Source: Candidatus Brocadia carolinensis
GTDB taxonomy: Bacteria > Planctomycetota > Brocadiia > Brocadiales > Brocadiaceae
Assembly: GCA_002009475.1 (NCBI GenBank)
Contig: AYTS01000168.1
Span: 1-64,000 of the forward strand
Direction: 5' to 3'
Length of the DNA: 64,000 nucleotides
Shown: positions 1 through 64,000 of the stretch, one piece after another
Numbering within the stretch: the first letter of the stretch is position 1
Layout: each line of letters opens with the position of its first letter
Notes under the pieces: generated by a model
What the model was told of the DNA's origin: nothing
Seen by the model: the letters and a program-made list of their open reading frames with translations, nothing else
Databases searched by the model: none
Position numbers and translations under genes: made by a program

Positions 1-45
1 ATCTCCCGCTTTTTCAATGGAGAGTTGGTTGCTGTTTTGTTGCGC

Positions 46-275
46 TATAGTATTACCGTGTAAAAACTTCTTTTTTTTGTAAGTTTTTTTGCAACCCTAT
101 CTACCCCTTATCAGGAGGTACAGATTGTTTATGAGAGGAAGATTGCTTCGCTTCGCTCGCAATGACAACGCACAACATATCATTAAAGCATAGCCTGTGT
201 CATTGCGAGGGGTCTTTTCCGAAGCAATCTCCCGCTTTCACAACGGAGAATTTGGTTGCGGCTTTGCTGCGCTAT
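46..275 (+). repeat. MITE-like dispersed repeat, copy A
   Basis: About 230 bp without a credible ORF. It begins at a TATAG-type end followed by an AT-rich hairpin segment (AACTTC, T-run, GTAAGTT), continues with divergent arms containing GATTGCTTCG and CATTGCGAG, and ends in GCGGCTTTGCTGCGCTAT. The same modules in the same order recur at 38938-39189 (direct), and at 53253-53477 and 60144-60379 (inverted). Bases 1-45 resemble the tail of a further copy, so the window opens inside a repeat array. The rest of the 565-bp gene-free stretch shows nothing else I recognise. Confidence 0.85.
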
Positions 276-565
276 GGTATATTACGTTTGCTGACTACTT
301 AATATAAATCTTTTCCGGCTCGTTCTGGTTTGGTTTTGCCGTGTTCTTTTTTTCTCTTTGTAGTAATTGCATCATAATGTATCATTATTACTTATTGCGT
401 TGTATTACCTCTTCAACTTAACACCCGTGGAATGCAGGGGGGGGGTTGTTTCCCTTACTTCATGGGCTTCGATTGCGGCGTAGCCGCACCAGGAACTCTG
501 CATCTGCATTCTAAAAAATACTTGTGAACCATTAGCTGCCGGTACCAAAACAAGCAGGCATAATC

Positions 566-2862
566 ATGAACAAAACCAGTCAGGAAATAATCAGTTACCT
601 CAAATCCAGTATCCCGCTATTTGCAGGATTTACGGAGGAACTGCTGGGCAAACTCGTGAACAGTTCACGTGTCATGTCGTTCGAGCCAAACGAGGCCATC
701 GTTCATTACGGCGCGGAGCTACGCACTTCGGCGTGATCCTGTCCGGTACGGTAACGGCGTCAGTGGTTGCCGACGGCGCCACCCGGCTTGAGCTGGGACG
801 GATCGAGGCGGGTAGTACGTTTGGCGAACTGGCATTAATGACGGGTGAGAAGACGCTGGCTGAACTCATTGCCGTGACCCGCTGCGAGGTGTTGCTCATC
901 CCGGTCTCGGTGTTTCAATCGGTCATTGTCACCGAACCGCAGGCCATACAGCACATCTCACGGACCATTTCCGAACGGTTCAAGACACTGGCAGCCGATC
1001 CGGCGAAAGCCGCTGCGGCGCTCCGGCAAGGCGATGACCCATACGGTTTCAATCTTAAGGGCGAACGGCCGGAACACATTCTCGTGGTCAACTGCGGTTC
1101 ATCATCGCTGAAATATACCTTTTACGACACCGAGGACGATTCCCGGCACGTGCGCGGCCAGATCGAACGGATAGGGCTGGACGGCACACACCATGTTCAT
1201 CGCGGATCAAAGGGAGAAGTCACGCGCGAGTTGCCCAAATCCGGATTCGCTGAGGCATTGGCAGCGATGGTGGAGTCATTGCGTGGCGAACCTGAAGCGA
1301 GCATCGTTGCACATCGTGTGGTACACGGCGGGGAGAGATTTACTGAGGCAACGCTCATTACGGATGACGTGCTCGCGCAGCTCGATGCGCTGAGTCCGCT
1401 TGCGCCGTTGCACAACCCTGCCAATATTGCCGGCATCCGTGAGATGAGACGGTTATTACCTGCCGTACCGCACGTAGCGGTATTTGATACGGCCTTTCAT
1501 CACACGCTGCCGTCGTATGCATACCTGTACGGCTTGCCGTACGAGTTTTACGAAAAGCAGGGCGTGCGACGGTACGGTTTCCATGGCATGTCACACTCGT
1601 ACGTCTGCCTCCGTGCAGCGCAGTTCCTCGGGCGGCGGCCAAACGAACTCGAAATCGTGAGCTGTCACCTTGGCAATGGTTCCTCGTTGTGCGCCGTGGA
1701 CCATGGGCGTTCGATGGACACCACAATGGGATTCACGCCGGCTGAAGGGCTGATTATGGGGACGCGCTGCGGCGATGTGGATGCGGGTGTGATCACCTTC
1801 CTCGAAAGAACAGCGGGTCTGACCGTTTCGCAGATAGATGAACTGATCAATAAGAAGAGTGGTCTGCTTGGGTTGTCTGGTATTTCAAGCGACATGCGCG
1901 AAATCCTCAAGGCTGCCGAGACCGGCGAGTCGCGTGCGTTAGTAGCACTGAAGACTTACTGTTATCGGATCCGCAAATATATAGGCGCATATGTCGCCGC
2001 CATGGGCGGACTGGATGCCGTGGTCTTTACCGGAGGCGTCGGACAGGGCAGCGACATGGTGCGTGCGCTTGCCTTACAGGGGTTGGATTGCATGGGCATC
2101 CGTCTCGATGAACAACTCAACCGCGAAGCGCGCGGGTTTGATGAAGTATGCCGCGTTTCAACAACCGACTCGAAGGTAACGGTGCTGGTCGTACCGACCG
2201 ACGAGGAACGGATGATGGCGCGCGAGGCATTGCGGGCATTGAACAGGTCGTACATCACGCACACACTCAAAACGCAGCGACAGGAACCGATTCTGGTCGA
2301 AGTGTCAGCCCATCACATCCATCTCACCCAGGAACATGCTGAGGCATTGTTTGGCAAGGGGCATCAGCTCACACCTCGCAGCGACCTTTCGCAGCCTGGT
2401 CAGTTCGCCTGTAAAGAGCAAGTCACTATCGTTGGGCCGAAAGGCCGCATTGAACGCGTCCGCGTGCTCGGACCCGTTCGCAAATATACTCAGGTCGAAA
2501 TCGCGATGACCGAACAATTCAAGCTCGGCGTTCATCCCCCGATTCGTGAGAGCGGTGATATTAAGGACACGCCTGGCTGCACGCTTGAAGGCACGGCCGG
2601 CAGCGTGAAACTAGAGCGAGGCGTCATCTGCGCCTGGCGACACATCCATATGACACCTGATGATGCACTCCGTTATGGCGTACGCGACAAGTCGGTCGTG
2701 AGCGTGCGCGTGGCAGGCGACCGTGAGTTGGAATTTGGCGACGTGCTGGTGCGGGTTTCACCCAGTTTCCGTCTGGCAATGCACCTTGATACCGATGAAG
2801 CCAATGCCGCCAACGTCCAGACCGGAGCTCAGGGATTTATTGCAGGAATCCAAAACCAATGA
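566..2862 (+). CDS. CNB-like domain / acetate kinase / PduL phosphotransacylase fusion (frameshifted)
   Basis: The restored protein is about 765 residues. Residues 1-140 form a cyclic-nucleotide-binding-like fold (FGELALMTGEK), but the conserved Arg-x-Ala of the phosphate cassette is replaced by TLAEL, so nucleotide binding is doubtful. Residues 170-555 are acetate kinase: NCGSSSLK phosphate motif, GFHGMSH, HLGNGSS, MGTRCGDVD and FTGGVGQG. Residues 571-765 are a PduL-type phosphotransacylase with the metal-binding histidine motifs HHIHL and RHIHM. Together the two enzymes interconvert acetyl-CoA, acetyl phosphate and acetate with ATP, so one chain carries the whole Pta-Ack route. The ATG at 566 opens a frame that stops at 734; the remainder lies in the frame of GTG 733. 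One extra base near 721-725 restores RHFGV and joins them. The gene is clearly GC-richer than its neighbours, which suggests transfer. Domain assignments are firm; regulation by the first domain is inference. Confidence 0.9.
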
Positions 2863-3196
2863 AGAAAAGAAGCTTCATGAAAGGTACAAATCCGTAGAGA
2901 CACGGCAGATATCCTGTTTATCGTTGCCGTATGCCTGAGTAAGGAAAGACGAAGGCAGATTTCCGCATTTCAACTGCCCTGTCAACCTTCTGCTGAAGTA
3001 TTACCAGTTAATCAGGCTGCCTTCGGCAACGATTTTAAGCGCCTCTCCAGGGGGGAGAATTTTTGCTTAAAATTCCTTAACGGAACATTTGTTTGTTTTC
3101 TGCAGGCATGTGCATGAGGTTTCCCTACACGGACAGGGCAATGTTTCCACGAAACGAGAGAGGAACTCAATCTGTTGAGGGCACTTGATAGTCGTC
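2863..3196. other. Gene-free stretch between convergent genes
   Basis: These 334 bp lie between the fusion gene and the convergent yidD gene. I see no credible ORF, RNA gene or strong hairpin with a U-tract. Presumably it carries the 3' ends of both transcripts. Confidence 0.5.
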
Positions 3197-3406
3197 CTAT
3201 TTTACCGGGTCATATCCGGAACTGCCAAACGGATGGCATCTCAATACACGCCACACGCCAAGACACATACCCCACAAGACACCCTTCTTTTGTATCGCAT
3301 CGATCATATATTGGGAACAGGTAGGCTCATGACGGCATGAAGGACGCAAGAGGGGCGAGACAATAAACTGATAGGCCTGAATGAGTTTAATGATGATGCG
3401 CTTCAT
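3197..3406 (-). CDS. yidD: YidD, membrane protein insertion efficiency factor
   Basis: A 69-residue protein of the YidD family, a small membrane-associated factor thought to help YidC insert proteins into the inner membrane. The family cores are visible: an amphipathic N-terminus (KLIQAYQFIVSPLL), the cysteine motif CRHEPTCSQY, and the C-terminal CHPFGSSGYDPV. The frame is open further upstream, but the methionine at 3406 gives the normal family length and start, so I chose it. It overlaps the end of rnpA by 20 bases, the classic rnpA-yidD arrangement. Confidence 0.93.
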   Translation of the reverse strand: MKRIIIKLIQAYQFIVSPLLRPSCRHEPTCSQYMIDAIQKKGVLWGMCLGVWRVLRCHPFGSSGYDPVK

Positions 3407-3758
3407 GGACAAAGGCTTCGTTAATTTTGAGGAGTAATTTCTGAAATCCCGTTTCAATATCCGCCCGTTTCAGATCGGATGAAAACGGATGACGCGGAAT
3501 GGCAATCATGTCGACGTGCACTGCAAGTAAATGTTTATTTAACCGATAGACCTCTCTCAGTAGACGTTTGGCGCGATTGCGCCGTACCGCATTTCCTACC
3601 TTCTTGCTTACTACCAGCCCCAAACGGGAATACGGAAGCCGGTTGACCACCACATAGAGAACGACCTTTGCATCTTTAAATACCTTCCCGTCCTGAAAAA
3701 CCCTTTCAAATTCCTTTTTTAAAGTCAGATGTTCAGCTTTCGTAAATCGGAAACTCAT
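3387..3758 (-). CDS. rnpA: Ribonuclease P protein component
   Basis: A 123-residue RnpA, the protein subunit that assists the RNase P ribozyme in trimming tRNA 5' leaders. The diagnostic RNR motif is present in GNAVRRNRAKRLLREVYR (around residues 55-70), preceded by RLGLVVSKK. The length is normal. It overlaps yidD downstream. The usual upstream neighbour rpmH (ribosomal protein L34) is absent: the bases between this start and the next gene do not encode it. The C-terminus ends in a His-rich tail (EAHHH). Confidence 0.95.
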   Translation of the reverse strand: MSFRFTKAEHLTLKKEFERVFQDGKVFKDAKVVLYVVVNRLPYSRLGLVVSKKVGNAVRRNRAKRLLREVYRLNKHLLAVHVDMIAIPRHPFSSDLKRADIETGFQKLLLKINEAFVHEAHHH

Positions 3759-3862
3759 AAGACATGTTTTCAGTAAAATTCATTTGTTGTGAGCATCTTG
3801 AATATAGTCATGTGTACCTTAGCAAAAGAACAGAACGAAGTCAATGGGTTCTCAGGCAGGAT

Positions 3863-4747
3863 TCAAAGACATCCTGAGAGCTTTCTGAGTTCATCGGACA
3901 AAGGCAACGGCTTGAAACCCAATGAAAATGCCTTTGTGCTGTCAAGTGAGACGTCCGGCGGTCTTGGCGCTGCCATCATCAAATCTTTTTGCCTGGTTGG
4001 TATAAGCCTGGCGCTAGAAATGTTAAGGATATTCATCAGCAGCTTGCCAAACTCATACCGGGAAACACGCTCCCTGCCGCCTATATGAACTAATCCATGC
4101 ACTTTTTCAAGAGACAGAAATATTCCGGCTACTGCGGCGGTTACGCTTACTGGAGTTCTGAATTCATCAATAAAGAGACGCAATTCCTGACCTTTGCTCA
4201 TCACCTCTATCATGGGCTGAATGAAACTACTCGAGCCAGGTCCTGGAATGCCAAACATCAAAGACAAGCGGCAAATAGTCGTCATGGGGTGACGCTTCAT
4301 CATTCCCTCCTCTGCCAACACCTTCTGTTCACCGTAAACACTGACCGGACAGACCGTATCCCCTTCACGATAAGGGGCGTTCAAGCCATTGAAAACCAGG
4401 TCAGTCGAAGTAAAAACACCGGGGATTCGATAGTCTGCACAAAGACCAGCAAGATTGACTGAGGCATCCACATTAATTTTCCGGGATTCAACCCGATGAG
4501 TTTGGCAAAAATTCGGATCAGATTCCGCTGCGGTATGAATTACGGCATCAGGACGTATCTCCTGAAATATCTTCTTCACCGCCTCAAAATCCGTCAAATC
4601 AATTTTTACAAAATTGGCACCTGCTATATTTCTCTGATGAGAAAAAGCCGTTCCGGTAATTTTCCATGTTTGCTTTGCCGCCTGGCAGACATGCCATCCC
4701 AAAAAACCAGAAGCGCCCGTAACAAGCAATTTCTTTGTAGAGGTCAT
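3863..4747 (-). CDS. RmlD-like NAD-dependent sugar epimerase/reductase
   Basis: A 294-residue extended short-chain dehydrogenase. The N-terminal nucleotide-binding motif is TGASGFLG (residues 10-17), and the catalytic YxxxK is YGEQK (around 138). The DLVFNG and CRLSLMFGIP segments match dTDP-4-dehydrorhamnose reductase (RmlD) relatives, which reduce 4-keto nucleotide sugars for surface polysaccharides. There are no other rhamnose genes nearby, so the exact substrate is unknown. It stands alone between rnpA and the ABC-F gene, all on the minus strand, with about 100 bp on each side. Confidence 0.8.
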   Translation of the reverse strand: MTSTKKLLVTGASGFLGWHVCQAAKQTWKITGTAFSHQRNIAGANFVKIDLTDFEAVKKIFQEIRPDAVIHTAAESDPNFCQTHRVESRKINVDASVNLAGLCADYRIPGVFTSTDLVFNGLNAPYREGDTVCPVSVYGEQKVLAEEGMMKRHPMTTICRLSLMFGIPGPGSSSFIQPMIEVMSKGQELRLFIDEFRTPVSVTAAVAGIFLSLEKVHGLVHIGGRERVSRYEFGKLLMNILNISSARLIPTRQKDLMMAAPRPPDVSLDSTKAFSLGFKPLPLSDELRKLSGCL

Positions 4748-4876
4748 TGCCTTCTATTCTTCACCCGAACGAATCGGAAAAGACAAAATCCAAAGCATGA
4801 AATTCGTGAGTCATCCCTGTCAGGGTTGCTCGTTTTTGTGCCAGACACCAGTGCAGACCGCTCGATTCGGTAGCCG

Positions 4877-6832
4877 CTAAAGTATCTCACAGTTGCTTAT
4901 TGACTCCAACTCAGCATGCATTTCTTCCCACCGGTTATAGAGAGCGCTCAATTCCTGAGCAACCGCTTTATACTGCTTATTGATTTCAGCGGATTTTTCC
5001 CGGTCGTCATAAAGTGCCGGATCTGAAAAAATACGATCGATCTCCTTCTTCTGAGTTTCCAGCATAGCAATCTTTTCTTCCACCGTTTGAACCTCTTTTG
5101 TGAGCTTTCTTTTTCTGGCAGTTTGCTCTTTTTTGAGCAGATATTGCTGCCTGTGTGAATTACTCCCTTCGGGCTTACGATCGAGGATTTCCGATGTCCT
5201 GCCTTCCGTCGTTTCTCCCTGTAACTCAGACGACTTTTTTTCGAGAAAATCCCGCATATTTCCCAGATGCGTGAGGATCTTCTTGCCTTTTAATTCATAA
5301 ACTTTAGAGACAAGCCCATCCAGAAAGTCCCGGTCGTGCGAGACAATTAAGATGCTTCCGGCGTAATCCAGCAGCGCATTCTTGAGTATCTTTTTGGTGG
5401 CAATGTCGATATGGTTTGTAGGTTCATCCAGGATGAGAAAATTGGTAGGTTTAAGCAGCATCTTGGCAAGAGATAGCCGGGATTTTTCACCACCGCTCAG
5501 CACGTGAACACTCTTAAAAACGTCATCACCAGAAAAAAGAAATGCGCCCAAGATATGGCGGATATGCGGGATCATGGAAAGCGGGGCGCCAGACTCGATT
5601 TCCTGCATGACCGTATTCTGTGTATTCAATTTCTCCGCATGTTCCTGGGCAAAATAATCAAAGGACACGTTATGTCCCATCTTGATAGTTCCCGAGTGCG
5701 GCTGCTCAATGCCGGCTATGATACGGAGTAGCGTAGACTTTCCGGATCCATTTTGTCCAACGAGGGCAACCTTTTCTCCCCGCTCAATCGAAAGGCAAAT
5801 ATCCTGGAATATCATCCTGTCATCATATTTATGTGAAATATCTTTGATATCCAGGACGGATATGCCGCTTTGTTTCGAAGGGGGAAAGCGGAATTTGACC
5901 TGCTCCGTCATGTTCTCCGGCAATTCTTCCTTCTCCATTTTTTCAAGCATATGGATCCGGCTCTGCACCTGGGATGCCTTGGTATTCTTGGCCCGGAACC
6001 GTTCAATAAACCGCTCAACTTCTTTAATCCTCTTCTGCTGGTTGACGTAACGCGCTGCCTGTAATTCCATCCGCTTCTCTTTTTCAACCTCATAAAAGGA
6101 ATAATTTCCATAGTATTCATGGATTTTCGCCTTCTCTAATTCCCAAATCCTGGTAACGTTACGGTCAAGGAATGCCCGATCGTGTGATATGATAATCAAT
6201 CCCCCCTTAAATCCTTTGAGATATGCTTCTAACCAGAGGATTGAATCGATGTCCAGATGATTCGTTGGTTCGTCAAAGAGGAGTATATTGGGTTCCTGAA
6301 GTAGTAACCGGCAAAGGGCCACCCGCATCTGCCATCCACCGCTGAAGGTGTCGATATCCCTTCCAAAATCTGATTCCTTAAACCCCATTCCTTTTAAGAC
6401 CTTGCCCGTTTCAGCTTCAATCTTTGCGCTGTTGACAACCTCCATTTGATGCTGCAGATGTGCGTAATTATCCAGGAGCATCTGATGGTCTTCGCCTTGT
6501 ATGGCAGGGTCTTCCAATCGGGCATGGATTGTATCAATCTGATTTTTCAGTTGAAGAATATCCTCAAAGGCAGAACTGGCTTCATCGAACACAGTCGTTT
6601 TCCTGAAGACAAAACCTTCCTGGGGAAGGTAGCCAATGTTTGCATCTTTTGCGCAAACAAGATTGCCTTCACACGGTTCAACAAGCCGGCAGATGAGTTT
6701 GAAGAGGGTAGATTTCCCGGCGCCGTTGGGTCCGATAAAACCGATCCGGTCGTTTCTCCTGATGTGAAGCGAAACGTTGTCTACAATGGTTTTTGAGCCA
6801 AAGGCAAGGCTGACATTATTCAGACGAATCAT
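4877..6832 (-). CDS. ABC-F family ATPase (Uup/YheS-like)
   Basis: A 651-residue soluble tandem ABC ATPase without membrane segments. ABC-F proteins act on ribosomes, easing stalled translation or giving antibiotic protection. The first cassette has Walker A GPNGAGKST, signature FSGGWQMR and Walker B ILLFDEPTNHLD. A charged linker of the ABC-F type (around 250-320) follows, then the second cassette with GQNGSGKST, LSGGEKSR and LILDEPTNH. The C-terminal 80 residues are a predicted coiled coil as in Uup/YheS. The frame extends 15 codons upstream, but ATG 6832 overlaps the methyltransferase stop as ATGA, so the two genes are translationally coupled. The exact ABC-F subclass is not resolved. Confidence 0.92.
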   Translation of the reverse strand: MIRLNNVSLAFGSKTIVDNVSLHIRRNDRIGFIGPNGAGKSTLFKLICRLVEPCEGNLVCAKDANIGYLPQEGFVFRKTTVFDEASSAFEDILQLKNQIDTIHARLEDPAIQGEDHQMLLDNYAHLQHQMEVVNSAKIEAETGKVLKGMGFKESDFGRDIDTFSGGWQMRVALCRLLLQEPNILLFDEPTNHLDIDSILWLEAYLKGFKGGLIIISHDRAFLDRNVTRIWELEKAKIHEYYGNYSFYEVEKEKRMELQAARYVNQQKRIKEVERFIERFRAKNTKASQVQSRIHMLEKMEKEELPENMTEQVKFRFPPSKQSGISVLDIKDISHKYDDRMIFQDICLSIERGEKVALVGQNGSGKSTLLRIIAGIEQPHSGTIKMGHNVSFDYFAQEHAEKLNTQNTVMQEIESGAPLSMIPHIRHILGAFLFSGDDVFKSVHVLSGGEKSRLSLAKMLLKPTNFLILDEPTNHIDIATKKILKNALLDYAGSILIVSHDRDFLDGLVSKVYELKGKKILTHLGNMRDFLEKKSSELQGETTEGRTSEILDRKPEGSNSHRQQYLLKKEQTARKRKLTKEVQTVEEKIAMLETQKKEIDRIFSDPALYDDREKSAEINKQYKAVAQELSALYNRWEEMHAELESISNCEIL

Positions 6833-7581
6833 TTTATCCCGCCATACACTGCTTCCCGGTACTCCTTCCAAAAACACTCGGCAGTTCTGAATCCGGCCTC
6901 TGCAATGATTTGGAGATCATCCGTCAGGTGCAATAAATTGTCGCCATCCTTTTTCTCTTTATCTGACAATTCTGCGGAGATCTGGTCAAGGGTCTTCTCC
7001 TCATGTCGGATCGTTCTCGTCCGCTCTTGGATGCCCTGGTAATGCAACCGCCGGAATCTGGCTTCAAGGACGGCATCGGCTGATTTAAAAACATCACCAT
7101 TTACAAACCAGCCATGCGGTTTTAATATTGACTGAACATATTTGATGAGCGTAAGTTTTTCTTCCCGGTATAAATGGTGAAGGGCAAGAGAAGAGACCGC
7201 GGCGTCGATATGAGAAAGGGCACCCGTCTTTTTTGGCAAATCCTGGAACGTGGAGACGTGGAAGGTGACTTGCTCACGATGGTTGTTAAGCCTTATTTTG
7301 GCCTTTTCAATCATGAGCGCAGCCGCATCAACAGCAACAATCTTTGCGTTGGGAAACGTTTCGAGGATCTTGTGAGACAGGTAGCCGGTGCCGGTGCCCA
7401 GGTCTAAGAAATGCAAATTATCCGTCCTGTCAAAAGGCAATATTTCACATACAATAGATGCCATTTTGACGCGGTTTGGATGCCAGACATCCATATCGGC
7501 GTCATAGGAAGCGACAGTATCGGAGTTGTTAAAAGCGTAAACCGTTTCTCGTAAAGTATTCTTTTCCATATCGGTAATCAT
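6829..7581 (-). CDS. Class I SAM-dependent methyltransferase
   Basis: About 250 residues. The SAM-binding glycine motif FLDLGTGTGYLS (around residue 53) is followed by the acidic VAVDAA strand end. The SSLALHH segment resembles small-molecule and rRNA/tRNA methyltransferases of the UbiE/TrmR-like group. The frame is open to 7689, but that extension is hydrophobic, unlike the family, and would run past the start of the divergent mutY gene. I prefer the Met at 7581, with 7569 also possible. It is coupled by ATGA overlap to the downstream ABC-F ATPase, which hints at a shared role in translation, but the substrate is unknown. Confidence 0.8.
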   Translation of the reverse strand: MITDMEKNTLRETVYAFNNSDTVASYDADMDVWHPNRVKMASIVCEILPFDRTDNLHFLDLGTGTGYLSHKILETFPNAKIVAVDAAALMIEKAKIRLNNHREQVTFHVSTFQDLPKKTGALSHIDAAVSSLALHHLYREEKLTLIKYVQSILKPHGWFVNGDVFKSADAVLEARFRRLHYQGIQERTRTIRHEEKTLDQISAELSDKEKKDGDNLLHLTDDLQIIAEAGFRTAECFWKEYREAVYGGIK

Positions 7582-7629
7582 AAAAATAGAGTAGCAGATA
7601 ATGTTTTGTGCGATTATAATAAAAAGATC

Positions 7630-8526
7630 ATGAAAAGTAAATCCACAAGAGACACAGGTAAGGATAAAAAGAAGGATTGTGCTTCTCAATCAGCATACCC
7701 AGGGAAACGGCTGACGCAGGCAACGGTGCAAAAATTTCAGGAAAAGATTTACCAGCACTATCGGAAACATGGCCGTGAAATGCCATGGAGAATGGCGCAT
7801 GACCCGTATCATATCCTCGTCTCGGAAATTATGCTCCAGCAGACCCAGGTGCAGAGGGTTATGGGAAAGTATGAACCGTTTATCAGAGCATTTCCTGATT
7901 TTTCCAGTCTTGCCAGGGCGACCCTCCGCAGGGTACTCCAGGAATGGCAGGGGTTGGGTTACAACCGGCGGGCAATAGCCTTGAAGCAGATTGCCCAAAG
8001 GGTCACGGAAGAGTTCCACGGAAAGCTTCCCTCGTCGGTTGAAATGTTAATGACATTTCCCGGAATTGGAGGGGCAACAGCCGCTTCAATTTCTACATTC
8101 GCATTTCATAAACCGACGGTTTTTATTGAGACGAATATACGACGGGTATTCATCCATAGCTTTTTCCCCGGCAGGACAAACATCAGAGACGCCGAAATCC
8201 TCCCCCTCGTAGAGCAGACCCTGGATACCTCTCACCCCCGTGAATGGTATTATGCTCTTATGGATTATGGAGTAATGTTGAAGCAGAGTCAGATAAATCC
8301 AAACAGAAGAAGCGCTCATTATCAAAAACAGTCCCCATTTCAAGGTTCCAACAGACAGGTTCGGGGAATGATTCTCATGGCATGTGCCAGTGAATCACAC
8401 CTTTCCGAGCAGGAAATTGCACAAAAGCTGCAAATATGTATGGAAAAGATAACCAGCAATCTTGTTCAGTTGGAAAAAGAGGGATTTATTACAAGAAACC
8501 GGAAGAAAATTAGTGTAGTCCGGTAA
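7630..8526 (+). CDS. MutY-like A/G-specific adenine DNA glycosylase lacking the Fe-S cluster
   Basis: About 298 residues of the HhH-GPD superfamily. MutY removes adenine mispaired with 8-oxoguanine. Visible elements are EMPWR, the recognition helix SEIMLQQTQV with the catalytic Glu, the helix-hairpin-helix FPGIGGATAAS, and IETNIRRVF, where the usual catalytic Asp position carries Glu. The stretch after DYGVMLKQ has no Cys ligands, so the [4Fe-4S] cluster is missing; this matches a known cluster-less subgroup (NPNRRS, QSPFQGSNRQVRG). The last 60 residues look like a winged-helix domain. A TTG start at 7606 is possible, but ATG 7630 is preferred. It is divergent from the methyltransferase. Confidence 0.85.
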   Translation: MKSKSTRDTGKDKKKDCASQSAYPGKRLTQATVQKFQEKIYQHYRKHGREMPWRMAHDPYHILVSEIMLQQTQVQRVMGKYEPFIRAFPDFSSLARATLRRVLQEWQGLGYNRRAIALKQIAQRVTEEFHGKLPSSVEMLMTFPGIGGATAASISTFAFHKPTVFIETNIRRVFIHSFFPGRTNIRDAEILPLVEQTLDTSHPREWYYALMDYGVMLKQSQINPNRRSAHYQKQSPFQGSNRQVRGMILMACASESHLSEQEIAQKLQICMEKITSNLVQLEKEGFITRNRKKISVVR

Positions 8527-8806
8527 GGAATTGCGTATGGACACGATTGTTGTTCTTTGAGATGAGAGAGACCCGCCTGTTAACGGAAGGGAGTTACTTG
8601 TTTATTTTTGAGGTTGCTGGCTTCGTTTTGTATTTTGATGCACAACGCTCGAACCTTTTTCATACTGACCATTTCCTGATATAAGCACTAAGCGCCAGAT
8701 TCATGTGAACACCGAAGGTTTTTGCTCGTGAAAGGCTATTAGCAAAGAGAAGAAGGGCAGCTACTATAATTGTCCGTATATGCTGAAAATATTTTTAATA
8801 TTTTTC

Positions 8807-8812
8807 TTGACA
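8807..8812 (+). promoter_or_regulatory. Possible -35 element of the riboswitch transcript
   Basis: A perfect TTGACA lies about 85 bases before the aptamer. I do not see a good -10 hexamer at the expected spacing, so this is tentative. A similar TTGACA (63904) precedes the second riboswitch near the window end at a comparable distance, which supports it modestly. Confidence 0.35.
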
Positions 8813-8892
8813 GAAAACGGTATTTGTGTGAAACTGTAAGGGATTCTCTGCCGTAACACTATTTGAGATAAAGTTACGGTAGTACATAGGAA

Positions 8893-8988
8893 CATCCGAT
8901 AAAGGCAAACCCTGAGTAATCAGGGGGCGCAAAGTAACAGGATCTTTGAGCGTACACATGGATGTGGCGTAAGATAGCCTTACTGCCG
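8893..8988 (+). promoter_or_regulatory. Cyclic di-GMP-I riboswitch (GEMM) aptamer
   Basis: The hallmark order is present: GGCAAACC, a P1b-type hairpin closed by a GTAA tetraloop (CCTGA-GTAA-TCAGG), then GCGCAAAG, then GTAACAGGATCT paired with AAGATAGCCTTAC. These match the class I c-di-GMP aptamer consensus. The 3' strand of the aptamer (AGCCTTACT, 8976-8984) is also the 5' arm of the adjacent terminator, so the two structures exclude each other. Ligand binding should therefore favour read-through (an ON switch). It lies about 340 bases upstream of the secreted Ig-like protein gene at 9326. Confidence 0.9.
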
Positions 8989-9035
8989 GAAATGTTTTAA
9001 AGAACATTTTTGGAGTAAGGCTTTTTTTGTTTTTT
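8976..9035 (+). terminator. Intrinsic terminator, expression platform of the c-di-GMP riboswitch
   Basis: Outer arms AGCCTTACT (8976-8984) and AGTAAGGCT (9014-9022) pair perfectly. The inner stem AAATGTT/AACATTT extends the hairpin. It is followed directly by a run of T interrupted once by G (9022-9035). The 5' arm overlaps the riboswitch aptamer. Confidence 0.92.
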
Positions 9036-9289
9036 AGAGGTTCGGCTAGAGTACTTTTAAAGGAGGGAAGTTTAGGGCAAGCAATTATTTGCTGTATCAT
9101 TACGTGTGCTGTGCTGGTGGTATTCATTACGAAAGGAAGGTGATTCTGGCTAGATAATTCTATGTGAGAAGGTTATGTAATTGTTGTTTTGCTTTCTGTG
9201 ATGGACGTACTGTTGCACGGTGCTACACAAGATTGCGAAGAGTGTGGCTGTTGCAATTAACAACGTAATTATTGAGAACTAAATTGAAA

Positions 9290-9319
9290 TGCCAGAATAT
9301 AATTTCTGGCAGAAAGGAG
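9290..9319 (+). promoter_or_regulatory. Hairpin and ribosome binding site before the secreted protein gene
   Basis: TGCCAGAA (9290-9297) and TTCTGGCA (9304-9311) form an 8-bp stem. It ends just before the strong Shine-Dalgarno sequence AAAGGAG (9313-9319), which decides the GTG start at 9326. The hairpin could affect translation or mRNA stability. Confidence 0.55.
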
Positions 9320-9325
9320 TGAAAA

Positions 9326-10759
9326 GTGAAATCGTTTAAAAGTCTCTTCCTGGCAAGATTGGTACTGCCTGGTTTGCTGATGTCATTGGCCGCCATGAGC
9401 GGTTGGATATCCGACATTCAAACAGCACAGGCGGCCCCCGGTGAAGTTCTTATTCTTGAGCCAACAGTGAGCGGAGGCCTCGGAAGTGTGGAGGCGACGA
9501 AGGCCATTGTAGTTGGTAAGGCGCCGGTTTTGGTCGACGAGGCTACATGGGCAACCATGACAACTTCGGATTTCGCCAACTATGATGCAATCATATTGGG
9601 TGATCCAACTTGTGTCACTGGTACAGGTCCCATTACTGCAGCGATGGCCAATGCGAGTGTCTGGGGTGCTGCCGTTACTGGTAATGTTATTATAAACGGT
9701 ACTGACCCTACATTGCATTCTTACTTAAGTGGGGCGCAAAACCTTATTGAAAAAAGTATTGCATTTGCCGCCGCAGAACCGGGCAAAACGGGGCTCTATT
9801 GTTCTCTGAGTTGCTACTACTATGACGCCGTTTCTGGGACACCGGTACCTTTATTGGATGGTATAAGCGGGGGCGGTTTTACTGTTGTCGGCCAAGGCGG
9901 ATGCCCGGCTAATTCTCATATTATTGCCACGCACCCGGCACTTGACGGATTAACGGATGCTGACTTGTCGAATTGGAGTTGTTCGACTCACGAAGGGTTT
10001 GAGTCCTGGCCATCAGATTTTCTCGTGCTGGCAATCTCACTTGATGTGCCGTCATCATTTGTTGCACCTGACGGGACGTCAGGCGCTCCGTATATCGTGG
10101 CACGAGGAGAAACCCTGGAGGTTATCAGCGACATCAAGCTGGCACCGAAAACTGCGACAAATCCGCTTGGTACAACCCATACGGTCACAGCTACGGTCAG
10201 CGAAAACAACACACCCATAGCAGGCACGACTGTGACGTTTACGGTAATCAGCGGCCCACATGCTGGTTTAACGGGCACTGACACTACCGATGGTAGTGGT
10301 AATGCTAGTTTCAGTTATACGGGCACCTCGGCTGGTGTCGATACCATACATGCTACGTTTGTTGACTCTGAAGGCAAGACCCAGACTTCCAATACTGTGA
10401 CGAAGACGTGGGAAGAATCTACTGCCATCGAACTTAAGTCCTTTAAAGCCAGGGCGGGTGCCAGTGGAAAAGTATTCCTGACTTGGGAGACTGCTACGGA
10501 GGTTGATAATGCAGGCTTCAATCTCTATCGTTCCAATAAAGAGAACGGGTATTACAGTAAGATCAATAACCATCTCATTGCCGCTAAGGGCAAGGCCGTG
10601 TCCGGAGCTATTTACAGGTTTGTGGACACACCACCGAACCGGGGTACTTATTATTATAAACTGGAGGATGTGGATAATGAAGGGAAGAGCACCACTCACA
10701 GTTTAACTGATGTTGATAATAAGATCCAGAAAAAGAAGGCGAAACGGTCAAGAAGATAA
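9326..10759 (+). CDS. Secreted surface protein with Ig-like and FN3-like domains, c-di-GMP riboswitch controlled
   Basis: A 477-residue exported protein. Residues 1-36 are a Sec signal peptide (KSLFLAR, then LVLPGLLMSLAAM, with cleavage near AQAA). Residues 38-265 form an alpha/beta-like domain that I do not recognise; it includes paired cysteines (CSLSCYYY). Residues 270-365 are a bacterial Ig-like (Big_1-type) domain with TVTATVSENNTPI and a DGSGNASFSYTG turn. Residues 370-460 are an FN3-like domain (VFLTWETATEVDNAGFNLYR) often seen at the C-terminus of planctomycete and proteobacterial exported proteins. The tail is strongly basic (KKKAKRSRR). The start is a GTG with a strong ribosome site. 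The c-di-GMP riboswitch upstream implies a biofilm, matrix or adhesion role; that is inference. A small peptide gene follows 137 bp downstream. Confidence 0.85.
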   Translation: MKSFKSLFLARLVLPGLLMSLAAMSGWISDIQTAQAAPGEVLILEPTVSGGLGSVEATKAIVVGKAPVLVDEATWATMTTSDFANYDAIILGDPTCVTGTGPITAAMANASVWGAAVTGNVIINGTDPTLHSYLSGAQNLIEKSIAFAAAEPGKTGLYCSLSCYYYDAVSGTPVPLLDGISGGGFTVVGQGGCPANSHIIATHPALDGLTDADLSNWSCSTHEGFESWPSDFLVLAISLDVPSSFVAPDGTSGAPYIVARGETLEVISDIKLAPKTATNPLGTTHTVTATVSENNTPIAGTTVTFTVISGPHAGLTGTDTTDGSGNASFSYTGTSAGVDTIHATFVDSEGKTQTSNTVTKTWEESTAIELKSFKARAGASGKVFLTWETATEVDNAGFNLYRSNKENGYYSKINNHLIAAKGKAVSGAIYRFVDTPPNRGTYYYKLEDVDNEGKSTTHSLTDVDNKIQKKKAKRSRR

Positions 10760-10896
10760 TGTCTGCGCCGTTTGGCTTCTGCTTTTAACACCTGGAATTA
10801 TCAGGGCGTGTTCTGAGTCTTAAGAATACGCTATATGTGGAGTTTGTTGAAAACAGTTTTTTGTAATTAATCTTTTATTCAGAAAGGAGAAACACG

Positions 10897-11022
10897 ATGG
10901 AAGACAGGAAATTGCCAGAATATGAAACGCCGGCGGTGATTACTTACACCGATGACGAGATATTTGAGAAGCTCGGACCTGCACATACAGGGTATGTGAA
11001 GGGTGGCGATCGCCCATTCTAA
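10897..11022 (+). CDS. 41-residue peptide resembling a RiPP precursor
   Basis: A short ORF with a very good ribosome site (AAAGGAG, spacing 9) and an ATG start. The peptide has an acidic leader-like part (YETPAVITYTDDEIFEKL), then LGPAHTGY, then a short polar tail (VKGGDRPF). The pattern Y-x-x-P-x-V/I-x-x-Y-x-x-E-E/D-I-x-x-x-LGPA recalls short peptides proposed as ribosomally made, modified peptide precursors; this is from memory and unproven. No maturation enzyme is adjacent. It lies downstream of the riboswitch-controlled gene in the same orientation and is followed by a strong hairpin, so it could share that transcript. Confidence 0.6.
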   Translation: MEDRKLPEYETPAVITYTDDEIFEKLGPAHTGYVKGGDRPF

Positions 11023-11046
11023 GGTGAATGTCTGGTCTGGTGGGGA

Positions 11047-11079
11047 AGGTATCTGTGCGGTATTGCCGCACAGATACCT
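11047..11079 (+). terminator. Strong 14-bp hairpin after the small peptide gene
   Basis: A perfect 14-bp stem (arms 11047-11060 and 11066-11079, AGGTATCTGTGCGG and its complement) with a 5-base loop, 25 bases after the peptide stop. There is no clear U-tract, so it may be a transcript-stabilising or Rho-type 3' structure rather than a simple intrinsic terminator. Confidence 0.6.
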
Positions 11080-11099
11080 CCATCAGGGTTAAATTTCTG

Positions 11100-11542
11100 A
11101 CAAACTTCCTCCCCTTCGATGGGAGATGCCAGGTGGGGGTATAAAAAGAGTGATCACCCCCCTCCTGGCCCATCCCACCAAGGAGGGGGAATATTTAGTT
11201 GGCGAAGGTCTGATTTAACGTATAGGAATTTTAATCACCCCCCATAGTCCCCTCGTAAACGGGGGGAAACAGGAGGCAAGTCGCTGAAGGTCTAGTTCAT
11301 GCATAGGATTTTCGACTTTTCTGATTCATATAGAGCGACCCGTTTGATCGCCTTATCATGAGGCGAGCTTAAAGTCGCTTCCAAAAGCAACCTGATTAAA
11401 TATTGCCGGACAGTAGCGTAGTACCATCCTGTAAAATCATTCTTTTTCCTGAAATTTTTTTGTACCCCCCCTTTCCACCTACCATTCTGTTTCGAATGGG
11501 GATAAAAGAGGACGGGGGATTTGGTTGCAGCTTTGCTGCAGT
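11100..11542. repeat. Intergenic region with decayed dispersed repeats
   Basis: This stretch holds C/G-run segments of the type CACCCCCC-TAGTCCCC (around 11150-11270), a common filler repeat. At 11518-11546 it has the tail motif of the MITE-like family (GATTTGGTTGCAGCTTTGCTGCAGTATGAATG). That tail runs directly into the start of the next gene. No gene is credible here. Confidence 0.55.
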
Positions 11543-12730
11543 ATGAATGGGAGATCTGATATTCTCTTCTTTCCTGTGACGGTAGTTGGCAGCTTGCCAC
11601 GATCAAAAACGATGCTGAAGGCGCTTGCCAGGCGGCAAAAGGGCACGATTGACAACGCCGAGTTTGAATCAATTGCTCATGATGCGACACGGGAGGCGCT
11701 CCGGATGCAGGAAGAGGCGGGTGTAGATATCGTGACGGATGGTGAGCAGCGCCGGGATAATTTTTATTCCTTTATTGCAGGGCATATTGAAGGCATCCGA
11801 GTGGTCACTTTAGCTGAAATGCTGGATTATGTGGAAAACAAGGCGGCCTTTGAAAAACTGCTCAATGCGCTGGATGTGCCGGCTTTTGCCCTGAAAAATC
11901 CGGTAGTGTCCGGCAAGTTAAAACGAAAACACCCTTTGGTTCTCCATGATTATCTGTTTTTACAACAGCATACCAGGAAACCCATCAAGATAACACTGCC
12001 GGGACCATATCTCCTGACCCGTTCCATGTGGGTAAAGAGTCTCTCCTCTGAATGGTACCCGGATAGGGAATCGTTAGGAGATGACGTGGTCAATATTCTC
12101 CGTGAAGAGCTTGCGGCATTGCGGAATGCGGGTTGTTCGTTTGTTCAATTCGATGAGCCGGTGCTTAGCGAGGTTGCTTTTGCCGGACCCCACGAAACCC
12201 ACACCTTCATGTGTGCAGCGCTTTCGGAAAAAAACAGCCCGGATGAAGAATTGGATTATGCCGTCGGCTTGATCAATCGTGTGGTAGAAGGTATAGATAA
12301 CAAAATGAAAACGGCGCTCCATGTTTGCAGAGGAAATTGGAGCAATCGGGAGGATGTCCTGCTTCGGGGTGCATATGACCCCCTTGTTCCCTATTTCAGC
12401 AGGATGAACATCAATCAATTTGTGCTCGAGTATGCTACGGAAAGGTCAGGGAGTATCGAGGCGCTTGCTCATTTACCTCCGGACAAAGAGGTTGGACTTG
12501 GGGTTGTCGATCCGCGGACAACGGAAGTGGAAACCGTTGACTTTGTGGTAAACAAAGTGAAATCGCTACTAAAATACCGTCGACCCGAACAAATCTACCT
12601 GAACCCTGATTGCGGCTTTGGTACATTTGCCGACCGGCCGGTTAATACAAGAGAGTTTGCTGTGCAAAAATTACAGGTCATTCATCAGGCAGCAGAGAGG
12701 TTGCGTTTACTCTTTGGTGGACGCAGGTAA
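11543..12730 (+). CDS. Core (MetE C-terminal type) cobalamin-independent methionine synthase family protein
   Basis: About 395 residues matching only the catalytic C-terminal barrel of MetE, with no N-terminal barrel. Visible are TVVGSLPRS at the N-terminus, DIVTDGEQRR, PGPYLL, FVQFDEPVLS, and the zinc ligands in ALHVCRGN (His-x-Cys) and LNPDCGFGTF (Cys). Core MetE enzymes lack folate binding and take methyl groups from methyl-corrinoid proteins, as described for the Dehalococcoides enzyme. In an acetyl-CoA-pathway organism that donor could be the corrinoid Fe-S protein; this is inference. I chose ATG 11543 over 11525 because it begins just before the conserved region. The start region overlaps a repeat tail. 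Confidence 0.8.
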   Translation: MNGRSDILFFPVTVVGSLPRSKTMLKALARRQKGTIDNAEFESIAHDATREALRMQEEAGVDIVTDGEQRRDNFYSFIAGHIEGIRVVTLAEMLDYVENKAAFEKLLNALDVPAFALKNPVVSGKLKRKHPLVLHDYLFLQQHTRKPIKITLPGPYLLTRSMWVKSLSSEWYPDRESLGDDVVNILREELAALRNAGCSFVQFDEPVLSEVAFAGPHETHTFMCAALSEKNSPDEELDYAVGLINRVVEGIDNKMKTALHVCRGNWSNREDVLLRGAYDPLVPYFSRMNINQFVLEYATERSGSIEALAHLPPDKEVGLGVVDPRTTEVETVDFVVNKVKSLLKYRRPEQIYLNPDCGFGTFADRPVNTREFAVQKLQVIHQAAERLRLLFGGRR

Positions 12731-13024
12731 TCTACAATAAACACAAAAGGAAATTTATTTGTGCAAGGGCGTTAACCCATTTTTCACCGTGGGTACTTTG
12801 TGATATTACAAGGGCTCCAGTACGTCACAAGGTTGCTTTACCAGGCTGATTTTCCGGTTGTCCTGCAATAAAATTGAATGGATTGTGGTATCCCGCTTAG
12901 CGCCCGCGGCATTAAAGATCGAGCATATCTGACGCTTAAAAATTTAACCTCTTTTTTGCAAACTCTCTGAATTTTCGTCCACTCAAAACGGAGAAAATCC
13001 AGATATTATGTGCACCTTGCAGGG
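12731..13024. other. Gene-free stretch between convergent genes
   Basis: Nearly 300 bp between the methionine synthase gene and the convergent pgl. I see no ORF, RNA gene or clear terminator with a U-tract. Confidence 0.4.
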
Positions 13025-13792
13025 TTAAACTCCAGTTTGCCTGAGTTTACCGGCGGCCTCACGGTCCACGATAAACAAAAGCCTGCCATTCACAGGCTGG
13101 ATGATCTGGGCCGGCAATCTCTGTGGCTGGTAATCACCTTCAAGGACTTCTCGTAATACTGGTGCCTTCGATGCGCCAGAAATCAAAAACATAGCTTCCC
13201 GTGTCTGGTTTATCGTGGGAACCGAAAGGGTAAAACGGTACGCGCCAAGTTTTTCTACATAATGTGCGAGAACGAGGCTACCCGTTTCGTCAAGTGCGGT
13301 GGTAAAAGGAAAGAGAGATGCGGTATGTCCGTCATCTCCCATGCCAAGCAGGATTAAGTCGAAACGGGGAAACGCTCCTGCATTCAGACGAAAAAATGAC
13401 TTTAATGCCTGCCCATATTCCATTGCCGCACGAGCTCGATCTTCCTGCTCCGCCGGTATCCGGTAAATATTTTCTTTCGGAATAGATACCCGGTTAATAA
13501 GCGCTTCGCATGCCATACGATAATTACTCTCAGGGTGATCCGGCGGGACACAGCGTTCGTCTCCCCAGAACAGATGAACATGAGGCCAGGACACCAGCTC
13601 ACGATAAGCATCGCTGGCAAGTTGCAGATAGAGTCCCCTCGGAGTGGAACCGCCAGACAAGGCAACTGTGAAAAATCCCTTCGTACGAATTGCCTCATCA
13701 GCCAGACGAACAAACTCTTGTGCAGCCCTGTGGCTTAATTCATCGGAGTTCCCGACAATCAGGATTTCACGCTTGCCAGTTGTTTTGGTCAT
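13025..13792 (-). CDS. pgl: 6-phosphogluconolactonase
   Basis: A 255-residue SOL/DevB-type 6-phosphogluconolactonase, which hydrolyses 6-phosphogluconolactone to 6-phosphogluconate, the second oxidative pentose phosphate step. The diagnostic segments are ALSGGSTPRGLY (residues 43-54), FWGDERCVPPDHPESNYRM (around 76-94) and LILLGMGDDGHTASLFP (around 148-164). It lies 19 bp downstream of zwf, so the two form an operon for the oxidative branch. No 6-phosphogluconate dehydrogenase gene is present in the window. Confidence 0.95.
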   Translation of the reverse strand: MTKTTGKREILIVGNSDELSHRAAQEFVRLADEAIRTKGFFTVALSGGSTPRGLYLQLASDAYRELVSWPHVHLFWGDERCVPPDHPESNYRMACEALINRVSIPKENIYRIPAEQEDRARAAMEYGQALKSFFRLNAGAFPRFDLILLGMGDDGHTASLFPFTTALDETGSLVLAHYVEKLGAYRFTLSVPTINQTREAMFLISGASKAPVLREVLEGDYQPQRLPAQIIQPVNGRLLFIVDREAAGKLRQTGV

Positions 13793-13811
13793 ATCTGCTC
13801 TTCATCCGGAA

Positions 13812-15350
13812 TCACCGGCCACATTTCCTCCACTCCCGTCCGTCCCTTGCTATCAACTCGTCAGCCTCCTGCGGGCCCGATGTGCCTGCAGCATAATTAG
13901 GGTATTTTCGATGTGGCAGCGCTTTCCATACATCTTGTATCGTTGACACCACACCCCAGCTTGCTTCAACCATGTCAGCACGCTGAAACAGGGTTGCATC
14001 TCCCAGCATGCAGTCATACAACAGCCGCTCGTGCCCGGTGCTTGGTGTGCGACCGAAATAGTCTTCATACTTGAATTCCATATCGACCGTCCCCATACGC
14101 ACCAGGGGACCGGGGATCTTGGCGCCAAAATTAAGCGAAATACCCTCATTCGGCTGGATATGGAGCACCAGTAAGTTTGGTTTCAGTTGTTCTACCGTAG
14201 TTTTGCGAAATAATACAAAAGGGGCGCTTTTGAACTGAATGGCAATCTCGGTAACCCGGCAGGGGAGCCGTTTTCCGGTCCGCAGGTAAAACGGAACGTT
14301 AGCCCAGCGCCAGTTATCGATGTACAGCTTCATTGCCACGAACGTCTCAGTAAAGGAATTAGGCGGCACGCTTGGTTCGGACCGGTAAGCGGGCACGCGC
14401 TGTCCTTGTACTACGCCTTCACCATATTGCCCTCTGACCGTACACCTGAGGACTCCTTCCGGTGTTATCGACTGAATGGCATGTAAAATTTTGACCTGTT
14501 CATCACGCACAGCATCCGCTTCAAAGGAAATCGGCGGTTCCATTGCCGTCAACGTAAGCAACTGAAACATGTGGTTTGGCACCATATCCCTTAGCGCGCC
14601 GGCATTGTCGTAATAGTCGCCCCGCTGCCCCACGCCAATATCCTCAGCCACCGTGATTTGTACGTGATCGATGTAACGGCGGTTCCAAATGGGCTCAAAG
14701 ATACCGTTGGCAAAACGGAAGACCATAATATTTTGTACGGTTTCCTTGCCCAGATAATGGTCTATGCGGTATATCTGACTCTCACTCAGGACCTTTCTGA
14801 TTTCCTGATTCAGGGCGCGGGCAGACTCAATATCCCGTCCGAATGGCTTTTCAATAATGACCCGTCGCCAGCACCCGTTTTCTTCACGGGCAAGGCCGGC
14901 GGCACCAATGTGCTGAATAATCGGAGAAAACAGTTCGGGTGAGGTTGCAAGATAATAGAGATAATTTCCCCGGGTACCCTGCTCACTGTCCACTTTCAAC
15001 AAAAGGTCCCTGAGTTGCAGATAATCATTTGGATCCTGAATATCCCCCGGTGAATAATAGAGTCGTTGGACGAACCAGTTCCACAAGTCCGGATCAATCG
15101 CCCCTGTCGCATGCTCTTTCATATCTTTGCTGATCCTCTCACGGAACTCTTCATGGCTCATTTTGGTGCGGGAAAAGCCGACGATGGCAAATTCTCTGGA
15201 TAATAAACGTTCACGCGCAAGATTATACAGCGCCGGAATAAGTTTTCGCTTGGCAAGGTCACCCGAAGCTCCAAATATAACCATAACGCAAGGGTTGCCA
15301 GGCTTCCCCAACGGTTCACTAACGGCAATCATTTCATTTGTGCATTCCAT
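13812..15350 (-). CDS. zwf: Glucose-6-phosphate 1-dehydrogenase
   Basis: A 512-residue G6PDH of normal length that oxidises glucose-6-phosphate with NAD(P)+ to 6-phosphogluconolactone. The N-terminal Rossmann motif is [14 protein letters not shown] (around 24-37), the active-site signature RIDHYLGKE follows, and PVNSFTE-like and FYLRTGKRL segments are present ([20 protein letters not shown]). It is the first gene of a zwf-pgl operon. The gene upstream, an enoyl-CoA hydratase, is only 31 bp away on the same strand and may be cotranscribed although it is unrelated by pathway. Confidence 0.96.
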
Positions 15351-15381
15351 CCGTATCCCCTTTTCATGATCTCTTTGATGA

Positions 15382-16194
15382 TTACTCTTGTTTGTTTGTA
15401 TTTACGAGCTTTAATCGCATCATCTCCGCAAAGAGCCCAACTTCATATTCAATTCCTTTCAGTATATCATTTTCTCCTGCAAAGTTAATGCATTTCTTCA
15501 TCTCCTTGAGCGCCCTTGCATCCCTTTCCAGGAGGATCTTTGCCGTAGTAATTGCATGATGCAGAACTTCCTTATGTGGCACGATCTGGTTGACAAGACC
15601 CCATTCTAAAGCAGTCTCCGCGCGAATCATCTTGCCGAGGAACAACATTTCTTTCGCGCGGGCGGTGCCAATAAAACGCGGCAGACGCTGCGTGCCGCCA
15701 AGCCCGGGAATAATGCTCAGCTCAGGCTTCGCCTCCGGCAGGCTGAAAAATGAGGTTTCCGAAGCAATCCGCAAATCACACAACATAGCAAGCTCCAATC
15801 CCGCGCCAATGGTAACGCCGTTAATGGCGGCAATAACGGGTTTTTTGCAATTTTCAATTTCGACAAACATATCGTGGGCGCGCTTGAATCGTTCGTAGTT
15901 CTTTTCAGCCACGAGACCGGAAATCCAGGAGCCAAAGAGTTCATCCCGGTCTGCACCGTCACTGAATACCCCTCTGAGCTTGCTGGCGATAATAATAGCT
16001 CCTATAGTATCATCGCCCTCATACTGATCCATTTTATCGTAGATGGCGTCCAGCAGCCACGAACCGATGGAGTTGCGGGGCGGTTTTTTCATGGAGATAA
16101 TGCCAACCGCCCTGCCATTCTCAGCCCTTATCTCTTCAAACTCGATGTGGGCATAACCGGAATTATCGCCACGATTCATGCGGATGTCTTTCAT
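15382..16194 (-). CDS. Enoyl-CoA hydratase/isomerase family protein
   Basis: A 270-residue crotonase-fold protein. The oxyanion-hole elements are [10 protein letters not shown] (around 77-86) and the second glycine region [18 protein letters not shown] (around 126-143). [21 protein letters not shown] carries the position of the catalytic acid. Enzymes of this family hydrate or isomerise acyl-CoA thioesters. The specific substrate cannot be read from sequence. A FadH-like 2,4-dienoyl-CoA reductase homologue follows upstream at 16585-18609 on the same strand, 390 bp away, which weakly suggests acyl-CoA metabolism. Confidence 0.88.
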
Positions 16195-16584
16195 TACGTA
16201 ATAAACCTTAACTCAATCGTGTTATAAGGATTTTGATTTTGCAAAAATATTCTCTCATAAATACGACTAACCAATTCAATCCACCGCAGAGAGCGCCGGG
16301 GTCGCAAAGGGTTTTAAGGGAAAAGCAGACATACCGTGCGGAATTTCCCTTTCTTGTTTGTTTTTCTTAGTTCTCCGTACTACAATCCATCAACTTCTTG
16401 TTTTTTATGCTCACCTTTCAAATTGCACGATCGCAATGCCCCGTTCAGATAATGTTTACGCAAAGTTTTGAGCATTGAGTTTTTGTCATTTGGAAATTGT
16501 TTCGTAATTTCGATATTCGTATTTCGAATTTGGTTGTGGCCAGAGGCCGCGCCAGGCCCTCTATGGCGATCTGCTACAGTTGCT
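16195..16584. other. Gene-free stretch
   Basis: 390 bp between the flavoenzyme and the hydratase gene. Near 16530-16570 there is a short palindrome around GGCCAGAGGCCGCGCCAGGCCCTCTATGGC, adjacent to a TTTGGTTG motif like the MITE tail. Otherwise I see nothing. Confidence 0.4.
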
Positions 16585-18609
16585 TTATATTTTTAATGCC
16601 ACCTCAAAACCTTCGTGAATGGACTCGAGGGCGGTACGCACCTTAACACAGTCTCCGATAAAGTATGTCTCCGGGAATTTGCCATCTATTTGCTTCCGAA
16701 GTTCTTCGTTGGGGCTGTATCCAACAGCGATAACAACGGTATCGGCATTGATACCATGGTCTTGCCCGTCCTTTTCGTAAATCACGTCTGTGCTTCCATG
16801 TCCATTTTTACCAGGTTTGCTTACAATTTCTTTTACCTTTACTTCCGTTATCTCCTTTACACCGGCATCTTTTATTTCGTTCAGGATGATCCAGCGCGTT
16901 GAGATGCCAAAGCCTCCACCTATCTTTCTCTTCATTTCCAGGATGGTAACATTCCGGTTCCCCCGTGCGGTGTATTCAATCACATCTCTGGCATCAAACA
17001 CCTTGTGTTTCAGGAGAAAACAGGCCACATCCGGCCTCATTGCCCCCTGTTTGGCCACATGCAAGGCCACCTCACACCCTACCGTTCCACCGCCGATAAT
17101 GACGACGTCTTTCCCGACAGACACCTTACCGTCCAATACATCACTGGCAACGCACACCTTTTCCGCTGGTATTCCGGGAAGATTCAGCACGATGGGATTC
17201 CCGCCGGTGGCAACAATTACCGCATCGGGCTGTTCTTCTTTTAATGTCTGGGAATCTGCCGCTTTTCCCGTTTTTACCTGCACCTTGAGCTTGGTAATCT
17301 GTCGTTCCAGATAGGTTATAATATTTTGAATTTCTCCGCGTCCGGGAGGAATAGAGGCATATCGTAATTGACCACCCAGATGGTTATTTTTTTCGTAAAG
17401 AGTGACATGGTGTCCCCGTAATGCCAGAACACGAGCGGCCTCCATACCACCCGGCCCTCCTCCTATAACCACCACTTTTTTCGGCTTACTCGTCCTGGTT
17501 ATCTTATACTCGCCCTCACGCCCTGCCATCGCATTGTACGTGCATGAGACGGGTTTAAAGTTGAGCAAGGAATCAAAACACCCCTGATTGCATGCGATAC
17601 AGGTCCGGATGTCATCCAGGGATCCACTTTTATATTTATTTGGCAAATCCGGATCTACGATAAGCGGCCTGCCAATAGACACCATATCCGACTGTTCGTG
17701 CTCCAAAATCTCTTCGGCCAGCTTGAGGTCGTTTATCCTCACGGAGGCAATCACGGGAACCTTCACCTGTGATTTGATCTTCTCTGAAAGAAATGCATAC
17801 GCCATTCGCGGAATAGCCATCAGCATAATGGGCGTCTTGCTCTCGTGCCAGCCGGGAGATACGTTAAAGGCGTCGGCGCCGGCTTGTTCTAATATTTTAG
17901 CGATTTCCAGACTCTCATGTATCCGGAGTCCCTCCTCTACAAAGTCGTCCCCTGACATTCGAAAGATTATGGGATAATCCTGCCCGACCGTCTCTTTTAT
18001 TGCGCGAATCATCTCCCTGGCAAAACGTGTCCTGTTTTCAAGGCTTCCGCCGTATGCATCGTCGCGTTTGTTGGTGGCATTTGAGAGGAACTGATTAATG
18101 AGATATCCCATCCCCCCGTGAAGCTCCACCGCATCGAAGCCTGCCTTTTTTACCCTCATGGTGGCGCTGACATACGTATCGATAACCATCTTAATCTCCG
18201 TGATTGTCAGGGCATGAGGTTCCTGCTTGATGCTTCTATGGGTTAGCGGGGACGGTGAAACCGGCTGCATCTTGGTAAAAAAGGAGGATGCGCTCCGGCC
18301 ACCATGCAGGATTTGCGCTGCAACACGAACATCATATCTGTGAATGGCATCGGTCAGTTTTTTCAGCCCCGGAATCAATTCGTCCTTGTCCAGCCCAATA
18401 ATACTCTTCCAGACCTTGCCGTTCATTTCAGGATAACAGCCACCTACGACAATGATGCCAACCCCACCCTGTGCCCGTTCCCGGTAAAAATCAATAATCC
18501 GGTCGTTAATGGTGCCATCTGAGGTAAACCCCAGGTCCATGGCGGACATCATAATCCGATTTTTTATAGTCATCCGGCCGATATGTATGTTATCAAACAA
18601 TTTGCTCAT
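16585..18609 (-). CDS. FadH/OYE-type NADH:flavin oxidoreductase (2,4-dienoyl-CoA reductase-like)
   Basis: A 674-residue three-part flavoenzyme. Residues 1-330 form an Old-Yellow-Enzyme TIM barrel (LFDNIHIGRMTIKNRI, AAQILHGGR, DAVELHGGMGYLINQFLS). Residues 340-365 hold the [4Fe-4S] ligands CIACNQGC then a distant Cys (PVSC). Residues 378-674 form FAD/NAD(P) domains with VVIGGGPGGMEAA and VVIIGGGTVGCEVA. This is the architecture of E. coli FadH, trimethylamine dehydrogenase and enoate reductases. The barrel carries Tyr/His-rich active-site segments but the substrate is not determinable. It starts 907 bp from the next divergent gene. Confidence 0.9.
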   Translation of the reverse strand: MSKLFDNIHIGRMTIKNRIMMSAMDLGFTSDGTINDRIIDFYRERAQGGVGIIVVGGCYPEMNGKVWKSIIGLDKDELIPGLKKLTDAIHRYDVRVAAQILHGGRSASSFFTKMQPVSPSPLTHRSIKQEPHALTITEIKMVIDTYVSATMRVKKAGFDAVELHGGMGYLINQFLSNATNKRDDAYGGSLENRTRFAREMIRAIKETVGQDYPIIFRMSGDDFVEEGLRIHESLEIAKILEQAGADAFNVSPGWHESKTPIMLMAIPRMAYAFLSEKIKSQVKVPVIASVRINDLKLAEEILEHEQSDMVSIGRPLIVDPDLPNKYKSGSLDDIRTCIACNQGCFDSLLNFKPVSCTYNAMAGREGEYKITRTSKPKKVVVIGGGPGGMEAARVLALRGHHVTLYEKNNHLGGQLRYASIPPGRGEIQNIITYLERQITKLKVQVKTGKAADSQTLKEEQPDAVIVATGGNPIVLNLPGIPAEKVCVASDVLDGKVSVGKDVVIIGGGTVGCEVALHVAKQGAMRPDVACFLLKHKVFDARDVIEYTARGNRNVTILEMKRKIGGGFGISTRWIILNEIKDAGVKEITEVKVKEIVSKPGKNGHGSTDVIYEKDGQDHGINADTVVIAVGYSPNEELRKQIDGKFPETYFIGDCVKVRTALESIHEGFEVALKI

Positions 18610-19516
18610 AATTCATTAACGAATATCAAATGTGTGTGTAGTTTTAGCGAAGTGACCTGTTAATCGTTGGGGTGGTAAATATCCAGCCCATCATAAAAGG
18701 CAAGAGGATACATGGAAGATGCCTGAGACAGCGTATGTCATCCTTTTCCGGGAATTTTTAAAGAAAAGCACCTTGCGTGTTGCAATATTCCGGTTCTTAT
18801 CCTACAACATCCAGAATATCGGGATTATAAGGCTCACCTTGATATTTGTCAAGTTTAACCTTATACGAACGCTATTTCGTGTCTCTTATCAAGTAATTTC
18901 CCTTGCACCGGTGGAGAGTGGAATACAAACGAGATGAATTAAGATGAGGCGAAAGGTACATCTCACAGGAAATCTCCAACCAGTATCTTCCATGGACACG
19001 TTGCACTTATTTAAAAAGACACATTGAGCGTCCGAAATTTCTCTCCAAATCTTCTGCTGTAATCCCATTTCAACCTCGTACAAGTGATGGGCGCTGTCTG
19101 GCATCTAATTGGCATTCTGGATTTCACCTTTCACAATCTCAGGCATACCTTTTCACGTTTATTACAATCTGAATCCGGTGTTGGTGCTGTGGTGCTACAA
19201 GGCATAACAGATCATTCACGTTTGTGTATGCGGCAGAAGCATCCACACACGGGGTGAGATCGTAAAAGAAAGACCAACGACACGTTGACAGCTCATATTC
19301 CAGGTACATAGGCATAAACGAAAGGGCTATTGCGACATGGTATCTAAAAACAGGTACGGCATAAATACGACACAGGGAGAAGGCTATGTGTTTGTATGTT
19401 GCCAACATACCAAGACTTAAAAATATCTTGTAATTTCGAGGTAACAAATTATAATGATAATACTCTGGAGGAAAAGGTTTGTCTTTTGACCTCATGTATC
19501 CTGTCTATTTTTTACC
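18610..19516. other. Long gene-free stretch upstream of the membrane cluster
   Basis: About 900 bp between divergent genes. Minus-strand ORFs at 18889-19104 and 19139-19495 have no family features and no ribosome site, so I do not call them. No strong hairpin or repeat of the families seen elsewhere is evident. It may hold the promoters for both flanking genes. Confidence 0.4.
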
Positions 19517-20767
19517 ATGAAAACGTTTGTCGTGAAAAAAGTTTTTTTTACCACAGTTATTATTCTCTTTATATCATGCTTCCTCAATACAGGAATCTTC
19601 GCTCAACTACCATCCTTTCTTATTCCTCCGACAGAATTCAGTGCATTTGATACCCCAAACGATGCAGGGGAAACAATATCACTGACCTGGTCAGTCTCTC
19701 CGAGTGACGCCCCCGATGCTTTCTATGTGGTTTACATCGACAAGGATAAAAACGGTCTCTTTGAAAAAGAGGCCATCCGGATAAAGTCAAACACCAGCTA
19801 TCGAACGGGCGCCCCTGAAATTTACGGGCACAAAAAATCAAATGAAAATTATCATTACGTGCAGATATTCCCCAGAAAGCTGTTTAACGGGGAAGCGATT
19901 GACAAGAAGCAGGTCTATTACTTTAAGTTGGGAATGGTCGCCGGGGAGAGTAAAATTGTCTTCGATACGGTAGCCTCTGCAAGGGCGCGTGGGAATTGGT
20001 TGCATATGAAAAAGGCAAACAATTTTATCATCATGATCATCCTTTCGGTTATTATTTTTTATTTTATCGTGCATGCGCGCCGAAACCCCAATATGTTCTT
20101 ACGAAAGATTAGTGGACTGGACGCCGTCGATGAGGCACTGGGTCGTGCCACGGAAATGGGCAAACCCGTGCTGTTTGTTCACGGGTTGACCGGCATGGGA
20201 AGCATATCGACTATTGCAGCAATAAGTATCCTGGGCAGGATTGCACGGAAGATTGCTGATTATGATGCCAACTTAAAGGTCGTGAATAATGACCCTATTG
20301 TAATGTCGGTTAGTCAGGAGGTCGTGAAGGAATCGTACCTTGAGGCAGGCCGTCCCGATGCCTATACTTCTGACAACGTCTTTCTGGTGGCATCGGAACA
20401 ATTTCCTTACGTGGCGGCGGTTGGCGGCATTATGACCAGGGAAAGACCGGCCGCTAATTTTTTTGTCGGATATTTCTATGCAGAGGCATTGATCCTGGCA
20501 GAAACCGGCGCTGCTACCGGCGCAATCCAGATCGCCGGCACTGATGCCTACACCCAGTTGCCTTTCTTTATCACCACGTGTGACTACACCCTGATTGGAG
20601 AGGAACTGTATGCAGCCAGCGCCTATTTGTCGAGAGAGCCCATGCTCATGGGCACGCTCAGGGCACAAGATGTGGGGAAGGGCATCCTTATCGTTATCCT
20701 GGTATTAGGTACGATACTTGCCAGTTTTGGGTTGACATTTATCACGCGTCTGTTTGAGGCCTTTTAA
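19517..20767 (+). CDS. Membrane protein with FN3-like ectodomain and DUF6754-type domain
   Basis: 416 residues. An N-terminal hydrophobic segment (residues 8-29) is a signal or anchor. Residues 38-150 resemble an FN3-like ectodomain (SLTWSVSPSDAPDAFYVVY). A transmembrane helix lies at 172-188, and residues 200-385 match what I recall as DUF6754: LDAVDEALGRATEMGKPVLFVHG, ISILGRIARKIADYD and TDAYTQLPFFITTCDYTLIGEELYAASAYLS. A C-terminal helix follows at 392-412. The function of the family is unknown. It probably heads an operon with the three membrane proteins 21642-23850, but a PIN toxin-antitoxin-like pair now sits between. ATG 19517 has no obvious Shine-Dalgarno sequence. Confidence 0.75.
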   Translation: MKTFVVKKVFFTTVIILFISCFLNTGIFAQLPSFLIPPTEFSAFDTPNDAGETISLTWSVSPSDAPDAFYVVYIDKDKNGLFEKEAIRIKSNTSYRTGAPEIYGHKKSNENYHYVQIFPRKLFNGEAIDKKQVYYFKLGMVAGESKIVFDTVASARARGNWLHMKKANNFIIMIILSVIIFYFIVHARRNPNMFLRKISGLDAVDEALGRATEMGKPVLFVHGLTGMGSISTIAAISILGRIARKIADYDANLKVVNNDPIVMSVSQEVVKESYLEAGRPDAYTSDNVFLVASEQFPYVAAVGGIMTRERPAANFFVGYFYAEALILAETGAATGAIQIAGTDAYTQLPFFITTCDYTLIGEELYAASAYLSREPMLMGTLRAQDVGKGILIVILVLGTILASFGLTFITRLFEAF

Positions 20768-20891
20768 GGAGGATGCGTAGCATGCCATCGGTAATTCAGA
20801 AAAGATTATACCATTCTGTTAGGATATTTTGGCTAAATAAAGAACTTTTAGAGACCAATATTCTTAACGCTGCGAACACATTAGCCGATAT

Positions 20892-20934
20892 CTAAATCCT
20901 GCAAACGAGGCGAAGTCTTGTTTGCAGGATTTAG
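20892..20934. repeat. Perfect 15-bp hairpin repeat
   Basis: CTAAATCCTGCAAAC (20892-20906) and its exact complement (20920-20934) enclose a 13-base loop, GAGGCGAAGTCTT. A related hairpin with TCCTGCA arms and an AAGGCGAAGCCTT centre is at 63848-63879, so this is a dispersed palindrome family. It lies just upstream of the PIN gene, and could also act as a terminator for the preceding gene. Confidence 0.75.
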
Positions 20935-20947
20935 GTTGTAAGTAAAT

Positions 20948-21386
20948 ATGAAAATTTATCTGGATAATTGTTGTTTCAACCGTCCCTTTGACGATCAATC
21001 TCAGCTTAGGATCAGACTTGAAACTGAAGCAAAATTAAAGATTCAGGAAGAGATTCGGGCAGGAAATTTAAAATTGGCATGGTCATACATATTGGATTAT
21101 GAAAATAGCAAAAATCCATTTGAATATCGAAAATTTCGTATCAGAGGATGGGCGAAATATGCTTTAACAAATATCAAAGAAAACGCTGAAGTAATTAAAA
21201 GAGCGAATTTGTTGAAGCGAAAAGGATTTAAAAAAATTGGATTCCTTGCATATCGCATGCGCCATTATCTCGAAATGCGACTACTTTCTTTCCACAGATG
21301 ACAAAATTCTAAATTTGTCAAAAATATTGGAGGGAAAAATAAAAATAACCGATCCAATAGTTTTTATAAAGGAGATCTTATCATGA
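20948..21386 (+). CDS. PIN-domain protein, probable toxin (frameshifted)
   Basis: The restored protein is 145 residues. It begins MKIYLDNCCFNRPFDD with the first PIN aspartate, has a Glu in the ILDYENSKNPF segment, then, after removal of one base near 21238-21240, DSLHIACAIISKCDYFLSTDDKIL with the remaining acidic residues. PIN proteins are Mg-dependent ribonucleases and commonly toxins. As read, the frame ends early at 21301. The restored stop (TGA 21384-21386) overlaps the ATG of the next gene as ATGA, strong support that this is the true frame. Whether the break is real inactivation or an assembly error is open. Confidence 0.85.
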
Positions 21387-21601
21387 TTACAGATACGGAA
21401 ATAAGGCTAAAGGGGCTACAGGTCCTTACAGAATTTCTTGGTGATGTTGAAGCAGAACGATTTATCTCCCTTATCCAAAGAGAACTATTTGATTATACAA
21501 AATGGCGTCAAGGGTTGGATGAAGACTTATCTATCGAGGAAATTAGTAAAAGGGCAATGGCTGTGCGCAATAAAAATGCCAAACAATTGTATTCCAGATG
21601 A
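21383..21601 (+). CDS. Small protein coupled to the PIN gene, possible antitoxin
   Basis: 72 residues starting MITDTEIRLKGLQVLTEFLG and containing ERFISLIQRE and FDYTKWRQ. I recall this as a recurring small family next to PIN proteins, but its function is not established. A good ribosome site (AAAGGAG, 21368-21374) and the ATGA overlap with the restored PIN frame show the two are coupled. If this is the antitoxin, it comes second, opposite to most type II pairs. Confidence 0.7.
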   Translation: MITDTEIRLKGLQVLTEFLGDVEAERFISLIQRELFDYTKWRQGLDEDLSIEEISKRAMAVRNKNAKQLYSR

Positions 21602-21641
21602 ACATAAATCTTAGAAAGGATTTTTTTGCAAGTAATCACTT

Positions 21642-22295
21642 ATGAACTTTCTTAAACGTACCATTCCACTCATCATTGCCTTTGTCATGGGCGTGCTCAT
21701 GGCCATGCAGTATTATGTCCCTCATAAACTCTCACAGGAACTGCTGGAGGTGGTGTCCAAATGGGATCGGATTATAGCGGGTTTTGCCGTATTTATTGGC
21801 GCTTATAGCCTGTTTCATCTTCATTGGACAAGAATTAAAAGGAAAGTGGAAGGCTGGGGATACAGCGTCTTTGTCTATTTCGGGGCGATTATTACCCTCT
21901 TCTTCGGCTTTCTGAATGGAGGAAAATTTTTCTGGAATGACAAGCAGGAAGGCACGATGTTTGACTGGCTTTATTATTATGTGCAGGTGCCGGCAGGCGC
22001 TACGATCTTTTCCATTCTGGCTTTTTTTATCGCATCTGCGGCCTACCGGACCTTTCGCGCCCGCACCAACGAATCGACGGTACTGCTCATTGCCGCTGTT
22101 ATCGTTATGCTCGGAAGGGTGCCCATTGGGAATTATATTTCTCAGTACATCCCGGCAGTCGCTGACTGGATCATGGCGGTTCCCAACCTCGCAGCCAAAC
22201 GTGGTATTCTTTTGGGTGTGAGCCTGGGGGCGATTGCGACTTCTCTCAAAATCATCTTTGGTATTGAGCGGTCTTATCTGGGCGGGGGTGATTAG
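21642..22295 (+). CDS. Polytopic membrane protein of the DUF6754-associated cluster
   Basis: 217 residues with about six predicted transmembrane segments: near 5-25, 44-63, 76-97, 108-130, 136-153 and 185-207. The short loops are basic on the presumed cytoplasmic side. No catalytic motif is visible and I do not recognise a named family. Its stop overlaps the GTG start of the next gene by one base, so they are cotranslated. The cluster context (DUF6754-type protein upstream, two more membrane proteins downstream) suggests a membrane complex. Confidence 0.75.
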   Translation: MNFLKRTIPLIIAFVMGVLMAMQYYVPHKLSQELLEVVSKWDRIIAGFAVFIGAYSLFHLHWTRIKRKVEGWGYSVFVYFGAIITLFFGFLNGGKFFWNDKQEGTMFDWLYYYVQVPAGATIFSILAFFIASAAYRTFRARTNESTVLLIAAVIVMLGRVPIGNYISQYIPAVADWIMAVPNLAAKRGILLGVSLGAIATSLKIIFGIERSYLGGGD

Positions 22296-23097
22296 TGGAA
22301 AGGCTTTTACGGATAGACCGCCGCATTATCTTTGCAATCATTACCGTAGCGGTGATTGCCTCCCTCATCTTACGATTTGAGCTGCCCATACCCGCCTCAG
22401 AACCGGTTCAGGGAATTTATAAAAAGATAGAGTCATTGCCAGAGGCTCCCGTGTCATGATCGCCTTTGATTATGACCCCGCCTCTAAGGAAGAACTCCAG
22501 CCCATGGCCATTGCCTTCCTTCATCATTGTTTTAGCAGGAATTTAAAAGTTATTGGGATGACCCATTACCCGGGCGCTCCGGGCCTGGCTGAGCAGGCAA
22601 TGACCTCTGTGGCCAATCAATACCATAAAAAAAATGGTGAAGATTACGTCTTTTTAGGCTATAAACCCGGATCGGCATCCCTCATTATTAATATGGGAGA
22701 AAACCTTTATTCTGCCTTTCCCAAGGATTTTTACGGGAATGACACGATGACGTTGCCTGTACTACAGGGTATTGATTCATTAAGAGAAATCCGTTATCTA
22801 TTCGATCTTGCAGCGGGGACGACGATAGAAACATGGATAGCATTCGGGAAGGAAAAATATAAATTTGAACTGGGGGCGGGATGCACCGCCGTGATGGGCC
22901 CCGATATGTATCCCTTTCTTCAGTCAAAACAGATTAGCGGCTTGCTCGGCGGACTCAAAGGCGCAGCAGAGTATGAGGCGCTGGTAAACAAAAAAGCCAA
23001 CGCCGTGAGTGGTATGCGACCACAAAGCGTGGTGCATGTGATTATTATTATTTTCGTTATCTTTGGCAATATCATCTATTTTATATCCAAAAGGTAA
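22295..23097 (+). CDS. Membrane-anchored protein with globular domain (frameshifted)
   Basis: The restored protein is about 267 residues. Starting from GTG 22295, the frame gives a transmembrane helix (IIFAIITVAVIASLIL) and then stops at 22456. One missing base near 22450 joins it to the frame from 22456 (IAFDYDPASKEELQPMA...). The middle part includes LGYKPGSASLIINMGE and GAGCTAVMGPDMYPFL and looks like an extracytoplasmic or cytosolic alpha/beta domain. A C-terminal helix (VIIIIFVIFGNIIYFI) follows. It overlaps the preceding gene by one base and is 3 bases from the next. Unknown function. Confidence 0.75.
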
Positions 23098-23100
23098 GGC

Positions 23101-23850
23101 ATGCGTAAGGATTCTAATTTCTTCATTCTTGTTGGCACCATGGGATTGTTCATCTGCATTAATATCTTTTTAATGGTATCGGGGAAACTCCCATTTTCCT
23201 TCGATGGGTTTGGCATTATCCTCGGTGTCGGGCTTACCCTGGCCATTTACAGTTTTCTGTATAAGGACAATCCTGCCTTCAAGATTGCAGAGAATCTTTA
23301 TGTAGGCGTATCCCTAGGTTACACCATCATCATTACCTGGTTTAATTTCTTGAAACCGGACCTCTATGACCCCCTTATCGTCCCAATGTTTTCAAAGGCT
23401 GCAACGAAGGCCCCTCAATATGCATTGCTCATTCCTTCCCTGCTGGGGATCTTTATGCTCCTGAGATTTTCGAGGAGGTTGTCGTGGCTGAGCCGCTGGA
23501 CATTTGCCTTTGTGGTGGGTCTTGGGGCAGGGATAAGCATTCCGCGGGTCATCTCGGCATTCATCCTCGAACAGATCAAACCCTCATTAACTCCTGTGTT
23601 TTCAGGCGGCGAGACCATCTTCTCCAGCGTGAATACCTTATTGATCTTACTGGGCGTTATCTCGGTGCTGATTTACTTTATCTTTTCCGTTGAGCACAAA
23701 GGTGCGATCGGAACGGTATCCAAGATTGGCATCTGGTTTCTCATGATCTCCTTTGGTGCATCCTTCGGCTATACGGTCATGGGCAGGTTATCTTTGCTTA
23801 TCGGCCGCATTCAGTTTTTGCTCAGGGATTGGTTGGGTATTTTACAATAA
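23101..23850 (+). CDS. Polytopic membrane protein, last gene of the DUF6754-associated cluster
   Basis: 249 residues with seven or eight hydrophobic segments (for example residues 8-26, 36-54, 69-87, 105-120, 134-153, 180-198, 207-228). No enzymatic motif. A short gap of 3 bases to the preceding gene marks one operon. A long hairpin repeat at 23867-23942 follows immediately. I cannot name a function. Confidence 0.75.
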   Translation: MRKDSNFFILVGTMGLFICINIFLMVSGKLPFSFDGFGIILGVGLTLAIYSFLYKDNPAFKIAENLYVGVSLGYTIIITWFNFLKPDLYDPLIVPMFSKAATKAPQYALLIPSLLGIFMLLRFSRRLSWLSRWTFAFVVGLGAGISIPRVISAFILEQIKPSLTPVFSGGETIFSSVNTLLILLGVISVLIYFIFSVEHKGAIGTVSKIGIWFLMISFGASFGYTVMGRLSLLIGRIQFLLRDWLGILQ

Positions 23851-23866
23851 CGATAAAATCATACCT

Positions 23867-23942
23867 GTAGGGGCGAAGCATTTGTTTGTTACTAAAAAGC
23901 GTAACAATTTACTGCCTATAACAAACAATGCTTCGCCCCTAC
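23867..23942. repeat. Long imperfect inverted repeat (GTAGGGGCGAAGCATT type)
   Basis: Arms GTAGGGGCGAAGCATTTGTTTGTTA and its complement differ only by a one-base bulge (about 24 bp each) around a 27-base spacer. This is a common dispersed intergenic palindrome. It sits between convergent transcripts and could terminate both. Confidence 0.8.
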
Positions 23943-23994
23943 CAATACACATATGCGCATCATGATGATTTTGTTATCGGAAGGGAACTAAACA

Positions 23995-24063
23995 ATGCCA
24001 CGTATCTTCGATAACATAGAACAACAACTTCTCCCTGCACTCCGGGAAGCACTTCAGCTATCG
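23995..24063 (+). pseudogene. Relic of the 5' end of a helicase/PLD-type gene
   Basis: The first 23 codons, beginning MPRIFDNIEQ and continuing LLPALREALQLS, match the N-terminus I recall for large DEAD/DEAH helicases with a phospholipase D-like domain. Similarity then stops, and the open frame runs antisense into thiL. It is probably a truncated remnant left by recombination next to the palindromic repeat. Confidence 0.45.
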
Positions 24064-24081
24064 GCACATGGGGATGACAAT

Positions 24082-25023
24082 TTATTTTTTTCGTTCATTA
24101 TATCTCAGATGCTCATACCCGTGTGGCTTTATACGGCGGACATTACCACCACGAGATTTCATCTGAATACCGCTTCCTTTAACAATCTCTCCAATGCAAC
24201 TTACCTTTACACCGTCAAGCAAACCGGACGACAAGACCCTTTTTGCCTGGGTATGCGACACCGTCATCAGCAATTCATAATCCTCACCATCAAATAATGC
24301 ATGATACAGCGGTGTATGTCCGGTTTTCTTTGATAATTCAACTGCTGCAGAAGAGGCAGGAATTTGATCTTCATAGAGAATGGCACCCACACCACTCTCT
24401 TCTACGATATGATTTAAATCCGCCGTCAATCCGTCACTGATATCAATCATGGCATGTATCGTAAAGTTCTTATTCAAAACAAGCGCCTCTTTCAGTCGAG
24501 GTTCGAAAGAAAGATGCCTGCCAAGAATTGACCCTCCCAGCGTCCCGGTTACCAGGATTGCATCCCCCACTCTTGCACCTGAACGCCTGATGGGTTTCAG
24601 GCCATCGTCTCTCCCCAGCATGGTAACATTAATACAGAAAGGACTGCGGCCACTGATAATATCACCACCCACAATCTCGATGTTATAAGTATCTGAGATA
24701 CCCCATATACCTTTATAAAGCTTCCTTGCAAAATTTTCCGTGGTATGATCAGGAAAACAGATAGAGACGACCGCGACGGTGGGCTGACACCCCATAGCTG
24801 CCACATCACTGACACTACAGGCAATTGCCTTTCTGCCTACCTCCTGAATGGTGCATTTTTTCAAATCAAAATGGGTGCCATCCACCAGCATATCTGTCGT
24901 AATGAGGCACAACTTATCCGATGAGACGTCTATAACGGCGCAATCATCTCCGATCCCCAGCATAACGCCTTTACGTCTTTTCTGCCGTTTCCGAATCCAT
25001 TCTATGAACGAGAATTCACCCAT
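24082..25023 (-). CDS. thiL: Thiamine-monophosphate kinase
   Basis: A 313-residue ThiL, which phosphorylates thiamine monophosphate to thiamine diphosphate with ATP. The AIR-synthase-like N-domain shows GIGDDCAVI (around 22-30), TTDMLVDGTHF (43-53), and CSVSDVAAMG (69-78). Then come GGDIISG and MIDISDGLTADLNHI, with the metal-binding aspartates. The length is normal. It is a single gene facing the membrane cluster, with about 350 bp of repeats upstream. Confidence 0.95.
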   Translation of the reverse strand: MGEFSFIEWIRKRQKRRKGVMLGIGDDCAVIDVSSDKLCLITTDMLVDGTHFDLKKCTIQEVGRKAIACSVSDVAAMGCQPTVAVVSICFPDHTTENFARKLYKGIWGISDTYNIEIVGGDIISGRSPFCINVTMLGRDDGLKPIRRSGARVGDAILVTGTLGGSILGRHLSFEPRLKEALVLNKNFTIHAMIDISDGLTADLNHIVEESGVGAILYEDQIPASSAAVELSKKTGHTPLYHALFDGEDYELLMTVSHTQAKRVLSSGLLDGVKVSCIGEIVKGSGIQMKSRGGNVRRIKPHGYEHLRYNERKK

Positions 25024-25080
25024 GAAACCTCTTTGTGTTTTTGACTAAAAATAAAGCACCACTTTAGTTTTTTGAAAAAC

Positions 25081-25260
25081 AGCCCCGTAGGGGCGAGATG
25101 TTTATAGAAAATGCAATATACAAAACCTTAGCTCCATCGGAGCGTCATGTGAAACACAGAAACACCATGTCGCTCCGATGGAGCTTGATTATGGCATAAT
25201 GGTTTATCTATAAATATATCGCTCCTAACGGAGCTTTTCCCGATACTTTTTCAAAAAACC
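25081..25260. repeat. Palindromic intergenic repeats (GCTCCATCGGAGC type)
   Basis: The block opens with CCCCGTAGGGGCGAGATG. A near-perfect hairpin has 20-base arms at 25130-25149 and 25166-25185 (AGCTCCATCGGAGCG and complement, 19/20). A smaller palindrome, GCTCCTAACGGAGC, follows around 25223-25236. There is no ORF. These are widespread intergenic palindromes of unknown mobility. Confidence 0.75.
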
Positions 25261-25325
25261 AAACTGTTACAAAATAAAACTATTTTGAGTTTTTACAGAG
25301 AAATACTATACCATCTTTAACTTGC

Positions 25326-25354
25326 TTGACTCAACATTTTAAATTTATTAGTAT
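25326..25354 (+). promoter_or_regulatory. Sigma70-type promoter of the MFS gene
   Basis: TTGACT (25326-25331), 17-base spacer, TAGTAT (25349-25354). The first codon follows 23 bases later, so the leader is very short. The hexamers match 5/6 and 4/6 to consensus. Confidence 0.5.
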
Positions 25355-25377
25355 GTGTCTTTATTACTAAATCAGAC

Positions 25378-26604
25378 ATGCATAACCAATTAAAGCCAAC
25401 TTCGTACAAAAGCAAGAGTCCCAAGGCAACTGCCCTAAAATTTATCGTTTTGCTAGGAGTCGTGAGTCTCTTTGCGGACGCCACCTACGAGGGCGCCCGG
25501 AGTATCAATGGCCCATATCTGGCCCTGCTTGGAGCAAGCGCAACGACGGTCGGATTTGTTGCAGGACTTGGGGAATTGATCGGACATAGCCTGCGACTAA
25601 TCTCAGGGTACATCAGTGATAAAATAGGAAGATACTGGGCAATTACGATATTTGGCTATTTGCTGAATATGTTAGCGGTACCCGCCCTTGCACTGGCAGG
25701 GCGTTGGGAGATCGCCGCTATCCTCATGATCACCGAGCGCATAGGAAAGGCGATCCGGACCCCGGCTCGTGATGCAATGCTTTCTCACGCAACCAGGGAG
25801 ATTGGCAGAGGGAAGGGCTTCGGATTACACGAGGCATTAGACCAGATTGGAGCCGTGCTTGGCCCTCTCGCACTTGCGGGAGTGCTTTATTACCGGGAGA
25901 GTTATCGGACGGGGTACATTATCCTGCTTGTACCTGCCCTTATGGCAATAAGCGTGCTCGTAACGGCCCGGTGGTTATATCCTCAACCCAGAAATCTGGA
26001 AGTGACTCAGCCTGAACTGGAGACAAAGGGATTCCCCAAAAAATTCTGGCTTTATCTCATTGCCGTTGGACTGATTGCCGCTGGTTATGCGGACTTTCCG
26101 CTGATTGCATATCACTTCAAAAAAGTATCCGTTGCTTCAAACACCTGGATTCCGCTCTTTTATGCCCTTGCAATGGGAGTCGATGCCATCGCTGCACTCT
26201 TCTTTGGATATCTGTTTGACCGCAACGGAATTTCCATACTCATCATCGCCTCGCTCATTTCCATGCTCTTTGCCCCGTTGGTTTTTTTGGGAAACTTTTC
26301 TCTGGCGATTATCGGAGTAGCGCTCTGGGGCATAGGTATGGGGGCGCAGGAAACCGTCATGCGCGCGGCTATCGCAGAGATGGTCCCGGTAAACAGACGT
26401 GGCACGGGCTATGGTATTTTTAATACCGGCTACGGAATATGCTGGTTCCTCGGCAGCGCATTGATGGGGGTTCTTTATGACTTTTCTTTAATGACTCTCA
26501 TCGCATTTTCGGTCGTAACACAGTTTGCCTCAGTCCCCTTGCTGCTGTTGATCAAGAAAATGCCACCTAACTGCTATTCTGCTATGCTTCAAAGAGACAG
26601 GTGA
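25378..26604 (+). CDS. MFS transporter
   Basis: 408 residues with about 11-12 hydrophobic segments in two halves. The loop between helices 2 and 3 has the MFS motif-A-like SGYISDKIGRYWA (around 76-88), and the second half has the repeat FGYLFDRNGIS (around 280). The N-terminal TYEGARSINGPYLALLGAS segment is typical of a prokaryotic MFS subgroup. The substrate is unknown. It is a monocistronic gene with its own promoter and no partner genes. Confidence 0.85.
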   Translation: MHNQLKPTSYKSKSPKATALKFIVLLGVVSLFADATYEGARSINGPYLALLGASATTVGFVAGLGELIGHSLRLISGYISDKIGRYWAITIFGYLLNMLAVPALALAGRWEIAAILMITERIGKAIRTPARDAMLSHATREIGRGKGFGLHEALDQIGAVLGPLALAGVLYYRESYRTGYIILLVPALMAISVLVTARWLYPQPRNLEVTQPELETKGFPKKFWLYLIAVGLIAAGYADFPLIAYHFKKVSVASNTWIPLFYALAMGVDAIAALFFGYLFDRNGISILIIASLISMLFAPLVFLGNFSLAIIGVALWGIGMGAQETVMRAAIAEMVPVNRRGTGYGIFNTGYGICWFLGSALMGVLYDFSLMTLIAFSVVTQFASVPLLLLIKKMPPNCYSAMLQRDR

Positions 26605-26660
26605 GCTTTCGTGTAAAAATAGATTTTACAATCCAAAAACTATGTAAAATGAAAATGGCT

Positions 26661-27146
26661 TCAAACAAACCGGTGCATGACATAAACGTCGACCAAACCG
26701 AGATTCGTGTGGTGAAATGCCTTTGGCACAGTCCCAACAATCTTAAATCCGAGTTTGAACCATAATTGAAGAGCAACAAGATTTGTGCTCACCACGAAAT
26801 TGAATTGTATTGCTGAAAAACCCAGTTTCCGTGCCCGCTTTATGGAATGGCTTCCCATGGCCTTGCCTATGCCTTGCCCGCGTGCCTCTGGATGTACCAT
26901 ATAAGCCGCATTTGCCACGTGGGCGCCCAGACCAGGCTGATTCTTCCTCAGAATATAGGTACCGAGAATTTTATTCTGTATTTCTGCAACATACGTATGA
27001 ACGGGCGGTGACATCCACAAGGTGCTGCAATCCTCTTTGCTGGCCTTTGGATCAAAGGCAAAGGTATCGCCCCTTTTTACTACTTGATGAAAAATCTCCC
27101 ATATATCATTAAAATCCGAATCCTTTGCCTTCCGAATTCTTATCAT
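26661..27146 (-). CDS. GNAT family N-acetyltransferase
   Basis: 161 residues. The acetyl-CoA binding motif A is MVHPEARGQGIGKAMGSHSI, with the R/Q-x-x-G-x-G/A signature RGQGIGKA (around 94-101). VALQLWFKLGFKIVGTVP is motif B. The start at 27146 overlaps the stop of the upstream dehydrogenase gene as ATGA, so I prefer it to the longer frame from 27170. Acceptor unknown. Confidence 0.9.
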   Translation of the reverse strand: MIRIRKAKDSDFNDIWEIFHQVVKRGDTFAFDPKASKEDCSTLWMSPPVHTYVAEIQNKILGTYILRKNQPGLGAHVANAAYMVHPEARGQGIGKAMGSHSIKRARKLGFSAIQFNFVVSTNLVALQLWFKLGFKIVGTVPKAFHHTNLGLVDVYVMHRFV

Positions 27147-28120
27147 GTATGCGCTTCCGGGTTTACACAATTATTCGGTCTTTGATTATGTAAGACGGCA
27201 ACAATATTCTCTGCCGCCATGACAGCCATTTTAGCGCGGGTTTCATTCGTTGCACTGCCAAGATGGGGAGCGAGCACCACATTATCCAGTTCTGCAAGTC
27301 CCGGCTTTAATTTGGGTTCTTCCTCATAGACATCGAGCCCTGCCCCTGCAATCTGCTTATTTCGTAAGGTATGTACCAAGGCCGCTTCATCAATTACGGC
27401 GCCCCTTCCGGTATTGATAAGATACGCCGTCCGCTTCATTAGGGAGAGTTCCTTTGCGCCGATCAGGTGTCTGGTCTTTTCAGAAAGCGGGGCATGAAGG
27501 GAAATGAAATCCGATTGCCTGAGTAACATCTCAAGATTCACCCTTTGAGCGCCGAGCATCTCTTCCAGGACAGCATTTCGGCTCTGTTGTGTCATATAAA
27601 GGACCCTCATATTCCATCCCCGCGACCGCATGGCCATTGCCGTTCCAATCCTTCCTGCGCCAATAATACCGAGGGTCTTTCCCACGAGGTCACCCCCAAG
27701 CAGCATCATGGGCGCCCAACCGGTAAATTTACCTGCACGGCTAAGCTTATCGCCCTCCACAATTCTCCGGGTTATGGAAAAGAGCAATGCCCAGGCCATA
27801 TCGGCGGTGCTGTCCGTCAACACACCGGGCGTATTCGTTACGACGATGCCCTTGGCGGTGGCAGCTTTGACATCGATATTGTCATACCCCACAGCATAAT
27901 TGGCAACAATCTTCAGATTTGCTGCCTCTTGCATCAAGCGTGCATCGATCCTGTCTGAGAGCATCGTGATGATTGCGTCTCTGCCCTTTGCCTCCTTCAG
28001 CAGCTCGTCATAGGTCAACAGCCTGTCATGCGGGTTTACCTCCACCTTTTGGCAAACCGTCTTGAGTATCTTAACACCTTCTTCAGGAATCTTTCGGGTA
28101 ATAAATACACTGAATGTCAT
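27143..28120 (-). CDS. D-2-hydroxyacid dehydrogenase (glyoxylate/hydroxypyruvate reductase-like)
   Basis: 325 residues. NAD-binding GKTLGIIGAGRIGTAMA (around 147-163), the catalytic Arg region LINTGRGAVIDE, the Glu in DVYEEEP and the His in LAPHLGSAT are all present. The ANYAVGYDNIDV segment places it close to glyoxylate reductase/D-glycerate dehydrogenase enzymes. It reduces a 2-keto acid with NAD(P)H; the exact substrate is inferred. It is translationally coupled to the GNAT gene downstream. Confidence 0.9.
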   Translation of the reverse strand: MTFSVFITRKIPEEGVKILKTVCQKVEVNPHDRLLTYDELLKEAKGRDAIITMLSDRIDARLMQEAANLKIVANYAVGYDNIDVKAATAKGIVVTNTPGVLTDSTADMAWALLFSITRRIVEGDKLSRAGKFTGWAPMMLLGGDLVGKTLGIIGAGRIGTAMAMRSRGWNMRVLYMTQQSRNAVLEEMLGAQRVNLEMLLRQSDFISLHAPLSEKTRHLIGAKELSLMKRTAYLINTGRGAVIDEAALVHTLRNKQIAGAGLDVYEEEPKLKPGLAELDNVVLAPHLGSATNETRAKMAVMAAENIVAVLHNQRPNNCVNPEAHT

Positions 28121-28143
28121 TTGTAATTTCCTTTAAGAACGAA

Positions 28144-28764
28144 TTATTTGCAGTACTCCCTGTATAAAATCATGTAATTTACAATAATTTTCTTCGCCTC
28201 CGGACGCAAGTCCTGTTTTATATCCGCATTTTGTAAGACCCGTTCTATGATTTTCCAGGCCTCACACCAATCCTGCTCAAAGGCTATTTGCGCCCTTACC
28301 AGGGCTAGCACCATCGAAACGGTAAAACTCTCTTTCATCATCCTCTGTGCCTCTTCAAGTAATACGATCGCATTTTCCGGATGAAAATAGTCATCCATTG
28401 CGACAAGATAACCCAGACAAAATATCTCATCAGCGCTGAGAAAATCCGTATCCAGCTCGGTAATTGACATATGGTATAATAACCCCAGATAATACGTATA
28501 GAGCTCTGCATTACTCTTTCCCTCAAACCGCCATGAAAGTGCATTAATTACGGCTGCTTTATGATCGATAGGATTTTCCGGGGATGATAGAAATTCAGCA
28601 ATTTCTACTCCCATTACGCCTTCCAGATGTGCCCTCTGAACCATTTTGACATCCTTATAGGCCTCATAAAAATCGGTAGCGGTAATTGGCGAATCGGCCT
28701 GGCTGGTTGCCGGAAATACAAACAACAATTTCAGTATAAAGACTGCTACTAATATTTTTTTCAT
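28144..28764 (-). CDS. Small exported protein of unknown function
   Basis: 206 residues. Signal peptide at 1-23 (KKILVAVFILKLLFVFPATSQA), so exported to the periplasm or beyond. The mature part is helical with TPR-like character (AINALSWRF..., ENAIVLLEEAQRMMKES, ALVRAQIAFEQDWCEAWKIIERVLQNAD). It has no recognised family. It lies between the type I restriction gene and the dehydrogenase, all on the minus strand. Confidence 0.7.
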   Translation of the reverse strand: MKKILVAVFILKLLFVFPATSQADSPITATDFYEAYKDVKMVQRAHLEGVMGVEIAEFLSSPENPIDHKAAVINALSWRFEGKSNAELYTYYLGLLYHMSITELDTDFLSADEIFCLGYLVAMDDYFHPENAIVLLEEAQRMMKESFTVSMVLALVRAQIAFEQDWCEAWKIIERVLQNADIKQDLRPEAKKIIVNYMILYREYCK

Positions 28765-28811
28765 CTCAAATCTTTCCTCATTTTGCTGTTAAAAAAATAA
28801 CACCTCTGTTT

Positions 28812-31766
28812 TTAAGCCGTCTGCTTTTTGTAGGTGACATTGAAAATGCTATCACTGAGCCATTTCTTAAAACCCGGATTATCCATAAATTGCTTAAATA
28901 ATTCCGTATGATCGGATAGTAACTCAATAATTACCTTTTCCAACGCCTTATCATGCTCTATCCTTGCATTCTGCTCATCCGATTGCCTGATTGCATTCTG
29001 ATACGCCTTATCGGCAGCCACCTTTGCAGGGATTTCATCGCTGATTACCTTCCTTATTTTATCGGCATCCTTCCAATCAATGTTGCCAAACTGGTCATTA
29101 AAGGTCTTGATGATGTTGCTCAAATAATCCATTTCAGCCTCTACAATGCGCCCGTCTCCGCTTGTTGGAATCGGGCCAATTTCTGCATCTTCATCGGGGA
29201 GGGAAATGGTCCGGGTAGCCTTTACTTCTACACGATAGCTATCCATATCAATCGTTTCAAGAATCCCCTTCGACAAGTCTTCTTCTAACGGCGCCGGGAG
29301 CTTTGGAATCAGGAAATTCAGGAAAATTGATAATTTTTCCCACTCAGCGTTCGTGTACGGTAAAATTGATGACAAAAAACTATAGGTGCGGACGAATGCC
29401 TTTGCCTTGCCTTTGAAATCAACCTGTCCATCTTCATCAAGCTCAGATTTATAAGTAGCTACACATGCATCGAGTATGGGGTCTAACTGATCACGATCAG
29501 CCCCGTTGAGATAGAATGAAACCAATTCTTCAACCTGGTTCCAGCCGTAGACCTGATAGCCGTCTATATCAGCTTTCAAATTGTGAAGTTTATTTGGATC
29601 TGTTTCTTCGCTAAGTATCGTAGTACGATAGTAATCTGCAAACGCCTCTTGTATCGTATCGATATCATTCATGAAATCAAGCACAAATGTATCATACTTT
29701 TGGGGATGTGCGCGGTTTAATCGCGAGAGTGTTTGCACCGCCTTTATCCCGGAAAGTTGTTTATCCACGTACATGGTGTGTAACAGGGGCTCATCGTAAC
29801 CCGTCTGGAATTTATCTGCTACGATGAGAAAACGATAAGGGTCTTCCTGAATTTTCTCCGGAATCCTATTACTGGGGAAGCCATTGAGCGATGCCTCGGT
29901 TACTTTCTTGCCTCCGTACTCATGTTCTCCTGAGAACGCTACGATTGCCTCGCAAGAGCTCTTTCTTTCCTGTAAATAGTCCACAAAGGCGTGATAATAC
30001 TGGATTGCCCGTTCGATACCGCTGGTAACAACCATAGCCCGCGCCTGACCTCCGATCTTTCTGTGAGACAGGACGCATTCATGGAAATGGTCGATCATGA
30101 TCTCCGCTTTCTGGCGAATGGCGTGTTCATGTGATTCCACATACCTCCGAAGCTTTTTTTGCGCCTTTTTCGTATCAAACTCCGGATCGTCTCCAACGAT
30201 TTTCATCAGACGATAATAACTGTCCACCGGGGTATAACTTTTCAGTACATCGAGAATAAAACCCTCTTCAACAGCCTGTTTCATGGTGTAAATATGGAAA
30301 GGGCGATGCTTCACCTTATCCCCTTCGCGATATGGCGCGCCAAATATTTCCAACGTCTTGTTTTTAGGAGTTGCGGTAAAGGCGAAGTAGCTCGCGTTGG
30401 AGAGCATCTTCCGTGTTTCCATGATACGATTGATTTTGTCTTCTATAGTTTCATCACCTTCCGGGTCGTCACTCTCTGTTGGGTGCTCTGACAGCGCCAT
30501 GTGCATCTTCGTAGTCGTGCGTCCACCCTGACTTGAATGGGCTTCGTCAATAATAATTGCAAATTTACTGCTGCGGTGCTCATCGCCAATTTCATCCAAT
30601 ACGAAGGGAAACTTCTGAACGGTGGTAATAATAATCTTCTTACCGGATTTTAGATATTTGCGAAGGTCTCCCGACCGTTCAGCATGACCAACAGTGGCCG
30701 ATACCTGAGCAAACTGTTTGATGGTATCCTTAATCTGTTTATCAAGAATACGGCGGTCTGTAACAACAATCACCGAATTAAAAACAAGATGATCATCTTT
30801 TTTCAATCCAATCACTTGATGGGTAAACCATGCAATGGAATTACTTTTTCCGCTGCCTGCCGAGTGCTGGATTAAATACCTTTTCCCTACGCTATGTATG
30901 CAGGCATCAGCAAGCAGTTTTTGCACCACGTCCAGTTGATGATATCTTGGGAAAATTTGCTTACGCCTTTTCAGTCCTTTGTCATCTTTTTCTTCTATAA
31001 TCTGTGCGTAGTTTTCGATAATATTCGATAAACTGTGTTTTGTAAGCATCTGTTTCCAGAGATAGTCCGTTTGCAAACCATTCGGATTCGGCGGATTTCC
31101 GGCCCCGTCATTCCACCCCTTATTGAAGGGCAGGAACCATGAGCTCTTACCTTTCAGGTGGGTGCACATGCGCACCTCGTGATCATCCACGGCAAAATGC
31201 ACCATACAACGGCCAAACTGGAAGACCAGTTCCCGCGGATCACGGTCACGTCTGTATTGCTGAACCGCATCCGCAACCGTCTGCTTGGTAAGCTTGTTCT
31301 TCAGTTCAAACGTGGCAACCGGAAGTCCGTTGATGAAGATAGCCAAATCAAGGGCCATCCTTGTTTCGTCCTTGCTGTAATGTAGCTGGCGTGTAACGCT
31401 AAACACATTCGCCTGGAAAAGCGCTACTGCTTTCGTATTCCCTGGCGTGGGAGCGCCATAAAACATATCCACGGAAACCGGCCCGTGTTTAACGCCTTTC
31501 CGGAGGACGTCAATCACGCCGCGTTTGGCAATCTCGCCCTGGAGACGATTGAAAAACCGCTGTCGCTTAGGTCCATCCTCATGGAGACCAAGCGGTTCAA
31601 CGACTGTGGGCTGTGTGTCATTCAGGAACGCACACAGCTTTGTAAGGTCAATAGCGTGCTCCCGGTCGTAGCCATCGTTTGTCCCCTGCTGGTAACCAGC
31701 CTCGTTTACCAGTGATTCGACGATAATGGTTTCCAGTCCCTTTTCGCTGGTATCAGTCGTTTGCAT
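28812..31766 (-). CDS. hsdR: Type I restriction enzyme, R subunit (HsdR)
   Basis: 984 residues. An N-terminal PD-(D/E)xK-type nuclease domain (MALDLAIFINGLPVATFELKN) precedes the SF2 motor: motif I HSAGSGKSNS, DEAH box IIIDEAHSSQGG, FTATPKNKT and, in RecA-like domain 2, KFQTGYDEPLL and LSRLNRAHP. The C-terminal helical part would contact the methylase core. HsdR translocates DNA and cleaves unmethylated targets as part of the HsdR2M2S1 complex. Its start overlaps hsdS by 14 bases. The length and all motifs are intact, so restriction could be active if hsdM is. Confidence 0.95.
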   Translation of the reverse strand: MQTTDTSEKGLETIIVESLVNEAGYQQGTNDGYDREHAIDLTKLCAFLNDTQPTVVEPLGLHEDGPKRQRFFNRLQGEIAKRGVIDVLRKGVKHGPVSVDMFYGAPTPGNTKAVALFQANVFSVTRQLHYSKDETRMALDLAIFINGLPVATFELKNKLTKQTVADAVQQYRRDRDPRELVFQFGRCMVHFAVDDHEVRMCTHLKGKSSWFLPFNKGWNDGAGNPPNPNGLQTDYLWKQMLTKHSLSNIIENYAQIIEEKDDKGLKRRKQIFPRYHQLDVVQKLLADACIHSVGKRYLIQHSAGSGKSNSIAWFTHQVIGLKKDDHLVFNSVIVVTDRRILDKQIKDTIKQFAQVSATVGHAERSGDLRKYLKSGKKIIITTVQKFPFVLDEIGDEHRSSKFAIIIDEAHSSQGGRTTTKMHMALSEHPTESDDPEGDETIEDKINRIMETRKMLSNASYFAFTATPKNKTLEIFGAPYREGDKVKHRPFHIYTMKQAVEEGFILDVLKSYTPVDSYYRLMKIVGDDPEFDTKKAQKKLRRYVESHEHAIRQKAEIMIDHFHECVLSHRKIGGQARAMVVTSGIERAIQYYHAFVDYLQERKSSCEAIVAFSGEHEYGGKKVTEASLNGFPSNRIPEKIQEDPYRFLIVADKFQTGYDEPLLHTMYVDKQLSGIKAVQTLSRLNRAHPQKYDTFVLDFMNDIDTIQEAFADYYRTTILSEETDPNKLHNLKADIDGYQVYGWNQVEELVSFYLNGADRDQLDPILDACVATYKSELDEDGQVDFKGKAKAFVRTYSFLSSILPYTNAEWEKLSIFLNFLIPKLPAPLEEDLSKGILETIDMDSYRVEVKATRTISLPDEDAEIGPIPTSGDGRIVEAEMDYLSNIIKTFNDQFGNIDWKDADKIRKVISDEIPAKVAADKAYQNAIRQSDEQNARIEHDKALEKVIIELLSDHTELFKQFMDNPGFKKWLSDSIFNVTYKKQTA

Positions 31767-33165
31767 CCAGCGCCTCCGCGGTTTCTTTTATTTCTTCGCC
31801 TTCTTGCAATGCCTCTTGAACATCAGTATCCTCAAGCCCCTCTAATTCTTCGCTATTTCCAATAGGTATTCCCCGAACATCCACCTTGCCCGTTACCACA
31901 TCGGCAATAAGACGAGTGCGATATTCGCGGATAAGATCGATTTCACGCAGGGCTCGACGAATAGCCGTATCAATAGAGGTAGATTCTTGTTCTATTTTCT
32001 CTGCAATTAAACGTTGCTCATCATAACTTGTTGGCATAGCAATATGGAGTGCGCCAAGTCGTGTTTCTGCTATTGCAGGATATGCAATACCAACAGAAAA
32101 AGCAGTTACTTTATCAATAAAAGAATCACCTTGAATTACATAGCTTAGAAACTTCGGATATGATCCTTTATTTGGAGTTAAGGTTGCAAAACCAGTTGAA
32201 GCTACAAGATTTTCTAAGTCCTCTTCAACAAAATAGATTGCTTTTAAGTAAGTTCTAACGGTCGAAATAATAGTATCTCCCTTACGCAATATTCTTCGAG
32301 CACGTGATGGAGCATTTCTAAATTTAATGCTTTCGGGATTTTTAACTAAATATCCCGTTGATACTGAACTGATATCGAGATACTTAATTTCATATTCAGG
32401 AGCAGTTGACTCTGGTAATACTCGCTCATTTATCTTAACCCACCTCTTGAGTGGCAATACATCCCAATGCTCTGGAATATCCCCCATCCATTCCACACCC
32501 GATGGCTTGAGCCGGACGTTGGGATTGATTCCTCGTGTCACTGCATGGTTGATGATGGCTTGCTTTTGTTCATTAAGAAGTTTTATTAATTGCTGCTTAT
32601 TGCGGATAAAGCGATTTATTTGTTTTGCCTTAGCATCAAGAAAATTAACGATGTCAACTTGTTCATTTTGAGGAGGAACTGGAATATATTGCTTAGCAAA
32701 TGTCTCAAAGCGAAAGTCAGTTGATCTTTCTCGAATTCCTCGAGCCAGCGAAAGAATAAATCTCGTTCTGGCCATCTCACGCAAAATATAGGCGTAATAA
32801 TATGTGCTGAAATTGCCCCTTGATTGGCAAATAACATAAACAGGTGTGCATTTCCCATCAGAATCTGAGACACCAATTGCACCTGCAAAGGCATCCATTG
32901 CATGTATTACAAGGTCTCCTTTACGAACTCCTTGGTACCCTATTTCTTTTATTGACTCAGTAAATCCCCGTAAACGTCTATTTTTTCTCAAAGTTACTGT
33001 CCCATCTCGGAAACATGTCACTACTTCATCTTCTGGGCTTACATCACGCTCTACTTTATTGAATAAACACTTTGCTCTACAAATCTTCCAATGAGCTGGA
33101 ATCTTCCCAAGCCAGGGCAAACCAGCATCTTTATATTCAGGATAAGGCTTCAGCTTTTGACTCAT
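31753..33165 (-). CDS. hsdS: Type I restriction-modification specificity subunit (HsdS)
   Basis: 470 residues with two target recognition domains in tandem. Domain 1 spans roughly 1-150 (beginning YKDAGLPWLGKIPAHW) and domain 2 roughly 215-390 (beginning GVEWMGDIPEHWDVLPLK). Each is followed by a conserved helical spacer: NKQQLIKLLNEQKQAIINHAVTRG between them and REIDLIREYRTRLIADVVTGKVDV at the end. The two half-sites of the bipartite target cannot be predicted. An acidic C-terminal tail (EELEGLEDTD) is present. hsdM should be directly upstream but a transposase element lies between. Confidence 0.94.
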   Translation of the reverse strand: MSQKLKPYPEYKDAGLPWLGKIPAHWKICRAKCLFNKVERDVSPEDEVVTCFRDGTVTLRKNRRLRGFTESIKEIGYQGVRKGDLVIHAMDAFAGAIGVSDSDGKCTPVYVICQSRGNFSTYYYAYILREMARTRFILSLARGIRERSTDFRFETFAKQYIPVPPQNEQVDIVNFLDAKAKQINRFIRNKQQLIKLLNEQKQAIINHAVTRGINPNVRLKPSGVEWMGDIPEHWDVLPLKRWVKINERVLPESTAPEYEIKYLDISSVSTGYLVKNPESIKFRNAPSRARRILRKGDTIISTVRTYLKAIYFVEEDLENLVASTGFATLTPNKGSYPKFLSYVIQGDSFIDKVTAFSVGIAYPAIAETRLGALHIAMPTSYDEQRLIAEKIEQESTSIDTAIRRALREIDLIREYRTRLIADVVTGKVDVRGIPIGNSEELEGLEDTDVQEALQEGEEIKETAEALDAND

Positions 33166-33289
33166 CTGTTTTCCGTAATTATTTTAAATGTTAAAGAAGT
33201 CTAAACCTGAACGAGTCAGGAAAAGAAAGTCTTTCGGTTCCTCACACGAAGCCACAAAGAATTAAGGCATAAATGCAAAACCACCGATT

Positions 33290-33480
33290 GTCAACCAACG
33301 GTTTTTAATCCCGAAGGGATGATATTGTTATAGTAATATCATCATGCGATGGATTCTAACCCCGAAGGGGTGATATATCCTTATCATTGCCATGATATTT
33401 CACCCCTTCAGGGTTGGGTGATGTATTACGGTTTTTTTCCTATAATCATATCATCCCTTCTTCACATTCCAACCTTCAAA
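33290..33480. repeat. Palindromic repeats of the CCCGAAGGG type
   Basis: Repeated units with AATCCCGAAGGGATGATAT and AACCCCGAAGGGGTGATAT plus an inverted counterpart (TTTCACCCCTTCAGGGTTG) around 33300-33420. A related unit is at 39252-39350. It is part of the REP-like material around the RAYT transposase. The 420-bp gap between hsdS and the transposase holds no gene. Confidence 0.7.
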
Positions 33481-33506
33481 ACTGAGGCCTGAAAGGCCGT
33501 TAGGAT

Positions 33507-34111
33507 ATAGCAGGGGGTAAAGCCCCCTGACCTTGAATAACAAAAACAATAAGCCCCAAAGGGGCGAAAGGACATCTTCTTATCTCTTATCTCCAGATAT
33601 AATTTTCATCGTATTCGATGCCATGCCTGTTAAGAAACTCGACAAATTCCTCTTGAAATGATTTTTTGCGATGATGCTCCTGTTGGTTTCGGATATATTG
33701 AATTACCGTATCTTCTGCTGACTTGCTTACGGAGAATGCACCATACCCATCCTGCCATCCAAATTTATCTTTGTTTGGAAACGAATCGTGAACCCATTTC
33801 GAGGAATTTGTCTTTACAATCTCCATAAATTTCGAAACAGAAACGGTCTTGGGCATATACGCATAAAAATGGATATGCTCTGGCATAGAGTTAATTTCAA
33901 TGAGTTTTCCACCAAGCTCTCTGATTATGCCACCAATATATGAGAAAAGCCTTTCATGAATGGTATTATCTAACAAGGGAACTCTGTTTTTTGTGCTAAA
34001 CACAAAATGCATCCCTATAAACGTGAATGTGCCAGCCACGTGAATTCCTTTCGCCCTTCCAGGGCTAACTAATGTATTATTCATTTTTCAGGGGGCTTCA
34101 CCCCCTGCTAT
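33507..34111 (-). mobile_element. RAYT transposase flanked by inverted REP hairpins
   Basis: About 605 bp. The outer ends, 33507-33530 and 34088-34111, are inverted copies matching 23 of 24 bases, each itself a hairpin (CAGGGGG / CCCCCTG). Inner inverted copies of an AGCCCC-x-x-x-GGGGCGAAAGGA motif lie at 33552-33572 and 34046-34066 (18/21), hugging the gene. This is the architecture of a REP-associated tyrosine transposase locus. It separates hsdM from hsdS. Confidence 0.85.
33587..34039 (-). CDS. REP-associated tyrosine transposase (IS200-like Y1 family)
   Basis: 150 residues of the Y1/HUH transposase superfamily. The His-x-His metal motif is PEHIHFYAY, and the nucleophile is the Tyr in VIQYIRNQQEHH. 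Other family landmarks are HFVFSTKNRVPLL near the start, WQDGYGAFSVS, and KSFQEEF near the end. It nicks and joins single-stranded DNA at hairpins; RAYTs act on REP palindromes. The frame is open to 34084, but that part is translated from the flanking REP sequence, so I chose GTG 34039 near AGTFTFIGMHF. All catalytic residues are intact. Confidence 0.88.
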   Translation of the reverse strand: MAGTFTFIGMHFVFSTKNRVPLLDNTIHERLFSYIGGIIRELGGKLIEINSMPEHIHFYAYMPKTVSVSKFMEIVKTNSSKWVHDSFPNKDKFGWQDGYGAFSVSKSAEDTVIQYIRNQQEHHRKKSFQEEFVEFLNRHGIEYDENYIWR

Positions 34112-34143
34112 ACACTGTCTGCCCTTCGGGCATAAAGAGTAAT

Positions 34144-36266
34144 TTATTCCAGTATATCTTCCAGCAATCCCTCTGTCTCACGCTCAAGGGCAAGTATATC
34201 TGCCTTAATCTCCTCCAGAGTTCGCATCGGCTCTGGTTTGTAAAAATATCGGGTAAATGATATTTCATAACCAATTTGTGTCTTTGACTCGTCAATCCAT
34301 GCGTCCGGCACATAGGGAATAACTTCACGCTTAAAAAACGACTCAATGCCGCCATCTTCGAGCAGTGGTACTTGTTCAGTGTCGCGAAGTTCAGGGTCTG
34401 GCTCATATTCGATTACACATTTCTTGCCTTCGATTTCCCTTTCATACCTGCCGTACAAGGGATTTGCCCTGACCTTGCCTGGCTTATGGACTTTGCTGAT
34501 GACTGGCTGGGCCGTTTCATCCTTGTGTCCCAGTGATGCCTGTAAGAATTTGACGCGCTGCGGTGTCAATTTCACGCTATTTTCTTTCTCATCAGTCTCT
34601 ACCGCCGTCAGAAAGGCATTGAAATCCAAATGAGGACCAGGCCCGATTTTCTTTGCAACGCTTTCAATCACACCAATAAGCGCATCTTCTTTTTCTTTCT
34701 TGCATACCTGCCGAAAACTCCCCAAAAATGCTTCAGACAGGTCAACACGAAGACGCAGGGGACGCTCAACCGTTATCTTCCAGTATCCAAATGCCTCGTT
34801 GGGAAGGCATTTTGATTGTTCATTTTCTTCGAAAGAAATGACGAGATCGCAAATCTTCCTGATATGTTCACCTGAAAATTCGCAGTTCTTTTTGCCAAGA
34901 TTTTTGCGCAAAGAGGTATACCATTTTGTGGCATCAATAAGTTGAACCTTACCCTTGCGATGTTCCGGCTTACGATTGGTTAAGAGCCAGATATATGTGG
35001 CTATACCCGTGTTGTAAAACATGTTTTCAGGTAATGCAATAATTGCCTCCAGCCAGTCGTTTTCGATAATCCATCGGCGTATATTACTTTCACCCTGACC
35101 TGCATCACCGGTAAAAAGCGAGGAACCGTTATGCACTTCGGCAATCCGGCTGCCCAGCCGGGTCTTGTGCTTCATCTTGCTCAACTTGTTTACCAGGAAC
35201 ATGAGCTGCCCATCGCTGGACCGAGGGATCATCCTGAATTCCGGGTCTCCGTCATGTTCAACAATAAACCGGGGATCTTTGATATCCCCTTTTCCACCCA
35301 TGCGTTCAAGATCGGTCTTCCAACTCTTCCCATACGGTGGATTGGAGAGCATGAAATCAAACTCATGCGAAGGAAACGCATCGGTTGATAATGTCGAGCC
35401 GAACTTTATGTTTTCTATAGCCTCGCCTTCGCCCTTGAGCAGGAGGTCAGCCTTGGCGATTGCGTAGGTTTCGGCATTAATTTCCTGTCCGAACAGGTGA
35501 ATGGCTACATCCTTTCCATGTGCCTTTGCCAGTTCGAAGAGTGTTTCCTCAGCAACGGTCAGCATACCGCCCGTTCCACTGGCGCCGTCATAAACTAAAT
35601 ACGTGGTTGATTCAATCTGATCTGAAACAGGAAGGAAGATGAGATTCGCCATTAACTTTACCACGTCGCGCGGCGTGAAATGTTCGCCGGCCTCTTCGTT
35701 ATTCTCTTCACTAAATCTGCGTATGAGTTCTTCAAAGATAGTGCCCATCGCATGATTATCAAGGGCTGGCAATCTGATATTCCCGTTTGCATCATAAACA
35801 GGATTCGGACTCAGGTTCATAGCAGTGTCGAGATACTTCTCAATAACATGTCCAAGGATATCGGCTTCTATCATAGTTGGAATCTGATTGCGGAATTTGA
35901 ACTTATCAAGAATCTCTTGCACGTTTGGTGAGAAACCTTCGAGATAAGCTTCAAAGTCGGCCTTCAATTGCTGCTGTTTTGTTCGTGAACGTAAATCATG
36001 GAGGGTAAACGGTGAAGTGTTATAGAAAGCCTGGCCGGATGCCTTGCAAAGGGCCGCATGTTGATTAGAGATTCCTGCATCATCAAGTTGTTTCTTCATC
36101 CTGAGAACGGCTTCCTTTGTTGGCTCAAGAACGGCGTCAAGCTTCGAATAACGGTCATCGGTAGAATTACATCCCGATATTTCCCCCGGACATAGACATC
36201 CCGAAGCACATCATCAGCAATTCCCCAAATGAAATTAACGATTGCAGTATGCTGGTTATGATTCAT
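34144..36266 (-). CDS. hsdM: Type I restriction-modification methylase subunit (HsdM), frameshifted
   Basis: The restored protein is about 707 residues. The N-terminal helical domain starts MNHNQHTAIVNFIWGIADD at ATG 36266 (ribosome site AAGGATGGG). One missing base near 36141-36146 must be added to read VIRRLDAVLEPT and join the main frame. The catalytic part has the SAM motif YDGASGTGGML and the adenine methylase motif IV NPPYGKSW, with GEHFTPRDVVKLM before them. HsdM makes N6-methyladenine at sites chosen by HsdS and is required for restriction too. The extended C-terminus (around 480-707) is longer than in classical HsdM. The intact start and conserved frame suggest an assembly indel or a very recent lesion. 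Confidence 0.92.
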
Positions 36267-36813
36267 ATCCCATCCTTATTCTTTTTACAAAGCCCAAAGG
36301 GCTTTCCTATGAGGGCCCAGGGTAATTTTTACCCTGGGACAATGAAAAAACAAAAGAATTAACCCTGAAAGAGTGATATAAAGTCACATTAATCCCATAG
36401 GTACCGTTCACCATATTGAATATGGTATTTATGCAAAAACATCAGAAATTCCTCCTGAAAGCTTTTGTTTCTGCAGGCTTTATCCCGAAACAATTATTAT
36501 GACAATAAAAACACCTTGCACGAAGAAGCGAGAGGCATTAATTATCCATTTTATATCTTAACCGATTTTTATTGTCAAGGAGTATAATGATTTATAAAAT
36601 TAGCCAGGAATGGATATATGTGTACGCGAAATTTATAAAACTAAAAAGAAAACTAACCGCGGATGGACATGGAGGTACACAAAGATTTCAGCTAAACGTG
36701 ATGTTGGGAGGTTGCGGTATTCAGATACCAAATTTCCCAAGTTTCTGAATTCTCACCTTCTTGCCTTTCCTCTGCGATTTTTACGTCTTTGCAGTGAATT
36801 TTTCCTATAATCT
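36267..36813. repeat. REP-like repeats upstream of hsdM
   Basis: Contains AAAGCCCAAAGGGCTTT (around 36284) and a hairpin GGGCCCAGGGTAA-TTTT-TACCCTGGG (around 36306-36340). A transposase relic (36389-36475) follows. Farther on, the 36640-36780 part is a low-complexity intergenic sequence (CGCGGATGGACATGG...) with an ORF I do not believe. Confidence 0.6.
36389..36475 (-). pseudogene. C-terminal relic of a second RAYT transposase
   Basis: On the minus strand this reads RNKSFQEEFLMFLHKY, then YLWD and a stop. This parallels the C-terminus of the intact transposase at 33587 (KSFQEEFVEFLNRHG ... YIWR). Upstream codons are soon closed by a stop. Adjacent REP-like hairpins support a decayed RAYT locus. 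Confidence 0.75.
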
Positions 36814-37569
36814 ATGTCAAACTTTAAAACCTTATTTGGGATAGAACCTTCATCAATTCAAAAAACCTGCGTAATCGTTCCCTATCTTGCGCATGGTCTC
36901 CTCAGATCACTTGGGATTGAAGGATTGAAAAAGGGAAAACTTTATGCAACGGCCAATACCGATATGTTTACCTTTATTAAAGCGGGTATAGGCACCTTGC
37001 TTGTTGGCGACGCCGTCTTATACCTGGAACAGACCAACTGTCAGGAGATCATCTATTTTGGCGCCTGCGGCCTGGTACAGGAGACTGATCGATTGACGAT
37101 TGGAAGTCTCGTTAGTCCCGGCAAATGCATGGCCTTCGAAGGCTTCACAGACGTCCTCTTAAAACAAACGGATAACATTACATTCCACTATCCAGACAAA
37201 GAACTGTTTCAATCTTTTTTGAACACCGCACCTGCTCAGAATATCCGGCCAGTTACCGGGATGAGCATCGGATCATTGAAGTGTGAGGAATCCTACAAGG
37301 AATTTTTACTTGAAAAAGGCGTTGAGGTAGTCGATATGGAATGTTCGGCCTTTTTTAGCGCTGCTCAATATATCAGGAAAAAGGCAATTGCCCTTTTGTA
37401 TGTAACCGATATCATCGCCAAAAAATCCTTTTTTGAGCCATGGGAGCCGGAGGATAAATTACGCGTTGACCAGGCAATTCAGACCGCATGCAAGGCAATA
37501 CAATCATTTTGTGGGAGACCCCTAACCACAGAAAACATAACGAACACAGAGAAGAGAAAGAAGATATGA
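36814..37569 (+). CDS. Nucleoside phosphorylase family protein
   Basis: 251 residues of the PNP/UDP/MTAN fold. Landmarks are FGACGLVQETDRLTIGSLVSP (around 85-105), the sugar/base-site motif VVDMECSAFFSAA (around 173-185), and LLYVTDII. Enzymes of this fold cleave N-glycosidic bonds of nucleosides by phosphorolysis or hydrolysis. Which substrate is used (purine nucleoside, methylthioadenosine, or adenosylhopane as in HpnG) is undetermined. An 8-base tandem repeat starts right at its stop codon. Confidence 0.8.
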   Translation: MSNFKTLFGIEPSSIQKTCVIVPYLAHGLLRSLGIEGLKKGKLYATANTDMFTFIKAGIGTLLVGDAVLYLEQTNCQEIIYFGACGLVQETDRLTIGSLVSPGKCMAFEGFTDVLLKQTDNITFHYPDKELFQSFLNTAPAQNIRPVTGMSIGSLKCEESYKEFLLEKGVEVVDMECSAFFSAAQYIRKKAIALLYVTDIIAKKSFFEPWEPEDKLRVDQAIQTACKAIQSFCGRPLTTENITNTEKRKKI

Positions 37570-37623
37570 AGTTGGGAAGTTGGGAAGTTGGGAAGTTGCG
37601 AAGTTGGGAAGTTGCGAAGTTGA
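37568..37623. repeat. 8-base tandem repeat, seven units
   Basis: The unit GAAGTTGG (variants GAAGTTGC and a last GAAGTTGA) is repeated seven times without gaps. It begins within the stop codon of the phosphorylase gene. A degenerate relative (AGAAATTG/GAAGATGG and CCCAACCTC) occurs near 42000-42085. Confidence 0.9.
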
Positions 37624-37771
37624 CATCCCATCGTCTCATTCTCCCAACCTCCTGATACTACAACTGCAAACTCTGCGGCACTCAATGCTTCGCACGGCAA
37701 TCTTGCAGATCGAAATAAGGATTTGAACCATGCTATAGGCAGCGAATTGAATTCCCCGGTGAACATGCCAA

Positions 37772-38128
37772 ATGTTTCGGTTTAATCGGGGACGAGTGAA
37801 CCAGCATAGAGAACTTGATTATCCGCCGGAAAATATAGCAGTCTCTCCCGAAGGGAGGGTATTCTTTTGTTTTCTCCCTGCCGGCAAGGTGACTATTCAT
37901 GCCTCCGAACTAGTGCCTGATACGGTTGTTCCTTATCCTGCAAGGATCGCCAAGGAGGGGAAATTCACATCGTCTCTTTCTCTGCGCATCGGCAGGCAAA
38001 ACCGGTTGTGGATACTGGATTATGGCACCCATGGATTTCACCATGCCAGGATGTATGCCTTTGACCTCAGTTCGAATCAATTGGTACACGAATTCGCATT
38101 TCCCCGAAAAATCAGAATTTGGATGTAA
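37772..38128 (+). pseudogene. Truncated major royal jelly-related protein
   Basis: 118 codons with ELDYPPENIAVSPEGRVFF, then SLSLRIGRQNRLWILDYGTHG, then YAFDLSSNQLVHEFAFP. These match the first third of bacterial MRJP/yellow-type beta-propeller proteins. The frame then ends, and the following bases look like a decayed continuation. It has no signal peptide and is far below the usual 350-400 residues, so it is a relic. Confidence 0.65.
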
Positions 38129-38363
38129 TATTGAATTTTGTTTCAAAAAATGAAATTGTAATATTTTGCAATTTATCATACAAAAGGATATCATACATGA
38201 ACCTTATTTTATGCCTAAATGGCCATATACTAAGTCTGCCGTAAAAATAAGATGTCTCTTAGAGCGGATGGTTTTTAACAACTGATGAAGAATTGATCAA
38301 AAGGCGGCAGGCATTAAGGAAATCAGGTAACTGATCCAATCTCTTTTATAAAGGGGGTATTAA

Positions 38364-38579
38364 ATGAAACTTACGGCAATTATTGAACGTGAAGGTGATG
38401 GATACGTATCGTTGTGCCCGGAGTTAGATATCGCAAGTCAAGGCGACACTATCGAACAAGCACGGGATAACCTGCGGGAGGCATTAGAGCTTTTTTTCGA
38501 GTCAGCATCAACAGAAGAGATTAAACATCGACTTCACAACGATGTTTTCATCACTCAGGTTGAGGTGGCAGTTGGGTAA
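38364..38579 (+). CDS. hicB: HicB-like antitoxin
   Basis: 71 residues: AIIEREGDGYVSLCPELDIASQGDTIEQARDNLREALELFFE is the HicB partial RNase H fold. A good ribosome site (AAGGGGG) precedes ATG 38364. It lacks the C-terminal DNA-binding extension of longer HicB proteins. In the usual module it binds and neutralises the HicA mRNA interferase; here the overlapping hicA is broken, so hicB may be orphaned. Confidence 0.88.
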   Translation: MKLTAIIEREGDGYVSLCPELDIASQGDTIEQARDNLREALELFFESASTEEIKHRLHNDVFITQVEVAVG

Positions 38580-38760
38580 ATTCCGTGCCAAACACGGTTT
38601 CCTTGAAGTGCGTCGGCGAGGTAGCCATATCGTAATGCAATAGAAACTGCCCGAAGGAGCGATCACGGTTCCAGTCCCAGAGCACAATGAAATCCGCATT
38701 GGAACTCTACGTTCTATTATTCGCCAGTCTGGACTGCCCCGGAGTGAATTTGAATCATGA
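38572..38760 (+). pseudogene. hicA: Decayed hicA toxin gene
   Basis: In the frame overlapping the end of hicB, the translation reads LGKFRAKHGFLEVRRRGSHIVMQ, a stop (TAG), then KLPEGAITVPVPEHNEIRIG and SIIRQSGLPRSEFES. This is HicA with the dsRBD-like fold and the catalytic His in GSHIVM. About a dozen N-terminal codons are missing before KHGF, and there is an in-frame stop. Both lesions point to inactivation. Confidence 0.85.
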
Positions 38761-38937
38761 GTTCACAGTACCCAACAAAACGCTCCACCCAACCTCTGTT
38801 CCTCTATTGCTCCAGATTGACAGGTGAGCTTGGTCGGTAATCAAAAAGAAGAAAAAAAAATAAAGACAGAGCCCCCTTTCTTCTTTTTGCATCCACTGAT
38901 AATTCGTAACTATTCAGTATATTTTTGCCTACGCCAC

Positions 38938-39189
38938 TATAGTATTACCGTGTAAAAACTTCTTCTTTTTGTAAGTTTTTTCACAACCCTTTTTATCCCT
39001 TATCAGGAGGTACAGATTGTTTATAAGAGAAAGATTGTTTCGCGGAGTTTACCCTGAGCAACGCGAATGTGCTCGCAATGACAATGCACCATATGTCATC
39101 AAAGCATAGCCTGTGTCATTGCGAGGGTCTTGTCCGAAGCAATCTCCCGCTTTCACAACGGAGAATTGGGTGCGGCTTTGCTGCGCTAT
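38938..39189 (+). repeat. MITE-like dispersed repeat, copy B
   Basis: About 250 bp, collinear with copy A (46-275): TATAGTATTACCGTG start, AT-rich hairpin, CTTATCAGGAGGTACAGATTG, the CATTGCGAG / GAAGCAATC arms, and the GCGGCTTTGCTGCGCTAT end. It has a small internal insertion (CGGAGTTTACCCTGAGCAACG) shared with copy E. No ORF. Confidence 0.88.
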
Positions 39190-39239
39190 GAATGAACTTA
39201 TAGAATACCGAAGGGTTGTCCTTATTATAGCATGTCGTT

Positions 39240-39360
39240 ATGCAATTATGGTTAACCCCGTAGGGGTGGCATGATACCAGTATTTTCGCACTATTTCACC
39301 CTACGGGGTTAAATCCGGTGGTGTGTTTTTTTCTATAATCATGTCATCCTTCGGGATTTT
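39240..39360. repeat. REP-like palindrome (CCCCGTAGGGG type)
   Basis: TTAACCCCGTAGGGGTGGCATGATA and an inverted CACCCTACGGGGTTAA unit about 40 bases on. It is related to the repeats near hsdS (33290-33480). With copy B it fills the 744-bp gap between hicA and the next gene. Confidence 0.65.
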
Positions 39361-39504
39361 TCCGTCTGCCCGCTTCCCTCGTTGGCTCTTAACCATTCTG
39401 GAAAAACATTCTTCGTCAGTTTCGCTGAATAGTTACGACAATTCGTTATTGCTTCTTCAAAATGGCGCTCGAAAACATTCAAGAGTTCTTTCTGCTTCAT
39501 ATGT

Positions 39505-40308
39505 TTATGCTTGGCGGTGAGATGGGAGCATACCTGCTTTTTTTATGTTTCTCAAAATACTCCTAAGATCGTAAATGAACCTGGCCACATCCTGGATTTC
39601 TAAATATAAGGTGAGGAGCTCGCCGTTTGGATTCCTAATGGAACAGCGCTCGTCCCACCCCAGCCAATCCCAGTTACATGACAGGTTTAACTTCTTTTGA
39701 ATAAAGCTCTGAAATATCGTCTGAAACCAGAGACGATGATACCTGCCATCAAATACTATGTATGCAGGTTCACCCCAATGACCTTCGCAGGATGACCATG
39801 TGGATATCCCCGTCAAAGAAACAGCTTTTACCAGACGAGCGATAAAAGGCTCAAGATCATATACCCGTATGGGAGGGAGTTGATCGCATGCCTTAAATTC
39901 ATCAAATTTACCGTACCTGTCCCGTGCCCAATTTAGGCGAAAAAGATCCACGGGAATTTCATGGGTAAAGAGTTCGGCCAAATAGTGTATGCTCTTTATA
40001 TCAAACGAGTGTATATCGATATGGTCAAAATACCGATGCCGGTTCTGTGAACCATCCTTGTTGTCACGTTCGTCAATAGCGTCCCAATGCGGTTCATGGT
40101 ATATCTTTTTATAATCAATATGCTGCAACGCTTCCAGGAATTCACCATCCGCCCTGTGGGAATCGTGAGCAAGCCACACATTCCCTGAGTTCCTGTCCAA
40201 TTCCAACAAAAATCCTCGCGCTGAAAAGATCTCATAAAAATACTCGACATATTCTTTTCTGCCATAGGTTATTTTTTCAGTAAACTTTTCTATAAGGGAT
40301 GTATTCAT
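39505..40308 (-). CDS. Conserved-looking protein of unknown function
   Basis: 267 residues, soluble, no signal peptide. Distinctive features are a HEPHWDAIDERDN segment, many aromatic and His residues in the middle (NRHRYFDHIDIHSFD), and WSSCEGHWGEPAYIVFDGRYHRL near residue 180, which looks like a conserved motif with Cys and His that could bind metal. I do not recognise the family. It is a single gene between repeat-rich gaps. Confidence 0.6.
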   Translation of the reverse strand: MNTSLIEKFTEKITYGRKEYVEYFYEIFSARGFLLELDRNSGNVWLAHDSHRADGEFLEALQHIDYKKIYHEPHWDAIDERDNKDGSQNRHRYFDHIDIHSFDIKSIHYLAELFTHEIPVDLFRLNWARDRYGKFDEFKACDQLPPIRVYDLEPFIARLVKAVSLTGISTWSSCEGHWGEPAYIVFDGRYHRLWFQTIFQSFIQKKLNLSCNWDWLGWDERCSIRNPNGELLTLYLEIQDVARFIYDLRSILRNIKKAGMLPSHRQA

Positions 40309-40414
40309 TCGTTTGACAGAAGTTTAGCGCTGCTGCACCGTAATCATGTCCCCCTTATCAAAGGGGAATCAAGGGGGTTGTAAAAATATAGTAAATACTT
40401 AAAGAAAATATCAC

Positions 40415-40478
40415 CATTGCGAGGTGGAACGACGAAGCAATCTCATGGTACGGATTGCCTCGCTGTCGCTCGCAATGA
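40415..40478. repeat. Short palindrome related to the MITE arms
   Basis: CATTGCGAG ... CGAAGCAATCTC and GATTGCCTCGC ... GCTCGCAATG form opposing arms. The same arm sequences occur inside the MITE-like repeat. The rest of the 364-bp gap (40309-40672) shows nothing else. Confidence 0.7.
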
Positions 40479-40672
40479 CCAGCACACGTCAACTGATTCA
40501 ATATGTTTCCTATACTTACATAAAAAAGAAATTTTTGAAGAGTAATAAGCACCTGTTTTTCCTCTGCAAATAATACTATAACAACCGATGGAGAAATACA
40601 ACTTTTCATATTGCCGGATTACATTTTTGCCTGATATAATTTCTTAGCTTTCTTACTCTCTGTTAATTTATT

Positions 40673-41980
40673 ATGTCCAGACAAAACATCCTTCTCACCA
40701 TCTTACCACCGACATGGCCTAATATGCCACCTATCGGGCATGGATATCTCCAGGCATTTTTAGAACAAAGGGGTATTCACGCGGACATCCTTGACTTCAA
40801 CCATGTCTTTTATACCTTATCAGATCTGCAACTTCAAAGGCAATGGCTGGTGAGTTGTAATACTTTTTTAGAAGACAATATCCTCTCACGGATCGATGAA
40901 AATAATTCCCGTGAATTTCACGATGCAAAAGAAAAGATGCTGAATTACGGAATTGTGGGATTTTCTTGTTTTAAAAGTAACTTTGAAACTACCTTGCGCA
41001 TGGCTGAACTTCTGAAAGCAAAAAATAATGCGATGAAGATTATCTTTGGCGGACCGGAAATAACCCGTCAATTCTTTAAAACGGCTGGCAGATTTCATGA
41101 CATCCTTATTCCGGTGGCTGATTACCTGATTGTGGGTGAAGGTGAAATACCTTTGCATCACTATCTTACGGGTAACAATATCCATAAAAAGGTCGCAACG
41201 TTTGAGCAACTCTATGATTTAACAGACCTGCCGTTTCCCCGTTATACAGGAATCGATCTAAATGTCTATCCCAGGAAGAATACCATACCACTTCAGTTTT
41301 CAAGGGGATGCATTCGAAGGTGCAACTTTTGTTCTGAAAGGCTTCTCTACAAAAACTTCAGGACACGGCCAGTCAGCAGTCTTATCGAAGAAATCCGCTA
41401 TCACAAAACAACCAATAAGACACAGTACTTTGTATTTTACGATTCCCTCATAAATGCCGACCTGAAGAAACTGGAATCATTATGCGATAGCATCATTGAG
41501 CATTTTGGGTCGATTCCCTGGGAGGCACAGATAGCCATCAGAAACGACATGAGCCAGAAGCTTTTCGACAAGATGAAACAGAGTGGCTGTTATAGTCTAT
41601 TTGTCGGGTTGGAATCAGGATCAGATACCACCCTTAGGCATATGAACAAAGGTTTTACCGCTGAAGATGCCCTTCGCTTCTTCAATGACCTTCATACAGC
41701 AGGTCTTTTCTTTGGGATTAGTATTATTGTTGGCTATCCCGGCGAGTCTGATCAGGATTTTCAGAATACCCTTGATTTCATTATCCGGCACAAGGATATT
41801 ATACCTCAGATTGCCCAAATGAATCCCTTTACGTATTATGACGGGACATCCGCTGATGAAGCGGCAGATTATAGAGCAAATCCAACAGCCCGAAAGAGAA
41901 TGGGAATCCTTGTTCATGAAATGAAACGTCATAAAATTAAGCATACCAAAGCCTTTATTGGGAATTTGATAGAGAAATAG
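40673..41980 (+). CDS. B12-binding domain radical SAM protein
   Basis: 435 residues. The N-terminal 150 resemble a cobalamin-binding domain (PPTWPNMPPIGHGYLQAFLEQRG, IIFGGPEIT) but lack an obvious DxHxxG base-off motif. The radical SAM core has CIRRCNFC (CxxxCxxC, around residue 213-220), binding the [4Fe-4S] cluster, and LESGSDTTLRHMNKG, the usual downstream motif. Such enzymes carry out methylations or rearrangements; the substrate is unknown. The next gene, 130 bp downstream, is another radical SAM protein. Confidence 0.85.
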   Translation: MSRQNILLTILPPTWPNMPPIGHGYLQAFLEQRGIHADILDFNHVFYTLSDLQLQRQWLVSCNTFLEDNILSRIDENNSREFHDAKEKMLNYGIVGFSCFKSNFETTLRMAELLKAKNNAMKIIFGGPEITRQFFKTAGRFHDILIPVADYLIVGEGEIPLHHYLTGNNIHKKVATFEQLYDLTDLPFPRYTGIDLNVYPRKNTIPLQFSRGCIRRCNFCSERLLYKNFRTRPVSSLIEEIRYHKTTNKTQYFVFYDSLINADLKKLESLCDSIIEHFGSIPWEAQIAIRNDMSQKLFDKMKQSGCYSLFVGLESGSDTTLRHMNKGFTAEDALRFFNDLHTAGLFFGISIIVGYPGESDQDFQNTLDFIIRHKDIIPQIAQMNPFTYYDGTSADEAADYRANPTARKRMGILVHEMKRHKIKHTKAFIGNLIEK

Positions 41981-42113
41981 TTCACCGCAAAAACGCAGAG
42001 GAGAGACAAGAAATTGAGAACGTGGGAAGATGGGAAATTGAGAAACCTTGCCTCCCAATTTCTCAACTTCTCAACCTCCCAACCTCTTTGCAGCAAACTG
42101 AACTATTACAAGA

Positions 42114-42959
42114 ATGCTAGAAATTAATGAAGTTACAATAAACCGAATCCTGAATCCTACTTCAATAGATTTGGGGGAGTATGTAATCAATCCCTATGTG
42201 GGCTGTGAGTTTGCCTGCACCTATTGTTATGTAAGATCGAACAAGACAGTAACCAGGAGGAAAATGCCCTGGGGCAGCTATGTTGACATCAAAGTGAACG
42301 CCCCTGATTTGCTCGAAAAGGAAATTTTAGAAAAGCACCCCGGCACGGTGCTTCTTGGCTCTACCACAGAATGCTTCCAGCCTGTTGAAAAAGAATTCCG
42401 GCTCACCTGGAAAATGCTTGAAATTTTAAACAGGCACAAGGTCTCCTATGTCATACTCACTCGTTCTCCCTGCATAGCGGAGTATATCCCTTTGCTCAAC
42501 CAGGGATTTTGCAAAAGAATCTATTTTACGGTAAACAAAGTTTGCAACACCTTCAAACAGCTCATTGAGCCGAAAAGCCCGCCCCTTGATTCCCGAAATG
42601 ATGCAATCCAAAAACTGCTGGATGCCGGGATATCTGTCATACCGTATTATTCACCCGTTATACCATGGGTGACGGATATCAGGGACGCATTCTCCCCTTT
42701 TGCAAAGGCGGAACGGATTGAATTTGAGTATCTGAATTTCAATCTCCCTCATGCACGAGATATGGTAAGGCATATTTCCCTTGCAAAGCCTGCCCTGAGA
42801 ATAAAATTTACGGGCATGTGGTACGAAAAAGGCTCCTACGATCACATCTGGGACACTTTAGATGAGGCAATAGCAAGGCAGGCGAGAGAGGCGAATAAAA
42901 AATATAAAATCTACAGACACCCATATGGAGAGTTCTTTCAAAATACTTACTTTTCATAG
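42114..42959 (+). CDS. SplB-like radical SAM protein
   Basis: 281 residues. CEFACTYCYVR (CxxxCxxC, around 31-41) with NPYVGCE before it is the hallmark of the spore photoproduct lyase-like/Rv2578c group. GSTTECFQPVEKEFRLTWKMLEIL and YVILTRSPCI follow, also typical. The family has repair-related and uncharacterised members. It shares orientation with the preceding radical SAM gene but is separated by 130 bp of low-complexity repeat. Confidence 0.82.
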   Translation: MLEINEVTINRILNPTSIDLGEYVINPYVGCEFACTYCYVRSNKTVTRRKMPWGSYVDIKVNAPDLLEKEILEKHPGTVLLGSTTECFQPVEKEFRLTWKMLEILNRHKVSYVILTRSPCIAEYIPLLNQGFCKRIYFTVNKVCNTFKQLIEPKSPPLDSRNDAIQKLLDAGISVIPYYSPVIPWVTDIRDAFSPFAKAERIEFEYLNFNLPHARDMVRHISLAKPALRIKFTGMWYEKGSYDHIWDTLDEAIARQAREANKKYKIYRHPYGEFFQNTYFS

Positions 42960-43041
42960 AAATATTACCCCGATTGAGCAAGTTTATCAGCCCCCTGCCT
43001 ACTCCTTTGATAATGAGGATTTGGTCGCGGCTGTGCAGCGT

Positions 43042-43200
43042 TATAGTATTACCGTGTAAAATCTTTCTTTTTTTGGGAAGTTCTTTACCACGCCCTAAAT
43101 CCCTGAGGCAGGTCTCATCCCCGGTTGACATCATAACGACAATCGGGGCCACTTGCCCTACCGATGGCGGGGATATTTGGTGGTGGCTTTGCTGCACTAT
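43042..43200 (+). repeat. Dispersed repeat, variant C
   Basis: It starts like the MITE-like family (TATAGTATTACCGTGTAAAA, hairpin) but has a different middle: CCCTGAGGCAGGTC, CCCCGGTTGACATCATAACG, CTTGCCCTACCGATGG, and then the common GCTTTGCTGCACTAT end. The same variant at 53156-53536 has been split by an inverted copy of the main type. Most of the 377-bp gap 42960-43336 is this repeat. Confidence 0.8.
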
Positions 43201-43336
43201 GAAATTCGCCACATGCTGCTGCCGTGTTATTCTTTCGCTTGCATTTTTCTGGTCATTCAGTACAATAACAACTTCCCCTTTTTTTGTTTTTTTTTCTTAC
43301 GTTTAGCATTGATTTGTTTATCTGAAGGCGATTCAT

Positions 43337-44023
43337 ATGACAACGATTCTGGTAATAGCCCCTCATCCGGATGATGCAGAAGGCGGTATGGGAGGCAGCA
43401 TCCTGAAACTCGTCACCCTCGGGTATGATGTCCACATCCTCGATCTGACGAATGGTGAACCCACCCCGCATGGCAGTCCCGAAATCAGGCAGAAAGAATG
43501 GGAACAATCAACAGCCCTGCTCGGTATAAAGAGCAGAACGGTGCTTGATTTGCCCAATCGTTATCTCATGGACGGCATCGAGTCCCGCAAAAAGGTTGCT
43601 GCCGTGATCCGGAAGATACGACCGCACGTGCTTTTCCTTCCTTACTGGGTTGATGCACATCCTGACCATGTCCAAGCCACCCAGATCGGCGAGGCAGCCC
43701 GATTCTATGCAAAACTGACCAAATCAGATATCCCCGGAGAGCCCTGTTATCCAACCCATATCTATTATTATCTCTGTTCCCACTTCCGGTTACATGTCAC
43801 CCCATCGTTTATCCTGGACATCAGCAAGGAATTTGAAAAGAAACTCCGGATAGCGAGGGTCTATCAGTCCCAGTTTGCCTATGATGATGACCGCTGGAAA
43901 TATATCAGCAATTCGATTACCGCAAGAAATCAATATTACGGCAATCTGATCCGCGTTGATTACGGAGAACCCTTCATGAGCCGGGAACAGGTTGGTTTAA
44001 AGGACATACGTGATATCGTATAG
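43337..44023 (+). CDS. PIG-L family deacetylase (BshB1-like)
   Basis: 228 residues. The metal-binding motif is PHPDDAE (residues 10-16) with a distal HPDH (around 115). DLTNGEPTPHGSPEIRQKEW is the typical early loop of BshB1-type N-acetylglucosaminyl-malate deacetylases (bacillithiol pathway). Other PIG-L enzymes act on GlcNAc-linked lipids or glycosides. No other bacillithiol genes are in the window, so the substrate is open. Confidence 0.82.
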   Translation: MTTILVIAPHPDDAEGGMGGSILKLVTLGYDVHILDLTNGEPTPHGSPEIRQKEWEQSTALLGIKSRTVLDLPNRYLMDGIESRKKVAAVIRKIRPHVLFLPYWVDAHPDHVQATQIGEAARFYAKLTKSDIPGEPCYPTHIYYYLCSHFRLHVTPSFILDISKEFEKKLRIARVYQSQFAYDDDRWKYISNSITARNQYYGNLIRVDYGEPFMSREQVGLKDIRDIV

Positions 44024-44182
44024 AACCTCAGACGTCAGTCATCAGCAGTCTGCATATGACTCCCGGGTGGGAATCATATGCAGAGTAAACATCTTACACA
44101 AGTCGACATGCATTTTATCGTTGCGAGCACATTCGCTTTGCTCAGTGTAAACACCGCGAGACAATCTTAAATGCGCAGATTT

Positions 44183-44863
44183 TTATCCATGACGATATCG
44201 TGATTTAGGAAATATTTTTATAAAAATTATGCCCAAAACAAAGCCGCCGACATGCGCCCACCACGCAACTCCTCCTCCATGTGCAGCGGAAATAGCTACT
44301 GTTCCGCTAAAAAACTGAATCAGGAACCAGAAGCCCAGCACAATGATGGCAGGCAACTCAATGATTTCCCAGATGATAAAAAGGGGAAGAATGACGAGTA
44401 TCCGCGCCCGCGGAAAGGTAACCATATAGGCGCCCAGCACGCCTGAAATTGCCCCGCTTGCTCCTATGCAGGGAATCCCTGACTGACTATTGAAATACAC
44501 ATGCACCATGGCAGACCCAATACCACAAATGAAATAGAATATGAGGAATTTAAAGCGTCCAAGCATATCCTCAATATTGTCCCCAAAAATCCACAGATAC
44601 CACATATTTCCTATCAGATGAATGAACCCACCGTGAAGAAACATATAACTCAGAAAGGGGAAATAGGTATTAACAAACGTAGAGTCCGGAATGTCGGAAG
44701 AATAGGCTACTTTGATGGGAACGACACCAAATTGAAACAGGAATGAATCGAGTTGGGCGCCTAAGGAAAGCTCAACAAGGAAAACCAAGACATTGGCGAG
44801 AATTATACCAACGGTGACAATAGGAAATGTTCCCGACTGGTTTCGGTCGCGGAGAGGTATCAT
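44183..44863 (-). CDS. Rhomboid family intramembrane serine protease
   Basis: 226 residues, six to seven transmembrane segments. The catalytic serine is in GASGAISGVLGAY (around 134-146), the His in WAHVGGFVLG near the C-terminus, and HLIGNMWYLWIFGDN (around 81-95) is the conserved loop 1/helix 2 region. It cleaves substrates within the membrane. It is 33 bp downstream of an amidase gene on the same strand, so probably cotranscribed. Confidence 0.93.
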   Translation of the reverse strand: MIPLRDRNQSGTFPIVTVGIILANVLVFLVELSLGAQLDSFLFQFGVVPIKVAYSSDIPDSTFVNTYFPFLSYMFLHGGFIHLIGNMWYLWIFGDNIEDMLGRFKFLIFYFICGIGSAMVHVYFNSQSGIPCIGASGAISGVLGAYMVTFPRARILVILPLFIIWEIIELPAIIVLGFWFLIQFFSGTVAISAAHGGGVAWWAHVGGFVLGIIFIKIFPKSRYRHG

Positions 44864-44896
44864 TTAGCCTTGCACCAGATTGAGGAATAAAGAAGA

Positions 44897-45508
44897 TCAC
44901 CATCTGGCGGTCTTCGCAAGTAATTTATAGTAGGGAAAATTTCTACCCGGACATTCTGTTTCTCTGAAATGCCGGTGCATGATAATGTTTTCGGAAGGAA
45001 TACGGCATCGTTCCTGCAGATAGTCTACTAATGCTGAAAGCGATGCCATTTGCGCTGCAGTTGGATATGAGCCATTGAAGTTTCCAACCAGACATATCCC
45101 AATGCCATAGTGGTTGTATTCCTGCACGCCAGCATGGGCGCCATCTATCTGCTTTACCCAACGATTGCCAATCTCTACCTGCCCGTCACCAGAACCATTA
45201 CCATTTCCTATGACAAAATGATATCCCAAACCATTCTCCCACCCCCTCTTCACCCGGTGAAATCTGTCGAATTCAGCAGCACAACCAGACGCTGAAGCGC
45301 TATGATGTATGACAATATACTTCCAGTCCCGCACAGAATAACGATCCAGTTGACTTTCTATGTAGGGTACTTTATGAGGGACTTCCTTTATCGGTGGTCT
45401 CACGGGTATTGATGTTATTGGTTTAAACGCGGGTGGCGCACTGCAACCGGAAAAATACATAGTAGCAAGAAGAGACAGGCAAATAGAAAATTTTCCCATA
45501 AATCGCAT
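44897..45508 (-). CDS. Lipoprotein N-acetylmuramoyl-L-alanine amidase (amidase_2/PGRP type)
   Basis: 203 residues. Residues 1-21 are a lipoprotein signal with lipobox-like FSGC. The amidase_2 fold follows with zinc ligands in VIHHSAS (around 66-72), MHRHF (HxH) and the catalytic Cys-containing TECPGRNFPY near the end. GLGYHFVIGNG matches the family. It hydrolyses the bond between MurNAc and L-Ala in peptidoglycan from the periplasm. It probably shares a transcript with the rhomboid gene. Confidence 0.9.
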   Translation of the reverse strand: MRFMGKFSICLSLLATMYFSGCSAPPAFKPITSIPVRPPIKEVPHKVPYIESQLDRYSVRDWKYIVIHHSASASGCAAEFDRFHRVKRGWENGLGYHFVIGNGNGSGDGQVEIGNRWVKQIDGAHAGVQEYNHYGIGICLVGNFNGSYPTAAQMASLSALVDYLQERCRIPSENIIMHRHFRETECPGRNFPYYKLLAKTARW

Positions 45509-45972
45509 GCAGTATCTCCCGAAATAAGAATTATACCTCTCTTACCTATCAAACATGGCTTACCCATGTATATAAGTGTGTGGGAAGTATATCATAAGTG
45601 CATTTGTTGTCAATCAACAAATTTAATTTCTTGAAAATCACCAACAAGAATCAATCCTGCCAGAAATTCAAATTCTTATGCGTATAACATATCGGTGAGA
45701 AATCCGGGCCAGGCGCGCAGAGGTGGTATTTTCAACCACTCAGATATTCCATACTCAAGGCACGCAGCCTTCCCAACTTTTACTGACTGAACTTTCCTGG
45801 CACACCTTGGCCCATATCCCGATGGGTTGATTCGCTGCCCCTATCCGTTTCTCTGTAAAGTGTTTTCCGTATTCCTCAACAACTAACACCTATCATCTCC
45901 TGCAAACGATTTCCCAAAGAGGATTGTAAATCTTGTGAAGAAAGAAAGATTTTCCCGCCTATACTATCATCA
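45509..45972. other. Gene-free stretch
   Basis: 464 bp between icd and the amidase gene. I see no ORF, repeat of the families above, or strong hairpin. It probably carries the amidase promoter. Confidence 0.4.
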
Positions 45973-47214
45973 TCAATCCATGTTATTTATTATCTCATCA
46001 GCAAACTCGGAACATTTCATCAGCCTGGCACCGGTCATCTGGCGTTCGAGATCGTAGGTTACCGTCTTGCGCCGGATGGTCTTTTCCAGGGCACGCACGA
46101 TCATCATTGCAGCATCGTCCCATCCAAGATGCTCAAACATCATAACCCCTGATAAAATTACAGAGCCCGGATTGACCTTGTCCAGTCCTGCATATTTCGG
46201 GGCGGTGCCGTGTGTAGCTTCAAAAACAGCGGCTTTATCACCGATATTCGCCCCCGGGGCCATGCCTAAACCGCCTACCTGAGCAGCACAGGCGTCAGAG
46301 ATGTAATCACCATTGAGATTCGGCGTAGCGATCACATCATATTCTTCCGGTCTCAGGAGCACCTGCTGGAACATGGCATCGGCAATCCTGTCTTTTATGA
46401 CAATTTTGCCTTTCGGCACGACGCCGATATGCTTCTTGAAGACGTCGTCTTCCGTTATCGTAAATTTGGGAAATTCCTCTCTGGCCACCTCGTAACCCCA
46501 TTCACGAAAGGCGCCTTCGGTAAACTTCATAATATTCCCTTTATGCATGAGGGTTACGCTCTTGAGTTCCTTGTCGATAGCATACTGTATGGCGCGTCTC
46601 ACCAGTCTTTTCGAACCGGTGACACTCATTGGCTTGATACCGATGCCTGAATCCTTTCGAATCTTTTTTCCCAGTTCTTGTCCAAGGAATGCAATGAGTT
46701 TCTTTGCCTCGAGAGACCCTTTTTTGTATTCGATCCCTGCATATACATCCTCCGTATTTTCACGGAAAATGACGACATTGAGTTTTTCGGGAGATTTTAC
46801 CGGACAGGGCACTCCGTCAAAATACCGTACCGGACGGACGCAGGCATATAAATCAAGTTCCTGACGAAGGGCAACGTTAAGACTCCTGATACCGCCACCG
46901 ACAGGTGTGGTAAGCGGCCCCTTTATAGCGACCTTATACTTCTTGATGGCATTCAGGGTATCTTTGGGAAGCCATTCCCCCCGCTCTTTAAAGGCACATT
47001 CCCCTGCAAAGATTTCCTGCCAGGAGATACGTTTTTTCCCCTTATAGGCCTTGTTTACTGCAGCATCAAATACGCGGACTGATGCATTCCAGATATCAGG
47101 GCCGGTACCATCGCCCCGAATGAAAGGGATAACAGGGTTGTCGGGGACAACCAATCGGTTCTTTTCTATTTTTATCACTGAGTCATGATCGGAACGTGTC
47201 TTCGTTTTCAGCAA
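45973..47214 (-). CDS. icd: Isocitrate dehydrogenase (NADP-type)
   Basis: 413 residues. It oxidatively decarboxylates isocitrate to 2-oxoglutarate. The substrate-loop serine region is [23 protein letters not shown] (around 105-127), with [14 protein letters not shown] and the C-terminal [41 protein letters not shown] is the coenzyme-binding segment, with Lys and Tyr positions of the NADP type as in E. coli. It is 6 bp downstream of the O-antigen ligase/TPR gene but is unrelated in function. Confidence 0.95.
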
Positions 47215-47219
47215 CTTCT

Positions 47220-50057
47220 CTACCTCCTTATATTGTTTGAAATTTTTACCAGTAAGGCTTGTGTCTCCTGATCGTCCGGCTTGAGCTCAAGGGTCTTCTT
47301 TGCTGTTTTTTCAGCAAGCTCATACTGGCGCATAGTATAATACGTATTACCGAGTACCTTATAAGCGGCAATCGAATTTCCATCTATCGCAATGGCTTGT
47401 TCACATTCAGAGACAACCTTGTCCCACTCTGCATTTTTCAAATAGAGATTGGCTAAAAGTACATGGATCTTTGCAGTGGCATAATCTGGATAGGTCTTCG
47501 TAAACGTTTGAAGGATTTGTTTGGCGTCGGCATATTGGCCTTTGTCGGTAAAAGCATCAGCCAGGTTGAACGTATATATGGGGTTGTCTGGTTTCAGAGC
47601 TACTGCCTTCTGAAATGATTGAACCGCATTATCGGGTTGTTTTTCTTTTTGATAAATCACCCCAAGATTGTTATGGTAGTCAGCCACGGAAGGATTGAGG
47701 GTAATAAGTTTTTTATACCAGGATATTGACTCTTCGTGGTTTCCCATGGAGAAATACAGTTTTGCCAGGTTATCCATATAAACGGGATCTTTTGAGTCCA
47801 ACTCTATCGCTTTCCCGAATGCAGGAATTGCCTCCTCGTACCTGCCCTTTTGGCTCAGGATTGTACCGAGATTATTATAATAACGGGGTTCTGCAGGGTT
47901 CAGCTCTACCGACTTCCTTGCAAAAATTACGGCGTGCTCCAAGTCCCCCTTTTGTATATAAGCATTGGCTAATCGGTACACAACATTTACGTCATCAGGT
48001 CGGATCAGATAGGCATTGCGGAGTTCTTCAATCGCACGATCCATCTCACCCTTTCTGAAATATAAGGAAGCGAGGTTGCTGTGGAAGACAGACTGAAAAG
48101 GGTCAGAGTCAATTGCCTTTTCATACCAGGCAATAGCGTTGTCTGCGGTGTCTCCGCTGAAGCGTTCTGCCAGGAATTGACAAATCAGCCCCAGATGAAA
48201 AAACCCCATGAAGTGCTCCGGAACCAGCCGCAACGTATTCTTGGCTTCCACGTATGCCTTTTGCATCCACGTCTCATTGTTTGTCTTCAACGCAACTTGT
48301 ATATATATTCTGCAGAGTTCGTCCCGATAAAAGGTTTCGTATGGATTAAGAAAAACAGCCTGACAGATAAAAGGCACTCCCCCCTCTACTGCCTTCTGCA
48401 GATTTTCCCCCTCGTAATTTATTACCCTACGCCCATATTCAAAACAGGCGTCCGCGCGATACACCCGAAGGATAAAAACAGAGGCGAACCCTATCGCTGC
48501 AAGCGCTGAGCAACAACCCAGCCACCGTAAGGAAATGCGCAGGCGGGAAAGTGGGAGGGTGAAAGGCTGCACGTATCCTGGACTTTCCCTTTCGGAATGT
48601 CCTTCTGTGATAGAGTCGCGCTCATCATCAGCCGACTCTCCTTCATTGAGTTTTACTATAGAGATACAAAGCCCCAGCATCACCCAGAAGAGTGTTACGA
48701 TAGGGGTATTCCCAAAGCTGAACTCGTTTTGGATAAGATAACAGAGTATGCCGGTAAGGAGACCCAGTACGAGAAGTTTGTCCCGATCACTCAACCGTTT
48801 ATACTTTCTACCGACACACACACCGAAGGCAGAGAGGAGCCAGATATACGTGCCAAGACCGAAGATGCCGCGGGTAACGGTTGTATCGAGGATGTCGTTG
48901 TGGATTCTATCCTGCCGGGGAAACGGAAAACCATGGTCGCTTTCCCGGACAGTAAATACCTTTGCCAGATGTTTTTGATAAAGTATGCCTATCGTATCAG
49001 GGCCAACCCCTAAAGCCGGATGGTCTTTTATGATTTGTACTGCCGCTAAGTACTGAAATATACGGGAAAAAGAAGAACCGGTAACAGAAAATTTGCCGGC
49101 AATCCAGGGCCTTTTGTGAGTCGGGCTCTCATCAGAAATCAGATTGTCAGATGGAGATTCCGTTGCTTGCACGTCAGCGGTAAAATGTTTAATCACCGAA
49201 GTTTCGTGTCTTACATTAAAGAATGTGCCAATAAGGACAAATACAGCAATCAGAATTGCGATCCTATATCTTTCCCGGTGCCATTTTTTGTAAATGAAAA
49301 AGAAAAGCGGTGTCAGGCTTCCGAGAAGTGCCACAAAACAGGCACGGGTATTGGTAAGCCAAAAAGCAGTATAGATAATCGCCGATATAACAAAAAAAAT
49401 CCATGCAATGTATTGACTTTTCAAATCTGACCATTCTGTTAGTCGGGGAATCATAAGAAAGAGAATGCAGGCTAATGGCAATGACATGACCAGATAGGCA
49501 GAGAAGAATACGGGGTTTCCAAAGGTAGAGAAGACCCGTCTCGCCTCAAAGCTGCTCCATTTGAACATGTCATATCCAAGATGTTGTGCAATCCCGTAAC
49601 ATGATGCAACAACGGCGCTGGCAAGAATGGCGCCGATAAGAAGGTGAATCCTTTTTCTGGTAGTTATGAAATTAACGGTGGCGTAAAAAAGAAAGAGATA
49701 GCATACGGTAGCTGTTAAACCCTCAAATCGTTTATACGTGCCAAAAAGACTCATGAGGGGGTTTATGGAGAAGATCGTCGAAATGATAAAGACACCAAGG
49801 TAGGCAAGGATGGGTATATCGATGGCAGTTCGTACAAACGTAAAATCCCGCTTGCATGCTGCCAGAATAATCCAGAAAGCCAGGAGTATTGCCGTTAATA
49901 AATATAAGATCGTTACTTTGCTAAGGTCGAAGACACTGTAAAGTCGTATATCAAAGAAAAGAGGAACGATTACCACTATCGTGATTAAGAAGCCAACGAG
50001 TAATTTCTCACAAAACCGCGAAATCGTTTCAAAAGTATTTTCCATTGAATCATTCAT
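47220..50057 (-). CDS. O-antigen ligase/polymerase-like membrane protein with TPR domain
   Basis: 945 residues. Residues 15-450 hold about 11-12 transmembrane helices with a Wzy_C/WaaL-type region ([51 protein letters not shown]). A linker containing another helix (around 510-530) is followed by roughly nine TPR repeats at 620-940 (for example [47 protein letters not shown]). The ligase half would join or polymerise glycans at the outer face of the inner membrane, and the TPRs may recruit partners. A glycosyltransferase gene is divergent, 90 bp away. Confidence 0.88.
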
Positions 50058-50147
50058 TATTTTGAGTAAAATCTAAACGAACATCTTGCCAGCGCCACCA
50101 GGAAAGTTTTCCTGTGTTCATTTTAGATTTTTCAAGGTAATGGGAAT

Positions 50148-51326
50148 GTGAAGATCGCTATCAATACAACATCTGCCGTTGCCGGCGGCGGTGTCACCTA
50201 CATAAAAAACCTGCTGGCGTCTTTGTCACAACTAAACACAACCCACCACTATCTCATCCTGACAACACATGCGGGGAAAGAGCTCTTTTCCTTTCCGCAT
50301 CCTCAATTCACCTTTTTGTCTTTTCGACTGCCTTCAGGAAGCCCTGTGTTACGTCTCTGCTGGGAGCAGATTTTTTTACCCCTATTCCTCAAAAGGGAAA
50401 ACGTTACCCTGCTTTTTTCCCCGGCAAATGTGTGTCCTCTTTTTACCAAACTTACAAACGTAGTTATGATACAGAACATCGAACCTTTTAGCAATAGTGT
50501 TCCGGTAAATCGCGGTTTTATCCAAAGGCTACGACTGAAATTCCTGAAACTGCTCACGACATTGTCGATACAAAAAGCCCAGATAGCTATTTTCCCCTCA
50601 ACAAAAGCCCGTGTTGATACTGAAAAATCGGGAGTCCTGATGAAACAGGCTGAAGTTATTTATCACGGTATTAACCGGGCACTATTTCATCCCATTCAGG
50701 GTAATGATAACACCCTGCTTCAATTGAAGAAGGAATATCGAATAGATACCTTTCTTCTCTTTGTATCCAACATTCAGAGATACAAAAATTTCTTTGAACT
50801 GATAAAGGCCTTTGTCTTGTTAAGGGACAAAATAGACAGCGCCATCCAGCTTGTCCTTGCCGGAACCTGCTTCGACAGGAAATATTTTAACGAGATGACG
50901 GCTTTTATCACACGGGAAGGATATGACCACCGGATTCTCTTTTTGGGGAGAGTCCCCTATGAGGATTTGCCCTATTTATACTCTGCCTGTAAATTATTCG
51001 TATACCCTTCTACTTGCGAATCATTCGGAATGACTTTGGTGGAGGCAATGGCCTGTGGTGCCCCGATACTTGCTTCTCACAGTGAACCCATGCCTGAAAT
51101 TTGTGCAGATGCAGCCCTCTATTTTAATCCAACGAACCCGGCTGTAATAGCCGATGCGATAAGGAAGACACTGAATAATCAGGACATGATCTCTGCACTG
51201 GCAAGGAATTCACTGGAAAGAGCAAAGATCTTTTCATGGGATAATACGGCGATACACACTTTACAAACATTCCTTAGCGCAGCAAAGCCGCAACCGCATC
51301 CAGGCAAACCCCTCAACGGTTTCTAG
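50148..51326 (+). CDS. Family 4 (GT-B) glycosyltransferase
   Basis: 392 residues. The GT4 C-terminal motif is YPSTCESFGMTLVEAMACGAPILAS (around residues 285-310) with the catalytic Glu positions. The donor region is LLFVSNIQRYKNFFELIKAF. The N-terminus has the glycine-rich NTTSAVAGGGVTYIKNLL. It transfers a sugar from a nucleotide donor, probably in surface polysaccharide assembly given the divergent O-antigen ligase gene. Confidence 0.9.
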   Translation: MKIAINTTSAVAGGGVTYIKNLLASLSQLNTTHHYLILTTHAGKELFSFPHPQFTFLSFRLPSGSPVLRLCWEQIFLPLFLKRENVTLLFSPANVCPLFTKLTNVVMIQNIEPFSNSVPVNRGFIQRLRLKFLKLLTTLSIQKAQIAIFPSTKARVDTEKSGVLMKQAEVIYHGINRALFHPIQGNDNTLLQLKKEYRIDTFLLFVSNIQRYKNFFELIKAFVLLRDKIDSAIQLVLAGTCFDRKYFNEMTAFITREGYDHRILFLGRVPYEDLPYLYSACKLFVYPSTCESFGMTLVEAMACGAPILASHSEPMPEICADAALYFNPTNPAVIADAIRKTLNNQDMISALARNSLERAKIFSWDNTAIHTLQTFLSAAKPQPHPGKPLNGF

Positions 51327-51733
51327 TGTTAAAAGTGGGTAAAAGATGGTCTCCGAAGAGAGAATGTGGTGGAGAAAGCTTCCAAGAATGGTTTTATGGG
51401 GAAATACTACAAGGCTGCAACGAGAAATCATCGTCGTGCCATCATCACGGCATAACCCAGAGGATCCGACATACCAAGACGATGGTTACAAATGTCTTAC
51501 CGTATCTTTAGCAGAGAATATGGTAAGAGCGCACATCCTTTCGAGGAGCGACAAAAAAAGCATTCTGGATGGTGAGGATTCTTGCTGGAGTTGAAATCAG
51601 ATGACAACCGAGACCACTTGTTCTGCCAATAGAGGGGATTGGTTGCGACTACCCTGCGTCAAACAATATGGGGGAAAATATATTTCTGTTATTTTTTGCC
51701 AGGCTAAACTCTTCGCCGGCGGTTTGAGATGGG
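51327..51733. other. Region with doubtful coding remnants
   Basis: 407 bp between the glycosyltransferase and the convergent HtrA gene. Overlapping short ORFs (51346-51594 and 51326-51511) show no known motif. Reading in pieces through several frames gives patches that look protein-like, so a decayed gene is possible. I make no functional call. Confidence 0.3.
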
Positions 51734-53125
51734 TTATCGGATTTTTATTCTGGCGTAGCCCTGATGCTCACCTAATTTATCAGCCCAGACGATACCAATC
51801 TCCCAGACGTCACCCTTTCGCATAATCTTCAGCAACGCGCCCAGTTCTTCAATGTCATTAATCCGATACTGGCCAACATACACCATTACATGGCCCTCTT
51901 TTATCCCTATTTCTGCGGCTGGGCTATTTTTTTGCACTCCCGAAATTAATATCCCGCTCTTTACCCACCACAGATGTAATTGTTTTGCAAGTTGCGGGGT
52001 CAAATCCTGAACATATAAACCCAGCTTCTCCAGGGCAAGTTTTTCTATGGAAGGAAGCGGCGCCTTTTCCAGTTTAACATCGATCTTGAGCTCATTCCCA
52101 TAACGATTAATATTAATATAGAGCTTATCACCGGCGTTTTTCTTGAGTATGTATTTTTCAAAGTCAAGAATATCCAGGATCTCTTTCGAGTCTATTTTGG
52201 TAATGTAGTCCCCTACTTTTATGTGTGCCTTGTCGGCAGGGCTTCCCGGCTCAATTGATGAGACCTTGATCCCCTTTGAACTATCCTCCTGTTCCTCGAC
52301 CTGCGCGCCAAACCATATTTTATTGAGTTCTCTGAAATTGAAGAGTTTCACGAGGGTCTGTCTTACTTTATCAACAGGGATGGCAAAACCGATTCCCTGC
52401 GCCTGATTCACAATAGCGGCATTAATGCCAATAAGTTCTCCGTCGATATTGACGAGAGGGCCTCCGCTGTTTCCGGGATTAATCAGCGCGTCCGTCTGAA
52501 TAAGACCTTCGTACTTAATGTCTCCGTACTCGCTGTTGAATGTCATGGTACGGTTTTTTGCGCTTAACACGCCCGTTGTAATAGAGTTTTCCAGACCAAA
52601 AGGATTACCCAACGCTATGACGGATTCACCAATCATGAGATCCTTTGATGTCCCCATCCTGACATAGGGAAGCGGCGTAGGCGAATTGATTTTTAGAACG
52701 GCGAGGTCGCTGATTGGGTCAGAGCTAATCATGGAAGCTTCAAAGTCTCTGCCATCTGACAATCTTACCTTAATCTTTGTTGCACGGCTTATCACATGTT
52801 CATTAGTAACAATATAACCGTCTTCGTCGATAATGACACCGGAGCCTAACGGTCTTTCAACCATTTGCTTCTGGCTCTGGCCAAAGAAATCATTGAAAAA
52901 TTGGTCAAAAATCTCACTTCTTGAGCCATAATACGGGTCTGCATGCCGCACACTTATGAGTCTTTCTGTGCTGATATTAGCCACTGCTGGCCCAACCTTT
53001 TCAACGGCAATAACCGTGGGGGTCCTGCGATTTGAGGAGGTTTCGTGGGCAGATACCTTGTGGAACAGGAAAGGGATACAAGCAAGCGTCAAGACTACTG
53101 ATAAAAAGACAGCGGATTTTTTCAA
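51734..53125 (-). CDS. HtrA/DegP-type periplasmic serine protease
   Basis: 463 residues. Signal peptide at 1-26. The trypsin-like domain shows the triad: His in VTNEHVIS, Asp in SDPISDLAVLKI and Ser in INPGNSGGPLVN. Two PDZ domains follow at about 270-350 (VSSIEPGSPADKAHIKVGDYI) and 375-463 (SGVQKNSPAAEIGIKEG). An N-terminal region with DQFFNDFFG is like the DegP LA loop. The enzyme degrades or refolds misfolded envelope proteins. It is a single gene between repeats. Confidence 0.94.
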   Translation of the reverse strand: MKKSAVFLSVVLTLACIPFLFHKVSAHETSSNRRTPTVIAVEKVGPAVANISTERLISVRHADPYYGSRSEIFDQFFNDFFGQSQKQMVERPLGSGVIIDEDGYIVTNEHVISRATKIKVRLSDGRDFEASMISSDPISDLAVLKINSPTPLPYVRMGTSKDLMIGESVIALGNPFGLENSITTGVLSAKNRTMTFNSEYGDIKYEGLIQTDALINPGNSGGPLVNIDGELIGINAAIVNQAQGIGFAIPVDKVRQTLVKLFNFRELNKIWFGAQVEEQEDSSKGIKVSSIEPGSPADKAHIKVGDYITKIDSKEILDILDFEKYILKKNAGDKLYININRYGNELKIDVKLEKAPLPSIEKLALEKLGLYVQDLTPQLAKQLHLWWVKSGILISGVQKNSPAAEIGIKEGHVMVYVGQYRINDIEELGALLKIMRKGDVWEIGIVWADKLGEHQGYARIKIR

Positions 53126-53155
53126 GACCGTTCATCCAAAAAATCTTATGGTTCT

Positions 53156-53536
53156 TATAGTATTACTGTGTCAAAACTTCTTTTTTTTGTAAGTTTTTTA
53201 ACATACCCCGAAATCCCTGAGGTAGGGCAACCGTCCCCGGTTGACATCCTAACGCAGCAAAGCCGCAACCAAATTCCCCGTTGTGAAAGCAGAAGATTGC
53301 TTCGGAAAAGACCCCTCGCAATGACACGGGCTATGCTTTGGTAACATAATTATGCGTTGTCATTGCGAGCGAAGCAATCTTTCTCTCAAAAACAATCTGT
53401 ACTTCCTGATAAGGGGTAGATAGGGTTGCAAAAAAAACTTACAAAAAAAAAGAAGTTTTTTACACGGTAATACTATAATGACAAGCGGAGACGCTTGTCC
53501 TACCGATAGAAAGGATTTGGTGCAGCTTTGCTGCGC
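53156..53536. repeat. Variant-C repeat interrupted by an inverted MITE-like copy
   Basis: The first part (53156-53252) matches variant C up to GACATCCTAACG. The last part (53478-53536) resumes variant C with ACAAGCGGAGACGCTTGTCCTACCGATAG and ends with GCTTTGCTGCGC. Between them lies a complete inverted copy of the main repeat (53253-53477). The nested arrangement shows that the main type can insert. It fills the gap between HtrA and the DUF4340 gene. Confidence 0.82.
53253..53477 (-). mobile_element. MITE-like repeat, copy D (inverted, nested)
   Basis: About 225 bp, read on the minus strand, collinear with copies A and B: TATAGTATTACCGTG at 53477 through the A/T hairpin and the CGCAATGAC/GCAATCT arms to GCGGCTTTGCTGCG at 53253. 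No ORF, so it would need transposase supplied in trans. Confidence 0.8.
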
Positions 53537-53544
53537 CGGCACTC

Positions 53545-55975
53545 TTAATGAAATCCGCCATGTGGAGAACTTTTTGGGGGCATCCCGTGTGGTGCATGCG
53601 GAACGGCGCCTGAAGGCATTCCTTTCGTTTCATCAACAGATGTTTGCGGCACTATTTCAGGAATAACCGTAGTAAAATCCTCTTCCTTTTTTATCAGGTT
53701 AGCAAAGGCTTCTTTATCAACGACATAAATATAATCAGAGTCTTTGTTTTTTACGTAATAGCTGTTGGCATCTTTCTTCTTCCCAAGATAAAGTACGGCA
53801 TCGCCGCCTTCCAACCCAATGGTGATCACTGCCTGTGGTTTATCCAGTGAAAATTGCGTCAGGTTGGTTGCTTTATATTGTTCGATATAACTGCCTTTTA
53901 ATTCGTCCAGAGTGCGGACAAAATAATCCACCTCCCGTCCCTGAACCTCTTTCTGTTCGTTATTTTTTAACTTCCAGACATTATTTACTTTTTTCAATGA
54001 GAGGCTTCTTTCATTGTAGTTCAGCGTCAGCTCTTTCACATCCGTTCTCTCAAAACTCAGAATCTTGGTTGGCACCAATTCAGCATCCAGATTTTTAATC
54101 TTGGGCCAGGAAAGCTCAAATACGAGATCGCTGTCAGCAAACATACCATACGAGCTCACCTTGTCACCATCCTTAACTTTCTTTCCAATAAGTAATGTCC
54201 TTGTTTCGACGATTTTTTCTAAAGGTTCCTTGGGTTTCACATCAGACTCGGTCTTTTTCCTATCTTCTTCCGATATTTGCTCCGGAACCTTTTCATACGT
54301 GACAGAAACCCGGAGTACCGGATTGTTCAGTCCATAGGGATTAAGATCCTTCGGGCCCTGGACGACATAGTTGTCCACCTTTAAAAAAGACATGTCCCAG
54401 ATAATCTGATTTATAGCGTTCGTGTCCGCTGTCGTTTGAACAGGTTTTGAAAGTTCCCACTGAAATTGCCCTTCTGCATCCTTTTTGTTTGTTATGTCAC
54501 ATACATAGGTACGGTCTGGTTTTTCGATCACCAGCTTCTTGACTAAATCCTTGTTAAACTCACTTACCAGCCTGTCGCGGAATCTCAGAAGCGGATTCTC
54601 AATCCTGTCATAGAATTCAACGGTAGGGGCCGTGTATACCGGATCTTCACCCACGCGTTTTACATAACATTTGGTGCCGTCAGGCAACTTGTTCCCCACA
54701 AAAAATTTAGCCAGCTCCTTGTCTTCCTCCTTGGTAACAGAAATCTCAAAAACGGGGTTCTTTAAGCCATATGCGGCTAAATCCGTTGGCTTATCTGAAA
54801 TAAAATCTTCTATCTCAAGGGTCTTTATCTTCTCAATAAAGTTCTTCACCGTATCCTGGTCGGCGTAAATATTGATTGGCTTTGTGAGTTTCCAATCCAG
54901 GTCTAATGACTTTTCAATAGCAATGAGATCATTCGGAGTTTTAATTTCCAATTTGTTTACACCATAGGTACCAATCGATTCAAACCTTACTACTTTTCTG
55001 TCTCTCAGGTCATTTGGCTTTTTATTCAAGTCTGCAAGAATAATATCTTTCAGGAAAAATACCGTCGGCTCATCCACGCGCTTCACATACACCTTATTGT
55101 CCAGGGAGTGGCCAAACATGACAGCTTGCGAAACGCCTTTCTCTGTAATTGTAACGGTGTAGCGGGGAGCATTCAGGCCGAATTTCACCAAATCACCCGC
55201 TTCCTCGGTGATAAAATCGTTACGGTCAATTTGCAGATTCTTCAACTTGCTCAGGAGATCCTTGACTTTTTCCAAATCTGCCAAATCGTTAACAGGTTCA
55301 GAAATTCTCCAGAAACTGCCCTTCCGGTTACAAACGATGTCATACTCCGCCGACTTCACTTCGACCTTATCTACCGCCTCCTTGTCAAAGGAAAACACCC
55401 ATTTGCTTCTTAAATCGAGGATATTTTTCGTAACTTTGCCGAGAAGCGTTCCCGGCACGACCACCACCTCATCACTCGCATCGAGTTTTATATATACGTT
55501 GTCGCCTGCAGCAAGCTTTTGACCGACAAAGACGGTATATTTATCCTTCGGTCCAAACACCTGGATTTTATCGGGTTTTGCCGGAATGTCAGTATACATG
55601 GAAATGGAGATCTTTGGGGTGTCGAGTCCATAATCTTTGAGATCAAACGGCTTATCCCCTTCCTGCTTAAATGCGCCCACCTTATTCATAAACTCAAACT
55701 CAGAGAGGATGCTGTTGACCTCTGAATTGTCCGACCGGAGTTTAAGCGGTTCAACGATCTGCCAGTAATTGTCTTCGCCTTTTTGCAGGACAACCTTGCC
55801 ACTTTCGTTGTTCAATTCAATCTTCTTGATCATCGATGCCTTAAAATCTGGAAGCACCTTTTTTTTGCAGCCTTTCCCATTCCTCATGAGGAAGTTGTTT
55901 TCTTTCATAAAGGAAGATGTACGAAATACCGATAGCTGCAACAATTAAAAGGATAATGGTTGTTTTAAGTTTCAT
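53545..55975 (-). CDS. DUF4340 repeat protein of a Gld-type ABC system (frameshifted)
   Basis: The restored protein is about 809 residues. ATG 55975 starts a membrane anchor (TTIILLIVAAIGISYIF) and a linker (HEEWERLQKK). A run of eight T (55859-55866) must lose one base to continue as VLPDFKASMIKKIELNN. Several DUF4340-like units follow, each a beta-rich module with phrases like DYGLDTP, FGLNAPRYTVTI, YGLKNPVFEISV and YGLNNPVLRVSV, then FVGNKLPDGT-like strands. The C-terminal tail is Pro/His/Gly-rich. It belongs to the operon GldA-GldF-GldG-DUF4340; the family is thought to sit in the envelope with GldG. Function unknown. Confidence 0.85.
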
Positions 55976-56053
55976 AGCTTAATTCTTTCCTCCCGCAGAG
56001 AACATCATGAAATTGAATTGATGGCAAATCTTCATTTATATGACACTCCTGAA

Positions 56054-57758
56054 TTAACGGCGTCTCTTCCACCAGACGATGCTGCCAATAACAATAGGTA
56101 TTACCGGAATGCCCGCAATCGATATCCAGAAGATTACCTTCATTTGAACTGGGCTAATGGTCGCCTTGCGGAAATCAGGTGGTTTGGCAGAAATCCCCAG
56201 TTGCGTTTCCTTTTTGGCTAACCAATTAATGGAATTGCGAAACAAATCCGCATTCCCAGGATTTTCTATATATTCGTTTGTGGCAAAATCTACATCTCCA
56301 AAGACTACGAGTTGCGCACCCTGCGGTTTTGCCGCCGGGTCATTCGCCATAGCCGGATGTGACTGAAGAACAGACTTTGGCAATTCCTTTACCCGTGAAG
56401 CCACTGCCAGAGATACCGGTCCCTGCACATCAGTGTCTATATTATACTCAGGTTTCTTCTTTTGGATATTTGCAACATCAATCTCTCCCCACGATCCCTC
56501 AGGCGCACGCAAGAGCACGGTTGCCTGGTAGGGCATCTGGTCGTTTGGCGGAGTAGCATCGACAGGACATGCACCGAAGAGAATCGTATTATACGTCTTC
56601 AGATCATTGGTAATCGGGTGATCTTCAGCATATTCATCCTTGCCCACATAGATTTCCGCAACCGTCTGTATACCAAAAAGAGGCATATTAACCTTGTTGT
56701 AGACCACGACATCATCACGGACTGCAATGCCATATTCCGGCAAAAGTGTCTTAAATCCCGTGGGAGCATTTGGGCTAAGCGCGGGTTCCAGCATAAGCAA
56801 AAGCTTGCCCCTGTTTTCAAGATAGTTGCGAATAATGTTCAATTCTTCCGTCAGATATGCCTTCGTCGGTCCCGCAACCACGAGCACTTCGCAATCATCC
56901 GGAATTTTCTTTGTAGTCAGAATGTCCAGTGGAGCCACACGACAATTATCCCTCTTGAGGGCGTTGGCAATTCCGGAAACTCCTCCGCGGTCAAAATCTT
57001 CAAACTGCCGTTCTCCATGGCCGGTAACAAAGTAAATAGCGGTCTGCTTCTCCTGAGTAACGTTAAGAATTGCTTCGGTAAATGCCTCTTCTCCTTTAAA
57101 CTTAAAAGGATACTGCCTTTCTATTACCTCGCTTTGCTGGACATGTTTGCTGTACTCACCACACTCAAACACCACCGTGTTGAGCTGGAGATCGCTGATA
57201 TTGAGACGTTTCGCCAGCTCTTCAACCTTGGTACGGTTCCTTAACGGATCGACACTTTCCACTTTAATCTTGTCCGTGTGGTAGGCATATTCCTTCAGGA
57301 TATCCATGATTTGCTCATAAAACATCTCCCCCTGATTAAAGAGGGTAGTAATGACAATGGGTTTTTCCAGGTTTTTGAGAATATTTTTGGTTTTGGATGA
57401 AAGAGAATATTTTCCGGTAACGGTAAGGTCAAAACGCTCGTAGTGCCGGTTATTGAGAAACCCGACTACGGCAAAGATGCACGCCGCAAAGATAGACATG
57501 ATAGCGACATTGGTGCCAACCAGCGCCTTTCTCTTGGACGCCTCGGTTGAAAACCAGTTTTTCCTGACAGCCACGACAGAACTAAATCCAATAATAACAG
57601 CTCCGCCAACACCCATGGGAACCAGAGATGAAATCCCCCACGAATTGAAGATCCTTGATATACCAAAGCCCGCGATAACCGCAATGATTCCGGCCAGGAT
57701 AATATATCCGCATACTTGTTCAAACCAATCGTTCTTTTTTTTTATTCAAAGCGCTCAT
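56054..57758 (-). CDS. GldG-like ABC system auxiliary protein (frameshifted)
   Basis: The restored protein is about 567 residues. ATG 57758 overlaps the stop of the GldF-like gene as ATGA. A run of nine T (57735-57743) must lose one base to read NDWFEQVCGYIILAGIIAVIAGFGIS and join the main frame. Two or three N-terminal helices, then a large GldG-type soluble domain (YSLSSKTKNILKNLEKPIVITTLFN, YFVTGHGERQFEDFDRGG, LVVAGPTKAYLTEELNIIRNYLENRG) and a C-terminal helix (VIFWISIAGIPVIPIVIGSIVW). Related to the IFT52-like GldG of gliding bacteria, but widespread in non-gliders. Confidence 0.88.
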
Positions 57759-58465
57759 CTCCATCTCCTGCTCTCGACAATGCGTACAACAATAAATATG
57801 AGTAATGCAGTAAAGCTGACGTAGTAAATCACATCCCTGGTATCGATAATCCCTTTGGTAAAGGTATCCCAATGATCATAGGTGCCTATATATCTGAGTG
57901 CATTGTAAAACCATCCTTCATGATCCGCGCTTGCCAACCCAATCACCAGCAGGATAAGCAGGGCGACAATTCCGATAACCGCCGCGACAATTTGATTTTT
58001 CGTGACGGCAGACACTAACAGTCCAATAGAAATGAACAACCCACCCATCAGGACCAGCCCGGTATAACTGGCGATAATGGCACCATAATCAGGATTCCCT
58101 ACCCATGCCAGAAATATGATATAAAAAGCGGTTGGAGCAATCATGACGTTATACAACGCCCATGCCGCCAGGAATTTTCCAAATACCACTTCAAAATCAG
58201 TAACAGGCGCTGTCATCAGGGGTTCAATCGTCCCTGTCTTGTTTTCTTCTGCCATTAATCGCATGGTAATAACAGGGGTCAGGATAGATAGAATAAACTG
58301 CGTATAGGCAAGACTGTACCGCAACGTAGATTCCTGGGTTAACCCAAGCATGATGGAAAAAAAATAACCGGAAAAAACCGTAAATACCGCGATAACAACG
58401 TATGCAATCGGCGATAGGAAATATGCGCTAACTTCTCTATTAAATATGGTACCTACACTCGTCAT
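57755..58465 (-). CDS. GldF-like ABC transporter permease
   Basis: 236 residues with six transmembrane segments (ABC-2 type). It begins MTSVGTIFNREVSAYFLSPIAYVV, the usual start for this family. LTPVITMRLMAEENKTGTIEPLMTAPVTDFEVVFGKFLAAW is the conserved motif of ABC-2 permeases linked to GldF/NosY. It abuts the ATPase gene with no gap and overlaps gldG-like by 4 bases. Substrate unknown. Confidence 0.92.
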   Translation of the reverse strand: MTSVGTIFNREVSAYFLSPIAYVVIAVFTVFSGYFFSIMLGLTQESTLRYSLAYTQFILSILTPVITMRLMAEENKTGTIEPLMTAPVTDFEVVFGKFLAAWALYNVMIAPTAFYIIFLAWVGNPDYGAIIASYTGLVLMGGLFISIGLLVSAVTKNQIVAAVIGIVALLILLVIGLASADHEGWFYNALRYIGTYDHWDTFTKGIIDTRDVIYYVSFTALLIFIVVRIVESRRWR

Positions 58466-59419
58466 TTATACCGATACCTCCAGTTCGTGATGTTCCTGCG
58501 TAGTAATCTGATGGAATATTTCTTCCAGGGTAATAGGCGTCTGCTTCATCTCCCGAATAACGCCATTATTTTTTACAATGCTCGTAAAGACATCTTCACG
58601 AATGTCCATGCCTCTTTCTGCCTCTACGTTATAATTGTTCAGCTCCCCCTTCTCGTGCCATACGATCTTTTTCACGCCGTTGATGGCGGACAAGGCGTTC
58701 TTGATTTTTTCACCAGCGCCACGCACCTCCAGGGTAATATTGTTGCCGCTTCTCAACTGATCTGCCAGATTGGAAGGCGTGTCCATAGCGACTATTTTAC
58801 CCTTGTTAATAATGATTACGCGACCGCAGAGCATTTCGACTTCGGGTAGGATATGCGTAGAAAGTAATATGGTATGTTTTTCACCTAATTCCTTGATAAG
58901 TTGCCTGACTTGCCTGATTTGATTGGGGTCCAGCCCGATCGTCGGCTCATCGAGAATAAGGATTTTTGGGTCATGGACAAGGGTATCAGCCAGACCCACC
59001 CGTTGCCGGTAGCCCTTGGACAGGGTGCCGATAATTTGATTCTGCACGTCAGCAATCCTGCATTTCTCAATACATTCGCCAATCTTTACCTTGCGTTCAC
59101 GGTAGGGCAGCTTCTTCAGTTTCGCACGGAAAGAAAGATATTCCCTCACCCGCATTTCGGGATACAAGGGTACATTTTCGGGCAAATACCCAATGTTCTT
59201 TCGGACGTCGATCGAATCACGAAAGACATCGTAACCAGCCACCGTTGCGGTTCCGGAAGTTGCCGGCATGTAGCAGGTCAGAATACGCATGGTCGTTGTC
59301 TTGCCTGCACCGTTCGGTCCCAGAAGCCCTAAAATTTCTCCTTGTTTAACTTCAAATGAGATGTGATCTACTGCATATACGTCCGCATAACGCTTTGCTA
59401 AATGGTCTACTTTAATCAT
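58466..59419 (-). CDS. GldA-like ABC transporter ATPase
   Basis: 317 residues. Walker A GPNGAGKTTTMR (around 35-46), Q-loop region YLPENVPLYPEMRVREYL, signature LSKGYRQRVG, Walker B ILILDEPTIGLDP and switch His in STHILPEVE are all present. A C-terminal regulatory domain of about 90 residues follows. First gene of the operon with the GldF-like permease, GldG-like protein and DUF4340 protein. It presumably powers an envelope export or remodelling process. Confidence 0.93.
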   Translation of the reverse strand: MIKVDHLAKRYADVYAVDHISFEVKQGEILGLLGPNGAGKTTTMRILTCYMPATSGTATVAGYDVFRDSIDVRKNIGYLPENVPLYPEMRVREYLSFRAKLKKLPYRERKVKIGECIEKCRIADVQNQIIGTLSKGYRQRVGLADTLVHDPKILILDEPTIGLDPNQIRQVRQLIKELGEKHTILLSTHILPEVEMLCGRVIIINKGKIVAMDTPSNLADQLRSGNNITLEVRGAGEKIKNALSAINGVKKIVWHEKGELNNYNVEAERGMDIREDVFTSIVKNNGVIREMKQTPITLEEIFHQITTQEHHELEVSV

Positions 59420-59779
59420 ATATAAAAATTCCCCCCTTTTAGAATACTATCTCTTTGCTTTTTTTCCTTTAGCGAGTTTTTAGCCATTTTTCATACATAT
59501 AGAATTATCTATTCAAAATACCCACAGGGTGAATGGATTACAACTCCGCTCTCCAAGCTTCACCTCTTACCATCACACATCTATCTGAATCTTACAGAAG
59601 TTCTGAAACAGGGAACTAAGGTTTGAGATTTGATGCAATATTCAAGGCAGGCAATTGAGTATGGAGGCCGGCAAATAAAGATTTTCGCTAACTACAAGAA
59701 TACCCTGATCCGATATACTATATCCCCCTGTGTCCACAAACAAGAAAAAGAGTAATTGACACGCTGCACCACAGACGAC
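59420..59779. other. Gene-free stretch upstream of the GldA operon
   Basis: 360 bp between the omega subunit gene and the ATPase gene. A/T-rich part near 59430-59520 may carry the promoter of the operon. I see no clear hexamer pair, ORF or repeat. Confidence 0.4.
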
Positions 59780-60028
59780 TTACGCTTTACCAGCGCCTTC
59801 CGTCTTTTTCGATTCCAAAACTTTCACATCCCGTTCTCCGGCTTCACGCAATTTAATCTTCGATTGCATGAGTTCCAAAAACGATATTCTCACCGGGTCA
59901 TCAGTATCGGCTACAACAAGAACGGGCGCCTTTCTTATGATTTGTCTTGCCCTGCTTATAATCAACGTTGTAAGCCGCAATGAACCACCAACCTGTTTTG
60001 CAAGTTCGTCGATATTTTTAAAAATCAT
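59780..60028 (-). CDS. rpoZ: RNA polymerase omega subunit (RpoZ-like)
   Basis: 82 residues starting MIFKNIDELAK. The segment GGSLRLTTLIISRARQIIRKAPVLV followed by DDPVRISFLELMQSKI follows the pattern of bacterial omega/archaeal RpoK (a conserved Leu-x-x-x-Ala-x-x-R-A-R-Q helix, then an E-rich helix). Omega helps assemble RNA polymerase and binds ppGpp in some phyla. The frame is open to 60115, but ATG 60028 has a ribosome site (CAGGTG) and matches the family. The assignment is by pattern and fairly likely. Confidence 0.7.
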   Translation of the reverse strand: MIFKNIDELAKQVGGSLRLTTLIISRARQIIRKAPVLVVADTDDPVRISFLELMQSKIKLREAGERDVKVLESKKTEGAGKA

Positions 60029-60143
60029 TATAACACCTGCGATAAGAATTATGTTCCCAAAAATAAAAATTGATCCCCGAAAGTTATGATGTCCAGACTT
60101 TAAGGAAGCAATCAAGTCATAAAAATCGTTCTATAGAAAACCC

Positions 60144-60379
60144 ACAGCGCAGCAAAGCCGCAACCAACTCTCCGCTGAGAAAGCGGGAGATTGCTTCGGA
60201 AAAGACCCTCGCAATGACACAGGCTATGCTTTAATGACATAGGATGCGTTGTCATTGCGGGCCACGTTCGCGTTGTTCAGGGTAAACTCCGCGAAGCAAT
60301 CTATACCTCCTGATGAGGAATAAATATGGCCGTGAAAAAACTTACAAAAAAAGAAGTTTTCACGCGGCCATACTCTATA
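60144..60379 (-). repeat. MITE-like dispersed repeat, copy E (inverted)
   Basis: Inverted relative to copy A: CGCAGCAAAGCCGCAACC, GGAGATTGCTTCGGAAAAGACCC, the CATTGCG arm, and the ACTTAC-A-run-GAAGTT hairpin ending near CTATA. It carries the same internal segment (GTTCAGGGTAAACTCCGCG) as copy B. It fills half of the 521-bp gap between rpoZ and cysK. Confidence 0.85.
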
Positions 60380-60549
60380 CAAGTATAAATTGAAACAACA
60401 TATACTATAGAGAAATCCTTCTTTGTCAAGGAAAATTGAGCCTCTAAAAATTCCTTGAGAAATAACTTCTCACTATGATAGTATATGTGCTTTGAATTAT
60501 GTAACGAAAAAAGACTTGCTTTCTGTCAGAATCTGATTAAGGAGAAATT

Positions 60550-61480
60550 ATGGCAAGAATATATGAAGATATTACGAAAACGATTGGCGATACCCCCTTG
60601 GTTAAGTTAAATAATATCACAAAAGGAGTAAAGTCTACTATCGCAGTCAAGATGGAATCTTTTAATCCCCTGGGCAGTGTGAAGGACCGCATCGGGATCG
60701 CAATGATAGAATCCGCGGAAAAGACAGGTTTGATAAACAAAAATACCACCATCATAGAACCAACTTCAGGCAACACGGGTATCGCACTGGCATTTGTGGC
60801 TGCTGCACGAGGCTACAAACTGATTTTAACGATGCCGGACACCATGAGTATTGAACGCAGGGACCTGCTGAAGGCATTCGGTGCAGAGATCGTGCTGACA
60901 CCGGGCTCTGAAGGAATGAAAGGTGCCATTAGCAAGGCTGAAGAACTCCTGAAGAACACCCCAAATTCTTTTATGCCGCAACAGTTCAAAAATCCTGCAA
61001 ACCCGGAGATACACCGCAAAACAACGGCTGAGGAGATATGGAATGATACGGATGGTAAAATTGATATTTTTGTTGGAGGGGTAGGCACGGGGGGGAACGA
61101 TCACCGGCGTTGGGGAGATCATTAAGAAACGGAAACCTTCACTGAAAGTTATTGCCGTTGAGCCAGCCGATTCACCGGTGCTTGCCGGCGGGAAACCAGG
61201 CCCCCACAAGATACAGGGACTCGGCGCGGGATTTGTCCCGGACATCCTCAATATGCAGGTAATTGACGAAATTATTCCTGTAAAGAATGAACAGGCATTT
61301 GCTGCATCCCGGCAACTGGCCAGACAGGAAGGGATTTTAGCAGGCATCTCTTCCGGGGCTGCAATTTATGCGGCACTTCAGGTAGCAACACGACCCGAGA
61401 GCAATGGAAAGTTGATCGTGGTTGTGCTTCCCGATACCGGCGAAAGGTATCTATCCACCGTTTTGTTTAAGGAATTTTAA
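60550..61480 (+). CDS. cysK: Cysteine synthase A (O-acetylserine sulfhydrylase), frameshifted
   Basis: The restored protein is 309 residues, the normal CysK length. The PLP lysine is in [11 protein letters not shown] (around residue 40), [10 protein letters not shown] binds substrate, and after the break [10 protein letters not shown] binds the cofactor phosphate, then [11 protein letters not shown] and [13 protein letters not shown]. The break is a run of seven G (61089-61095); six restore the frame. CysK makes cysteine from O-acetylserine and sulfide. A clean ribosome site (AAGGAG) precedes ATG 60550. The stop overlaps the cysE start as TAATG, so the two act as one operon and could form the CysK-CysE complex. 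Confidence 0.94.
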
Positions 61481-62217
61481 TGTTTGACCGCATGAAAGAG
61501 GACATAAATGTCGCTTTTCAAAGTGATCCGGCTGCGCGGAGTAAACTGGAAGTCCTTTTATGCTATCCCGGCATTCACGCGTTATGGCTTCACCGGATAT
61601 CCTATTATCTCTGGGGAAAAGGGTGGATTGTATTATCCCGTCTCATTTCCCACATAAATCGCTTTTTAACAGGAGTTGAAATACATCCTGCAGCAAAAAT
61701 AGGACGTAGCGTTTTCATTGACCACGGTATGGGCATTGTTATCGGTGAAACTGCCATCATTGGGGATGGTTGTCTTATCTATAAAGGGGTAGTGCTCGGT
61801 GGCACAACCAGTGAAAAAACCAAGCGACATCCAAATCTGGGAAAAAAGGTCGTAGTGGGCTCAAACGCCTGTGTCCTGGGCAATATAACCATCGGAGATT
61901 ATGCACGGATCGGCTCTGGCTCTGTCGTAACGAAAGACGTCCCTCCTCATGCAACCGTCGTTGGTGTGCCGGGCAGAATTATAAAACAAAGAAAAAAGGA
62001 TGAACAAGAAACCATGCTGGATCATGGACAATTACCCGACCCCATTGCCGAGGCGATCATGGTTGTATTAAAAGAAAATTGCAAGTTGAAACAGCGCATA
62101 ACAAAGCTCGAGAGTACGCTAAACATTTCGAATGAAGAACAATGTAAAGTTTCAGAAACAGAATCAGAAGTGCTGAGCATATTCATGAAAAATTACAAGG
62201 ACGGAGACGGAATTTGA
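61480..62217 (+). CDS. cysE: Serine O-acetyltransferase
   Basis: 245 residues. The left-handed beta-helix of hexapeptide repeats is visible ([23 protein letters not shown], with the catalytic His/Asp in IDHGMG, then [17 protein letters not shown]). The shorter N-terminus resembles the EpsC-type SATs. A longer C-terminal extension (residues 175-245) with a coiled-coil-like part is present; most CysE end in a short Ile tail that docks into CysK, and here the last residue is Ile (DGDGI), consistent with docking. It acetylates serine with acetyl-CoA. Coupled to cysK. Confidence 0.94.
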
Positions 62218-62287
62218 CCGGATTTTGATGCTCTATCTACCCTAAAGGTGCCGGAGCGTATGGCTAAGACTTTGTCCACCGCTGGCA

Positions 62288-62840
62288 GGGGATCAAGGGC
62301 ATAAGCGCTAAGTTGTTTTTGATTTTTTTTTACCTGGAGTTCAACATCGAATATCGAACAAGGAATAATGAATGTCGAAGGATAAGAGAATATTTGATCT
62401 TGAAGAACGCTTGGTAGATTTTGCCGTAAGAATTATTCGTACAACGGAATCCTTGCCAAAAACAAGAACGGGAAATCACCTTGCCGGGCAACTTATTCGT
62501 TGCGGTACGTCACCCGCTCCCAATATGGTGAAGCTCAAAGCGCAGAATCTCGTTCTGACTTTATCCACAAGATGAAAGTCTGCCTTAAGGAGTTGCGTGA
62601 AACAAGGATATGGTTATTGATGATGGTAAAAGCCAATCTCATAAGGCCAGCGTCAAAGCTTGAACCCCTGATTCTTGAGAATGATGAGCTTATTTCGATT
62701 TTTGTAACAAGCGTAAAAACTGCGAAACAAAGGGAGAATAAGAAAACTTCATAATTCTAAATTCCTTGTTCGATATTCGTTATTCATTACACGGTTAAAT
62801 GAATCAATAATTTTAACTTAGCGCTTATGGGGATCAAGGG
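62288..62840. mobile_element. Cassette with terminal inverted repeats and flanking direct repeat, carrying a four-helix-bundle gene
   Basis: A 15-bp perfect inverted repeat, CATAAGCGCTAAGTT (62300-62314) and its complement (62815-62829), encloses the four-helix-bundle gene. Inside lies a second perfect 19-bp pair, CGAATATCGAACAAGGAAT (62348-62366) and its complement (62761-62779). Outside is a 12-bp direct repeat, GGGGATCAAGGG, at 62288-62299 and 62829-62840, as expected for a target duplication. The unit is about 530 bp. The layout recalls the 23S rRNA intervening sequences that encode S23 proteins. Confidence 0.75.
62372..62754 (+). CDS. Four-helix-bundle protein (S23/bRSP family), frameshifted
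   Basis: The restored protein is 127 residues. Begins MSKDKRIFDLEERLVDFAVRII, then NHLAGQLIRCGTSPAPN, and after adding one base near 62524 continues YGEAQSAESRSDFIHKMKVCLKELRET and LIRPASKLEPLILENDELISIF. This is the 23S-rRNA-intervening-sequence/four-helix-bundle family (TIGR02436-type), small helical proteins of unknown biological role. It sits inside the inverted-repeat cassette 62288-62840. Confidence 0.88.
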
Positions 62841-62921
62841 GGTGGACTGGCAGAGCCAGAAATTTCTGCAGATGCATAATCTGAATATCTTTAATCATTT
62901 TTAAAAAGGAGGAGAGAAACT

Positions 62922-63719
62922 GTGGATTGGGGAATTAAAAATCGCTTGTCTCAACTTATTAAACCAAACGGCCGATGCATGTACATGCCGATAGATCATG
63001 GATATTTCCAGGGCCCTACGTCAAAACTGGAACGGCCTGGCGAAACGATTAAACCGATTATTGATTATGCTGATGCGCTTTTCTGCACCCGCGGCGTATT
63101 GCGTTCCTGCATAAATCCCGGAAACAGCAAGCCTATCATCCTCAGAGTATCGGGCGGCGCCAGCATGGTGGGAAAGGATCTTGCCAATGAAGGACTAACG
63201 ACCTCGATAGAAGAAGTCATTCGTCTGAATGCGTCCGGGGTTGGTATTTCCGTCTTTATCGGTAGCGATTACGAACGAGAAACCCTGCTCAACCTCTCAA
63301 AGCTGGTTGATGAGGCGGAACGATATGGCATTCCCGTGATGGCTGTTACCGCCGTAGGAAGGGAAATGGAAAAACGGGATGCCCGTTACCTCGCCCTCTG
63401 CTGTCGCATTGCAGCCGAACTGGGCGCCCGCGTGGTAAAGACCTACTGGTGTGAAAACTTTGAAAAGGTCACAAACGGTTGCCCCGTGCCGGTAGTTATG
63501 GCCGGAGGACCAAAAACAAATTCAGATTCGGAGGTGTTTGAGTTTGTTCACGATGGAATGCAAAAGGGGGCTATCGGAGTGAATCTGGGAAGAAATATCT
63601 GGCAAAACGAACACCCGGTTGCCATGATAAGGGCATTGCGCGCCATCATCCATGAAAACGCAACCGTGAAACAAGCCAATGACCTGTTTAACACCGTAAA
63701 GAACGAAAGGAAAAACTAG
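62922..63719 (+). CDS. LsrF/DeoC-type class I aldolase or thiolase
   Basis: 265 residues, TIM barrel. It has MYMPIDHGYFQGPTSKLERP near the start, DALFCTRGVLRSCI, then VAVTAVGREM-like and RVVKTYWCENFEKV with the Schiff-base Lys (VKTYW), and VVMAGGPKTNSDSE with the phosphate site. Closest pattern: 3-hydroxy-5-phosphonooxypentane-2,4-dione thiolase (LsrF) and related ADTH synthase or FBP aldolase-like enzymes. No other AI-2 genes are here, so the real substrate is unclear. GTG start with a strong ribosome site (AAGGAGGAG). Confidence 0.85.
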   Translation: MDWGIKNRLSQLIKPNGRCMYMPIDHGYFQGPTSKLERPGETIKPIIDYADALFCTRGVLRSCINPGNSKPIILRVSGGASMVGKDLANEGLTTSIEEVIRLNASGVGISVFIGSDYERETLLNLSKLVDEAERYGIPVMAVTAVGREMEKRDARYLALCCRIAAELGARVVKTYWCENFEKVTNGCPVPVVMAGGPKTNSDSEVFEFVHDGMQKGAIGVNLGRNIWQNEHPVAMIRALRAIIHENATVKQANDLFNTVKNERKN

Positions 63720-63847
63720 TTTCAAATTGCAGACATATTCAAGAGGCTCACCCTTTGTGATGTATGAACTTGATATAGAGTTGCCACCCCAGTTTTCAAT
63801 TTAAAATTCACCCTTTATGAGCACTTGAGTAGACCATAATCCCTGCG

Positions 63848-63879
63848 TCCTGCACTGAAGGCGAAGCCTTATTGCAGGA
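63848..63879. repeat. Hairpin repeat related to 20892-20934
   Basis: TCCTGCA (63848-63854) and TGCAGGA (63873-63879) enclose a second palindrome, AAGGCGAAGCCTT. It shares the ATCCTGCA / GAAG / TGCAGGATTTAG layout of the hairpin at 20892. Confidence 0.7.
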
Positions 63880-63969
63880 TTTAGAAATGTTTATACTTTT
63901 TGTTTGACACAGAAGTGAATATATTGTTCCTTGTCAAGCTGCTCACGAATAATATCGGTAAAATTGATT

Positions 63970-64000
63970 ACGATAAGGGCAAACCCTGAGTGATCAGGGG
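63970..64000 (+). promoter_or_regulatory. Second c-di-GMP-I riboswitch, cut by the window end
   Basis: CGATAAGGGCAAACCCTGAG, a TGA-containing loop, then ATCAGGGG. This is the same 5' aptamer half as at 8898-8926 (only a few bases differ). The rest lies outside the window. A TTGACA at 63904 is a possible -35. The downstream gene cannot be seen. Confidence 0.8.

Follow-up and report, generated by a model that had tools for sequence, protein, structure and literature searches.

A cyclic-nucleotide-binding-like domain, acetate kinase and PduL joined in one conserved protein that is encoded among glycogen and phosphoketolase genes in Brocadiaceae

The gene at positions 566–2862 of the window, the 64,000-nucleotide stretch of Candidatus Brocadia carolinensis DNA analysed here, belongs to a conserved group in which a cyclic-nucleotide-binding (CNB)-like domain, acetate kinase (AckA) and the phosphotransacylase PduL are joined in a single chain. 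The product is probably (at roughly 0.62) a bifunctional AckA/PduL enzyme placed at the acetyl-phosphate node, with phosphoketolase (Xfp) as its main supplier and a regulatory N-terminus of CNB fold, and it is from sequence, models and gene context that we infer its activities, direction of flux, channelling and regulation. An AckA-PduL fusion had already been noted by Erbilgin et al. in 2016, with a proposal of channelling (PMC4784909), and CNB-AckA-PduL is a real, conserved and apparently undescribed variant of it. The literature searched, with most subscription journals outside its scope, yielded no description of a protein combining the CNB domain, acetate kinase and PduL, nor of phosphoketolase in anammox bacteria or of its link with a CNB-bearing fusion.

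The 64.6-kb contig, at whose start the gene lies, is one of 209 making up a draft genome of 3.73 Mb from the anammox genus Brocadia. The frame opened by the ATG at 566 codes for MNKTSQEIISYLKSSIPLFAGFTEELLGKLVNSSRVMSFEPNEAIVHYGAE and then runs out of register to the TGA at 734–736, because one base is missing near 713–718, within GGCGC-GGAGCT, when the DNA is aligned with that of relatives. The frame of 709 codons that follows is 91% identical at the protein level to its Brocadia pituitae counterpart (L002). The earlier note had described one polypeptide at 566–2862; its three domains are indeed found there in order by Pfam, but the frame is broken as read. The restored 765-residue sequence it proposed does represent the ancestral or intended protein, since intact single frames of 764–765 codons are present in B. 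pituitae and four other Brocadiaceae (L003, L083, L085 and L086). The break is private to this assembly, the five other Brocadiaceae being intact, and the dN/dS of 0.09 between the window copy and that of B. pituitae, with no sign of decay, indicates a sequencing or assembly error or a very recent event. A real pseudogene in Candidatus Brocadia carolinensis, to which the one-base deletion in the CNB coding part would point, is unlikely in view of this low dN/dS, of 2.1 kb free of any further lesion, and of the position of the gene near a contig end in a draft of many contigs. Programmed frameshifting at 713–718 was ruled out, as the relatives stay in frame without it, and two separate genes divided by a real stop were ruled out by the five intact Brocadiaceae genes together with 14 other intact loci. 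The frameshifted 17-mer had no match in a viral-contig scan, Rfam gave no match in window positions 1–4000, and promoter and terminator scans returned matches at chance level. The coordinates of the features are compiled in Table 1.

Table 1. Features of the gene in the window, and associated genes at other loci
Feature	Location	Strand	Remarks
5' part of CNB-like domain, original frame	566–736	+	stops at TGA 734–736; 86% identity to L002 residues 1–51
One-base deletion site relative to five intact Brocadiaceae homologues	713–718	+	DNA alignment
709-aa open frame: rest of CNB-like domain, acetate kinase, PduL	733–2862	+	
Rest of CNB-like domain	733–1020	+	beta-roll, cassette FGELALMTGEKTLAELIA without phosphate Arg, C-helices
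Acetate kinase (AckA), PF00871	1078–2223	+	catalytic N, R, H, D, H, R, E present
PduL phosphotransacylase, PF06130	2296–2817	+	both Zn sites present (HxH, Glu; HxH, His)
1096-residue RpiB-transaldolase-PGI fusion	L003:1111–4398; L002:940–4227; G000 contig C12:1467–4754		
LOG/SLOG-type gene	L003:4618–5460; L113:9994–10713; L098:6542–6817; L117:307–1026		

The 14 further intact three-domain loci (L004–L009, L012, L098–L102, L104 and L105) encode proteins about 49–74% identical to that of B. pituitae and come from metagenome-assembled and other genomes labelled as Verrucomicrobiota, other Planctomycetota, Pseudomonadota and Bacteroidota, where single labels of metagenome-assembled genomes may be wrong. 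The number of independent assemblies rules out a fusion created by assembly, and homologues are thus not always encoded as separate genes, the finding by which the earlier note would have given up its reading; the intact three-domain form occurs in several phyla. In a tree of 52 fusions the three-domain proteins fall on one side of a weakly supported branch (53/77), and the mix of phyla within their cluster suggests that the three-domain gene was transferred horizontally. The two-domain protein L103 adjoins the base of this cluster. It was considered as one half of a split pair of CNB and AckA-PduL genes (genome G316), but the CNB gene on contig C333 is simply truncated by the end of the contig, and L103 is genuinely a relative with two domains. 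One planctomycete genome (G163) carries, in addition to its three-domain gene, a second PduL in a 260-residue frame (G163:C1:4338290–4338820).

Each domain is assigned with high scores. Pfam places cNMP_binding, Acetate_kinase and PTAC in this order on the window, and NCBIfam calls ackA and a phosphate propanoyltransferase. The cNMP_binding match (PF00027) has an E-value of 8e-10 on the shortened window frame and 2e-17 on the intact B. pituitae protein; on the window, Acetate_kinase is matched at 5e-143 and PTAC/PduL at 2e-79. The AckA scores exceed the curated cut-offs (477 bits against 22 for PF00871, 472 against 293 for TIGR00016), as does that of PduL (266 bits against 25 for PF06130). The catalytic residues of acetate kinase, which we take to be N7, R91, H123, D148, H180, R241 and E384 in M. 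thermophila numbering, are together with F179 all found in the window and unchanged across 33 fusions, and N211, kept in 29 of the 33, is the sole mapped catalytic residue that varies. For PduL, the residues named as binding metal or phosphate are H48, H50, R103, E109, H157, H159 and H204 (PMC4784909); the six Zn ligands among them (His48, His50, Glu109, His157, His159 and His204) and Arg103 are found in the window and in 33/33 fusions. Every mapped active-site residue is therefore present in the window, which bears out the intact AckA and PduL motifs reported at first reading. An AlphaFold model of the B. pituitae protein (mean pLDDT 84) superimposes on solved acetate kinases with TMt values of 0.87–0.90 for the best matches, and on the R. 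palustris PduL (5cuo) at 1.2–1.3 Å with TMt values of 0.94–0.95, and it also matches CNB domains. At a pTM of 0.65 the relative placement of the domains is uncertain, and for this reason no conclusion is drawn on the channelling distance.

The protein differs from known systems in the way these parts are combined. The two-domain AckA-PduL proteins of about 600 residues likewise have AckA followed by PduL in one chain with all active-site residues and no encapsulation peptide, are about 45–52% identical to the three-domain form and fall in the same tree, but they lack the CNB domain and in this survey occur mainly in Saprospirales/Lewinella and Myxococcota. The N-terminal encapsulation peptide of microcompartment-associated PduL is likewise not found in the fusion, where PduL follows AckA via a helix and a short linker; PduLs fused to Ack are stated to have no such peptide (PMC4784909). 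Separate Pta and AckA enzymes, as in E. coli and Methanosarcina, catalyse the same pair of reactions, and the AckA domain of the fusion is about 45–49% identical to the solved Methanosarcina and Thermotoga acetate kinases, whereas its phosphotransacylase is PduL, which is unrelated to Pta, in one chain that also bears the CNB domain. This genome holds no AckA or PduL besides those of the fusion, and it lacks Pta.

In Brocadiaceae the gene sits in an island of glycogen and pentose-phosphate genes. Upstream lie a transketolase, a 1096-residue protein made up of RpiB, transaldolase and phosphoglucose isomerase (PGI), and a LOG-like gene. On the other side, downstream, follow GlgX, a phosphoglycerate-mutase-like gene, GlgP, and PGI-like and aldolase-like genes, the last two labels being our own reading of the sequences. 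Xfp is encoded in the same island, about 3–12 kb away, in five of seven Brocadiaceae; in B. pituitae it lies about 215 kb from the gene, and in this genome on another contig. The genes for the RpiB-transaldolase-PGI fusion and the LOG-like protein are found here at the end of contig C12, in an orientation that fits C12 adjoining the window contig. On the minus strand of the window, positions 3197–3758 hold yidD-like and rnpA-like genes where other Brocadiaceae have glgX, so the island has been rearranged here on its downstream side. The RpiB-transaldolase-PGI protein combines three sugar-phosphate enzymes in a single chain, is conserved in Brocadiaceae and is encoded next to the AckA-PduL gene. 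Xfp also adjoins the gene at loci L007 and L098, and the glycogen phosphorylase GlgP adjoins it at L113; no Xfp was found in the short flanks of the non-anammox carriers L004, L008, L009, L012, L099–L102 and L112.

Full-length Xfp is present in 7/7 Brocadiaceae genomes that have the gene and in 1/26 that do not (33 genomes; Fisher p 2e-6, uncorrected for kinship among non-independent genomes of one family). The single genome with Xfp and no fusion (G015) has a stand-alone AckA. From the gene neighbourhood we infer that acetyl phosphate is supplied by phosphoketolase and that acetyl-CoA need not be the main input, unlike the picture in the earlier note. The same combination of Xfp forming acetyl phosphate and AckA forming ATP makes up the phosphoketolase-AckA module known as the bifid shunt, and the genes for Xfp, transketolase, transaldolase, RpiB and PGI stand together with the fusion gene; here, however, AckA is fused to PduL and a CNB domain, and use of the pathway is read from gene content. 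In genome G020, which has the fusion, a broken stand-alone acetate kinase with four stops (G020:C1:729164–729934, L122) lies immediately beside a second phosphoketolase, which suggests that an older Xfp-AckA pair was replaced.

The same neighbourhoods bear on two other directions of flux. The protein might house the classical fermentative Pta-AckA route, with acetyl-CoA from pyruvate converted by PduL to acetyl phosphate and by AckA to ATP and acetate, with channelling between the sites and an incidental linkage to Xfp. Pathway logic and a suggestion in the literature (PMC4784909) are in keeping with this, as are the pyruvate kinase and LDH genes next to the gene in L005, the pyruvate kinase in L006 and L010, and the lack of Xfp near any of 69 two-domain loci (flanks up to 6 kb); we regard it as possible but doubtful, given the strong co-occurrence with Xfp in Brocadiaceae and the situation in Jettenia ecosi. 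This species has a natural CNB-AckA protein (L011:5833–7518) whose frame closes cleanly after AckA, and no PduL was found anywhere in its genome; having kept AckA and lost PduL is what is expected of the Xfp route, because AckA alone completes it. In excerpts of a published account of J. ecosi, this region is a 40-kb glycolytic segment that contains an acetate kinase and is absent in J. caeni, and the fusion goes unmentioned in those excerpts (PMC6828613). The loss of PduL in Jettenia also tells against acetate assimilation, in which AckA would activate acetate with ATP and PduL would pass it to acetyl-CoA for biomass or organic-acid oxidation, since PduL is needed for that route. Both steps are reversible and anammox bacteria use acetate, for which the AMP-forming ACS of Kuenenia has been studied, yet the neighbouring genes are those of glycogen breakdown and the pentose-phosphate pathway, and assimilation appears quite improbable.

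The CNB domain taken alone is predicted to have an ordinary CNB fold (model pLDDT 89) with matches to CNB structures, and its dN/dS, mostly 0.1–0.15 against about 0.09 for the gene overall, shows that it is under purifying selection. In the phosphate-binding cassette (PKA RI-alpha numbering), all 19 three-domain proteins retain Glu200, whereas Arg209, the residue that grips the cyclic phosphate, is replaced by Thr, Val, Met, Leu or Ser in all of them, which confirms the missing Arg remarked on before, and the position of Thr212, usually Ser/Thr, is Asp or Glu in 19/19. Among control CNB domains from other proteins of the same order, nine of 20 such regions recovered by a simple tblastn, Arg is present in 6/9 and an acid at position 212 in 0/9. 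The invariant acid and the absence of Arg make cAMP an unlikely ligand on sequence grounds, and the gating by cAMP or c-di-GMP that had been proposed is not borne out. A true switch for cAMP or another cyclic nucleotide is accordingly very improbable when set against the control domains, even with a confidently predicted CNB fold, the conserved cassette Glu and the precedent of an Arg-mutated mammalian RI-alpha that still responds to cAMP with only a 5-fold loss (PMC6440977). The domain would rather sense something other than cAMP, or be structural. In trypanosome PKA, CNB domains without the Arg can bind nucleosides (PMC6440977, PMC10959531), and kinetoplastid PKA regulatory subunits, which resemble the fusion in lacking the cassette Arg, are by a small margin the top Foldseek matches of the CNB model. 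They have a diagnostic Glu at Ala202, however, where the fusion keeps Ala (15 of 19) or Ser (4 of 19) and has its acid at the Thr212 position instead, and a nucleoside site of kinetoplastid type was therefore ruled out. The fold-search matches also include a mycobacterial cAMP-binding acyltransferase (CNB-GNAT, PDB 4orf), which similarly has an N-terminal CNB domain on an enzyme of acetyl metabolism, although the enzyme is a different one and the CNB domain of the fusion lacks the cAMP-binding Arg. In three lineages the three-domain gene has a nucleotide-related gene of LOG/SLOG type nearby (at L098 just a fragment of one), which might make or sense a CNB ligand.

For the preferred reading, a bifunctional enzyme fed by phosphoketolase, the sequence of events would be as follows. 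Xfp would cleave fructose-6-phosphate or xylulose-5-phosphate derived from glycogen to give acetyl phosphate, which the AckA domain would use with ADP to form acetate and ATP, and which the PduL domain would interconvert with acetyl-CoA in the direction the cell needs. The fusion would hold these two competing outlets of a labile intermediate close together and in fixed ratio, and the CNB domain would most likely modulate activity or oligomerisation, through a ligand other than cAMP or without one. That its neighbours are often genes of glycogen metabolism and phosphoketolase suggests that the enzyme is a regulated switch controlling the use of stored sugar. A bolder version, which we hold only tentatively and think rather unlikely, is that the CNB variant shared across the clade responds to a metabolite, perhaps a nucleoside or a sugar-phosphate with some relation to the neighbouring LOG/SLOG-like gene, and directly governs what share of the phosphoketolase-derived acetyl phosphate goes to ATP and what share to acetyl-CoA; if true, this would be an allosteric branch-point enzyme of acetyl phosphate that lets anammox bacteria live on stored glycogen.

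Besides carrying energy, acetyl phosphate acts as a signal by acetylating and phosphorylating proteins, and one protein making, consuming and possibly sensing at this node would gather its control compactly in one place. The CNB variant offers a defined natural set for asking what CNB domains without the Arg bind. Anammox bacteria are usually treated as autotrophs, and the island suggests that their genes encode a path by which glycogen, via phosphoketolase, yields ATP through substrate-level phosphorylation.
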